Assembly: GCA_020152595.1 (NCBI GenBank)
Contig: JAIGNY010001856.1
Span: forward strand, 2,026,001-2,090,000
DNA length: 64,000 nt
Direction: 5' to 3'
Origin: Chiridota heheva
Lineage: Eukaryota > Echinodermata > Holothuroidea > Apodida > Chiridotidae
Each line of letters begins with the position of its first letter. Position 1 is the stretch's first letter. The position numbers and the translations under genes were made by a program. This document shows positions 1-64,000 of the stretch, piece by piece. Under the pieces are notes generated by a model. That model did not search any database, had not been told where the DNA came from, and saw nothing but the letters and a program-made list of their open reading frames with translations.

Positions 1-552
1 CTCGCAGTGAGCTTTAAGTGGGCATGCTATTTTTGTAAGCGATGGGGATGGATGAAGCTGACCTAAAACTTGGAGGCAATCTAAGAGTTTCCAGACAAGG
101 TCTGTTTACTCTTAAAAGTTATGTTTAGTTTTTCTTTCTAATCAGCTTCTCAAGAGTTTCCAGACACAAATTGAGATAAAGAAAATGGACAAAATTCTAC
201 ACAAATTTTGAGAAGTGTAAACATCAATATCTATCTGGAAAGCAGAGTTGGGCTGAGATGCATTAAGGGGCTCTGATCTTAGGTGCCATCAAATAGCTGG
301 AGAGGGCCCAGGGATGCTAAAGTAAAGGGCAAGGAGGGGCCCTCGGATGCTGCTAGAAAGATTTTCAGTTGGTTTCCTATTTAAAACATCTCCAAGTTTG
401 TCTTCATTTGAAATATCCTCAAACTCTCGATCAGCCATAAAACTAATTATTATTATTTTCAAAATGCGCTTCTCATAATTTTATGTGATTGATGATCTTT
501 CCTGATAAATAGGATGATTTTGACAGAAATTGTGATTTTGACTGAAATCAAA
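1..552. other. Unique sequence, no gene seen
   Basis: AT-rich sequence without a convincing reading frame, RNA gene or repeat. If the NIPA-type gene at 2474-2752 continues leftwards, this would be intron, but no second exon of that family was recognised here. Confidence 0.5.
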
Positions 553-676
553 AGTAAACTTGTAAATGGTGTGATATTGACTGAGGAAGCAATAGGTGAT
601 CCCTCGGCAATATTAGTAAACTTGTAAATGGTGTGATATTGACTGAGGAAGCAATAGGTGATCCCTGGGCAATATC
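553..676. repeat. 62-bp tandem duplication
   Basis: A 62-bp stretch beginning AGTAAACTTGTAAATGG occurs twice head to tail (553-614 and 615-676). I saw one substitution, CTCGGC versus CTGGGC. A simple recent duplication with no coding content. Confidence 0.9.
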
Positions 677-1198
677 CTTAAGCATATCTGGAGATACCCC
701 AGGTCAACATTTGTTGCAAATAACTTCTTAGAGAAATAACAACACAATACAAGAGAAAGCACAACAAGATATACTAAACAGCAGAGGAAGACTTATAATG
801 AACAACAAGCATAAAAGTGGTCACTGTACATGAAAGAGAACATTAAAATGGAAGAAAGTGCATCCATTCAGAAGATATTGATTTCAAAGTTGTCTTAAGT
901 TTGAATTAAAATGTACGCTGTATATGTTAAAAGTCTGCTTTTAAATTTTGTAGGTGGTAAATCACCATTACTTGATCAGAATCTGTTTTAGCTCTCCTGA
1001 AATATTTAATGGTTGAAAGTTCCAGCATCTCACAAAAATATTTCAATAAAATACACCAAGAACACTGAAGTATATCCAGATGTAATGACAATACTATTTT
1101 ATTTCTACAGAAATTTGAAAGAAATTTAAACTTGAATCTCCTGGATGAAATCAGATTGTTAAACACTTTTCCCTCCATTTTATCCCTTATCCTCTTTC
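677..1198. other. Unique sequence, no gene seen
   Basis: An 83-codon minus-strand frame at 927-1178 has no recognisable domain or splice context and is probably chance. Nothing else is supported here. Confidence 0.5.
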
Positions 1199-2257
1199 AT
1201 ATGTTGAGCATGCTTGACACGTTGGGCATGCTTGACACGTTGAGCATGCTTGACACTTAAAGCATGCTTGACACGTTGAGCATGCTTGACACGTTGAGCA
1301 TGCTTGACATGTTGAGCATGCTTGGCATGCTTGACACGTTGAGCATGCTGAAGCATGCTTGACACGTTGAGCACGCTTGGCATGCTTGACACGTTGAGCA
1401 TGCTTGACACGCTGAGCATGCTTGCCACGCTGAGCATGCTGGACACGGGGAGCATGCTTGACACAGGGAGCATGCTTGACACAGGGAGCATGCTTGACAC
1501 AGGGAGCATGCTTGACACATGGAGCATGCTTGACACAGAGAACATGCTTGACATGGAGAGCATGCTTGACATGGGAAGCATGCTTGACACGGGGAACATG
1601 CTTGACACAGGGAGCATGCTTGACACGGGGAGGATGCTTGACACGGGGAGGATACTTGACGCAGGGAGCATGCTTGACACGGGGAGCATGCCATACACGA
1701 GGAACATGCCATACACGAGGAGTATGCTTGACACTGGGCGCATGCTTGACATGGTGAGCATGCTTGACACGGGGAGCATGCTTGACATGGGGAGCATGTT
1801 TGACACAAGAGCATGCTTGGCACCGGAAGCATGCTTCATGTGGGGAGCATGCTTGATAGGGGAGCATGCTCGACATGGGGAGCATGCTTGACACAAGAGC
1901 ATGCTTGACACCGGGAGCATGCTTCATGTGGGGAGTATGCTTGATAGGGGAGCATGCTCGACACATAGAGCATGCTTGACACGGGGAGCATGCTTGACAC
2001 TGGGAGCATGCTTGAAACGGAGAGCATGCTTGCTTGACACGGGGAGCATGCTTGACATGGGGAGCATGCTTGACTGAAGGAACATGCTTGTCACAAGAAG
2101 CATGCTTGACATGAGGAGCATGTTTGACACGAGGAGCATGCTTCCCACGACGAGCATGTTTCCCACAACAAGCGTGCCTTTCCATGACAAGCATGCTTCC
2201 CACGACATGCATGCTTCCCACAACGAGCATGCTTCCCACCACGAGCATGCTTCCCAT
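1199..2257. repeat. 18-bp minisatellite with GCATGC core
   Basis: Nearly 60 copies of an 18-bp unit of the form GAGCATGCTTGACACGGG. The left part carries GTT in place of GGG-type spacers and the right end changes to TTCCCACGA-type units. Each unit has the palindrome GCATGC. Because 18 is divisible by 3, all frames stay open on both strands and give 6-residue protein repeats (for example HAQRVK, SMLPVS). These are artefacts of the repeat, not genes. The array lies just downstream, in gene direction, of the NIPA-type exon and so is probably intronic. Confidence 0.93.
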
Positions 2258-2473
2258 ACTTTCCCTGGTTAGCACACTTTTTGTGTATGTGTTTGTATTG
2301 ATAAGATCATGTGAATGTTCAAATCAAACGTAATTGTTTCAAATAAAATTTGACAACATGAGCATCAAAAAAGAGATGAGTTATTTCGTACTTTAGAATT
2401 ACCATTGTTAAGCAAAAAAAAATAATTTTGGACCGTGAGGTCTGCATGCATTAAATCAAGATGTAATGCTTAC

Positions 2474-2752
2474 CTGCTCTTGTTGAATGTGCTGATAGCT
2501 TAATCAATGCTTTCTTTTTAATAATGAAACTTGCACCAATGAAAATACTGGAACTGACTGCTAGAGACAAACCTATATAATAGTTCATTTTGGCGTATAT
2601 TGGAATATACGGAGTGGAGGATACCAAAGATGGGCATAGCGATGTCACAGCTGTGTAATCCATGAGACTTGAGGATACATGGTGGGGGTCTGTCCCCATT
2701 TCTGTGGTTGGTTCCAGTATATTTGGTTCGTCCGTTGTAAATTGGAAACGTC
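2474..2752 (-). CDS. Exon of a NIPA-family magnesium transporter
   Basis: One internal exon of a NIPA/NIPAL-type transporter, a multi-pass membrane protein family associated with Mg2+ transport. Read on the minus strand, it begins after a TTTCTTTAG acceptor (AG at 2754-2753) and ends at CAG before GTAAGC (donor GT at 2473-2472). The frame is open across the whole exon and the donor falls after the first base of a codon. From the in-frame ATG at 2699, about 40 residues of poorly conserved N-terminus lead to residues 41-60, [18 protein letters not shown], then [10 protein letters not shown] and STRAG. The family pattern is IGL.LA.SSSIFIG.SFI.KKKGL, followed by TRAG and a Gly-rich turn, which matches well. 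The exon covers the extracellular N-terminus and transmembrane segment 1. Remaining membrane segments must lie left of the window or in unseen exons. Which paralogue (NIPA2, NIPAL1 or another) is not resolved. Whether 2699 is the true start is unknown, because the frame is also open upstream to the acceptor. Confidence 0.85.
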
Positions 2753-3577
2753 CTAAAGAAAGAAAAATAAAGACAATTTGTCTGTTTGTAACCTTTATGA
2801 GAGTGATATACCTTACTAGCTAGCATACTGACCTTACATGTAGATGCAATAATCTTGGTGCTAAAAACCTGACTGTTAAAGGAAGTGAATTAAGCTAACT
2901 AGTGGCAGAGTTTGACAAATCACTTGCCTGACTGCCAAAGACAACCAAAAACTTTGTCAGGGCAACCATAATTTTTGCAAACTGTTTCTTTCTTCTCTTT
3001 TCTTCACGTTTTATGCACATGCACAGGGCAACCTTATTTTCTTCTAGGACAACCTTATTTTCTTCTAGGACAACCATCAATTTAGGTAAAGTCTGGCGGG
3101 CAGGTTGATTTGTCGATCCGTGGCAAGTGGGAGGGTGGGGGTGCTGGGGGGAGAGAGAAATCCTCTGCAATTCTTAGAAAACTAATGTCTTTTGAGGCAA
3201 ATAGGCAAAACTCAATTTCCCCCTAGGCTCTTACATAACTTTCCCAACATGTTCCTGAATGTAGGGGTTACTATGGTTACTATAAACCGAAGTGCAACCT
3301 GTTTTGATGAGGCAAATGTGGAAATATTCAGTACTAAATCTTATTTCATACTAGGACACGGAGCTTGTAAAAGCTTGTAATTCTTAAATATTTTGTTTAT
3401 TTAAATCATGTTAAAAAAAAGTACCATATAAGTGAGAGAGAGAAAAGTAAGACGTTGCAAGAAACAATCGTTTAGAACCCACAAAAAACACAGCTTGCAC
3501 TCAGAGTGAATTTTAACCACTTAAAATAGCATAAGTGTCCTCCCATTTCAATGTGGCGTTGGTTGCTTGGGGCATTT
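2753..3577. other. Non-coding flank of the NIPA exon
   Basis: Upstream of the exon in gene direction, so intron or 5' region. It holds a 21-bp duplication, CAACCTTATTTTCTTCTAGGA, at 3029-3049 and 3050-3070. No second exon was recognised. Confidence 0.5.
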
Positions 3578-4283
3578 AGCTGGAGTCCAGCCCTGACGGA
3601 AATGCATTTTGTTTGAGTCAGTTGCAATTGGAGTCCAGCCCTGAAGGGGATGCATTTGTTTGTGTCAGCTGGAGTCCAGCCCTGAAGGGGATGCATTTGT
3701 TTGTGTCAGCTGGAGTCCAGCCCTGAAGGGGATGCATTTGTTTGTGTCAGCTGGAGTCCAGCCCTGAAGGGGATGCATTTGTTTGAGTCAGCTGGAGTCC
3801 AGCCCTGAAGGGAATGCATTTGTTTGAGTCAGCTAGAGTCCAGCCCTGAAGGGGATGCATTTGTTTGAGTCAGCTGGAGTCCAGCCCTGAAGGGGATGCA
3901 TTTGTTTGAGTCAGCTGGAGTCCAGCCCTGAAGGGGATGCATTTGTTTGAGTCAGCTGGGGTCCAGCCCTGAAGGGGATGCATTTGTTTGATTCAGCTGG
4001 GGTCCAGCCCTGAAGGGGATGCATTTGTTTGAGTCAGCTGGAGTCCAGCCCTGAAGGGGATGCATTTGTTTGAGTCAGCTAGAGTCCAGTCCTGAGGGGG
4101 ATGCATTTGTTTGAGTCAGCTGGAGTTCAGTCCTGAAGGGGATGCATTTGTTTGAGTCAGCTGGAGTCCAGCCCTAAAGGAGATGCATTTGTTTGAGTCA
4201 GCTGGAGTCCAGCCCTGAAGGGGATGCATTTGTTTGAGTCAGCTAGAGTCCAGCCCTGAAGGGGTTGCATTTGTTTGAGTCAA
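3578..4283. repeat. 41-bp minisatellite
   Basis: About 17 copies with a 41-bp period (GAGTCCAGCC starts at 3631, 3672, 3713). Each unit contains GGAGTCCAGCCCTGAAGG and then GATGCATTTGTTTGAGTCAG. Early copies carry TGTGTC where later ones carry TGAGTC. Divergence between copies is low. Minus-strand open frames here are shadows of the repeat. Confidence 0.95.
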
Positions 4284-4648
4284 CTCTGCTTGGAATTGTA
4301 GTTTGACTTAATTGACTTCAGTATACATTGTCTAATATGATGAAAACAATAATTTAAATTGGACAATCATTGTACTGAAAGCATCTGATGTTGGTGAGCA
4401 ATTATATCAACATACTCCATATTAACAACTCACTAATAACAACTGATCAAACAGGTAAACCTAAAGGCAAACAGTTCTACTCATCGAGCAAAACTCATCC
4501 CTAAATCCAGCAACAACTTGTAGTACAGGTTTGTCTCATCTAACATTTGATTGTGTAATTCTTTCCTTATCACACAGTCAGTTCCATTCTGAGAGCAATC
4601 AACGCATGACCTCTTATGCAGCATCTTCAACAGGCTTTTGCTATGACA
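4284..4648. other. Unique spacer, no gene seen
   Basis: AT-rich spacer between two arrays, with no recognisable feature. Confidence 0.5.
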
Positions 4649-5331
4649 GGGATAAACACCAAATTCAAAGCCTTCTTCTTAGCAATTAGGATCAACACCA
4701 AATTCAAAACCTTTTTTTAAGCAATTAGGATAAACACCAAATTCAAAGCCTCCTAAGCAACTAGGATAAACACCAAATTCAAAAACTCCTAAGCAATTAC
4801 GATAAACACAAAATCTAAAACCTTCTTTTAAGAAATTAGCATAAACACCAAATTCAAAACCTTCTTTTAGGCAATTAGAATCAACAACAAATTCAAAGTC
4901 TTCTTCTTAGCAATTAGGATCAACACCAAATTCAAAACCTTCTTTCTAAGCAATTAGGATAAACACCAAATTTGAAACCTCCTTTTTAAGCAATTAGGAT
5001 CAACATCAAATTCAAAACCTCATTTCTAAGCAATTAGGATAAACACCAAATTCAAAACCTTTTCTAAGCAACTAGGATAAACACCAAATTCAAAGCCTTC
5101 CTTCTAAGCAACTAGGATAAACACCATATTCAAAACCTTCTTCTAAGCAATTAGGATAAACACCAAATTCAAAAACCTAGGATCATATTCAAAACCTGCT
5201 TCTAAGCAATTAGGATAAACACCAAATTCAAAACCTTCTTCTAAGCAACTAGGATAAACACCAAATTCAAAACCTTCTTTCTAGCAATTAGGATACCCAC
5301 CAAATTAAAAACCTTCTAACCAATTAGGATA
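4649..5331. repeat. Degenerate minisatellite of about 40 bp
   Basis: About 17 copies of a unit containing AAGCAATTAGGATAAACACC followed by AAATTCAAAACCTTCTT. Copies differ by substitutions and by length changes in the CTTCTTTT stretch, so this array looks older than its neighbours. Confidence 0.9.
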
Positions 5332-5852
5332 AGGCAATAAAGGTACATCTAAATAGGCTATAGAGGTACATCTAAATAGGCGATACAGATACATCTAAAT
5401 AGGAGCAACAGGTACATCTAAATAGGTGATACATGTACACCTAAAAAGGCGATACAGGTACATCTAAATAGGCGATACAGGTACATCTAAATAGGGGCAA
5501 CAGGTACATCTAAATAGGCAATACATGTACATCTAAATAGGCGATACAGGTACATCTAAACAGGCGATACAGGTACATTTAAATAGGTGATAAAGGTACA
5601 TCTAAATAGGCGATACAGGTACATCTAAATGGGCGATACAGGTACATCTAAATAGGCGATACAGGTACATCTTAATAGGCGATACAGGTACATCTAAATA
5701 GGCCATACAGGTACACCTAAATAGGCGATACAGGTAGATCTAAATAGGCGATAAAGGTACATCTAAATAGGCGATACAGGTACATCTAAATAGGCGATAT
5801 AGGTACAATGAAATAGGCAATAGGCAATAAAGGTACATCAAAATAGGCGATA
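5332..5852. repeat. 23-bp minisatellite
   Basis: About 22 copies of a 23-bp unit containing GGTACATCTAAATAGG and CGATACA. It abuts the previous array almost directly; the unit changes within a few bases near 5332. Confidence 0.93.
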
Positions 5853-5894
5853 TAGTTAAGACTTTCAATTCTATCAAAAACCATTAGATACGAA

Positions 5895-6468
5895 GATTAC
5901 TCATATAAGCAGCAAGGAGCCTTGCTCAATGATTACTCATATGAGCAGCAGGGAGCCTTGCTCAATGATTACTCATATGAGCAGCAGGGAGACTTGCTCA
6001 AAGATTACTCATATGAGCAGCAGGGAGCCTTGCTCAATGATTACTCCTATGAGCAGCAGGGAGCCTTGCTCAATGATTACTCATATGAGCAGCAGGGAGC
6101 CTTGCTCAAAAATTACTCATATGAGCAGCAGGGAGCCTTGCTCAATGATTACTCATATGAGCAGCAGGGAGCCTTGCTCAAAGATTACTCATATGAGCAG
6201 CAGGGAGCCTTGCTCAATGATTACTCATATGAGCAGCAGGGAGCCTTGCTCAAAGATTACTCATATGAGCAGCAGGGAGCCTTGCTCAATGATTACTCAT
6301 ATGAGCAGCAGGGAGCCTTACTCAATGATTACTCATATGAGCAGCAGGGAGCCTTGCTCAAAGATTACTTATATGAGCAGCAGGGAGCCTTGCTCAACGA
6401 TTACTCATATGAGCAGCAGGGAGCCTTGCAAAAGATTACTCATATGAGCAGCAGGGAGCCTTGCTCAA
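5895..6468. repeat. 36-bp minisatellite with CTCATATGAG palindrome
   Basis: Sixteen copies of a 36-bp unit that includes GATTACTCATATGAGCAG and then CAGGGAGCCTTGCTCAA. The central CTCATATGAG is a perfect 10-bp palindrome. Several neighbouring units alternate between CTCAATGATT and CTCAAAGATT, suggesting a 72-bp higher-order unit in the middle. The 36-bp period keeps more than one frame open (12-residue repeats such as DYSYEQQGALLN). With two overlapping frames open and no flanking gene signals, I do not call a protein. Confidence 0.95.
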
Positions 6469-7037
6469 AAAGTTTGTATGGAACATATTTGAATTGATTC
6501 GTTTCAGATATGAAGCAAGCAGGGTCGCCGTGAGGAATTGCGGGGCCAGGGGAAGCACCCAGAGAATCAGGGGTCCCATATAATTTGTACAATCCCTTAT
6601 GACCAAGGCCCCCTAGTACACCAGGTCTAGGGGCATTGCCCCCCGTTCACCCCCCCCCCCCCCATGTCAACCACCCTGGAAGCATGTTACTGTACAACTT
6701 AAAATAATCACTTAATTACAATGATTTTTGCCCAAACATGAATAATGCAAGAATTTCTACTTGCAGCATGATTATGATTCGCCGTTTTTTACAAACTGGT
6801 GAGTATTTGCTCCAGGGAAGAAAAACCAGAGCAGATCCAGAAGCCACATAAGCCTTCTTATTCAGGATGTAAAATAGCTTTACCAAAATTATAGTACTGA
6901 AAGTTGGTAGGATAACAGGAAGCTTGTGAAGAAAGCAGTAGAAGTTAAATTTATTTGTCGAAAGTCTAATGTCTATTACTTTTCAGAAATCTAACATGTT
7001 TAACACATACATAACCATTGATCATGTTTTAATTAAT
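6469..7037. other. Unique sequence with a C14 run
   Basis: No gene is seen. A 14-base C run lies at 6650-6663 in a locally GC-rich patch. On the minus strand it is a G14 tract. Confidence 0.5.
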
Positions 7038-7979
7038 GAGACTGTCATAAAGTAGCCCCTTCTCACATGTGTCATATGTGGTACTTCTTGTATTTTGATT
7101 ATTCATGTATCTGCTTATGTATTCATCTTGTATTTAGGTATTTTCATTTGCTTATTGTTGATGATGGTATTTTGTTTCTTAGCTTAGAATTTATTTATTC
7201 AGTATAGCTTTGATGGTGGATGGAATTAGCACAGGGCATTAACCTATACTTATTTATTACCCCATTAGTTATTGTGGTTCTCCCTGTACTATTTCAATGT
7301 CAGAATTGTTTACTTTTGAGATAATTATCCCTTTTGTCCTAATTTTGCCTGTAATCACTGGCTGTGTCTCCTTCACTGACCACAGCCACGGTGTCTCTGT
7401 GCTGTGTGGTCTGTCTCTTACTCCATGAGCAATTTATCATTGTCATGGGCTTAAATACTTTGGTTTTGCTACATCTTCCCATGGAGCTATTAACTGAGAT
7501 CTTCCTGACCCTGCCCTTTGTGTAATTAATCACCTATTTGAGGTTTCCTTGAATCTATCTTCTCCTTGGCATTTCAGTTGGAGAAGTCACCTGTGATTGG
7601 CAGGCATGATGCTCATTTATCTTCCCTAGTAAATTTAAGCAAAAGGGGTGGGTCCTGAATAAAGTGTCTGTTGCTGATTGGTTTTAAGTTTAACAAGTAT
7701 TGATATGTGTGTGTGCCTGATTGGCCTAAAGTTATTAGGACCTAAAGTTATTAAGGGATGGAGTAAAATAGGAGAGAGAGAGAGTTCGTGATCAGAGAGT
7801 GATGGCTTAAGTCTTTTCAGTGAGAGTAAAATTGGTACATCAAACAGAGCAATAGATTAGAGCAATGCAATTTCTCGTGTTTGGAGTTTGATTTTGATTA
7901 ACGGACAACATGTACTTGATGTCTATCTTGTATTATTTTACTTGTTTTTTCATTTATGTATAAATGAATGGTGGCAGCG
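7038..7979 (+). mobile_element. Possible LTR end with tRNA-Leu primer-binding site
   Basis: At 7969-7979 the sequence TGGTGGCAGCG matches the reverse complement of the 3' end of animal tRNA-Leu (CGCTGCCA plus CCA). That is how many Gypsy-type retroelement primer-binding sites begin. Upstream lie LTR-like features: CTGATTGG boxes near 7674 and 7718, AATAAA near 7659, a TAAAATAGG TATA-like box near 7765, and a GA-rich leader. The left limit at 7038 is only a guess, no TG...CA ends were fixed, and no gag or pol follows because a minisatellite begins at about 8106. The match could be chance. Confidence 0.35.
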
Positions 7980-8105
7980 TACCACAAACTCGTAGGAGTT
8001 TGTATGACAGAGACCTTGCTTTTAAAAGCAATTTATAGGAGCAGCCATCTGTTTTTTCTGATTTGGACAATTTGATCTCCCTTAAAAATCGCTGTTATCC
8101 CTTGA

Positions 8106-8545
8106 AGTTCACTGCCAACCCATGAAGCTCACTGCCGGTCAGTCAAGCTTGCTGTCGGCCCGTCAAGCTTGCTGTCGGCCCGTCAACCTCACTGTCAGCA
8201 GTCAAGCTCGCTGTCAGCACGTCAAGCTCGCTGTCAGCACGTCAAGCTCGCTGACAGCCCGTCAAGCTCGCTGTCAGCCATCAAGCTCGCTGTCACCATC
8301 AAGCTCATTGTCAGCCTGTCAGGCTCGCTGTCAGCCCATCAAGCTCGCTGTCAGCCCATCAAGCTCGCTGTCAGCCCATCAAGCTCACGGCAACCCGTCA
8401 AGCTCAATGTCAACCCATCAAGCTCGCTGCAAGCACCCTGTCAACCTGTCAAGCTCGCTGTCAGCCCGTCAAGCTTGCTGTCAGCCTGTCAAGCTTACTG
8501 TCGGTCCATCGAGCTTACCTCCCATCAAGCTTACCACCAGCTCGT
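8106..8545. repeat. 20-bp minisatellite
   Basis: About 21 copies of a 20-bp unit of the form TCAAGCTCGCTGTCAGCCCG, with AAGCTT variants at both ends. Plus-strand frames of 130-160 codons here are products of the repeat. Confidence 0.92.
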
Positions 8546-8896
8546 ATTCACAATTGCAGGTTCCGGGTAAGCTTAGGACAAGCTTGGGGTAAACTCGGGC
8601 CAGGCTGGTGACAAACTTCTGGGTAATCTTGGAGGTTACAATTTCAGCAGTAAGGAAAAAAGGTGAACTTAAAGATTAAAAAAACACTAGAATGGTAAAT
8701 ACTGTCATGGTTCGCATCCCCATGCAAATTGACACCCATATGACTCACCCAATTTTAAAAATGGCATCCCACACTATGTCCCACATGGCATCCCATTACC
8801 CAGATGGAATCCCATGTCCCAAATGGCATCCTATGTCCCACATGGCATTTTACCATGGTCCACATGGCATTCTACCATATATCCCACCCTACATCC

Positions 8897-11800
8897 TACA
8901 GTGCTAGCGAGAACGAATGTGTCATGCATTCCCACGTTTCACATGGTTCACGCCGTCCATGGAGTATAACCGCGATCGGATTAACTATTGTTAAGAATGC
9001 GGGGAAATCGCGATCAATAAACCAGCTTAAGTTGTCCACTTTAAGTACAGCCTATCTGTGGTTACGAACCAGAAAAATCTGTTTAATGTTTCGCGGGGAT
9101 AATGAGATCAATTCTTTTGTAATTGCGTTTAATCCCCGAGGTTTGCTGTGGCTCGACGCACACAAAAGATTTACAAGGATGTTTAAAAGGGATTAAAGAC
9201 TAAGGCCCTTTGTCAGTTCCGAAATCTCAATAGGTTTAAGACTCCGTGTAGTAGACCCCTAAGCCCGTATTGTGTGTGTGAACTTCATTTCTTTTGTATA
9301 TCTACATGCAATCAATATCGTTTTCTACAGGTCACCTAAGTCCATGATAAACAAAGAAAAAGAGAGGAAAATATTCCCTCTTGTGTTCTTTTTTCATTTG
9401 AAAAATAAAGAAAAAAAACACATTCGCTACGCTTTTTTCTTATACCATAACCAGCTCATCCAGCATTTACAATCAAGGATGTGCTGAACGTAAATAAATA
9501 AGAAATCCCCGAAAAAATCATTATTAATTCAAATTTACCCACTCAATGCCTTCCAAATCCTCATATATTTGACTTCTTGTAATGTGTATTCCATATTAAT
9601 ATCACTTTAAAATCGGGCTTAAAAAATTAAAAGAGTTATCGTAGTACCTGTAGACTTTCCATTTTCCTGCTTTGTCGCAACGTAACTGTGGGCCTACTAT
9701 ACATGTACATAACTTAACAACCAGGTCCCAAAACCCAGGTCCATAGCGATCCAAAATCTATGTTGAAACAATGTGTGTATTGTTCGTTTGACATGTTGGG
9801 CATGGTGAAATTTTCCATTCCCCCGGGCCTGTAAACGCGCATGTTCAGACTCCTTGGTCACACCCATTTTCCTTTTATGGTCACATTTACTCTTGCTGAG
9901 ACAAACTTTTCTCGTACGTACAAGAACCTTGGGCAACTTATCACAATGTATCATTGGGCGTTGATGTAAATAAGTCCCTCGGTGTTCCGAAAATATCCCT
10001 GTATACCGACCCTTTTCTTTACAATTTATTTTGAATATTTCTGCAAAAAGGAAAAAAAACATACATACAATTACCGACTTTCTTTTGCTCTTGACTTTTG
10101 ATAAAATGTATTCTTAATGTATCGTTCTTTTTGACTGGGGGACTTGGAAGGACAACTGGCACTACACACGATTCCTTATAACCACGCCGTAACTTTGTGT
10201 TACGATGGAATTATATTATTTTCTTGCACGTGGCAAATTTCATAAGGTTGCGGGGAATTGCGCAACAAGCCTTCGGCGATAATTATTTCCAGATGTTTAA
10301 GAAATGCCCAGGGCACAGTACAGCACAGGTCACTTGCTTATACTCCCTGCTTCTACTAAACGTGGATGGTTACCATGGAAATTGAAACTGGATGCAAGCG
10401 GTGTGCCTAGATTCTAGAAAATGTAACGATCCCGTAAGATTGACCTATTTTTTAAAAAGAATTTCTACAAAAGCAGGGCCGACAATGGGCTCAACAATTC
10501 AACAATACTTTTGAAGGGGACCAGTGGTGGCGCACGGGCGTAAGTGTGTGTTGGTGTGTGGGAAGGGGGGGGGGGAGGTGGGATTGGGGTAGGGGTGGGG
10601 GTAAGCATTCCCGTATATTTCTCATCAGTGTTACTTGTCCCTCAACCCGTCAAATTAACGTTCACAGTTATTTTCACCAAGTTTTGTGTGGGGGAGGGGG
10701 TGGGGGGACGGTAGCCCAGTGTTTTATTGCTAACTTCTCGACATTTGGAAATATTTTCAAAATTTGATTTTTTATCAGAAGGTATTATTAAGTTGTTCGT
10801 CACCAGCCCGTAACCTCAACAATTGATCCAGAACCGTTACCATTACCAATTAAGTCGCACGTTATATTTCATACAAAAAGGCTTATAACTTTTGTTACAA
10901 GAACATTTCTTTTAATACTCAGATGTCACTATTAATTCATTTTAATTTCCCACCATGTCGTATGGTCAAATTTACCATCACCCTAGGCCTCTTATAACTT
11001 CTACAATCCGGACCAGTTGTCGTCCCCTTCCCAGGGACTTGTAATTCACTACTCAAAATGTGGAAATTTCAGATCCAGCAGGTTACTGCCAACAATTGTG
11101 AGCATGAAACTTTTCCGTAGTTGGACTACTACATGGAAAACACGGAACTGTGCGCACCATTTTTAAGTTATGATTTAAACTACTTTTTTTTGTCAAAAAT
11201 GACTTAATATGAAATTGATAACTTTATTAGAACACCAGGATTTAATGTTTGGTAATTATATTATCCTCAACTGACAATTAAAACAACCATGGATACGATT
11301 GCATTTAGTTTTTAGTTACTTCCAACCCGCTTAATTTAAAGTTCAGCCCGCAGGAGAGAGAGCCGGTACTACTTTTCCTTTTGCAGTTAAAACATCAGTG
11401 CCCGATATTCCGATGGGGATCCCTGGTGCGAATTTTGTGTAGACCAGTAGCATATATTATAGCTATTTGATATTTTGATATATTATTTGCAATATGCTTT
11501 TGACTCAATTTAAAGAGATCGATTTCTTATTTAACTCTTCTTCATTTTTTTTTAAATTTCAATTACTCTTCTGCAGTAGTCATATTTTGATTGCTTTTTA
11601 CGATGATTTTTGAATTCATATTTGTTTTGAAGTCATTTGTAAATTACATTGAACTGCATATAGGTCTACATAATCAAATCGGGAGGAAGTGGATACAGAG
11701 ATGGTGTGATGATATGGGATGGGGTCACGGAGGAGGGGGGGGGGGGTCACATGTTCAAGTTGTTTCCATTAAAAATAATTATTTACGCTTCAAGACACGT

Positions 11801-12609
11801 GTTAGTAGGGAACCAAAAACAATAATTCAACTAAACATATTTGTTAGAAGAAAATAATATTATTTCACGGCGGACAAAACCACTTACATGCAAACAAATG
11901 GAAGTTTGAAATTAGCTGTTATTTTAGAATGACAACTTGTTAGGAAAATCCAGTAATTCATAAAGTGGAAATGGAAGAAAGAAATGCATGTATGAAATAA
12001 AACTCGCTGAGGTTTTTGTATTTATTTATTTCTCTTGACATATTAGTAAAAGCAGTAAGAAGTGTTAGCACTTTTTTGTTTTTTGTATTTCCATCACACA
12101 ACCTGTCTTATACATGCAATAAGTGGGCAACAAAAATATGTATTCTTAAAAGATCATGCATATTGAAAACAAAACAAAAATGTTGAGAATTTGACCAAAC
12201 TATACTCATCTTAAAACGTACCTGCGGAAAACAAAAAAAGAATATTGGGATATGAATTAAGGGTTAATTACGATGTTATACTAACGACCATAATGAAAAA
12301 ATTGCCATTTGTGAATTGAAGTCTCAATGAGTAGCACTACGTTATTGACTAGTGTGTATTACTGCAGGCTTACGTTGTTGTCAGTGGAACTGGTTTGAAA
12401 GGATTAGGTAACCACAACATCCCTGTCAAAAGTTCTGTGGTTAACACTCTCCTGACACGGCAAACCAGCTTAACAGAGTTTTATTGATTAGAGGGGATTA
12501 TTTTCTGGCACAATAGGGAATGCAGGAATCGACTTAACATTACCACCTAATCCTGTCAAGTGCATTCCAAGGTAATGTAAATGACACATTCATTCCCGCT
12601 AGCACTGTA
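8897..12609. mobile_element. 3.7-kb TIR element with TA target duplication
   Basis: The ends are 29-bp imperfect inverted repeats with two mismatches: 8897-8925, starting TACAGTGCTAGCG, and 12581-12609, ending CGCTAGCACTGTA. The outer TA on each side fits a TA target-site duplication, as made by Tc1/mariner-type and some other transposases. Removing the insert joins CCCACCCTACATCCTA to CGTGACATGACATTC, giving continuous minisatellite. The internal 3.7 kb has no frame resembling a transposase. The longest, a 121-codon minus-strand frame at 9697-10062, is unrecognised. I therefore call it non-autonomous or degraded. Superfamily is uncertain: CAGTGCT ends with TA recall Tc1, but the length is unusual for that. 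Confidence 0.8.
10560..10710 (+). other. G-rich tracts, possible G-quadruplex
   Basis: Two plus-strand G-run clusters, 10560-10602 and 10690-10710, each have at least four runs of three or more G. A third lies at 11715-11747. All are inside the TIR element. Quadruplex potential is inferred from run pattern only. Confidence 0.5.
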
Positions 12610-13296
12610 CGTGACATGACATTCTATGTCCTACACTGGATCTCACAATACATCCCACATGACATCCATCCCTATGTCTCACATGGCTCCCTCCCTATGT
12701 CCCCTGTGGCATCCCAACTTATACCATGCATCAGGCTTCTCACCCGTTGCCCCATGTATACCACCTATTAAATCACACCATGTTCCACATGGTATCCCTC
12801 GCCCATTTCCCAATGACATCCCACTTTATGTCACACATTACATCACATCCCATGTCCCACATATGGCCTCCTAACCTATGTCACATATGGTATCCCATCT
12901 TATATCACACATGGTATCCCACTGTGTCATAAGTGGCATCCCACCCTATGTAACACTTGGCTCCTATCCTATGTCCCACATGATATCCATCCGATATCCC
13001 ACATGGCATCCCACCCCATATCCCACATTGTATCCCATCTGATGTCCCATAGCTTCCCACCCTAAGTGACACGTGGTGTCCCACTCTGTGTCACACGTAG
13101 CATCTCACCATGTCCCATATGGCTCCCACCAAATGTCCCACATGACATCCCATCCAATTTCCTAAATAGCATCCCAACCTATGTCACACATGGTATCCCA
13201 CCCCATTTCCCACATAACATCCCATCCGATGTCCCACGTGGCATCTCACCCTATATCCATAGACTCCATAAGCAGTCTCATCCAAGCTATCACAGC
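12610..13296. repeat. Degenerate CATGGCATCCCA minisatellite
   Basis: Right-hand part of the core of copy A, made of units around CCCACATGGCATCCCA with many substitutions and insertions (CCTATGTC, ACATGACATCC). It is much more diverged than the related array at 61138-62300. Open frames here (for example 12626-12874) are repeat artefacts. Confidence 0.85.
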
Positions 13297-13735
13297 TTCT
13301 GATTGAGCATATACTAAGTGTGAAAGTCTGGTCAGTTCATAAACTTATGCAAATGAACTTTAAGAGAAAAGAAAAAGGAAGACGGCAACAAACAATCATG
13401 CCTGATATAACCCTTGGTGCATACCACATGGTATATATCCCGTCCTAAGATTCTATATCCCACATGGCTCCCACCCATGTCCCACGTAGCTCCCATCCAT
13501 GTCCCACATGGCATGCAGTCACAACTAGTCATCCCTGACTGAGCATACTAAGAAAAAAATCTTGTCAGTTCATATACTGTCGCAACTTTATGCAAATGAA
13601 CAGAATAATAAAGGTGGACTTTAATAATCATGCCTAATAAAGCTGTTTCTGAACTAATATTTAAGGATTTTAAACATCAAGTGTTATGAGAGACACTTGA
13701 GGATCTCTAAAGAATATTGGAAATGTATATCATCT

Positions 13736-14012
13736 CAGTTATAATTTGGAGACTTTTTAAGGGAATCTATCTTCAATCTGTCGAACTGGTCTCTGAAAAA
13801 CTTTAATATTTTTATTGGAAATTCCGGCCTTCCATGAGGATATCTCAAGAAATTTAAACACTTTATGAGGAATTCTGAAGAAACTTTTAACATTTTTTGA
13901 GGAATTCTACAACATTTTCTGAGGAAACCCTAGGAAAAACTGTGGACGGCCGGCCGGACGAAATCACTATTACATAGGTTCGCATTATGCTTCGCATTAT
14001 GCTTCGCATTAT
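13736..14012. other. Spacer with weak short repeats
   Basis: Contains several degenerate GAGGAATTCT-like steps (13860-13925), then GGCCGGCCGG near 13950 and three ATTATGCTTCGC steps just before the LINE at 14013. No gene is seen. Confidence 0.5.
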
Positions 14013-14599
14013 GTTTGTTTGTTTGTTTGATGAGGTCTTAACGGCACCACGACAACGAAGGTCAAATTGTGCCTGAGAGGTCAGATCATTTTAGAGGTAG
14101 TAAGGAAAGAGACCAGGGGAAGAATGAGAGAAATTCAAGAACAAAAGCCAGAAAGCTGTGATCGAGAGAGGAGGTGCATGGGAAAAACTAAAAACAGAGT
14201 AGAGAGGGGGTGGAAGAGGAGGATTAAATATGGTTGTAGAGGGATGCATGCTGAAGGAAGGAGACTATTTTATCTGGAGGATTTTTTTTGGAAGAACTCA
14301 GCAATTGAGTTGTGGGGGCGAGAGAAGCTCTGGGAAGGTTGTACAGGGGGCAAGCAAGGAACGTGTTGGATTGTAAGGATGCAGTGGCAATTGTTACAGA
14401 GGGGTTGGGGGAACCAATAAGGAGGTGGGAGTGAGTGAGGTGGGTGTGACCAATTCTAAGGCGGGTAATATGAGCGTTGTCGTCACGAGAAAGGTTGTTG
14501 ATGGTGGATTTGATCGGGATTGTGGGCTGGATAACATGGAGTTTGTTATCAATTTGGAAGTTCCATAAGGTTTGCCAGCGGTCACGAACAAGAAGCGAT

Positions 14600-15030
14600 A
14601 AGCGGTTTGATGTCAGAGAGGATTTGGGAAAAGGGAAGGAAGGAGGTTAAGGGCAAGCTTAGCGGCTGTATCAGCCCTGTCATTGCCAGGGATGCCAACA
14701 TGGCTGGGTATCCAGAAGAAAGAACACTTTTCCTGCAGAGGGTGGGAGAAAGAGTTTCGGAGGAGGAGGTGGCAGGTGAGGTTATCCCATTTAAGATTGA
14801 GTAATGAAGTAAGAACAGCCTTAGAGTCAGAGAAAATGGCAAAGTGACTAGAGGAGAGTACTCAATAAAGTTGAGGGCGAGGAGAATGGCCTTAGCCTCG
14901 GCTGAAAAGATGGATGAGTGGTCAGGAAGTCTGCTACTGAGGGTGATGTCTTGGATGATGGCAGCAGCAGCTGTCTTGTTGCCTTCCTTGGAGCCATCAG
15001 TATAGATAGAGGTGTAATTTGAGAGTTGGT
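14600..15030 (-). pseudogene. RNase H domain of the LINE
   Basis: Translated on the minus strand with frame shifts, this region shows IYTDGSKEGNK (first catalytic Asp) near 15010, FSAEAKAILLAL (catalytic Glu) near 14900, a TDSKAVL-like step near 14820, and a WIPSHVGIPGNDRAD-like stretch near 14700. RNase H removes the RNA strand of the cDNA hybrid during element copying. All four acidic positions can still be read, although no single frame spans the domain. A C-x2-C-x6-H knuckle, NNCHCILTIQH, follows near 14370. Confidence 0.8.
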
Positions 15031-15339
15031 CTTTGATTTGGTTGTGAGATTGATGAAGAGATTAGGGTGAGTTTGAGTTTTGTTATAAGTGGAGAGGTCT
15101 AGGTGGACAGAAGGAAGGGGGTGGCCCAAGGCGGAAAAGTGGGCCAGGAATAGGTGCCGAGAGTGGCGGGGTTGATGCCAAGTTGAAAGAGGTCTGATTT
15201 AATCGTAAGCTGAAGGGGGCGATAGAGTTTTAGTCCTATCAAAGAGGGAGGAGAAATTGGGGTACCTAATGAGGTTGTAAACAGGGTTCTGAGTGTTGGT
15301 GAGGACTCTAAAAGCATAGGAGAGGCTAAGCTTTTTACA

Positions 15340-16560
15340 TCTAAGTAGAAAGGGGGTTCGTTGGCTTCAACATGAAGGCTAGTGATTGGGGAGGTCCTGT
15401 AGGCTCTAGACAAAGCCTGAGGGCTTCATTTTGGATGGTGTTAATGTGGTTGAGGTATGAGTTGTGAGCGACACAGTAAACAATATTGCCATAGTCAAGC
15501 AGCACGAATGGTGAGCCTGAAAATTTTGAGGAGAGCATAGCGGTTCGCTCCCCAAGTAGTGTTGGAGAGCAGTCGGAGGAGGTTGAGGGAGCTATTGCAT
15601 TTTAGTTTCAGGTTGGTGATGTGTGGCTTGTAGGTGAGCTTGGGGTCTAGAGTTAGACCAAAGGAACTTTGTGTTTTCAACTTTAGGGATGCGATTCCCA
15701 TTGAGCACAAAGTTCGGGTTGGGGTGGAGGTTGTTGAAATGACAAAAGTGCATGCAGACTGTCTTGTCTTTGGAGAATCTAAAACCGTTATTGTTGCTCC
15801 AGACTTGCAGCTGATTGAGGCTGGTTTGAAGCCTATTTTCAACAATAGGAAAGCTAGGGGAGGGTAGAAGATGGTGAAGTCATCCACGAGGGTACGTTTG
15901 ATGCTGGGGCCAAGGTCATTCCCGATGTCATTAATGCTCAGGTTGAAGAGGGTGGGGAGAGGATGCTGCCTTGGGGGACGCCCTCTTCTTGGGGGTACGG
16001 CTTGGAGAGGGTGTGGCCAATCTGAACTTGGAACTGCCTGGGTGAGAGGAAGTTTTGAATAAAGATGGGAGGTGGCCTCTGAGGCCAATGGTGTGAAGTT
16101 TCCGGGTAATATGGCAATGAGGTGTTCCTTTTTGCAAAGGATTCCCGGATAGCGGTGTCAGCGTAATTAACTGGTCTAGGGTATTGCACGCGTTTTGAAG
16201 CCGCTTTGGTGAGGAGAGAGGATTCTGTTGGTCTCGAGGAACCAGTTTAGTCTCTGATTAATGATCTTTTCCATAATTTTACAGAGACAGCAAGTAAGGG
16301 CGATGGGTCGGTAGCTGGTGGGGTCGGTGCTATCCTTCCCGGTTTAAGGACGGGGATGACAATAGCTGTTCTCCAGATAGGGGAAAGGAGTGTGAGGACC
16401 AAATGTGGTTGAAGATGGTGAGTAGGGTAGTGGTGGCTTTGATGGGGAGGTGTTTCAGAAACTGATAGGGGATGTTATCTGGGCCCTTGGAGGTGCAGCC
16501 AGCGTCGCTGATGGCTTGGTTTAATTCAGAAAGGGTGAGAGGGGTGTTGTAGCTTTCGGA
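15340..16560 (-). pseudogene. Reverse transcriptase of the LINE
   Basis: Fragments across several minus-strand frames give the order expected of a LINE reverse transcriptase: GPDNIPYQFLKHLP near 16480, GVPQGSILSP near 15975, a VDDF catalytic box near 15890 with Val-Asp-Asp retained, and LDYGNIVYC with IQNEALRLCLEPTG near 15440 in the thumb region. Multiple frameshifts show it is dead. Confidence 0.85.
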
Positions 16561-17169
16561 GTTGTCAGAGGGAAAAGTGATTCTCGGGCTTCATCGCAAG
16601 CTTTTTGATTTTGAAAGCATTGGAGTAGTTGGTCGAGGACGAGATGTTGCTGAAAGAGGCGGCGAGGTGGTCAACGATGTCTTTTTTGCGGTGAGAAGGT
16701 CTCCATTCCAGAGAGATGGGAGATGGAAGATTTGCCTACTCTGCCGTGGAAGCTGTTAACCATTCTCCAAATCTTCTTAGTGGGGTTGTTGGTGAGAGAA
16801 GAGATAAAGTTGTTCCAAGTGTTGGTTTTACTGTCCTTGATAGTGCGTCTGGCCTTGCACGGCTGATCTGAAAGAGGTTAAGGTTATGGGTGGTCGGGTT
16901 AGTTTTAAAGTTCCTGAGGGCTCTTTTCCTGTTCTTGATGGCGGTTTGCAGTCATCTGAGAACCAGGGGTTGGGGGATGATTTGGGGTTTGGAGGTTTTG
17001 GGAATTGAGCAGGTGGCGATGTTGATAAGGATATTACTGAAGTTAGACATGGGATCCTCATCCTCGAGAAGATGGGGAGAGGTGTGAGTCACAGAGGGTT
17101 TCAAAAGGGACCAGTCAGCCTTGTCGAGGTTCCAGTTGGGGTGTGCTCAGTGGGGATTTGAAGATTGGA

Positions 17170-17815
17170 GTGTATAAGAAGAGGGTAATGATCACTACCA
17201 CAGAGGTCAGCAGTGACTCTCCAACTAAAGTCAGGGAGGAGGTTAGGGGAACAATACAGGTGAGAGAGCCTGTGGCAGGATGAAGGTAGGTCGGGAGTTA
17301 GTGTTCAGTAAGGACAGGCTGTGCTGACGGAGAGCGTTTTCGATGAACTTGCCTCTAGGGGTGGTGGTAGAGCCCCACAAAGGGTTGTGAGCGTTGAAGT
17401 CCCAAGAAGGATGAAGGGGTGGGAAGCTGAGAGATGAGGTTGTTAAGGCTGGTTGGTTGAATGTTGGTGTTGGGAGGGAGATAGATATTGCAGAGAGTGA
17501 AAGTTTTGTGGAGGAGATAGAAATACAGATGGCCTGAAGGTCGGTGTGCACCAGACAGGGCTGTGTGGGATATCGTGTCTACTTGAGAATGGAGGCCACC
17601 ACAGGCCCTGTCAGCATCCACTTGATGTTTGTGATAGCAAGCAAAGTTGTTAAGGGAGTAATGGTCGGTGGTTTTCAAGAAAGTTTCTTGTAGGCAGAAG
17701 ACGACCGGGTTGAAGGTGGAGGCCAGAAGGTCGATTTCTTCAGAATTGGCCTTAAGGCTCCTAATGTTCCATTGTATGATGTTGTAGGTGTTATTGTAAT
17801 TGATTGTGGTGTATG
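17170..17815 (-). pseudogene. Endonuclease domain of the LINE
   Basis: Minus-strand translation gives NIIQWNIRSLKAN, VVFCLQETFLK, a frameshift, then FNAHNPLWGS and, near 17190, GSDHYPLL. These are the N-W/N, QE, D-N and SDH signatures of the exonuclease-endonuclease-phosphatase fold that nicks target DNA for LINE integration. It is split over at least two frames. Confidence 0.85.
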
Positions 17816-18205
17816 CCATAAAGGAGGCGGGGGTTATCTGGAGGAAGATCTGCTGGGTCTGAGTTAAACTTTTTCTTTGGATTTGTTTCTTTGGGAGCGA
17901 TTGTTTTTGAAAATTGACGAGAAGTATGATCGGTGTGTTCGATGTCAGACAATCCATACTCTCTTCAGTGTGGGTTTGGGAGGTGGGTTGTTTGTTGATT
18001 GGTTGTTTGTTGATAGGTTGTTTGTTGATTGGTTGTTTTTTTGGTTGGTTGTTTGCTGGTTGATTTGTTGGTTTGTTGGTTGTTTGTAGCTGGTTTTAGC
18101 TTGATGTATGAAGGTATTAGTGGAGTTGGTGTAGGGGCGGTAGGGGTTTTAGAGTAGGAAGGGGTTGAGAATAACTTCCCTGCATTATGCGTATCTTCGC
18201 ATTAC

Positions 18206-18335
18206 GGAATGCACTAGTCCATAAAGGTCACAGACTGAACTCTCAAGCAGATGAGATAAACGGAATGCACTAGTCTTTCACAGACTGAACTCTCCTGAAC
18301 GGAATGCACTAGTCTATTACAGACTGAACTCCCCA
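18206..18335. repeat. Three short direct repeats
   Basis: GGAATGCACTAGTC starts at 18206, 18262 and 18301, each followed by CACAGACTGAACTC or a close variant. The unit lengths are unequal, about 39 and 56 bp. Confidence 0.85.
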
Positions 18336-18480
18336 GCAGTGCTGATACCCATTTTACAGCTGAGTGGACTGAGACAGGTCAAGTGTCTTGCTCAAGGACA
18401 ACGCAGCCCTCACAACGGGAATCAAACCCAGTGCCTTCGGCACATGAGCATGACTCCTTAACCACTGCATCTCCGTTTTG
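18336..18480 (-). mobile_element. tRNA-derived SINE
   Basis: Read on the minus strand, it shows an RNA polymerase III A box (TGGTTAAGGAG, 18464-18454) and, about 25 bases on, a B box (GGTTTGATTCCCG, 18429-18417). Then comes TCCTTGAGCAAGACACTTGA and an AGCTGTAAAATGGGTA tail domain, as in widespread metazoan tRNA SINEs. It is non-autonomous and would use LINE machinery. The 3' end and target duplication were not fixed. Confidence 0.75.
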
Positions 18481-19477
18481 ATCAAAACTACATCAAAGAA
18501 AACCAAAAGCAAATTTTCAAAATGAAAATAAAATTCCACTTCTCAACCAAATACACAAACATGCACTTTCAGTATGAACAAAACATGAAGATAACCTTCA
18601 AGGATCAGGGTCAAAAGTCTTTGTCCAAATCAAGTAGAATTTATAATCTAAACCAAAATAAACAAAATTGTTCTTTACCTTTAATGCTCACCTGAGCCAC
18701 TACCTAAAGTTATGTTTAATAGATCTACTGTCCCTACACCACTGATAAGAATTATTTTCAAAATGTCATCGCAATAACAGATCAGCCAATAAAATGCTAC
18801 ATAATCCCAAACTATTTCTCTACCACATCCCATCCAATGATGTACAGAGAAGTTCTTTTAATGATTTCCCTAAATACATGCTCCAAAATATTCACCATAT
18901 GCAAACAGTATCATATAATGTACAAGATAACTGTTCTGTTAGACAATTTCTAAGGTACTTCTGATCCTAAAGAGTATTAAGCACTACAATGGTGATGCAC
19001 CTCAGTAACACACCTTCACCACAAAAGCATCAAGAAAATGCTGCTTTTATCTTCACTCTTTTATACAACAAGGCATTGTACAACTCTGAGAGCATTATAT
19101 GCTTGGTTGGACGGTAGTGGAGAGCGAAAAGTAATGGTGCCCGGGAAGTTTGAAAACAGAAAATGGGACAATTGTATACTATTGTGAAGAGTACTTTAGT
19201 GCTTATCATTCACCATATTTGTATTCCATCTCAAGAAAAAAAGGCCCTTAATCCTGATAATAATTCTATTTTTGCTTTTCAAAATGTTTGTTTTATTTTT
19301 GCTACAATTCAAAAATGTAAAAACAGGTACATCGTTGTGACGATGAATCCTGAATCAGAACCAGAAAACTAAAGTGGCTCCGATGCATCATTTCATTTGT
19401 TGTTTGATTTTCAAGTTTTATACCAACTGGCATTGCAAGTCATGAAATATGCTAAATAAAATGAAAACGATCATCAA
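18481..19477. other. Unique sequence, no gene seen
   Basis: AT-rich. A 69-codon plus-strand frame at 19163-19372 is unrecognised and lacks splice or codon support. Confidence 0.5.
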
Positions 19478-20100
19478 TCTGAGTCTTGGCTATAATTGCA
19501 CACTCATTTCCTTCTGTGTCTTGGCCATATTTGCACACCCATTTCATTTTATGTCTTGGCCATATTTGCACACCCATTTCTTCTGAGTCTTGGCCATATT
19601 TGCACACCCATTTCATTCTGAGTCTTGGCCATATTTGCACTCCCATTTCATTCTCAGTCTTGGCCATATTTGCCACCCATTTCATTCTGCTTCTTAGCCA
19701 TATTTGCACACCCATTTCATTCTGAGTCTTAGCCATATTTGCACACACATTTCATTCTGAGTGTTGGCCATATTTGCAGACCCATTTCATTCTGAGTCTT
19801 GGCCATATTTGCACACCCATTTCATTTTGAGTCTTGGCCATATTTGCACACCCATTTCATTCTGAGTCTTGGCCATATTTGCACACCCATTTCATTCTGA
19901 GTCTTGGCCATATTTGCACATCCATTTCATTCTGAGTCTTGGCCATATTTGCACACCCATTTTATTCTGAGTCTTGGCCATATTTGCACGCCCATTTCAT
20001 TCTGAGTCTTGGCCATATTTGCACGCCCATTTCATTCTGAGTCTTGGCCATATTTGCACACCCATTTTATTCTGAGTCTTGGCCATATTTGCACACCCAT
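19478..20100. repeat. 35-bp minisatellite
   Basis: About 18 copies of a 35-bp unit containing GAGTCTTGGCCATATTTGCA and CACCCATTTCATTCT. Copies are nearly identical through the right half. Frames on both strands (WPYLHTHFIL, CKYGQD repeats) are artefacts. Confidence 0.95.
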
Positions 20101-20812
20101 TCAAATGGTAAAAAAAGTCAATGTGACACCTATCAACTCGGAAGCTTGTCTTTTCTTTGTATAGTCTCCCAACACATTGCATATATGCAACATTATACAG
20201 TCTCCCTCTTCTAAAGAGGTCACAAAAAAGCACTGTCACAAACCTTGTGATTCAATTCTAACCCAAATTCATATTCAAATTCTTCTTTATTGAAGTGGGA
20301 CACTTAACCTTTAAAAATTCAGGAAAACTCTACATATACTAAAATAATACTTCCCTGCACATACTGTGTAATGTATAACTAATCATTAAAGAGGTCTCAC
20401 ATCAGAGTCCCACTAGATTGTTAAATAAAATCTCCTTTTAAATATGGGCATAATTACTCTCTATATCACATAACCTTTAACTGGTAATACATGTGACTTC
20501 TATCTGTGAAATGTAACAAGTAAAATCTCCACATGTGCATGAGACAAAGAAATCAGTAACATTTTGATAGTCGAGGAGAAACATGGTATAAAGTGCGAGA
20601 TTAAAGAAAAGTGTGATTTTTAAGTAAAAGAAAATATCTGATATAACAGTTTTGTGTTTAAATTGTAACAACATCTTTTAATTGTGACTCTTCATCGAAG
20701 AATAAATTTGTATTGAGTTCGGAAAGAGGATGGAATTTAATAATAAAAGGACAGGTTTACAGAAATTGTGTTTGTAATTATTCTCTTGTTCACCTGGAGA
20801 ACACTCCCAACC
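20101..20812. other. Spacer with one stray unit of the next array
   Basis: At 20161-20206 there is a single complete unit (CACATTGCATATATGCAACA with AGTCTCCC on both sides) of the array that begins only at 20813. The rest is AT-rich with no gene. Confidence 0.7.
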
Positions 20813-22410
20813 CAACACATTGCATATATGCAACATTATACAGTCTCCCAACACATTGCATATATGCAACATTATACAGTCTCCCAAAACATTGCATATA
20901 TGCAACATTATACAGTCTCCCAAAACATTGCATATATGCAACATTATACAGTCTCCCAATACATTGCATATATGCAACATTATAGTCTCCCAAAACATTG
21001 CATATATGCAACATTATACAGTCTCCCAACACATTGCATATATGCGACATTATAGTCTCCCAAAACATTGCATATATGCAACATTATACATTACATATAT
21101 GCAACATTCTCCCAAAACATTGCATATATGCAACATTATACAGTCTCCCAAAACATTGCATATATGCAACATTATAGTCTCCCAACACATTGCATTTATG
21201 CAACATTATAGTCTCCCAACACATTGCATATATGCAACATTATACAGTCTAACAACACATTGCATATATGCAACATTATACAGTCTCCCAACACATTGCA
21301 TATATGCAACATTATAGTCTCTCAATGCACATTGCATATATATGTCTCTATCAAAACAACATTATAGTCTCCCAACACATTGCATATATGCAACATTATA
21401 GTCTCTCAACACATTGCATATATGCAACATTATAGTCTCGCAACACATTGCATATATGCAACATTATACAGTCTATCAACACATTGCATATGTAACATTA
21501 TACAGTCTAACGACACATTGCATATATGCAACATTATAGTCTCTCAACACATTGCATATATGCAACATTATACCAACACATTGTCTAACAATACATTGCA
21601 TATATGCAACATTATAGTCTCCCAAAACATTGCATATATGCAACTAATACATTGCATATATGCAACATTATAGTCTCTCAACACATTGCATATATGCAAC
21701 ATTATACAGTCTAACAACACATTGCATATATGCAACATTATACAGTCTAACAATACATTGCATATATGCAACATTATAGTCTCCTAATACATTGCATATA
21801 TGCAACATTATAGTCTCTCAACACATTGCATATATGCAACATTATACAGTCTACCAACACATTGCATATATGCAACATTATACAGTCTAACAATACATTG
21901 CATATATGCAACATTATAGCATTTATGCAATATTATAGTCTCCCAACACATTGCATATATGCAACATTATATAGTCTCCCAACACATTGCATATATGTAA
22001 CTAATACATTGCATATATGCAACATTATACAGTCTCCCAACACATTGCATGTATGCAACATTATAGTCTCCCAACACATTGCATATATGCAACATTATAG
22101 TCTCCCAAAACATTGCATATATGCAACATTATACAGTCTCCCAAAACATTGCATATATGCAACATTATACAGTCTCCCAAAACATTGCATATATGCAACA
22201 TTATACAGTCTCCCAACACATTGCATATATGCAACATTATAGTCTCCCAACACATTGCATTTATGCAACATTATAGTCTCCCAAAACATTGCATATATGC
22301 AACATTATACAGTCTCCCAACACATTGCATATATGCGACATTATAGTCTACCAACACATTGCATATGCATCATTATAGAGTCTACCAACACATTGCATAT
22401 GCAACATTAC
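20813..22410. repeat. 34/36-bp minisatellite with 14-bp palindrome
   Basis: About 45 units. Each contains CATTGCATATATGCAACATT, then ATACAGTCTCCCAA or ATAGTCTCCCAA, so unit length alternates between 36 and 34 bp. TTGCATATATGCAA is a perfect 14-bp palindrome. Sub-blocks differ in CCCAACAC, CCCAAAAC and TAACAACAC spacers. Some units are truncated (21590-21660, 21910-21935). Open frames on both strands (HICNII, YNVAYMQC) are artefacts. Confidence 0.96.
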
Positions 22411-24369
22411 ACTGGTTGCAGCTGAAGTAATTTTGTTGCAGATTTTTGCTGAAGGGCAGTACTTTGAGATTTATTTGTTTGTTTGCATCAACCAAGTCAA
22501 GGTAACAATAAAACCTGGTGGAAAATGATGTCAAACTCACCTAAGCCTACTTCGTATTAAACTTTCTTTTGCCAATATATGTTATGTTGCATGGACAATT
22601 TACAAACAATGCCAGCAACATTTTGTTTTTGGAGAAACAGACCAAAACAACCAATCAAATTTCTTTTGTTTGGTTGACATTTAATTGCAATGCAGTGTTC
22701 ACTAAATTGTTTTAATTTTTTTTTAAACAACCATTATACACTAAATAACAAGTGTAATGATTTTTCTATTTTCTTTGCCTTTCTTCAAAACACAATTTCA
22801 TTTTGATACTTAGGCATAAATTTTCCATAAAAAAAAAACTCAACCTTAGATGTTGAGGTAATGTTGAGGTGATGTAATGTTAAAGGGTGATATTGTGTCA
22901 GGGCATTTGCAAAACTTGTACAAATTAAAGTGAATCTAGTAGGTAATCACAGCTAACTGGTCATAAACCACTCACCCTTAATGATCTAAAAACACAAATC
23001 ACCAAGTGAAAAATGTTCATTTAATATTTTTTTTTTACTAAAAACCAGTAACTATTGCATGAAGATGTCAGATATTCCATTAGTTAGGTTTTTATCTCAT
23101 ATATGGAAATTGGTAAGATCCCTGAAATAAAATGCAGCAAAGAATTAATGACTCTGCTGTATGTTCAGAAATGATGAAGCTCCTAGTACTCAGTACAGTA
23201 AGTTCAGTCTACATTCCTACAGTCTACATTCCTAGTCTACATTCCTACAGTCTACATTCCTAGTCTACATTCCAACAGTCTACATTCCTACAGTCCTATT
23301 GTTCAGGTACACATTCAATTTCTAAACAGATACCGAACAGAAAACACTTACAAGAGAAATCCACGGCATTTTATTAGAAATCTATTTCTAGCAGATTAAA
23401 AAATCTGGTAATGTATCTTTTTATCCCCTTAAAATTAAGGGCATTATGATAAAAAGTGATTTGACTTTGAAGAAACCAAACGAATAGGCTAAGTCTCACC
23501 AAAAAAGTCACACACTTCTGCCAATGAAAATTGGTGTTTGCCTCGATACACACTGCTCAAAAAAAGGCCTACTCCTTTTACCTCCAGATACAATTTCCAA
23601 CAACAAAAAAAGTCTTGAAAGAATGTAATTTACCAGATGCACTAAATGCAGGTCTAATTTTCCTTTTTACCCAAGAACAAAATCATGGATTTAAAAATGA
23701 CAGAGATATCACATGTCCTCCTTATCATGTTTAAAGAGATTGTTCATACAATCACCGCCACTAGAATATTCTTAACACAAGCTGTAAAGAAAAAGCAGAA
23801 TGGGGAAAAATAAATTTATAACTATCACTTTACTGAATCCTATTATTTCTACAGATCTAGGAGGCCTACACAACAAGTTTACATTCTGGTATCTTGCTTG
23901 CATGGTCATGATGGTGTATCATTTTACAATGATTTCTAACCATTATATTCAGCGGCATAATTTATCACTGTGTCATAAGTAGGCCTAAAAAAATCTCATA
24001 TTTTTATCCTGCCTACAAAAAATAGCCCATGGGGGAAAAAAATAATTAGTAGTATCCTTACTTTTCTTTGTAGGCCCTGCAGTTACACTGCAAACTAAAC
24101 GTTCATGTAGATTCCATAATAAGCTACATATTTAGAATTAACAATGAACTGAATTCCAAGAATGTCCTGAACTTGGCATTGGACTAATCATAAACAATAT
24201 TTAACAACTTAGTCAAATCACAATAAATATAATGATAATTTTTAAAAAAAAAGTGAAATTAAAAAACAACCAAAACCGAAAGGTTTTGTGGTTCAGATGC
24301 TTCAAAGCTGGTTGATTGGCAAATTTTGTATTCACTGTCATGTAATTGCATATCATAAAATATTTGTGC
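22411..24369. other. AT-rich unique sequence, no gene seen
   Basis: Nearly 2 kb without a convincing frame. It holds a small 15-bp repeat (CAGTCTACATTCCTA) at about 23203-23296 and several A or T homopolymers. Nothing else is supported. Confidence 0.5.
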
Positions 24370-25690
24370 CAATCTATTCATAAGCCACGTCCACCATGCA
24401 GATCAATAAACATGTTCACAACATTAGTATTTGCACAATAATTAACAACATCATCAAAGCAAGTATGATGCCAAACAATTGCTTATTTATCCTATTTCAA
24501 GAATTTGTCAGCAAGCCCCATCTACTCATTAGTATTCATGACATCACTACCACAACATTAGAACATATGTACAGACCATGACCATCTGTGTACCACATAT
24601 AGCATAAATTTGATATATCGTTTATGGTGTTTGCATCAATTAGCACTTTCACGTTACGCCATGTGCACCATGCATATTAACAACACATATTAACACCATA
24701 TCAACATGTACACAATAACCAACAAAAATAAAATGCCCAGTATGATGCAACATGGACATACAGTTGCTTATTTATCACTTTTTTAATTCCACTTTCAGCA
24801 CTGCCCACTTATTAATATGCATGAAATCACCAGCACAAACATTAGGCCATATCTGCAGACCATGGGCTATCTGTTTACCATATAATACATTACTCCAGTT
24901 TACTGTGTTTACAAGCTCTTTTCAGCAAAATCATATCAAGCCCCACTGCAGGGTTCACATTAAGGTGCAGGATTACTGCACATATCATTATTTTCCTGCT
25001 AAAAAAATTGAGGAGGAAGAAGAGAGAAAGGAAGAAGGAAAGGGGGCAGGGGAATTTCACAGAAAAAGAGTAAATAAAAAAATTGAAATCCTCGTGTGAA
25101 CGCTGCCCCCTGCTTACAATGTATATTAATGAAATTCAACATTATTACATCATGAACATGTACACACCAGCTAGCATCATAATTATAACAAACATGAAAG
25201 AAAACAGACATGTGGTTGTTAAAAAATAAACATTTCAAGATTTTAACTTGAAGCCCCTCGCCTGCTCATTAACATGCATGACATCGTCATCAAAAAGGAT
25301 AGGACACATCTACAGACCATGGGCTATCTGTGTACCACATATGAAATTACTCCAGTTTGCTGTTCTTGAAATACTCTGTTTACAAGCTTTTTTCAGCAAA
25401 TTCATATTAAGCCCCACCCACTATGCATATTATTGAAATTCAACATTATTACATCATGAACATGTACACACCAGCTAGCACCATAATTACACCAAACATG
25501 AAAGAAAACAGACATGTGGTTGTTGAAAAATAAACATTTCAAGATTTTTATTTTAAGCCCCACCTACACATTAATATGCATGACATCATCATCAAAAACA
25601 ATAGGGTACATCAATAGACCATGGGCTATCTGTGTACCACATATGACATTATTCAGTTTACCATTCTTAAGATGATCACATTTACGAGCT
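24370..25690. repeat. About 300-bp satellite-like repeat, four copies
   Basis: Diverged copies each carry an ATTAATATGCATGACATCA-like step, then CAGACCATGGGCTATCTGTG and later TTTACAAGCT and AAGCCCCACC. Matching points are 25151 and 25455 (304 bp apart) and 25274 and 25575 (301 bp apart). The earlier copies (24500, 24817) are more diverged. One copy is lengthened by a small MITE at 24949-25105. Confidence 0.85.
24949..25105. mobile_element. Small hAT-like MITE
   Basis: A 157-bp insert relative to neighbouring copies of the 300-bp repeat. Its ends are inverted: CAGGGTTCACA at 24949 and TGTGAACGCTG ending at 25105, with one mismatch. CAGGG-type ends suit hAT elements, which duplicate 8 bp. The flanks CCCCACTG and CCCCCTGC are similar but not identical, so the duplication is only suggestive. 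Confidence 0.6.
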
Positions 25691-25700
25691 GGCCATCGCA

Positions 25701-25766
25701 TACAAACACCCATACACCCACCCACATACACACACCCACATGCACACACACATACACACACACACC
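25701..25766. repeat. CA-rich microsatellite
   Basis: Interrupted (CA)n with CACCCA and CATACA steps. The minus-strand frame over it is a low-complexity artefact. Confidence 0.9.
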
Positions 25767-25855
25767 ATTATGACTGCATAGGTTCCTGATGCTATCGCAT
25801 CAAAACCAAAAAACTATTCCTACCAATTACAACTCACATTTCAATATGGAACAGC

Positions 25856-26088
25856 GAACAGCATCCTAGACCCACTGTTAGGTGAACAGCATCCCAGACC
25901 TAGTGTTAGGTGAACAGCATCCCAGACCTACTGTTAGGTTAACAGCATCCCAGACCTACTCTTAGGTGAACAGCATCCTAGACCTACTGTTAGGTGAACA
26001 GCATCCCAGACCTACTGTTAGGTTAACAGCATCCTAGACCTACTGTTGGGTGAACAGCATCCTAAACCTACTGTTAGGTGAACAGCAT
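25856..26088. repeat. 28-bp minisatellite
   Basis: Eight copies of a 28-bp unit containing GAACAGCATCCCAGACCTAC and TGTTAGGT. It runs directly into the next array: GAACAGCATTAAG at the junction fits both units. Confidence 0.93.
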
Positions 26089-26447
26089 TAAGCGCAGCTA
26101 ATCCCTGGAAGCCAATGACAACAGTTAGCGCAGCTGATCCCTGGCAGCCAATGACAACATTAAGTGCAGCTGATCCCTGGCAGCCAATGACAACATTAAG
26201 CGCAGCTGATCCCTGGCAGCCAATAGCATCATTAAGTGCAGCTGATCCCTGACAGCCAATGACAACATTAAGCGCAGCTGATCCCTGACAGCCAATGACA
26301 ACATTAAGGCAGCTGATCCCTGACAGCCAATGACAACATTAAGACAGCTGATCCCTGACAGCCAATTGACAACATTAAGACAGCTGATCCCTGACAGCCA
26401 ATGACAACATTAAGGCAGCTGATCCCTGACAGCCAATGACAACATTA
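26089..26447. repeat. 34-36-bp minisatellite
   Basis: About ten copies of a unit containing CAGCTGATCCCTGACAGCCA and ATGACAACATTAAG. The left copies have GCGCAGCTG and TGGCAGCC; the right copies have lost two or three bases and read TGACAGCC. Confidence 0.93.
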
Positions 26448-26619
26448 ACATAGGTGATGAATTCATCCATTCCACTACTGTATTTTTTTCAATGGATCTT
26501 GATTCTTGAATAAACACAAGTGATAGAAGTTTATGCATGACGCCAGACCTTTGCGATGTCTGGTGATATGGCAAGATGGAGGCCCAGGACTAATGAAATC
26601 TTAATGAAATCTTTTCTTG

Positions 26620-27744
26620 ATGTATTCTATTAGCAGGATGAATGTTTACATGTCAGTGATATCAATGTATTCTATTGGCAGGATGAATGTTTACATGTCA
26701 GTGATATCAATGTATTCTATTAGCAGGATGAATGTTTACATGTCAGTGATATCAATGTATTCTATTGGCAGGATGAATGTTTACATGTCAGTGATATCAA
26801 TGTATTCTATTGGCAGGATGAATGTTTACATGTCAGTGATATCAATGTATTCTATTGGCAGGATGAATGTTTACATGTCAGTGATATCAATGTATTCTAT
26901 TGGCAGGATGAATGTTTACATGTCAGTGATATCAATGTATTCTATTGGCAGGATGAATGTTTACATGTCAGTGATATCAATGTATTCTATTGGCAGGATG
27001 AATGTTTACATGTCAGTGATATCAATGTATTCTATTGGCAGGATGAATGTTTACGTGTCAGTGATATCAATGTATTCTATTGGCAGGATGAATGTTTACG
27101 TGTCAGTGATATCAATGTATTCTATTGGCAGGATGAATGTTTACATGTCAGTGATATCAATGTATTCTATTGGCAGGATGAATGTTTACATGTCAGTGAT
27201 ATCAATGTATTCTATTGGCAGGATGAATGTTTACATGTCAGTGATATCAATGTATTCTATTGGCAGGATGAATGTTTACGTGTCAGTGATATCAATGTAT
27301 TCTATTGGCAGGATGAATGTTTACGTGTCAGTGATATCAATGTATTCTATTGGCAGGATGAATGTTTACATGTCAGTGATATCAATGTATTCTATTGGCA
27401 GGATGAATGTTTACGTGTCAGTGATATCAATGTATTCTATTGGCAGGATGAATGTTTACGTGTCAGTGATATCAATGTATTCTATTGGCAGGATGAATGT
27501 TTACATGTCAGTGATATCAATGTATTCTATTGGCAGGATGAATGTTTACATGTCAGTGATATCAATGTATTCTATTGGCAGGATGAATGTTTACATGTCA
27601 GTGATATCAATGTATTCTATTGGCAGGATGAATGTTTACATGTCAGTGATATCAATGTATTCTATTGGCAGGATGAATGTTTACGTGTCAGTGATATCAA
27701 TGTATTCTATTGGCAGGATGAATGTTTACGTGTCAGTGATATCA
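26620..27744. repeat. 45-bp minisatellite, almost perfect
   Basis: Twenty-five units of exactly 45 bp. The only differences I see are TTAGCAGG for TTGGCAGG in units 1 and 3, and TTACGTG for TTACATG in eight units. Each unit carries the palindromes TGATATCA and ACATGT. Forty-five is divisible by 3, so a 384-codon plus-strand frame stays open as 15-residue repeats (MYSIGRMNVYMSVIS). The other strand does not give a matching long frame, but there is no upstream gene signal or unique coding sequence. I leave it as an array. Confidence 0.97.
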
Positions 27745-28184
27745 CACCACAAGAGTCAACACTTGCAGTAATTATCATTTTTAGGTACATTATGAGACAT
27801 AGCATAATCTGATAATAGGATCTAGATTTCCCTTCGTTTGAAAATTCCTGGAAAATAGCAGGATTACAAATTCCTGCAAGACATCTGTATTTACCTGCAT
27901 TGATGACTCAGAATAGACCTTCATGTCTTTGACATATTTTCTTATTTTTCAAAAAAATGTTTGTTATCTTGCTGAAATTTTATTGTAAAATATTGTAAAT
28001 ATGTAAGTTGAAGATCTGACTTACGGAAAAATCAAGCTTGCAGCAAGCTTGCAGCAAGCTTGCAACAAGTTGTTTAGCTTTTTTTGCTTGCTGCAACCTT
28101 GTATTAATTAAGCTTGTAGCAAGCTTGTATTTGGGACAAATGCATGCTTGCTAGCTTGCACAAACTAGCAAAATAAAATGTATT
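27745..28184. other. Spacer with short AAGCTTGCAGC steps
   Basis: Three 11-bp steps of CAAGCTTGCAG type at about 28032-28070 are followed by related words in inverted order to 28150, giving hairpin potential. No gene. Confidence 0.6.
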
Positions 28185-30045
28185 CTGGCTTCTAGATTAA
28201 AGGAGCACTAAACCAAGCAGTGAGTCTGTCCACAGGTCTGGCTACCTGACTAAAGAAGCACTAGACCAAGTGGTGAGTTTAACCACAGGTCTGGCTACTT
28301 GATTAAAGGAGTAATAAACCAAGTGGTGAGTCTGTCCACAGGTCTGGCTACCTGACTAAAGAAGCACTAGACCAAGTGGTGAGTCTAACCACAGGTCTGG
28401 CTACTTGATTAAAGGAGTAATAAACCAAGCAGTGAGTCTAACCACAGGTCTGGCTACCTGACTAAAGAAGCACTAAACCAAGTGGTGAGTCTAACCACAG
28501 GTCTGGCTACTTGATTAAAGGAGTAATAAACCAAGCACTGAGTCTAACCACAGGTCTGGCTACCTGACTAAAGAAGCACTAAACCAAGTGGTGAGTCTGT
28601 CCACAGGTCTGGCTACCTGACTAAAGAAGCACTAGACCAAGTGGTGAGTTTAACCACAGGTCTGGCTTCTAGATTAAAGGAACACTAAACCAAGCAGTGA
28701 GTCTGTCCACAGGTCTGGCTACCTGACTAAAGAAGCACTAGACCAAGTGGTGAGTTTAACCACAGGTTTGGTACTTGATTAAAGGAGTAATAAACCAAGT
28801 GGTAAGTCTGTCCACAGGTCTGGCTACCTGACTAAAGAAGCACTAGACCAAGTGGTGAGTCTAACCACAGGTCTGGCTACTTGATTAAAGGAGTAATAAA
28901 CCAAGCAGTGAGTCTAACCACAGGTCTGGCTACCTGACTAAAGAAGCACTAAACCAAGTGGTGAGTCTAACCACAGGTCTGGCTACTTGATTAAAGGAGT
29001 AATAAACCAAGCACTGAGTCTAACCACAGGTCTGGCTACCTGACTAAAGAAGCACTAAACCAAGTGGTGAGTCTGTCCACAGGTCTGGCTACTTAATTAA
29101 AGGAGCACTAAGCCAAGTGGTGAGTCTTAGGTTTGGCTACCTGACTAAAAAGCACTAAACCAAGTGGTGAGTCTAACCACAGGTCTGGCTACTTGATTAA
29201 AGGAGTAATAAACCAAGCAGTGAGTCTAACCACATCAGGTCTGGCTACTTGATTAAAGGAGCACTAAACCAAGTGGTGAGTCTAACCACAGGTCTGGCTA
29301 CTTGATTAAAAAAGTAATAAACCACGCAGTGAGTCTAACCACAGGTCTGGCTACCTGACTAAAGAAGCACTAAACCAAGTGGTGAGTCTAACCACAGGTC
29401 TGGCTACTTGATTAAAGGAGTAATAAACCAAGCACTGAGTCTAACCACAGGTCTGGCTACCTGACTAAAGAAGCACTAAACCAAGTGGTGAGTCTGTCCA
29501 CAGGTCTGGCTACTTAATTAAAGGAGCACTAAGCCAAGTGGTGAGTCTTAGGTTTGGCTACCTGACTAAAGAAGCACTAAACCAAGTGGTGAGTCTAACC
29601 ACAGGTCTGGCTACTTGATTAAAGGAGTAATAAACCAAGCAGTGAGTCTAACCACATCAGGTCTGGCTACTTGATTAAAGGAGCACTAAACCAAGTGGTG
29701 AGTCTAACCACAGGTCTGGCTACTTGATTAAAAAAGTAATAAACCAAGCAGTGAGTCTAACCACAGGTCTGGCTACCTGACTAAAGAAGCACTAAACCAA
29801 GTGGTGAGTCTAACCACAGGTCTGGCTACTTGATTAAAGGAGTAATAAACCAAGCAGTGAGTCTAACCACAGGTCTGGCTACTTGATTAAAGGAGCACTA
29901 AACCAAGTGGTGAGTCTAACCACAGGTCTGGCTACTTGATTAAAGGAGTAATAAACCAAGCAGTGAGTCTAACCACAGGTCTGGCTACCTGACTAAAGAA
30001 GCACTAAACCAAGTGGTGAGTCTAACCACAGGTCTGGCTACTTGA
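28185..30045. repeat. 53-bp minisatellite with higher-order structure
   Basis: About 35 copies of a 53-bp unit containing GTCTAACCACAGGTCTGGCT. Two types alternate: CTGACTAAAGAAGCACTAAA with AAGTGGTGAGTC, and TTGATTAAAGGAGTAATAAA with AAGCAGTGAGTC. The working unit is thus a 106-bp dimer. Larger blocks also recur, with markers 477 bp apart (28187 and 28664) and 421 bp apart (29071 and 29492), close to nine and eight monomers. No frame of interest. Confidence 0.95.
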
Positions 30046-30800
30046 GATTGATAGGTTTTATGGTTGCTGTGTCATAAAATTTATATAAAATTCCTATTAT
30101 TTATTACGGCAAGGCCTAAAAGTTAAAAAAACATGTAAAGTGGTCAATTACTATTTTCATGTTTTGTAGCATACTTTTTCTTCCAGGAAAGAAGCTAAGT
30201 CAAATTAGGCTCAAGCTACCTGTCCATATAGATACAGTATTTAATTTTCCATGAAATTTTCATGCAAAGTTGCAAATGAACAAGAATGGACATCATTACT
30301 TGATACAATATCTATTGAGATAAGGAGTTTAAGGAATTCCAAAATAGATTTAGTATCCCCATGTTTCAAATAAGCATGGGTCATACACCTTTACCTGATG
30401 TCAATTCATGCATGATAGGCACTTTGATCAAGAAAGAAAATGCCTAAGGGGAGTCTGTGCCTACTTAGTGTGAAACATGACACCATGGAGAATCTCCAAG
30501 ATAGCAATGAAATTATGAACAATCTGTTTAGATTAACTCAAAAATTATATTTGATTTATTCTTCAAAAAATGCAAGGATTATTGTGCATGAACACATCAC
30601 GCATGAGCCAAAATTTCAAGACCAAAAGTGTTTAAACTTTAAAGGTGAAACATTTGAATGGACAAAATGTGAGACGTGTACGATTTTCATAACCTCAACC
30701 CAACACTCTTTGTGTTGGTTGAGCTAAAAAGCAATTGTGCCCACCTTTAGAATTGTTGCATTTTTAGGATTAAAGCAGTTTTGATGGAAGGCAGGATGGA
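30046..30800. other. Unique sequence with an unrecognised 95-codon frame
   Basis: The plus-strand frame 30440-30727 starts ATGCCTAAGGGG and contains two Cys pairs near its end. I do not recognise it, and its composition is AT-rich like the surroundings. A near-perfect hairpin sits at its 3' end: CTCAACCCAACAC, loop TCTTT, GTGTTGGTTGAG, about 30694-30723. Probably non-coding. Confidence 0.4.
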
Positions 30801-30974
30801 TCAATGTGTGGGTACTGTATCCCCAGACCTCATAGTGTCAGAAGATTACAGACACACCTCAATGTGTGGGTACTGCATCCCCAGACCTAATAGTGTCAGG
30901 AGATTACAGACACACCTCAATGTGTGGGTACTGTATCCCCAGACCTCATAGTGTCAGGAGATTACAGACACACC
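30801..30974. repeat. 58-bp repeat, three copies
   Basis: Three 58-bp copies, each with TCAATGTGTGGGTACTGTAT and then GATTACAGACACACC. Only a few substitutions separate them. Confidence 0.93.
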
Positions 30975-31648
30975 ACTTCTTGTCCGTCCCGTTCCCTCAG
31001 CTGACTATATTATAAACCTGATCATTTTCATATCCAGAGTATTCAAATCTACAGTTCTACAGTAATGGTTCAAACTCATTAATGGAATATGCTTAAAAGC
31101 TGCTGCTCAAATATTCCTTGAAAAAGTCATGCTGGCAAAATGAACCTTCAAAGGACCCCATACACATGTCTGTTGCTGAGGTTTGTGACGGCATTACAAG
31201 CCTGGGGCATCATTGCCAAAAGTGACGGAACACAGTAGCAAAGAAGATGTCTCATTTCAGGCATAAATGCAAAGCAATTTGACAGGAACTTTACAATTTC
31301 TAAATATGGCTTTTCATATGTACAGTAACAGAATTCTATAGTCACAGAAATGCAGATGCTATTGTCACAGATGTACTTGTTAGTGGTTCATAGCACTACA
31401 AATTATGGGTCTTCAAAAGGGACACCCCCTACCAAAACAAAGAGTTTCTTATCGATGATATCATCCTGTCTCTTTTAGCAAGAATTGCAAAAACATATTT
31501 GATGGGTTATCTTAAACATTAAAAGATTTAGAAGCATTACTAACTCTATATTCTGTGTTTTCCATGTTCGATGAATTTTAGAGATTTAATAAATACAGAT
31601 TGTGTGGAATATGACATCCGAACAAGTCTGATTCAGTCACAAATTTTA
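30975..31648. other. Unique sequence, no gene seen
   Basis: A minus-strand frame of 65 codons at 31148-31345 is unrecognised. Nothing else is supported. Confidence 0.5.
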
Positions 31649-33088
31649 ACTGCACTTGCAGTTTCTTAACTTATACGATGCTGTAATATTATTACTGCAC
31701 TTGTAGCTGCTTAACTTATACCATGCTGTAATATTATTACTGCACTTGCAGTTGCCTAACTTATACCATGCAGTAATATTATTACTGTACTTGCAGTTGC
31801 TTAACTTATACCATGCTGTTATGTTATTACTGTACTTGCAGCTGCTCAACTTATACCATGCTGTAATATTATTACTGCACTTGTAGCTGCTTAACTTATA
31901 CCATGCTGTAATATTATTACTGCACTTGTAGCTGCTTAACTTATACCATGCAGTAATATTATTACTGTACTTGCAGTTGCTTAACTTATACCATGCTGTT
32001 ATGTTATTACTGTACTTGCAGCTGCTCAACTTATACCATGCTGTAATATTATTACTGTACTTGCAGCTGCTTAACTTATACCATGCTGTAATATCATTAC
32101 TGCACTTGCAGCTGCTTAACTTATACCATGCTGTAATATCATTACTGTACTTGCAGTTGCTTAACTTATAACATGCTGTAATATTATTATTGCACTTGCA
32201 GCTGCTTAGCTTATACCATGATGTAATATTATTACTGCACTTGTAGCTGCTTAACTTATACCATGCTGTAATATCATTACTGTACTTGCAGTTGCTTAAC
32301 TTATAACATGCTGTAATATTATTACTGCACTTGCAGCTTCATAACTTATACCATGCTGTAATAGTATTACTAAACTTACAATTGCTTAACTTATACCATG
32401 CTGTAATATTATTACTGCACTTGCAGTTTCCTAACTTATACCATGCTGTAATATTATTACTGCACTTGTAGCTGCTTAACTTATACCATGCTGTAATATT
32501 ATTACTGCACTTGTAGCTGCTTAACTTATAACATGCTGTAATATTATTACTGCACTTGCAGCTTCATAACTTATACCATGCTGTAATAGTATTACTAAAC
32601 TTACAATTGCTTAACTTATACCATGCAGTAATATTATAACTGCACTTGCAGTTTCTTAACTTATACCATGCTGTAATAGTATTACTAAACTTACAATTGC
32701 TTAACTTATACCATGCTGTAATATTATTACTGCACTTGCAGTTTCTTAACTTATACCATGCTGTAATATTATCACTGCACTTGCAGTATACCATGCTGTA
32801 ATATTATTACTGCACTTGTAGCTTCTTAACTTATACCATGCTGTAATATTATTACTGTACTTGCAGTTGCTTAACTTATACCATGCTGTAATATTATTAC
32901 TGCACTTGTAGCTGCTTAACTTATACCATGCTGTAATCTTATTACTGTACTTGCAGCTGCTTAACTTATAACATGCTGTAATATTATTACTGCACTTGTA
33001 GCTGCTTAACTTATACCATGCTGTAATATTATTACTGTACTTGCAGTTTATTACTGCACTTGTAGCTGCTTAACATATACAATGCTGT
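31649..33088. repeat. 45-bp minisatellite (TTATACCATGCTG)
   Basis: About 31 copies of a 45-bp unit containing CTTAACTTATACCATGCTGT and AATATTATTACTGCACTTG. Variation lies in CTTGCAGCTGC, CTTGTAGCTGC and CTTGCAGTTTC blocks, which recur in the same order, so several-unit blocks have been copied. The minus-strand 15-residue repeats are artefacts. One unit is truncated near 32788 and another near 33047. Confidence 0.95.
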
Positions 33089-33488
33089 TCTTATTTTCCA
33101 TTGCCTCCCTACCATCACAAGACAACAATCATCTTGATTACACAATGAATCACATGTACAAGTTATATGCCTAAATGCTATGGAGACCAATATATGTCAC
33201 AATGCACCACTTTATAGGTAATACACAGTTTTAGCACACATGGATTATGAATTTAAACGTGTATGGTGAACAAGCCTACATTTATCTGTTGAATAGTTTG
33301 AACTGGCAGAAGGGTAATAAATCTCTAATGAAGATGCTGGTATGCCTGAGAACTGTATAACAAAGGCATGCTATTGTATACCAAAGGTATGATAATTCCC
33401 TAATAAATGCTTCCCCCTTCTCCCTCCCCCTATGTGTTTTTTGGCGGTGATAATCGTAAAGTCACATATAAATTGTTTGGTAATATCG

Positions 33489-33609
33489 TAATGTTAAATA
33501 CACAGTAATGTTAAATACACAGTAATGTTAAATACACAGTAATGTTAAATACACAGTAATGTTAAATACACAGTAATGTTAAATACACAGTAATGTAAAA
33601 TACACAGTA
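33489..33609. repeat. 17-bp minisatellite
   Basis: Seven copies of TAATGTTAAATACACAG. The last reads AATGTAAAATACACAG. Confidence 0.93.
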
Positions 33610-34676
33610 TATGTACACACATTCAAAAGAGTTGAACTTATATGCACACAAAAACTGACCAAAAAATTACTTGATGAACAACATTTATCCCCAAAATTTA
33701 CCTTCAAATAAACATTTTTTTGAAAAAGTAACGTCTCCGTTGGTGTTTATTAGAGATTATTTGGTATGTATCACTACATAAACATGCACTGTAGTAAAAG
33801 AGACAGCAAATATCTTACTGAATGAAATAACTAGTTGCAAACAGCAAGGTTTATGTTTTTATATGATTGGGTAATGTGGCCAAATATAAATTAAAGAAGT
33901 TCATTAGGTTTATGTACATACAGCAAAATTGTAAAGGATAACAACACAACTCCATGTCCAGACAAAGTGATGTTAAATGCTTTATGTATGTGATTTTCTT
34001 TTAACTTTTTCTTCCACACATACCTATATATATAACATCTACACACAGACTCAAGTGCATGTAGTTTAGTGAACTTGATGGTGAGTGAAGTTTAGTAATC
34101 AGTCATGATCCCATTTTGTTAAGAGAGATAAGACCAGCAAACAAAGATTATTTGTCACAACAGCAGAGATAATAAAAAAACAAGTTTATCTCCAACACAG
34201 GTGCTCAGTACTCACAGCAGGCTCAGTATTCACAGCATATATTGTTTGCACATAACTTGCACATGTACTGTAGTACAGACTCAAGAATGATTGCAAGTGG
34301 AAAATTCCTCATAACTTTTATCACTCCTGGCTGCCACCCCCCCCTCCCCTATCTCTCCTAATAGTGACAATAACTATCAATTACATAAGATACATACAGT
34401 GGGCCGTTACATCAATTTCTATGACTCATGCACTTTTATAATTCAAACAAGTTACCAACCCATTTTCAAATGGCACAAAAATTCAATGACAACATTCCTC
34501 TTGGAAGACTATGATTGCAAACTTTTTGAATGAGTTTTGAATTAGTTCATGCACTGCAGGATTAGGCGTATGCAAGAAAAGCCACAGGCAATGCATAGTT
34601 TTTGTTTCATTCCATTGAGCTGAAACTTATCTGTTCATTCCAATATCTTAAAAGATTATGAAACTCAAATGTATAA
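33610..34676. other. AT-rich unique sequence, no gene seen
   Basis: No frame or repeat of note. A C-rich tract lies near 34337-34355. Confidence 0.5.
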
Positions 34677-36012
34677 GGTCAAACCTTTGGTGGAGGAGAG
34701 GGGTCAAACCTTTGGTAGAGGAGAGGGAGGTCAAACCTTTGGTGGAGGAGAGGGAGGTCAAACCTTTGGTGGAGGAGAGGGAGGTCAAACCTTTGGTGGA
34801 AGAGAGGGGTCAAACCTTTGGTAGAGGAGAGGGAGGTCAAACCTTTGGTGGAAGAGAGGGAGGTCAAACCTTTGGTGGAGGAGAGGGAGGTCAAACCTTT
34901 GGTGGAGGGGAGGGAGGTCAAACCTTTGGTGGATGAGAGGGAGGTCAAACCTTTGGTGGAGGAGAGGGAGGTCAAACCTTTGGTGGAGGAGAGGGAGGTC
35001 AAACCTTTGGTGGAGGAGAGGGGTCAAAGCTTCGGTGGAGGAGAGGAAGGTCAAACCTTTGGTGGAGAGGGATTGGTGGAGGAGAGGGAGGTCAAACCTT
35101 TGGTGGAGGAGAGGGAGGTCAAACCTTTGGTGGAGAAAAGGGATGTCAAAGCTTTGGTGGAGGAGAGGAAGGTCAAACCTTTGGTGGAGGAGAGGGAGGT
35201 CAAACCTTTGGTGGAAGAGAGGAAGGTCAAACCTTTGGTGGAGGAGAGGGAGGTCAAACCTTTGGTGTAGGAGAGGGAGGTCAAACCTTTGGTGGAGGAG
35301 AGGGAGGTCAAACCTTTGGTGGAGGAGAGGGAGGTCAAACCTTTGGTGGAGGAGAGGGGTCAAAGCTTCAGTGGGGGAGAGGAAGGTCAAACCTTTGGTG
35401 GAGGAGAGGGATTGGTGGAGGAGAGGGAGGTCAAACCTTTGGTGGAGGAGAGGGAGGTCAAACCTTTGGTGGAGAAAAGGGATGTCAAAGCTTTGGTGGA
35501 GGAGAGGAAGGTCAAACCTTTGGTGGAGGAGAGGGAGGTCAAACCTTTGGTGGAGGAGAGGAAGGTCAAACCTTTGGTGGAGAGAGGAGGTCAAACCTTT
35601 GGTGTAGGAGAGGGAGGTCAAACCTTTGGTGGAGGGAGGGAGGTCAAACCTTTGGTGGAGGAGAGGGAGGTCAAAGCTTTGGTGGAGGAGAGGGCGGTCA
35701 AACCTTTGGTGGAGAGGAAGGTCAAACCTGTGGTGGAGAAGAGGGAGGTCAAACCTTTGGTGGAGGAGAGGGAGGTCAAACCTTTGGTGGAGGAGGGGGA
35801 GGTCAAACCTTTGGTGGAGGAAAGGGAGGTCAAAGCTTTGGTGGAGGAGAGGAAGGTTAAACCTTTGTGGAGGAGAGGGAGGTCAAACTTTTGGTGGCGG
35901 AGAGGGAGGTCAAACCTTTAGTGGAGGAGAGGGAGGTCAAACCTTCGGTGGAGGAGAGGGGTTCAAACCTTTGGTGAAGGAGGAGGTCAAACCTTTGGTG
36001 GAGGAGAGGGAG
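34677..36012. repeat. 27-bp purine-rich minisatellite
   Basis: Nearly 50 copies of a 27-bp unit containing GGTGGAGGAGAGGGAGGTCA and AACCTTT. The plus strand is strongly purine-rich in two thirds of each unit. A rare-variant series (GGGGTCAAAGCTTC, GGGATTGGTGG, GGGATGTCAAAGC) occurs twice, 336 bp apart (25-base register at 35025 and 35361), showing a block duplication. Open frames on both strands are artefacts of the period. Confidence 0.95.
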
Positions 36013-36077
36013 AGGACCCAAATTTTAATATAAATTGATATTTTCAAATCGACATAGGCCTAAAATCAATATCAATC

Positions 36078-36092
36078 AATAATGATTCATCA
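36078..36092. repeat. Left target-site duplication
   Basis: AATAATGATTCATCA, matched at 38081-38095 by AATAATGATTCCTCA with one mismatch. The pair brackets the LINE at 36093-38080. Confidence 0.85.
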
Positions 36093-38080
36093 GCAAAAAA
36101 GCATGGTCAACCATCTGAAAGCTTTGGGGCGATCTTAAAGTACAACCTCAACAGCCCAAAGTCACTGCAAATCAAGATGCTAACCAACTGCTACTGAACG
36201 GCAAAAGTGGAAAGAAAAACATAAGATCAAAGTAGACCGCAAAAAGTACAGCAAAGACCCTGGTCACAATAGACCCATAACTATGGAAGAGCTGGAAAAG
36301 GGTATTTTTACACTAAAGCCAGGAAAAGCAATCAGACTAGACAACTTATCAACAGAGCAGATTAAGAACTTTGGACCTGTTGCAAAGAAATTGCTGCCCC
36401 AGCTGTATATCACTGCTTGACTACTCACAAGCTTCCTAAGATCTGGAAGAAAGCACATGTACTGGTACTCCTTAAAATGGGAAAAGATTAATTGATTCCT
36501 AAGAATTAGGCCTATCTTATTCCTGAGTCATACGTACAGGCTGTTCGAATGACTGATATTCTACAGAATTCATCGCAGAGAAAGCTGATTACAGAATTCA
36601 TCACAGAGAAAGCTGATTTTTGCCCTGGTAAGTCTATAACGAGCAAAGTACTCAACCTGACACAGCACATCGAAGATGGTTTTGAGGAAGGGAAACTAAC
36701 TGGTGTAATGTTCATTGACTTCTCGGCTGCTTACGACACAGTTAACCAGAGATGCCTTCTCAACAAGATCCTAGAGCTTACCAAGGACATCCGACTAACA
36801 AAACTGATTGAGGGCATGTTTGAGAACAGGAGTTTCTTTGTTGATTTGGGCAGTAACAAAAGCAGATGATGAAGACACAAGAATGGCCTACCACAGGGCA
36901 GTGTGCATGCTCCACTTCTCTTCAACATGTATACAAACGACCAGCCAAGAACTGAAGGTACCAGTCGCTTCATCTATGCAGATGACCTTGGTGTAGTTGC
37001 CCAAGACAGAGACTTCATTGTTGTTGAAAAAGACTCTCAAATGCTCTCAACAAACTGACACCCTACTATAAAGAGAACCACCTCCGTGCAAATCCATCTA
37101 AGACACAGGTGTGTGCTTTCCATCTGTGCAACTGAGAAGTCAACGCCAACTGAACGTCACCTGGTCTAGTACCCCACTTGAAACTGCAATCACCCAGTAT
37201 AATATCTAGGCGTCACCCTAGCTCTGTGCCTCTCTTTTAAGACCCATGTCGAGAAGACAAAATCAAAAGTGTGCGCAAGAAACAACATTGTCAGCAAACT
37301 TCCTGGAACAAGTTGGGGTGCCAAGCCCAGATACTCTACAGTCAACTGCCTTTATAGCCTTCTACTACTCAATTGCTGAGTATGCATGTCCAGTTTGGGA
37401 ATGATCAGCCCATGCTAAGAAAATCGACCCAGCCATCAACGCTACCTGCCATCTAGTCACTGGATTGCACAGACAAACACCAACAGACAGCCTGTACATC
37501 CTAACAAGTGTAGCGCCACTAGAAATTTGACACAGTGCAGCAAGCCCTTGAGAATGAGCACCAGACCACAGATGAACCACATCCCCTATTTAGCCAGAAG
37601 ACAGATGAGCGACATCCCCTATTCGGCCACAAACCAGCAAAGAGACGGCTCAAAACCAGGAAAAGCTTCCTCAACGAAGATGAACTCAGTGGAGCTGAAA
37701 GTACCAGAATTGCCTTATGGGAAAAGAGGCTTGCCAATCTTCCAACAACAACAACCATGTCCATATTAAAGTGCCAAAGAAGAACTCCCATCTGGTGCTG
37801 ATTCAAGCTGGGCTGAATGGAAATGCCTCAACAGATTAAGATCTGGTACCAGTCGCTGAAAAGTTACTCTCAAGAAATGGGGCTACCTGGACAGTGAAAA
37901 AGTGACCTGTGAGTGTAGTATTGAACCACAAATCATGGACCACCTACTAAGATGTCCCTTTTTGAAGCAGAAATGTGAAGCTAAAGATCTAGCAGAATTC
38001 AACCATAGTGCAAAGGATGAGCTCAGCTTTGGCTGAAACACAACATCTAGCATGTGTGTGAACATAATAAGAAGAAGAAG
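36093..38080 (+). mobile_element. 5'-truncated LINE bounded by target duplications
   Basis: A plus-strand non-LTR retrotransposon fragment of 2 kb that starts inside the coding region (5' truncation) and ends in a GAAGAAGAAG tail directly before the right target duplication. It encodes a broken reverse transcriptase and a C-terminal Cys/His region. The latter reads CECGTEPQTMDHLLRCP-like near 37910-37955, a common LINE C-terminus. Truncated 5' end, simple-repeat tail and 15-bp duplication are the hallmarks of target-primed reverse transcription. Clade not decided. Confidence 0.9.
36549..37800 (+). pseudogene. Reverse transcriptase remnant of the LINE
   Basis: The frame at 36549-36869 holds FCPGKSITSKVLNLTQHIED and MFIDFSAAYDTVNQRCLL (catalytic Asp of motif A). 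After a frameshift comes NGLPQGSVHAPLLFNMYTND (motif B) near 36890. Then SRFIYADDLGV (motif C, both Asp present) near 36975 and NPSKTQVCAFHLCN near 37095. Later frames give AEYACPVWE near 37385 and GHKPAKRRLKTRKSFLNEDE near 37630. Frameshifts and stops make it non-functional. Confidence 0.85.
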
Positions 38081-38095
38081 AATAATGATTCCTCA
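38081..38095. repeat. Right target-site duplication
   Basis: AATAATGATTCCTCA, the partner of 36078-36092, immediately after the GAA-rich tail of the LINE. Confidence 0.85.
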
Positions 38096-39511
38096 TGCAT
38101 CATAAGTTCTTAAACAAATTTTCTGACAAAAGATTGTTTTTTTCTTTCCTAGGCTTGGATCACCCCTGCCCCTTTTATTTATGTCAGTGAAGTTGACCAC
38201 TTTTTTTCGGGTGGCAAAATTCAATTTCTATAAAGATTTCAAATGTATGAACCCTGTATGCATACCTCTCATTCAATTGTTTGAATCATTGCTGATGAAA
38301 TTTCTTGATCTTCTATGGCAACGATTCTTAATAGGCGCCCTTAGGGCCAAATCTGGCCCAACAGACAATCCAATCTTGCCCGTGAGCAATAGTTATGGTG
38401 TAAAAATATATATAGTACGTCTTGATCAACTCGAATGAGATCGGTAAAAATTGCAAAATTCTTGTTTAATTTTAGGTTTTCCAAGGCAGATCAGCGCACT
38501 AGAACATCACAGCTTATCAAATAAAATGTTATCTTTGGTTCCGCTATAAAACGGTGTGTCAATGGAAAAAGAACTGTCGATATCTGGCGTACATCCTTAT
38601 CACGCGTGCTCTCAGCTTGTTTGCATTCAGAAATTGTTTTGACGAGGTTTTGTTTGTCATGTGATACTGGTTTTGCCACACGATTGGCCCGCGGCCTAAG
38701 GCTGTTGTCAAATGGTGGCCTTAGAAAAAGTTAACTAAGAAACTGTGTTCTATGGCATACCCCAATCAACATCTACAGAACAATAAGAAAAAATTGTGGT
38801 AAGTAAAAATATCATAATATACTGTGTTACTCGCCACACGTAATAAAGCCATGGCAAGTGAAAATCTTGCTTTGATAAATTGTTTTATTTCGCATAACAT
38901 ACTTACAATACTGTCTTGTATTTTTTTTTCTCTACTAAAATATGCCACCACACACAAAAAACAAGGGATATTTCCATTAAAATCCCAAACATAATTCAAT
39001 GTTTGGCCAAAACACCACCATATATACAGTTTACATCCAGTGAACGGCATGGTATGAAGGCAACAGAAATAACTTGGGGAAACTGTGCAATATCTCGTTG
39101 TTTTCAGCAGTTACCGCGTGATCCAGCTACACACATGAATCTTATTAGCTCACGTAGCTTGCAAGAAATGCATTAGTGCCAATACGGGTGGGAACGCTAT
39201 AACCTTCTGAGTAATGTCTTTGCTTGACAGAAATAAAAAGTGTTAGACTCGCTATCTCTATCGCTATCTTATTTCTCTAAGTGCGTGGAGCTTCAGAGCT
39301 CTCCTTATGCATAGAATACTGTACTTTCTAAACTATTCCAGAAACAATGCAGCTGCCGCTGATATCAGACAGTATGTACTACATACAGTGCAGATATGCA
39401 CACTGTATGTGTATATATACGGGCTGGAGCCGCGGCAGGCATTAAGTGTAACTTTCTGCAGTAGGGGCCTACTTGTTTCTGCCAGTAGGCCTGAAATTAA
39501 TGTTGAACTAC
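38096..39511. other. Unique sequence, possibly an old hAT remnant
   Basis: GATTCTTAATAGGCGCCCTT near 38324 and GATTGGCCCGCGGCCTAAGG near 38684 look like the edges of hAT-type elements, but they do not form clean inverted repeats and I find no transposase. No gene is supported. Confidence 0.35.
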
Positions 39512-39595
39512 TGTAGAATAGTAAATACCGTCATGATTCACAAACCCATGCAAATTAGTACCCATATCATATGACCCAGCCAATTATAACTAGAT
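39512..39595. mobile_element. Left module of minisatellite-bearing element, copy B
   Basis: TAGTAAATACCGTCATGATT, CCATGCAAATTAGTACCC and ATATCATATGACCCAGCCAA match the left modules at 8682 and 61042. No CATGTCCCACATGG core and no right module follow. The next array (39803) has a different unit. This is therefore a solitary or truncated end. Confidence 0.8.
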
Positions 39596-39802
39596 ATCAA
39601 TGATGTTATAGCTCAACCCATAACAATGCAATAAGAATTGATTGCTTTAATTTTTGTCATATTTGATATTTTTATGATGTAAAAGTTTTATTTGAAGTCT
39701 ATCCCATTTTTGGCCAATTATTCATCATGTTAACAATCCAAGAGTTTCAACTTTCCTGTATGTCTTCCTGTCAGTTTGTTTGGGTTTAATGGCATGCCTA
39801 AT

Positions 39803-40806
39803 AGTCAGGTGATATGCTTAAGTCAGGTGATATGCTCAACAGTCAGGTGATATGCTTAAGTCAGGTGATATGCTTAACAGTCAGGTGATATGCTTAACAG
39901 TCAGGTGATATGCTTAACAGTCAGGTGATATGCTTAACAGTCAGGTGATATGCTTAACAGTCAGGTGATATGCTTAACAGTCAGGTGATATGCTTAACAG
40001 TCAGGTGATATGCTTAACAGTCAGGTGATATGCTTAACAGTCAGGTGATATGTTTAACAGTCAGGTGATATGCTTAACAGTCAGGTGATATGCTTAACAG
40101 TCAGGTGATATGCTTAACAGTCAGGTGATATGCTTAACAGTCAGGGGATATGCTTAACAGTCAGGGGATATGCTTAACAGACAGGGGATATGCTTAACAG
40201 TCAGGGGATATGCTTAACAGTCAGGCGATATGCTTAACAGTCAGGCGATATGCTTAACAGTCAGGCGATATGCTTAACAGTCAGGCGATATGCTTAACAG
40301 GCAGGCGATATGCTTAACAGTCAGGCGATATGCTTAACAGTCAGGCGATATGCTTAACAGTCAGGCGATATGCTTAACAGTCAGGCGATATGCTTAAGTC
40401 AGGTGACATGCTTAACAGTCAAGTGACATGCTTAACAGTCAGGTGACATGCTTAACAGTCAGGTGATATGCTTAACAGTCAGGCGATATGCTTAACAGTC
40501 AGGCGATATGCTTAAGTCAGGCGATATGCTTAAGTCAGGTGACATGCTTAACAGTCAGGTGACATGCTTAACAGTCAGGTGACATGCTTTTAACAGTCAG
40601 GTGATATGCTTAACAGTCAGGATATATGCTTAACAGTCAGGTGATATGCTTAACAGTCAGGTGATATGCGTAACAGTCAGGTGATATGCTTAACAGTCAG
40701 TTGATGTGTTTAACAGTCAGGTGATATGCTTCAGTCAGGTGATATGCTTAACAGTCAGGTGATATGCTTAACAGTCAGGTGATATGCTTAACAGTCAGGT
40801 GATATG
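39803..40806. repeat. 20-bp minisatellite with block variants
   Basis: About 50 copies of CAGTCAGGTGATATGCTTAA. From left to right, blocks carry GGTGATA, GGGGATA (about 40144-40210), GGCGATA (about 40224-40390), GGTGACA (40400-40590) and GGTGATA again. Shortened units lacking CAG or AACAG occur at both ends and at the block boundaries. Confidence 0.95.
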
Positions 40807-40879
40807 TGCTAAAGGAAGTTAGTTGTGAATGACTGCCAGATGCCTGAAAAATTATGCTTTTAACAAAAGCTTTGTGACA

Positions 40880-41035
40880 TTCAATGTATGGTGCCATCAT
40901 GTCTCGATTGATTACTGACCACCACAACTATGGTTGGAAAATACATTCACTGCATGGTGCCATCATGTCTCAATTGATTACTGATGTTGGCGTGGTCAAA
41001 GGTCAATTCTACCACATCTATGGTTAGAAAATACA
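40880..41035. repeat. Two diverged direct copies
   Basis: GGTGCCATCATGTCTCRATT followed by GATTACTGA and ACTATGGTTGGAAAATACATT occurs at 40890 and 40956. The second copy has about 27 extra bases. Confidence 0.85.
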
Positions 41036-43340
41036 TTTTGTACACATAACAAAATTTCTTACATTTACACAATCATCTTCATGAATGTTTAGTTAATTTA
41101 ATTTGGGCGGTACTGAAAAAAGATTTCCTCAAATAATCTAAAACATAATACCCCCACTAAAATGCAGTGTTTTGAACTTTGACCGTACTTTGAAGAGCAT
41201 CATACGATTTATGGAGTGAAAAGTAGCCCAGTAAATTCTTCGATAAAAGTAACTAAAATCACTGTTAAAACAGTTTTGAAGACATGGATGGGCTTTAAAC
41301 ATCATGAATAAGCATTGTGGGTGAAAAAAGGGTAAAATGGTTTCGTTTTCACAAAGATCTTAAAAATGGGATTATCCTGTTTTAACACACAAGGCTTAAA
41401 ACAGCACAGCAGGGTATAGGTTTTTGTCGTACCTTCGGACGGCCAGCCATTACTGACGGCAGACATACTAACACGGCTGGCATCAGTCCGACCAAAGAGC
41501 TTCCACCCAACGAGTGGAATCGATAATGGTAAGTTTATATCCTGACTTATAAATGCAAGACAAAAATTCATGGAAAATAAATGGAACTAATTAATGGAAA
41601 GAGAACGAACACCACCGGGGTTCAATCATTTTCATTACAAATGATGAAAAGACTTCTAGAGACTTCATTGAAGAAAATATGTATGGAACATACCATAAGT
41701 AATCCTGCAAAATAATCTAAAACAAAACTTTATTTTCAATAATCCCGATCATAATCTAAGAACTCTCAACAAAGTTAAGTAGGCCAACACCGCCATAAAA
41801 TATAGGTCCAAAATTAGCATTTTGATTTGACTACCCGTCGGGCATTACTGCTCTATTTTCAACTAGCCCAATTTAATTTTGTACTAGCCAGACTTTTTAC
41901 AGTATTATTTAATCTTGTGATTTTATTGTTACTTTTCCGTTGCATTGTCATGCCACCCACTGGAAGTTCAACAACGTCAACATTCATTGTCACACCAGTC
42001 TTATTATTATGCAAAATAAATGATACACCATAGACCAAATTAAATGTAAATGCAACTCATTCAGATGTATTTTGTACCTTAACTGTATTACTGAATTAAT
42101 CGACCATGCAATTAAAGAATGTTTTATTAACAACGATTAGTTTATATCAATTTATTTACGCAAAAGAGCTTGAACAATAAAGTATGGAAAATGTTGTTTT
42201 TCAATAACGCTTATTACGAGAAGCTTCAACAAAATAGGCCTAAAAATACATGCGGCCAAGTTTTCCTATTCTGAAAATCAAGGGAAACATTCCACTTTCA
42301 TGTTTTCAACATTTACAATATACTTTCAAAGTCGTCATTACTCACTTGCATATGTACGGTCATGAAGTCAGGCCCAGGAAAAGAGCAATACAGAGGTACT
42401 GTATGCTAGTTGCGCAAAAATTGTCAAATTTGTTGGCGAGTAGTTGAAAATACAAGGCGAGTGGAAATACTGGTCTAATCAAATTTACTCGCACACTGTA
42501 TAAGAGGCTGGCGAGTGACTTTTTTGTATTTTTCCAAGCCTGCAGAACAGCACATTAAACTTGCAGTACATACACAGTATAAAAAACATTTTCATCAGTT
42601 TTGAAATCTGAGTGAAAGAAAGGGAGGAAACAGAGCCAAGGAAAACTGGAAAATTACAAAAAGCTTTTCACACATCACAAATGTTGCATATTGTACTGTA
42701 TGCCAAAAATCAGCCGATGCTCAAATATCAAATATAATTTTTGTTCAGAATCTCTCAGAACTTTATCCTCTTTTCAATAGAAAATAAAAGAGAAAGTTTT
42801 TGTAGCTGTTCATTCAACTACTGTTACAGTGTAATACAATAATACAATCTCATCTTCTGCTGTATATCCGATGGTACTGTTCATCTAAACAGATAAATGC
42901 CAGAAGAAACAACTGAAAATAAACCGACTTCAAGTAACCTTTGTGCAAATTATGATGATTCAATCTTTAGAAGTGTGAGCATGCAAATAAGCTATTAATA
43001 GGGTACTTGACTCATGTAAGCCAACAGAACAAGATTGAGAGCAACTTCACACATGGTACAGGAATTTGACTCTTGTTTACAATCTTTCCGGTGACTCAAA
43101 TGTTGACACAAGTCATTTAGACTGATAGATGATGTGTTTTTTGTTTAATTTGTAAATGAATTTTAAAATTGCATTTAACCAGGAACAACCATTTAAATGA
43201 AAATTGGGTGGGATACAAGTAATTGCACTTTCATGCAGACTGCCACAGTTAGCAAGTAGACAAGGGGTAAATTCTTCTAAAACATTGACAATTATATTTC
43301 TAACAATTATTTCCTCCATTTTAGAAAAGGAAATATTTAA
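41036..43340. other. Unique sequence, weak exon candidate only
   Basis: On the plus strand, 41425-41526 could read as an open stretch ending at a strong donor-like ATAATGGTAAGTTT, but the upstream acceptor is poor and the peptide is not recognised. An 89-codon minus-strand frame overlaps it. Elsewhere, TATTTTCAACTA words near 41852 and 42442 in opposite orientation hint at an old inverted-repeat element. Nothing firm. Confidence 0.35.
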
Positions 43341-44592
43341 TTACTACTGCACACGTAGTTGCTTACTACTGCACACGTAGTTGTTTACTACTACACATGT
43401 ACAAGAATTACTTATCACTGCACACGTAGTTACTTATCACTGCACACGTAGTTACTTATCACTGCACGCATAGTTACTTATCACTGCACACGTAGTTACT
43501 TATCACTGCACATAGTTACTTATCACTGCACGCATAGTTACTTATCACTGCACACGTAGTTACTTATCACTGCACGCGTAGTTACTTATCACTGCACACG
43601 TAGTTACTTATCACTGCACGCATAGTTACTTATCACTGCACACATAGTTACTTATCACTGCACACCTAGTAACTTATCACTGCACACGTAGTTACTTATC
43701 ACTGCACACGTAGTTACTTATCACTGCTTATCACTGCACACGTAGTTACTTATCACTGCACGCAGTTACTTATCACTCATCACTCACACGTAGTTACTTA
43801 TCACTGCACGCATAGTTACTTATCATCACTGTTACTTATCAGTAACTTATCACTGCACGATATCACTGTAACTTATCATAGTTACTTATCACTGCACACC
43901 TAGTAACTTATCACTGCACACGTAGTAACTTATCACTGCACACGTAGTTACTTATCACTGCACACGTAGTTACTTATCACTGCACGCGTAGTTACTTATC
44001 ACTGCACACGTAGTTACTTATCACGCACACCTAGTTACTTATCACTGCACACGTAAGTTACTTATCACTGCACGATAGTTACTTATCACTTATCACTGCA
44101 CGCATAGTTACTCATCACTGCACACACTAGTTACTTATCACTGTAACTTATCACGCACGCAGTGACTTATCATTTACTTATCACTGCACACGTAGTTACT
44201 TATCACTGCACACGCGTAGTTACTTATCACTGCACACGTAGTTACTTATCACTGCATACGTAGTTACTTATCACTGCATGCATAGTTACTTATCACTGCA
44301 CACATAGTTACTTATCACTGTACACAAAGTTACTTCTTACAGTACAGGTAGCTACTTATTACTATACATGTACATATAGTTACTCATTACTGTACACGTA
44401 CAGTAGTTACTTATTAATGTACGTGTAGTTACTTATTACTGTACATATAGTTACCTATTACTGTACATGTAGTTATTCATTACTGTACATGTAATTACTC
44501 ATTACTGTACATGTACAGTAGTTACTTATTACTGTACATGTAGTTACTTATTACTGTACATGTAGTTACGTATTGCTGTACATGTAGTTAAC
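43341..44592. repeat. 22-bp minisatellite
   Basis: About 55 copies of a 22-bp unit, CTTATCACTGCACACGTAGT plus TA. Many indels occur between 43720 and 44190. Toward the right end the unit changes to CTTATTACTGTACATGTAGT. The array is interrupted at 44593 by a LINE and resumes for about one unit at 46736. Confidence 0.95.
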
Positions 44593-46735
44593 ATAACATA
44601 ACAAGATGACAGGCTTAGAAGGATGAATCACCCCATAAAAATCCCAAACTAACACCACCACCACCACAATAAAAAATGAAAAACCAAAGACGACCAGAGT
44701 TAGTGAAGAATTTATCAATGTTAACTTTAAAATTGTGAACAGAATTAGAGCTAACTACTGACTCAGGCACACCATTCCACTCATTAACAACTCTTTGCAA
44801 AAAGCTAAAACGCTGAATATCTATCCGTGAGAACTCTTTGGTCAATTTTAAAGTGTTACCACGTGTCACATGAGGATTAGCTGAAACATGCAAGAAATCA
44901 CAGGAAGTCGAAGCATCACTACGAGATAGAAATTTAAAACCTGAATCATATCGCCACGTACTCTTCTCAACTCAAGCGTGGTCAAACCAAGAATTCGCAA
45001 CCTAGATTCATCACAAAAATTCCTTACGGGAATAAGTCTAGTTGCTCTTCGCTGAACCTGCTCTAAAATGAACTTATCCTTCTCATAAAAGGGACTCCAA
45101 GCCTGAATAGCATACCCAAGGTGAGGCCTGACTAACTGCTTATATAAATTAAGGACAACCTCTCTACCAAGAAAACACAAATTTCTTCTAATCAAACCAA
45201 GCATCTTATTTGCCCTTGCAGCTGCTAAATGGCAGCTGCTTTAAAAGGCTTTGGATTACTAGTAATGACAACACCTAGATCCTTTATTGATCAACACAAC
45301 CAAGTTTTAAACCATTCATGCAGTTATCAAAAGCCAAATTGTTCTGACCAAAAAAAATAACTTTGCATTTATCAACATTGAATGACATCTACCATGTTTG
45401 GGACCAAGAAACTAACTTATCCAGATCAGTTTGCAGCAGTGAAGAATCCCTAGCATCATCAACAATCCTGTGCGGCTTAGTGTCATCAGCAAATTTACAA
45501 ATCCTGGAGCCAACGGAAACATCAATATCATTAATGAAGATCACGAAAAGAAGCGAACCTAATACAGAACCCCGAGGAACACCACTTGTATTAGACCTTC
45601 TTCCATGGAGATACTTCACCATTAACAACAACTCTTTGTGACCGTTCAATCAACCAAGAATTTATCCAACCGGCACACTTTCCCTCCACACCAAGCACTC
45701 TTGTTTTCAACATGAGCCTGCCTAATGGAACCTTATCAAATGCTTTTTGGAAGTCTAAATAGATCAAATCCACATTATGACCAGAATTAACTACTTTAGT
45801 AACATCATCAAGAAATTCCAATAAATTAGAAACACAAGACTTCTTAGGTACATGTACGAACCCATGCTGGGATAAATTCAACAAACCATTGACCAGTAAA
45901 TGATATAGTACAACATCCTTAACAATGGACTCCATGACCTTGCACACAACACTAGTCAGACTCACTGGCCTATAGAGACAGGGAAAACTGTGGTCACCCT
46001 TTTTAAAAATAGGAGTGACATTTGCAATTCTTTAATCAATAGGAACAACACCAAAGCACTTTGAAAACATAACACTCAGGGGAACAGAAAGAATACCAGA
46101 ACACAATACAGCAGGATATATACCATCTGGACCAGGTGCTTTATTTGAATTAAAACCCTTCAACTTCTTAGACACAACATCAACTGAAAAATCAACATCC
46201 TTAATGGATGCTGGAGAGTGCGCACCAAGATACTCCACAACATCATTAGCAAGGGACACCTTAGAACAAACAGATACAAAGTTTTTGACAAGCAAAAGCC
46301 GTAGGATTACAAAGATAAAAGTGAGAATAAACAATTATCAGAATAACGCACGTTCTACAATATGTCAGCCATATTTATTCTAGGTCAATCTCAGGTCACG
46401 ACAGGCATATCTAATTATATATGAGGGAGCACAACAGTAGGATACAACACAAGTAGTCATCCAAAACTTCAGCCATATCCTCACCACTATTGATAGTAAC
46501 ACCATCATTACCCTGAAGGGGACCAACGACCTAATTGTTTTTTTGCTTTGGGCGAACATAAGAGTAAAATGACTTAGGATTAATCTTAACCTCTTTGGAC
46601 AAACATTTTTCAAAAAACACTTAAGTATGTCTTATCAAACCCCTTTGTGAACTTTTCATGATCCTTAAACCTCAGCAAGCTCTGCAGGACACTCACTGTT
46701 TTTATAACAATGCCACAAGTTTTTTCTTTTTTTAT
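44593..46735 (-). mobile_element. CR1-like LINE inserted in the 22-bp array
   Basis: A minus-strand non-LTR retrotransposon, 5'-truncated near 46735. Its 3' end lies near 44593, where the minus strand reads CTTGTTATGTTATGTT, a simple-repeat tail. The flanks are both array: ATGTAGTTA on the left and AGTAACTCATTACTATACAT on the right. The domain order is N-terminal RT, RT core, thumb, and the C-terminal TRGNTLKL...WNGVPESVV block typical of CR1/Rex-type elements. Confidence 0.9.
44615..46334 (-). pseudogene. CR1-like reverse transcriptase, broken
   Basis: Minus-strand pieces in order: FNSNKAPGPDGIYP near 46140 (fingers), LIYLDFQKAFDKVP near 45755 (motif A, Asp present), SGVPRGSVLGSLLF near 45590 (motif B with Arg where Gln is usual), CKFADDTK near 45490 (motif C), YKQLVRPHLGYAIQAW near 45130 and VQRRATRLIP near 45050 (thumb), and RGNTLKLTKEFSR near 44850 (C-terminal block). 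At least three frameshifts separate them. The motif-B Arg would itself be expected to impair activity. Confidence 0.88.
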
Positions 46736-46762
46736 AGTAACTCATTACTATACATCTTTTGG
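46736..46762. repeat. Remnant of the 22-bp array beyond the LINE
   Basis: ATAGTAACTCATTACTATAC matches the rightmost array variant TAGTTACTCATTACTGTACA. The LINE at 44593-46735 thus sits inside the array. Confidence 0.75.
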
Positions 46763-47149
46763 TGTGGCTATTAATCACATTTGCATTTATAGAATAAGAA
46801 AAAATAAAGTACCAAAAAAATCATGCCTGACTAAACGCTGAGTTTCCGTTTGACTCTCATGAGATTCACACATGCTTTCACCATCTTCTGTATCTACAGT
46901 AGTGCAGAACTTATTAGTATAAAATATTATTTGCTACAACAAAACTATGAGTGAAATGACACTTGCTGTAATTATGCTGGTACTATGTTACTGCACACTG
47001 CGGTGCAGGAGTGGTTAAATGGCTAATTGCATAACCATAGACTGATGAGTAGGTAAGAATGTATGATAGGGGAGATACTATATGGCTTCAACGTTTTTCA
47101 ATGTGAAAAACTGTACAGAAATATTAGTTATTGCATGATGACAACATGA
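46763..47149. other. Unique sequence, no gene seen
   Basis: AGTGGTTAAATGGCTAAT near 47013 resembles a pol III A box, but no B box follows at tRNA spacing. Confidence 0.45.
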
Positions 47150-47626
47150 ATGCTTTAACACCATGGAGTTGCCAGATAGAAAGGTATACAATGGTTCCAT
47201 AACTATTTAAATAAGAGAAAATTCAAAGTCCACATAGGACAATCTCTTTCTAAGGAGATCAGCCTTCCATTTTCTGTGCCTCAAGGCAGTTGTGCAGGCC
47301 CAGTTCTGTACAATCTTTACACAAGCACTGTACAAAATTACACCAGTTCAAATATGCAACATGCTAAAGAGGTAACTCTCATGGGATATGCTAATGACCA
47401 TTTACATCATAGCAGTTTGGCAGCAAACAGCTTTCTAGATGAGCAGCATTGCATTGATGCTTTGGAAGAATATGCTATCCTTGTTTCTACATGGAAGAAT
47501 GAAAACAAGACTAAAACTGAATAATAGTAAAACTGAATAGTTTGGTAGCAAGGTCCAATGAGATAAATGTAGGGTTAATAGTATCAATATCAATAATGTC
47601 CACGTGGATGATAGTCAGTGTATTGA
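47150..47626 (+). pseudogene. LINE reverse transcriptase, left part of a split element
   Basis: Plus-strand translation gives WFHNYLNKRKFKVHIG, FSVPQGSCAGPVLYNLY (motif B) and LMGYANDHLHHSS, where motif C reads Y-A-N-D instead of Y-A-D-D. Then follow ALEEYAILVSTWKNENK and, after a frameshift, NVHVDDSQCI. It stops at the left end of the TIR element at 47627. The next expected block, KYLGVRLG, begins just right of 50034. The Asp-to-Asn change removes a catalytic residue. Confidence 0.85.
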
Positions 47627-50034
47627 GGGTCCACGTCACAAAGGCTCTATGGGTCGGTCGTACGACGGAGGCCGACCCGTTGCCTACCCAACTAAACACC
47701 ACAAACGCGACCCATAACTTGTTATGTTTTCCAACACAACACAGACAAGTTCAAATGCCATACACTTCACGCACACTAAACTTTACTGTACATACACATA
47801 CGGTACGATAGGCCTTAGTGATTAGATGTGTCAATGAACTTTTCATCATGACAAAGACCTTGAAAAGAAGTTCGTCCACTGCGGATTTTATTGATTTTTG
47901 TTTTCTGCCAGCAATCTTGTACTAACTTAGTGCTATAGTTCATGCATGGTAAATCACTTATGATACTGTAAGTACGTTTATCGCGGGAGAAATAAAGATT
48001 CAGGAAATATTATGTATCTTACCAGAAAAAATACACATGCATTCGAACTTCAAAAGTGTTGTTATGAGTTTGAAATAAAAACCTTGTGTCGTATTTTACC
48101 TCCACTGTCCTTTGCATCTACGTTCTGTATAATCACTCTTTGGGCCTACTTCGTCTCATACTGACAAGGAACAGATGGTGTTTACAAAACTTTCATTCAG
48201 TTTACAACAGTTTGGTTTGCATTCTAACTTTTAAACAAAATTATATCTTATACTTAAAATCAAATGTACAGTATACCCAAGCCCTTGATATTCCGAGTTA
48301 ATTCAACTAAACAGAAGCTGCCCTTGAAAATACAGCTTCCTTCAAACCCACAGTTTCACCCATAGTGCTGAAAACATTTATTCCCAGGGTTCATATATCA
48401 TACGTTGCGTGAACTTTTGCATTAAAGCAAGGTATTGCGAAAGAAGGGAGTGATATAAAATGTTTGTTCTTTTGTCAGTCTCATCTAAGTCAATGCTACT
48501 TAGGTTTCACTAATTAAAGCAACTGAAATTTTAATTTCAAAATAATTCGGGAGGAATTGCAATTGCTGTATGACCATGACTTTACCTAGAGCAGCACTAT
48601 GAGGGGGGGGGCATTCCCTTCCCCCACAAGATTCCTTTCTCCCCATTTGCCTGCCAGAAAATTGTTTAAAGCTACTGTATCTTATATATAAGTTTTTGCT
48701 CCCCCCATGAGACCAAATTGCCACTCGTGCTCATATGACCAAAATCCTAGCACCGCCACTGCACTTAACCCACCGAAAGTGTATGTTTGTGTGTGTGTGT
48801 GTGGGAGGAAAAGGGGGGGATTATTGAAATTGCACGAAGATACAAAACATATACCACAATACAGAAGATGTAAATATGGAGAAAATAAGTTGGAACCTTT
48901 CCCCCAAATCCCGCCTATGCTGCCCGTCACATTTACAAAAAATATTGTTTTTGTAGTAGAAATACAAATCGGGAGGCGGGGCTTGCAGTTTATTTAATGA
49001 GTGGGTAGCACCCCCTCCCCCTCTCCCTTTCCCTCCATTTAACAACTCATCATTTCAGATTGCGAGTGAATAAGTTGCAAACATGCGAGAAATGCAACTT
49101 GAGGTTCTACAAGTTTTGTAAGACGTAAAAGTTATTATTTTGTGCTTTGTTCAGTCATACAAATGCAGCTTTGGGTTGCAAGACCTCACAAGAAATCAAA
49201 TTAAAAATATGACAATCACGAAATCACCCCGTAAATTACCCTTCAAATTAAGTATATATCAGTCTTTACAAAACACTTTCTTCTATGCAAAATGTGCTCT
49301 TCGCTGTTTTCAATGATATGCATCAAAGATGATAAATCAGTATTTACAATGTTTATACCTCTTCATTCTTTTTACATATACTTCTTTAATTGTTTCACAG
49401 TGGAACCAGGCCGTAGTAAAAGTAGATTGTCTTTTTTCACGGAGCTGACTGAATAAATTAACACGTGTTTCAACGCAAAAAGAAAGTTTTGGGTGTAGTG
49501 TCATAAATCAGACACGTGCGAGGGACTCTTGCTCATTATGTAATACTACATCATACATGAGCCTGAATTTTTAAATTATAAAATAAGAGAGTGAAGAAGT
49601 TTAAAATCAGCAACGATCAATATGTTTATTTTTTAAGCAATTCATCAAATCCTGGGAAACAATTTTAATGTAGGGCCTGCTGTACACTGTTTTAAGACAA
49701 CCATCACACTGAACTTGTAACATGACATACCCACTTTTCACTTCAGAAAGTCGAATTCAAAACAAAATCAATAATTTCCCCAACAAAACCATGGGCAAAC
49801 AAAAGAGATTATCTTTCGTTGAACTCTCACGGAGTTAATCCCCATTCATACCAAACGAACACAGAAAGCTCACACACATTGTACAGTGCATTCAGTGCAT
49901 GCAAACTAAGAATGAATGAATGTGTTGACATTGATTCAATAGGCAACTCTGTGCTATTTTCAGTCGGGCTCCGTCTGCAACCGGTCACCTGTCGGTTGGG
50001 TGACGGTCGCATAAAACCTTAATGACGCGGACCC
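47627..50034. mobile_element. 2.4-kb TIR element splitting a LINE
   Basis: The ends are inverted: GGGTCCACGTCACAAAGG at 47627 and, on the minus strand from 50034, GGGTCCGCGTCATTAAGG, with about 20 of the first 25 bases matching. Both subterminal regions are GC-rich. The left flank ends ATTGA and the right flank begins TAAG, compatible with a mutated TTAA-type (Kolobok/piggyBac-like) target, though a 2- or 3-bp duplication is also possible. No transposase frame was found inside. The interior includes a GT-rich run (48785-48803) and G runs (48602, 48815). Non-autonomous or degraded. Confidence 0.75.
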
Positions 50035-50799
50035 TAAGTATCTTGGAGTTCGGTTGGGCAATCAGCTATTATTTGAAAGACACATTTATGAAAAGTGTCA
50101 AACAGCTATGTATATGCTACATCGCCTAAGGTCATTACACAGTCATCTAAACAACCCGTCCCTTCAACAGTTGGTACTTTCTTTTGTTATTTCTAAGTTT
50201 AACTATTGTAGTATGTTGTTTTATGGCTTGCCAAGTACGTCAATAACTAAATTACAAAGGGTTCAAAATTTTGCAGCGAGATTGATTTTAGGAAAGAAGA
50301 AATATGATAGTGCTTCAGGATGCTTGAAGTTGTTACATTTGTTGCCAATAAGGTCTAGAATTTTATTTTGCTTGCTATGCATGTCTTTCAAATGTATAAA
50401 TGGATTAGCTCCAACCTACTTAACAAGTTATTTTCATATAAAACAAAGCAATTATTCACTGAGATCAACTCATTCTTGCACATTCGAAATACCAAAAACT
50501 AACAGAAAAATATTTAGGGATCGTGTATTTTCTGTAGCTGAGCTAAAAGAATGGAATAAATTGCCAGCCAAGAAAAAAGGTAAAACGTCTTTCCCCCGAT
50601 ATAAAATGTATAATTTATTTTCCCCTTTTCAAGAAGAAACTTAAAACTCACGTTTTCCAATTACTTAGCATATAAAGATTGCTCTACTTGACTTTTTGCT
50701 TTTTATTTTGATTGTAAAGTGCCACTGATTATAGTTAGTACTGTAGAAGTGAGCGCTATATAAATAGCACCTATTATAATTATTATTATTATTATCAAT
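50035..50799 (+). pseudogene. LINE C-terminus and 3' end, right part of the split element
   Basis: The frame runs from KYLGVRLGNQLLFERHI through SFVISKFNYCSMLFYGLP, KLQRVQNFAARLI, LKLLHLLPIRSRILF, INGLAPTYLTSYF and YSLRSTHS to AELKEWNKLPAKKK. This is the thumb and C-terminal region of a CR1/L2-type LINE. It is essentially open for 196 codons (50054-50644). The 3' UTR ends GCGCTATATAAATAGCACC and (ATT)n at about 50770-50799, typical of L2-like 3' ends. It continues the reverse transcriptase left of 47627. Confidence 0.88.
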
Positions 50800-50802
50800 A
50801 TT

Positions 50803-51240
50803 ATGTTTGTTTGATGAGGGCTTAACGGCACCACGACAGCGAGGGTCAAATTGTGCCTGAGAGCTTAGATCATTCCAGAGGTAGAAAGGAAAGAAAATAG
50901 GGGGAGATTGAGAGAAACACGAGAACTAAAAGCAAGAAAGCTGGGATCAAGAGAGAAGGTGCCTGGGTGAAAAGAAGAAAAAAAATAGAGAGAGAGCGGG
51001 GGAAGGGGGGGGTGGGAGAAGACTAAATATTGTTGTAGAGGGAAGCATGATGAAGAAAGGAGATAACTTTATCCAGAGGGTTTTTCTGGAAGAGCTCGGC
51101 TATTAAGTTGTGGGATGCGTGGGAAGCTCTGGGAAGGTTGTACATGGGGCAAGCAAGAAGAACGTGATGGACTGTGAAGGTGCAATGGCAATTAATGTAG
51201 AGGGTTGGGGAGCCAATAAGGAGGTGGGAGTGAGTGAGTG
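50803..51240 (-). mobile_element. Second 3' end of the RNase H LINE
   Basis: Closely matches 14013-14450: GATGAGGGCTTAACGGCACC, GGTCAAATTGTGCCTGAGAG and CCAATAAGGAGGTGGGAGTG. On the minus strand it holds the C-terminal INCHCTFTVHHVLLACP knuckle, which is intact here, and the 3' UTR. It is 5'-truncated at about 51240. It lies tail to tail with the L2-like 3' end that stops at about 50799, with almost no spacer. Confidence 0.9.
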
Positions 51241-53799
51241 ACCTACGTAACTTATGAAATATGAATTAGAGTATTTGGGAGCCAATTTTAAAATCAACTT
51301 ACAATATACATATACCTAAATAGTATCCAACGTGATTGGTCCGAAAAAAAAGTCACATACTTTTACCAACAAATGCAAATCAATGAGAGAAATCCTCTGC
51401 GTCCTATTGTGACTTCAATAATCCTAGCATACCCATGCTTCATGGACTGCACTATTGTTTGTACAGGGTTTACTGTGCTTTGTATACTGTGTGAAGAGGT
51501 GGATTTTCTTCTTCTTTTTTGTTGCTTTGCACTCATTTGCTCAAGTTCATATAACCATAAATAATACAAAGGCACAACATTTTTGTGCAACAGATAATAC
51601 AAAACAAGCAACCAAGCAACAAGTCAAGAGAAAATTCCTTTCCAGGCATACTAAATAATCAAGATTAGTCTGCATGGATGCAGAGAACTTTTCAAAATAT
51701 GGTCTAAGTACGTTTTTAACTCCAATCATAGTAGGAATTTTATTTCTTTACTTAGATTTATCTATATCAAACTTGGTAAGCAATAATAATGAATTCAGAG
51801 TTTAATCAAAGCCAACAACAGATAAAATATTTATTCTTGACAGCATCAAGTTAAAATTAACCTTAACTTTGAACCAGTTTTGAAGTGCTGCCCAAACATA
51901 TCTTACTATTACGCAATAACAGAAAAGATGAGTACCGTCCTATCTGCAGGAGTTACAAAAGGATCAAAGGTCATTGTTACGTTTCTCGATTTTGAATAGA
52001 AAACAGTTACATCCATTCTAAACTGAAACCACCTCAGCTTTATATTGTGACCCCCAGGTTGTCACTTAGCTTATTTCCTGTATTTTGCTGAGCTTATAAC
52101 TGTTTTTTAATTGTAAATGAGCCCCGTAATGTTTGGGTCATGTGATACTCAAATGCGAAACATAAGTTCAGGTATCTACAGTCTAAAACAAAACTGTTGG
52201 GACACTTACAAGCTTACCGTGAAAGTTTGCATGTTATTCAAATATTCATGTACAGCTATTTTCAGCCCCTCCCCCCCCCCTCCCCACCTCTCCTCTATCC
52301 ATTCCCCCTTTCAATGTTGTCAAAACCAAAATATTTTACTGAAAATACAGAGACATGGAAAGCATTTACCAACATTTTCCACTCATTTCACCAACAATGA
52401 ATGGAGGCATGCCAACAAGTTTTGTCAAAGACTGTGTGAAAAAATATGAGGCAAAACAGGGTTTTTTTTGCTAAACATCTGAGGGGCTTTTTTAATTATG
52501 TGGATAGTGTTTAACTTTATTATGAAAGTTTGGATCCATCAATCAGGGGGAGGCAAGGTACAATTCTGGTACCTGAAACTTAATACAAAGCTAAAAAATT
52601 TCACCATGAAAATAGAGTAAAGGTCACTGTACTTAATGAGACTTTCTATAATCTGTGGTAAAACATTTGACAACATTTTTATCTTGAGAAGAAATTCTTT
52701 TTCGATTTGTGTATGACTTCATCAGACTATTTTCACTTTGTCAATTTTTAGTCACTACATCTTCAACACAAGAAACGTATAAATTCACTTTACTTTGCTT
52801 AAATAAAAGACAAAATTACCGACCAAAAATTTGGTAAATCAGTTGGCGAAGGCGAGAGTGTGGCGTACATCTAATTTAAACATACAATCTAACAGTTTTT
52901 GTTATTTACAAAATCGTGTCATATGTATTATTTTATCAAATGTTACTAAACTGTTACTTTTTCATCAATGTCCTTGCTATCCGCTATTCTTGTTACCCCC
53001 TTTTCTTGCACGGTATTTTTCATAATAAGATCAAAAAAGCAATATCAGCATGTCGAAACTACTTTTTGTTGACATGCTGGAATCTGATAATAAAAAAAAA
53101 CTAGAACTGTTGGAAGGACAGTATGCTCGACTGTTCAAAGCTAGTATAGCAAATGGGCTCATAGAGGGAAGTACAGAAATAGTAGCAGGGGCAGATGATT
53201 TCAAATTACTTGAGCTTTGAAAGATGCACTTACATTTTCATTTGCATTACAAGCTTTAAAACATCTGAGTTTTCCTAGATATTTTAAGACAAAAAAGCTC
53301 AAGTAACTCAGAAAATATGTAAAACCTAGCAGTCTTTATAACTACAACACCTCTTTTAGTTCTATCAATTGAATAATAAAGAAAGGACAGGCCCTGACTT
53401 GCCAATGTAAATGGAAGAATGCCATTCAACCCCCTTTCCAACCAATACCCTCCCCCAGCCCTACACATTCCCAGAACTACATACATCTGGATTGTAATAC
53501 AACTTTCAATTTAAGAAAATATGTGTGTCAAGCAAAGTCAAACAGTATGAAAAATGTGCAATAACATTAAAGCAAAATTATGCAAAACAGTATTGCTTAA
53601 TGTATGACAAATTAGACATTGGAAACGTTACAAATCCCCTCACTGCTAATAATGCATATTCCAGACTGTCCCACATTCCACTTTAACCTGTCCCAAATGT
53701 CATCCCACGTCTATACTCCATGCAATTACACTTGAAAACAAGATACTGTATGTCATTCCACCACTTGCATGACCCACATGCTATCACAAATGAAATCCA
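51241..53799. other. Unique sequence, no gene seen
   Basis: No recognised frame. A C/T-rich tract lies at 52266-52315. Words near 52920-53030 (CCCTTTTCTTGCACGGTATT, TTTTTCATAATAAGAT) recur diverged at 54360-54425, suggesting an old dispersed repeat. Confidence 0.45.
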
Positions 53800-54172
53800 G
53801 ATGACATCCCACCAAATGCCATTCCACCCTGTTCCACATGCCATTCCGCCCTGTTCCACATGTCGACACACCCTGTTCCACATGCCATTCCGCCCTGTTC
53901 CACATGCCATTCCGCCCTGTTCCACATGTCGACGCACCATTCCACATGCCAACCCACCCTGTTCCACATGTCGACGCACCCTGTTCCACATGTTGACCCA
54001 CCCTGTTCCCATGCCATTCCACCCTGTTCCACATGCCATTCCGCCCTGTTCCACATGTCGACACACCCTGTTCCACATGCCAACCCACCCTGTTCTACAT
54101 GCCAATCCACCCTGTCTAACATGCCAACACATCCTGATATCCCACTGCACCCTGCCCTACATACAATTCCAT
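53800..54172. repeat. 22-bp minisatellite related to the 61-kb array
   Basis: About 16 copies of units such as CCACATGCCATTCCGCCCTG plus TT, mixed with CCACATGTCGACACACCCTG and CCACATGCCAACCCACCCTG types. The CACATGCCATTCCA word resembles CACATGGCATTCCA of the 19-bp array at 61138, so the two may share origin. Open frames on both strands are artefacts. Confidence 0.92.
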
Positions 54173-54503
54173 CCTGTCACACATGACCTTATCCTAATTC
54201 CTTCAGCTACTTTATCATCATGTCATCTTCTACCCCACATTCTGCTTATTGTTTATATTTCCCAAACCCCTAATTAACATTCTTTAGAAGGGAGGAAACT
54301 TTTATTTGCATCTTTATTCATGGAAAGACAAACATTTTTATTGCTATTTTTTTTATTTCATCAAATTTTACTGAACTTGTCCTGGCTACCCCTTTTCTTG
54401 TATGCTATTTTCCATAATAAGATTAGAACAGGGGTGTCCCAATGAGTTTTGTCCAAGATTGTAGCTTGATCCAGAAAGGGGTAGGGATGTCACTTACAAA
54501 AAG

Positions 54504-54738
54504 GGGCATTTACAAGGCATCAAGGGCATTTACAAGGCATCAAGGGCATTTACAAGGCATCAAGGGCATTTACAAGGCATCAAGGGCATTTACAAGGCAT
54601 CAAGGGCATTTACAAGGCATCAAGGGCATTTACAAGGCATCAAGGGCACTTTGATGGCAGGTGTGAGGGCACTTTGATGGCAGATGTGAGGGCACTTTGA
54701 TGGCAGGTGTGAGGGCACTTTGATGTCAGGTGTGAGGA
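54504..54738. repeat. Two fused minisatellites (20 and 23-24 bp)
   Basis: Seven or eight copies of GGCATCAAGGGCATTTACAA (20 bp, 54504-54650) change at GGGCA into four copies of AGGGCACTTTGATGGCAGGT plus GTG (about 54643-54738). The shared AAGGGCA/GAGGGCA word marks the switch. Confidence 0.92.
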
Positions 54739-55559
54739 CAAGAAGGGAATAATCAATGCAACACGTTGTGTCTATGCATCTTATTATATTGTGAGGGAAT
54801 CAGCATGAAAAGTTATCAAGTTTGTTTTTGTTAGTACAATGTAGGGCTCTTAGTGAAAGGGGGCAGGGTGGATCCAATAAGGGGCATGGTGGAGCACCCT
54901 CTGAAAAAGGGAAACTATAGGGGCCTGTGACAAATCTGGGTAGTTAAATTCAACCATAGACATTCCTTAATTTATCATTCTTCATTGCCTCTATGCTTTA
55001 CCCCTTTTTGTAGGGTTTTGTCTTTTCTTCATCTTTTCATCTGTGTGTAATCGCCCCCTTTAATATATTGCTAAAGATCTGAACTATATAATGCAACATA
55101 AATTACAAGTACTGTAGTCTCTTTTCAGATAGATGGAGCAGAAAAGATTCCATCTAATAGGGTCAGTTACAGTACAATGAAATGTCATCTATTCATTTAA
55201 AAAGACATTCTTTGATCAGCATAATGGTTAAAAAAACTGAAATATATTCTTCATGACAAATCTAAATTAAACTTAGAACTACAGTATTGAATTTTTAGCA
55301 CTATCAGGCATGTTGGATAGCCTATAACGTTAAAATCCATGTAATATACAGTTTATACTTTTCTTGCATTTCTAGAATGGTATACACAATGTTTTTTTAT
55401 TTTAAGGAAAATATTTTTTACCAAATGATGTATAATTAAAATGTAGTTTCTTTACAACCACTAAATTGCTTTCTTTCTCAAAATATGAGCTTTTTTATAA
55501 CTTGAAAGGAGGTGTACACTAATTTCAAACAAACACATTTACATGTGTAAGTTACAGAT
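54739..55559. other. AT-rich unique sequence, no gene seen
   Basis: No frame, repeat or RNA gene recognised. Confidence 0.5.
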
Positions 55560-58370
55560 TATACACCCCTCCAAATCCTATTTAATCTCTTACAGGGACT
55601 TTAACACCTTTTATTATACACCACTCCAAATCCTACTTAATCTCTTACAGGGACTTTACACCTTCTAACATACACCACTCCAAATCCTATTGAATCTCTT
55701 ACAGGGACTTTACATTTTCTATTATACACCACTCCAAATCCTACTCAATCTCTCACAGGGACCTTACACCTTCTAACATACACCACTCCAAATCCTATTT
55801 AATCTCTTACAGGGACTTTAACACCTTATATTATACACCACTCCAAATCCTACTTAATCTCTTACAGGGACTTTACACCTTCTATTATACACCACTCCAA
55901 ATCCTATTTAATCTCTTACAGGGACTTTATTACCTTCTATTATACACCACTCCAAATCCTATTTAATCTCTTACAGGGACTTTAACACCTTTATTATACA
56001 TCACTCCAAATCCTATTTAATCTCTTACAGGACTTTAACACCTTCTTTATACACCACTCCAAATCCTATTTAATCTCTTACAGGACTTTACATTTTCTAT
56101 ATATACCACCCCAAATCCTATTTAATCTCTTGCAGGGACTTAAACACCTTTATTATACACCACTCCAAATCCTATTTAATCTCTTACAGGGACTTTACAT
56201 TTTCTATTATACACCACTCCAAATCCTATTTAATTCTCTTACAGGACTTTACATTTTTATTATACACCACTTCAAATCCTATTTAATCTCTTGCAGGGAC
56301 TTTAAACACCTTTTATTATACACCACTCCAAATCCTATTTAATCTCTTACAGGGACTTTACACCTTTTATTAAACACCACTCCAAATCCTATTAATTCTC
56401 TTACAGGGACTTTAACACCTTTATTATACACCACTCCAAATCCTATTTAATCTCTTACAGGGACTTTACACCTTCTTTTACACCACTCCAAATCCTATTT
56501 AATCTCTTACAGGGACTTTAACACCTTCTTTATACACCACTCCAAATCCAATTTAATCTCTTACAGAGACTTTACACCTTCTATTATATTCCACTCCAAA
56601 TCCTACTTAATCTCTTACAGGGACTTTACATTTTCTATTATACACCACCCCAAATCCTATTTAATCTCTTATAGGGACTTTAACACCTTTTATTATACAC
56701 CACTCCAAATCCTATTTAATCTCTTACAGGGACTTTACATTTTCTATTATACACCACTCCAAATCCTATTTAATCTCTTACAGGGACTTTAACACCTTTT
56801 ATTATACACCACTCCAAATCCTATTTAATCTCTTACAGGGACTTTAACACCTTTTTATACACCACTCCAAATCCTATTTAATCTCTTACAGGGACTTTAC
56901 ACCTTCTATTATACACCACTCCAAATCCTATTTAATCTCTTACAGGGACTTTAACACCTTTTATACACCACTCCAAATCCTATTTAATCTCTTACAGGGA
57001 CTTTACACCTTCTATTATACACCACACAAAATCCTATTTAATCTCTTACAGGGACTTTACACCTTCTATTATACACCACTCCAAATCCTACTTAATCTCT
57101 TACAGGGACTTTACACCTTCTATTTTACACCACTCCAAATCCTATTTAATCTCTTACAGGGACTTTATTACCTTCTATTATACACCACTCCAAATCCTAT
57201 TCAATCTCTTACAGGACTTTACACCTTCTATTATACACCACTCCAAATCCTATTTAATCTCTTACAGGGACTTTACACCTTCTATTATACACCACTCCAA
57301 ATCCTATTCAATCTCTTACAGGGACTTTACACCTTCTATTATACACCACTCCAAATCCTATTTAATCTCTTACAGGGACTTTACACCTTCTATTATACAC
57401 CACTCCAAATCCTACTTAATCTCTTACAGGGACTTTACACCTTTTATTATACACCACTCCAAATCCTATTTAATCTCTTACAGGGACTTTACACCTTCTA
57501 TCATACACCACTCCAAATCCTATTCAATCTCTTACAGGGACTTTGCACCTTCTATTATACACCACTCCAAATCCTATTCAATCTCTTACAGGGACTTTAC
57601 ACCTTCTATCATACACCACTCCAAATCCTATTCAATCTCTTACAGGGACTTTACACCTTCTATTATACACCACTCCAAATCCAATTTAATCTCTTACAGG
57701 GACTTTACACCTTCTATTATACACCACTCCAAATCCTATTTAATCTCTTACAGGGACTTTACACCTTCTATTATATACCACTCCAAATCCTACTCATTCT
57801 CTTACAGGGACTTTACACCTTCTATTATACACCACTCCAAATCCTACTCATTCTCTTACAGGGACTTTACACCTTCTATTATACACCACTCCAAATCCTA
57901 TTCAATCTCTTACAGGGACTTTACACCTTCTATTATACACCACTCCAAATCCTACTCATTCTCTTACAGGGACTTTACACCTTCTATTATACACCACTCC
58001 AAATCCTATTTAGTCTCTTACAGGGACTTTACACCTTCTATTATATACCACTCCAAATCCTACTCATTCTCTTACAGGGACTTTACACCTTCTATTATAC
58101 ACCACTCCAAATCCTACTTAATCTCTTACAGGCACTTTACACCTTCTATTATACACCACTCCAAATCCTATTCAATCTCTTACAGGCACTTTTCACCTTC
58201 TATTATACACCACTCCAAATCCTATTTAGTCTCTTACAGAGACTTTACACCTTCTATTATACACCACTCCAAATCCTACTTAATCTCTTACAGGGACTTT
58301 ATACCTTCTATTATATACCACTCCAAATCCCATTTAATCTCTTACAGGAACTTTACACCTTCTAACATAT
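55560..58370. repeat. 54-bp minisatellite, 2.8 kb
   Basis: About 52 copies of a unit of roughly 54 bp: ACACCACTCCAAATCCTATT, TAATCTCTTACAGGGACTTT and ACACCTTCTATTAT. The left part has more length variants (AACACCTTTTAT, missing G in AGGGA). The right part is more uniform, with TACTCATTCTC and TATTCAATCTC variants. Each unit contains CTCTTACAG, which resembles a 3' splice site on the plus strand. Confidence 0.96.
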
Positions 58371-59479
58371 TATATACTTCACCTTAGATCAAGGTACTAG
58401 CTAGACACATTTGAGTGCCGGGCTCCAGTGACATTCCAGGGTGACTTCCTAGATCCCCCTCCCATGAAGAACTGTTCAAATTTAGTCCACTTTCATTGAC
58501 AAATTGTCAACGAAAAAGTTTATTTTATTCTATTTTTTAATCGGAATCCTAGGATTTACAAAATATTGTTTATGTACAATGAATATTTAAAATACAATGG
58601 ATATTCAACTGTCAAAGTGTCCCCCCCCCTTCCTCCTCCCCAAATAAAAGTACAACATATGCCGGAAACTCTTCTCTCAATTCTCATTGTTATTAATCAT
58701 TCGACGAAAGTCATGCTGCACATGTTCCTATGAACTACGCAACAACTTTTGTCAATATCAAATCCCCGACAAATCAAAAAAAGATTGATCAGTCCGTTAT
58801 AATGTTAAGTGTATATGGGGTTTATAACAAATGTGATTGGTTACTTACATTTGGACTGGTCAATAAGCACACCTTAGGCTCTTGGGGGTGTAATATTTAC
58901 TTTGTTAAAGTTTGTTTGTATGGTAAGTAACGGACTTGGCAAGCTGCCAGCAGTGATTCACAAGGATTAAAATGTGAACTAAACTGTGTGCATGTACGTA
59001 TGTTTATGCAAAGAGCTTCATGTACTGTATGGGTGATTTTATGATAATATGTAAATTCAATTGCATTAAATTCCTATGGTTCAGTTGTTTTGCTCGGAAT
59101 TTAATGTGCGTAATGTATGTTACGTTATGTGTGTAAATCAGCAAATGACATAAATAGAGCGAGATTAAAAGGAGATCTGTTTAAACACTTAATTAATTAA
59201 CCAAATTGAACTTTTGAGTGCTGGGCGGAAAAGTGAATCTTAGAGCCGAGTGCTGGGTGGGAATTGCCAGTCCTGGGTGGGAATTGCGAGTCCTGGGCAG
59301 GCCCGCTCGGTGCCACTCACCGTAGCTAGAACTCTGCCTTAGATATCCTCCGTTTTCCTAATTTAATTTTGTTAATGATATCTTTTTGTAGGGGAAAAAT
59401 CCTTTCCTGCTGGAATTTACCTGGCCGGATTTCATCTAAAAAGCCAAATCCAGTTCCGGTCGGTACATCCTTACCAAAC
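58371..59479. other. Unique sequence with short GAGTGCTGGG repeats
   Basis: GAGTGCCGGGC near 58412 recurs as GAGTGCTGGGCGG, GAGTGCTGGGTGG and GAGTCCTGGGCAG at 59215-59300. CTAGCTA words lie at both ends in roughly inverted order, so a degraded DNA element is possible. A C run lies at 58621. A 63-codon minus-strand frame at 59326-59517 is unrecognised and overlaps the A-rich repeat. Confidence 0.4.
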
Positions 59480-59830
59480 ATTGAACAAAATTTACCAAAA
59501 TTGAAAAAATTAACCAAAAATTAAGGAAAAATTGCCCAAAAATAAAGGACATATCCCAAGAATTGAAGAAAATTGAGCAAAAATTGAAGAAATTTGCCTA
59601 ACATTGAAAAAATTGTCAAACAAATTTACCGAAAATCGAAGAAAAATTGTCTAAAAATGAAGGAAATTTTCCATAAATTGAAAAAGAGTGACCAAAAAAT
59701 GGAAAAAAAATTCCCCCAAAATAAAGGTAATTTTTTTTAAATTAAGAAAATTGCACGAGAATGAAGGCAATTTCCCAAAAATTGAAAGAAACATCTGAAA
59801 ATTTCAGAAAATGTACTTAAACCGTGACTA
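59480..59830. repeat. Diverged A-rich tandem repeat, about 21-23 bp
   Basis: Successive steps of CCAAAAATTGAAGAAAATTG type with many changes. It is much older than the other arrays and has no coding potential. Confidence 0.75.
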
Positions 59831-61041
59831 AGAATTATCTCATGGCAAAAAAAGTATCATCAAAAAAATCATGTCTTAATTATGTTCTTGGAAACAGTTC
59901 CTTAGAACATGTTGTGATCTTACCATGGATCCACTCACGTGGCTGCATTCTTTGGTCAAGCATATCTCGAATTTGCTGTCAGTAATACAATACAGTTAAA
60001 TCTGATGTATGATACTAGCATTTATTTGAGGGTGTGGATAACATTTTGTGAGAGTATTTGAATGTCAGATTACAAAATTTTGTTGCAAAATCATATTAAA
60101 CCACTTGACAGTGTGACTACCATTTTCAAAGTGCCGTCTGCAATATTCAAGTCAATGCAAGATTGGTACAGTAAACAGCACTGCTAGCATGCACAAGGCT
60201 GGTGCAGTGGAACTGAACTACTACAGTCAGCTCAGGTACTGCGGCTACAGCAGCTACAGCAATTTCATGATAGATAAAGTTGCATGAACTTACAAATGTT
60301 CAAACTACATAATGAGATGAACATCATCAAGTAAAAGTGTTGCAGCTTAGAAATAAAGTTTTCAAATGTTTTTTTAAAGGGCTTAGTTCAGGGGTCAAGC
60401 CAAAAGATACAAAATGGTGAAGAAAGCATTCAAATATTTCATTTCGTTAAGGACATATTTTACTTTAAAGTTTGGCATCGTTTGTGTAGAAACAACTGAA
60501 ATCAGACTAGTAATGATGTCATAGCCTCAGATTCCTCAGTCTTTAGGTATTCTATCATATTTTGTCCCGTGTTTTTTTTAAACCATGGCATATGTCAAAA
60601 TAGTAGTACAACTGAATTTAGGATGGGTATTTATAATATACCACCTGAAGAAAGTTTGAGGAAACAATTTAATGGAAAAATTTAAACAAAGTTTCTATAA
60701 AATACATTCACAATTGCTAAGAATGTGAGGATGAAGATACCAACTTTCCATAGTAGACTTACATGTACTACACCAGTCATTTATATACACAGATAAGACA
60801 GAGCTTTAAACTTGAATAACTCCTTAACGGAAAGAGATTTTTAAACACTTTCATCATCATTTTGTTTCTTTTGAAAACCTCTTTCAAATAAGATAAACTT
60901 CCTTGACCCCTTAACTAAACCTTTAATGGAATATTTAGTCTAATTTGAATACAAGCAGGGAGATAATTGTTTCATCCTTCAATTCGCATTTGGTTTGTAA
61001 CATGTTAGTAAGTGCAGAAATACTTAATAAAATATAAGACA
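59831..61041. other. AT-rich unique sequence, no gene seen
   Basis: No recognised frame or RNA gene. A few CTACAG steps lie near 60222-60260. Confidence 0.5.
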
Positions 61042-61137
61042 ACTAGAGGGTAAACACCGTCATGGTTCGCATGCCCATGAAAATTCACACCCATACCATA
61101 TGACCCAGTTGATTAAAAAAATAACAACTCACACTAA

Positions 61138-62300
61138 GTCCCACATAATATTCCATGTCCCACATAATATTCCATGTCCCACATAATATTCCATGTCCCA
61201 CATAATATTCCATGTCCCACATGGCATTCCATGTCCCACATGGCATTCCATGTCCCACATGGCATTCCATGTCCCACATGGCATTTCATGTCCCACATGG
61301 CATTCCATGTCCCACATGGCATTCCATGTCCCACATGGCATTCCATGTCCCACATGGCATTCCATGTCCCACATGGCATTCCATGTCCCACATGGCATTC
61401 CATGTCCCACATGGCATTCCATGTGCCACATGGCATTCCATGTCCCACATGGCATTCCATGTCCCACATGGCATTCCATGTCCCACATGGCATTCCATGT
61501 CCCACATGGCATTCCATGTGCCACATGGCATTCCATGTCCCACATGCATTCCATGTTCCATGGCATTCCATGTCCCACATGGCATTCCATGTCCCACATG
61601 GCATTCCATGTCCCACATGGCATTCCATGTCCCACATGGCATTCCATGTCCCACAGGGCATTCCATGTCCCACAGGGCATTCCATGTCCCACAGGGCATT
61701 CCATGTCCCACAGGGCATTCCATGTCCCACATGGCATTCCATGTCCCACATGGCATTCCATGTCCCACATGGCATTCCATGTCCCACATGGCATTCCATG
61801 TCCCACATGGCATTCCATGTCCCACATGGCATTCCATGTCCCACATGGCATTCCATGTCCCACATGGCATTCCATGTCCACATGGCATTCCATGTCCCAC
61901 ATGGCATTCCATGTCCCACATGCCATTCCATGTCCCACATGGCATTCCATGTCCCACATGGCATTCCATGTCCCACATGGCATTCCATGTCCCACATGGC
62001 ATTCCATGTCCCACATGGCATTCCATATCCCACATGGCATTCCATGTGCCACATGGCATTCCATGTCCCACATGGCATTCCATGTCCCACATGGCATTCC
62101 ATGTCCCACATGGCATTCCATGTCCCACATGGCATTCCATGTCCCACATGGCATTCCATGTCCCACATGGCATTCCATGTCCCACATGGCATTCCATGTC
62201 CACATGGCATCCTATGACCCACATGGCATCCCATGTCCCACATGGCATTCCATGTCCCACATGGCATCCTATGACCCACATGGCATCCCACCTTATGTCC
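61138..62300. repeat. 19-bp hairpin-forming minisatellite
   Basis: About 60 copies of CATTCCATGTCCCACATGG. The first copies read ACATAATATTCC, a short central block has CACAGGG for CACATGG (61653-61720), and a few units have GTGCCAC. Each unit holds the inverted repeat CCATGT-CCC-ACATGG. With a period of 19 (not a multiple of 3) and a near-symmetric unit, all six frames remain open for over 330 codons. They encode 19-residue repeats and are not genes. Confidence 0.97.
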
Positions 62301-62404
62301 ATATACAGTCACATCATGTCACACCCCAGACTAAGCATACTAAATAAAAAAGTCTGGTCAGTTTATATACTGTAGGAACTTTATGCAAATGACCACAATA
62401 ATAA

Positions 62405-63643
62405 ATGTAGAGTTTATTCTGAATCTGAATCGGTTAAGTCGGCAAAAATCCTTCAAGAGGACATGAACGCCAACCAAGCGTAAAAAGTATAAGTAGAAAA
62501 TATAAAAAAACTAGTTAGCAATACAAGCGTTAGTATGTTTAGCTTTGAAACAGTTGTGACTTGGTGCATGTACAATGTCTGACGGTAAAGCATTCCAATC
62601 CTTTAGTGTGTGAGGGAAGAAAGAGTGTTTATATACATTCTTTTTAGCATAGGGAACCTGGAAATTAAGGTCATGATTATTTCTTGTATTAGTTCTGACG
62701 GTGGGGATAAGTTCATCTTTATTGATGGCGACAAGATTGCTATTGATTTTATATAGCATATGTAGCCGAGTGTTGTATCTTCTTGTTTTAAGCAGGGGCC
62801 AATCTAATTTATGAAGCAGGCTTTTTACACTAGATTTATAAGAGTAGTCTGCCATACAGAACCTGGCTGCTCTCCTTTGAATAGATTCAAGTTTATCCAC
62901 ATCGCACTGGTGATGGGAGTCCCAGACTGCACATGCGTACTCAAGTACTGGCCTGACTAGTGCTTTATAAGCAGTGGGTTTAACGTCAGTGGGACAGTTT
63001 GAGAGGTTACGTTTTAATAGGCCACGTACAGAGTTAGCTTTCTTGGTTATGTTATGTATATGTTTATCCCATCTAAGTTTATTATCAATTTCAACACCTA
63101 GGTATGGGTGGGAGTTGACATGTTTTAGTGGCTGGTTGCATAAGGTATAAACAGGTGAATTAAAGCATTTCTGAGAGGAAATTGACAAGATGTAGCATTT
63201 AGAGGGGTTAAAATTCATTTGCCATTTGTTTTGCCATTGTTCAAGTTTGTTAAGATCATCTTGGAGGATTTGTTGGTCAGAGGGGTTATTAATTGTTCTG
63301 TACACAAGGCAGTCATCAGCAAACAGTCTAAGTGTGCTGTTTATATTATCAGGGATGTCATTTACATATAAAAGGAAAAGTAATGGGCCCAAGACAGTAC
63401 CTTGTGGTAAACCGGATAAAACCTGTTTAGAATCAGAGATTTCACCATCACAGACAACACGCTGGATGCGGTTGTTGAGGAATGATGCAAACCAGGCCAG
63501 GAGATTTCCATCAAAGCCATAGGCGGAAAGTTTGGATAAAAGGCGCTGGTCTGGGACTTTATCAAAGGCTTTTGAGAAGTCAAGAATAGCCATAGAGACG
63601 TTACTGTTTTGGTCAATTTGTTTAGAGATATCATTTATTCCAT
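62405..63643 (-). mobile_element. 5'-truncated CR1-like LINE inside copy C
   Basis: A minus-strand insertion within the right module of copy C. The 3' end is at the left, where the minus strand reads GATTCAGATTCAGAATAAAC. The 5' end is truncated near 63643. Joining the flanks restores the AATAATAAAG...TTTAATAATCATGCC order seen uninterrupted at 13598-13645. TTTATT lies at both edges (about 62416 and 63632-63645) as a probable short target duplication. It carries an intact RT frame. Confidence 0.88.
62511..63640 (-). CDS. Reverse transcriptase of a CR1-like LINE (5'-partial)
   Basis: Minus-strand frame, open from the truncation point near 63640 to a stop at 62511; first ATG at 63593 gives 360 residues. 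Numbered from that ATG: ILDFSKAFDKVP (motif A, Asp5), SGLPQGTVLGPLLF (60-73, motif B), RLFADDCLVY (89-98, motif C, both Asp), FNPSKCYILS (128-137), HPYLGVEIDNKLRW (162-175), YKALVRPVLEYACAVWD and IQRRAARFCMADYS (thumb), FFPHTLKDWNALP (C-terminal block). Catalytic residues are intact and I see no frameshift, so the copy is young. The endonuclease and first frame are absent, so it cannot move alone. Its product would copy element RNA at a nicked target. CR1/L2 group by motif; exact clade not decided. Confidence 0.92.
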
Positions 63644-63750
63644 TTATTATTAATCATGCCTGATACAACTGTTGGTGCCCAAATATTTTGAAGAATTATA
63701 AATCTCAAGAGCTGCAAGAGAGACTTGAGGATCTCAAAACTCAGACAGAT

Positions 63751-64000
63751 CTGCACCTGCCTGCTGGATATTTGCATAATGAACACGCATGGCCAAAATT
63801 TGGGTCAGTCACGGAAATTTAGGATTGACCAAAACAGTGATGTATTTTTACTGAAAATTCCATAAAGTGACGCCACATTTTCCAAATCGATCATCATACA
63901 TTGTCTCAAAGGGTTGTATAAGTTTATTGATTCGTCAATATTTTAAAAAAATTGCAAATCTGTTCAAATTCTGGCCTATCATGCTACGTATGGCTGAGTA
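63751..64000. other. Unique end of window, no gene seen
   Basis: AT-rich sequence following copy C. The right limit of the element may extend into it. Confidence 0.4.

Follow-up and report, generated by a model that had tools for sequence, protein, structure and literature searches.

The minisatellite-carrying repeats of this locus very probably form a family of non-autonomous rolling-circle transposons of the Helentron type (HINE). Within the HINE kind, the family is set apart by its core, which is unusual in consisting of tens of units of 19/24 bp. The dispersed element consists of a left module, the core and a right module in fixed order, and in the window (the whole stretch of 64 kb that was analysed) it is located on the minus strand. 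Since the element is read on this strand, the "left" module is its 3' end. From 5' to 3', it starts with a T-rich end, followed by a subTIR, an inverted repeat, a weak GTCY microsatellite and a body of approximately 400 bp; then come the 19/24 bp core, the 3' subTIR, a palindrome and CTAG, after which TT follows. Its length was 1.49 to 3.70 kb in 17 genome copies with a match reaching near the 5' end, among which the right-module match L147 was counted.

Copies in the window and their nested insertions

Three copies (A, B and C), all in the same orientation, are present in the window. None of the three is complete: the 5' tip of A is gone, C is both truncated and interrupted by a LINE, and B is a solo 3' end. 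Their parts and an empty site discussed below are the following:

61043-61121, minus strand: copy C, 3' terminal module (the earlier "left module") with 3' subTIR, palindrome and CTAG end
61122-62303, minus strand: copy C, central minisatellite, 19 bp unit repeated about 61 times, with a 24 bp-type unit at either edge
62303-62416, minus strand: copy C, part of the 5' module next to the core (the earlier "right module")
62417-63646, minus strand: copy C, nested LINE fragment foreign to the element, with an RT ORF at 62511-63593 and the probable duplication TTTATT
63647-63735, minus strand: copy C, further piece of the 5' module up to the truncation; the terminal ~280 bp including the 5' subTIR are missing
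8687-8763, minus strand: copy A, 3' terminal module
8762-8896, minus strand: copy A, core beside the 3' module, mostly 19 bp-type units
8897-12611, no strand assigned: copy A, insertion of a foreign 3.7 kb element that has 29 bp TIRs and is accompanied by a TA duplication
12612-13289, minus strand: copy A, core of diverged 24 bp units
13290-13423, minus strand: copy A, incomplete and diverged second copy of the 5' module within the core
13513-14013, minus strand: copy A, 5' module with the 12 bp microsatellite TTCGCATTATGC; tip with the 5' subTIR lost
39513-39594, minus strand: copy B, solo 3' terminal module
25190-25673, no strand assigned: paralogous empty site for the insertion of genome copy L130, within a 304 bp tandem repeat

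In line with what had been proposed from the letters of the window, A and C share both modules around a tandem core, with scores far above those of shuffled nulls. Compared with the left module of C, that of A scored 78 and that of B 68, while in 20 shuffled 64 kb windows no score exceeded 34. The right module corresponds to 13513-13715 in A and to two pieces in C (62303-62416 and 63647-63743), which scored 120 and 75 against A with null bests of 34 and 33. This module had been described as "about 90 bp or more" long. Its similarity is indeed far above chance, but its true length is approximately 530 bp, since the genome copies revealed about 280 bp more than first read. In A it extends to 13997-14013; in C it ends at 63735, and no continuation was found up to 3 kb past the window. 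As claimed, B carries the left module alone; the 4 kb examined there contain neither a core nor a right module.

Copy A owes its length of about 5 kb to a 3.7 kb TIR element, which sits inside its core at approximately 8897-12611. The inverted ends of this element (TACAGTGCTAGCG...) match at 27 of 29 bp and are accompanied by a TA duplication; 10 of its 33 listed ORFs were scanned and gave no Pfam match. In C, the right module is split at 62416/63647 by a minus-strand LINE fragment, whose ORF matched RVT_1 at E 3.4e-22. The halves of the module adjoin each other in the genome copies, which confirms the LINE as an insertion.

A duplicate of the 5' module inside the core, like that at 13290-13423 in A, was also found in L130, L131, L139 and L147, i.e. 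in four of the 18 genome copies with a right module. The duplicate in A is 71% identical to the module of C and 63% identical to A's own, so that it does not stem from a recent event in A. The 12 bp motif TTCGCATTATGC constitutes a second microsatellite, expanded in A and in L145.

The array of copy C (61138-62290) contains 60.9 copies of the 19 bp unit, 39 of which are identical. In the core of A, most units are of 24 bp and diverged, and units of 19 bp occur close to the left module. The unit adjoining the 3' module is of the 24 bp type in 18 of 19 cores. When eleven cores of 1.0 to 1.5 kb were compared, the in-register alignment was better than the best of three rotations in 51 of the 55 pairs. 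Since the cores align best in register, we conclude that the array moves whole, as a part of the element.

Tandem repeats are abundant in this region: masking for them covered 21.8 of the 64 kb, about one third of the window. There are 29 arrays with a period of at least 10 and at least 4 copies, most of them without a recognised carrier element. A search for other arrays with dispersed flanks yielded a single flank match (44594-44722 in L129), which has no array next to it in that locus. The 22 bp array D (53640-54200) was rejected as a further copy, as neither module is present; its units are weakly similar to the core, with a score of 53 as compared with at most 41 in the null. That minisatellite units are palindromic throughout the window was not supported (29 arrays, combined P 0.41). 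An array of 51 units of 20 bp (39794-40806) begins approximately 200 bp from the solo module B and may be a swapped core. Two further repeats lie next to family copies. One, dispersed at 14014-14561 and 50804-51238 (81% identity) and also found in three of the genome loci examined below, abuts the right end of copy A. The other, a possible MITE with inverted ends of about 70 bp (60401-60926), is located just left of copy C and is partly matched at 1106-1202 and in three of those loci.

Genome copies and insertion sites

The genome search covered 1.10 Gb in 3744 contigs. At least 41 matches were obtained for the left module (40 scored of 200 first-look candidates) and at least 40 for the distal right module (40 scored of 1272 candidates), spread over many contigs and both strands. 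Apart from copy C itself, the left module had 40 matches, of which we examined the 20 best-ranked, chosen by their likeness to C. The core was present in all 20 loci, and in 17 of them the right module followed on the same strand beyond 0.7 to 3.1 kb of core (16 by the window query, 17 by the fuller query); in L126, L135 and L136 it was absent from the stretch examined. The co-occurrence of the modules, which the sequence-only reading had left to a genome search, is thus seen in most of these best-ranked loci.

In all 20 loci and in A, B and C, the similarity is lost at one and the same left base, between AA and CTAGAACGGTAAATACCGTCATGGTTCGCATGC, so that the left terminus CTAGAACGGTAAATACCGTCATGG is sharp and the flanks are unrelated. 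This bears on the possibility that nothing moved and that a single minisatellite locus was duplicated long ago, segmentally or in tandem. The single orientation of A, B and C would fit such a history. However, in the window the flanks align at 45-54% identity, as opposed to 72-78% for the left modules and 79% for the main right modules; segmental duplication was rejected because the flanks are unrelated. Together with the matches on many contigs and both strands and with the empty sites of one copy, this makes an immobile origin scarcely credible, and the claim of a mobile element carrying its own minisatellite is borne out.

The empty sites belong to L130. Its joined flanks match across the joint in neighbouring 304 bp repeat units of its own locus, and a paralogous empty site with 78% identity is found at 25190-25673 in the window. 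The 304 bp tandem repeat (25119-25725 in the window) recurs at L130/L123 and L131, and was an insertion target for one family copy. For the other ten of the 11 flank chimeras, no convincing empty site was found in approximately 0.23 Mb (examined loci and window); for L137, the chimera match in L144 extends across the joint by about 20 bases only.

At the joints, TT follows the 3' end in 14 of 15 copies and the 5' side is a T run. A constant target duplication was absent from these 15 copies: eight had direct matches of 4-6 bp close to the joints, mostly A-rich and variable in position, and seven had none. Of the checks proposed earlier, that for target duplications gave no constant duplication and that for empty sites was positive for L130 alone (one of 11 chimeras). 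These data are also relevant for a reading as a cut-and-paste MITE with subterminal inverted repeats, the older classification of pearl elements. Short inverted repeats are indeed located close to both ends, but the ends are asymmetric, with palindrome and CTAG at the 3' end only, and a constant target duplication is lacking. We therefore regard a MITE as very improbable.

Among the copies, the median module identity was 91% at the 3' end (n=14) and 87% at the 5' end (n=12, with L140 and L145 dropped), and the closest pair of 5' modules was 91.5% identical. Judged by these values, the family looks old rather than freshly active among the copies compared.

Terminal structures

The ends were analysed in genome copies. 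Seven of 21 loci were left out of the end counts: L126, L135 and L136 (no right module), L133 (match ends early), and L128, L134 and L138 (5' tip lost or unclear). L128 was retained in the 15-copy set used for joints, CTAG and TT. The right end reads ...ACATAGGTTCGCATTATGCTTCGCATGCGAACCAAAAA or, as a variant, GCATGCTCACCAAAAA, which on the minus strand gives the 5' end TTTTTGGT..., a T run followed by GGT. In the 14 both-ended copies, the 11 bp subTIR pair is perfect in three, has at most one mismatch in eight and at most two in 11; against shuffles it reached P<=0.05 in 13 copies, L141 being the exception (P 0.22). The 5' subTIR variant GGTGAGCATGC differs from the usual 3' subTIR by two mismatches. 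Beside the 5' subTIR, the inverted repeat GCGAACC was counted by eye in 14 of 15 copies with at most one mismatch (in L145 it is not in the stretch shown); an automatic count of 13 of 14 partly matched the neighbouring microsatellite. An inverted repeat at this position is of the DINE-1 and oyster type, as described in PMC4067079 and PMC7492417. The microsatellite of the 5' flank is short and eroded; 14 copies showed 0-4 GTC-type words per 70 bp, a count without a shuffled control. At the 3' end, the palindrome ACGGTATTTACCGT was found in 14 of 14 copies with at most two mismatches, and the element terminates with CTAG in 13 of 15 copies, with CTGG in one and with CTAC in one.

When the window copies were considered alone, no conserved subTIR and no constant duplication were detected, and the right-end hairpin was no better than in shuffles. 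These negative results were misleading because C is truncated and A lacks its 5' tip, and they were reversed by the genome copies.

Classification and proposed transposition

As described in PMC4067079 and PMC7492417, HINEs have subTIRs and an inverted repeat, a microsatellite, repeats in the centre and a palindrome at the 3' end, and they insert into T-rich targets without duplicating them. The present family shows those of these features that were examined, the microsatellite only weakly. Cg_HINE of Crassostrea gigas (PMC7492417) shares with our family a 5' subTIR of 11-12 bp, a complementary inverted repeat, a GTCY-type microsatellite (weak in our family), a variable spacer, central tandem repeats in one orientation, a 3' subTIR, a palindrome and T-rich insertion without target duplication. 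Its repeats differ: they are described there as mostly 140-180 bp monomers in mostly five copies or fewer, the longest array having 29, whereas the 19 cores of the present family hold 29-160 units of 19/24 bp. With HINE/DINE-1 elements as described in PMC4067079, subTIRs, 3' palindrome, T-rich termini, no target modification and optional tandem repeats are common, and some Culex HINEs are said there to consist approximately half of simple or tandem repeats; in this comparison by description, the CTAG end distinguishes our family. Bivalve pearl elements also have central tandem repeats between flanks, but these resemble the ~166 bp Cg170 monomers, unlike the present units; pearl elements were re-categorised as non-autonomous Helentrons (PMC7492417). 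Thus, the Helentron-type ends of the genome copies agree with the earlier hint at pearl elements or Helitron derivatives, and the family, then thought impossible to place, is placed as HINE-type.

A non-autonomous canonical Helitron would have a 3' hairpin with CTRR, insert between A and T and depend on a Rep/helicase without endonuclease. In line with this, the 3' end is a hairpin followed by T, CTAG and then T, CTAG or CTGG being present in 14 of 15 copies, and the endonuclease which separates Helentrons from Helitrons was not found in a single ORF examined for it, located downstream of a helicase. However, the palindrome lies one base from CTAG and not approximately 11 as in canonical Helitrons, and the 5' end is TTTTTGGT... 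rather than TC, so that of the Helitron ends considered earlier (TC...CTRR with a hairpin) only the 3' part was recovered. Moreover, 11 bp subTIRs, inverted repeat and GTCY-type microsatellite are Helentron/HINE features in the descriptions of PMC4067079 and PMC7492417. A canonical Helitron is therefore improbable, though less so than a MITE.

More tentatively, the HINE-type family could be a structural intermediate, in which a Helentron-type 5' end is combined with a 3' end of the Helitron/proto-Helentron type and the long minisatellite of 19/24 bp units is a constant part that is transposed together with the ends. For Phytophthora, a Helitron-like proto-Helentron with 5' TT and 3' CTAG is described (PMC4067079). 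We consider this possible, with the balance against it; if true, one element family seeded the 19/24 bp minisatellite across the genome.

The genome search for Rep gave 11 matches from 16 candidates, ten with internal stop codons, and one Rep locus has a PIF1-like helicase downstream. At E<=0.001, the modules were not seen in 13 Rep-region loci, in stretches shorter than whole elements. Since no Rep locus is tied to this family, the mover can only be inferred. We propose that a Helentron Rep/helicase supplied in trans would nick at the element ends, that the whole unit including the core would be copied by rolling-circle replication with the 3' palindrome as a putative terminator, and that the new copy would join between two T residues. 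Core length would then shift after insertion by slippage or unequal exchange, which would explain why the 61 units of C form a homogeneous array while the array of A is decayed.

Database searches were also performed. The window had no Rfam match at gathering score, and weak matches near two modules (up to E 10) were taken as chance. Four patterns gave no match in viral contigs, and phage records gave none. A 16-base pattern occurring in 117 prokaryote-contig stretches was likewise taken as chance; all 80 listed bear prokaryote titles. Among the papers listed for the core motif, none was related as judged by title, and the titles and abstract openings of the literature found contain no description of the family.

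The family represents a clear case of rolling-circle-type ends moving entire minisatellite arrays to new sites. As the register of the arrays is kept from one copy to the next, it is possible to trace how they expand and decay once inserted. The element also accounts for the origin of one minisatellite in a repeat-rich genome.
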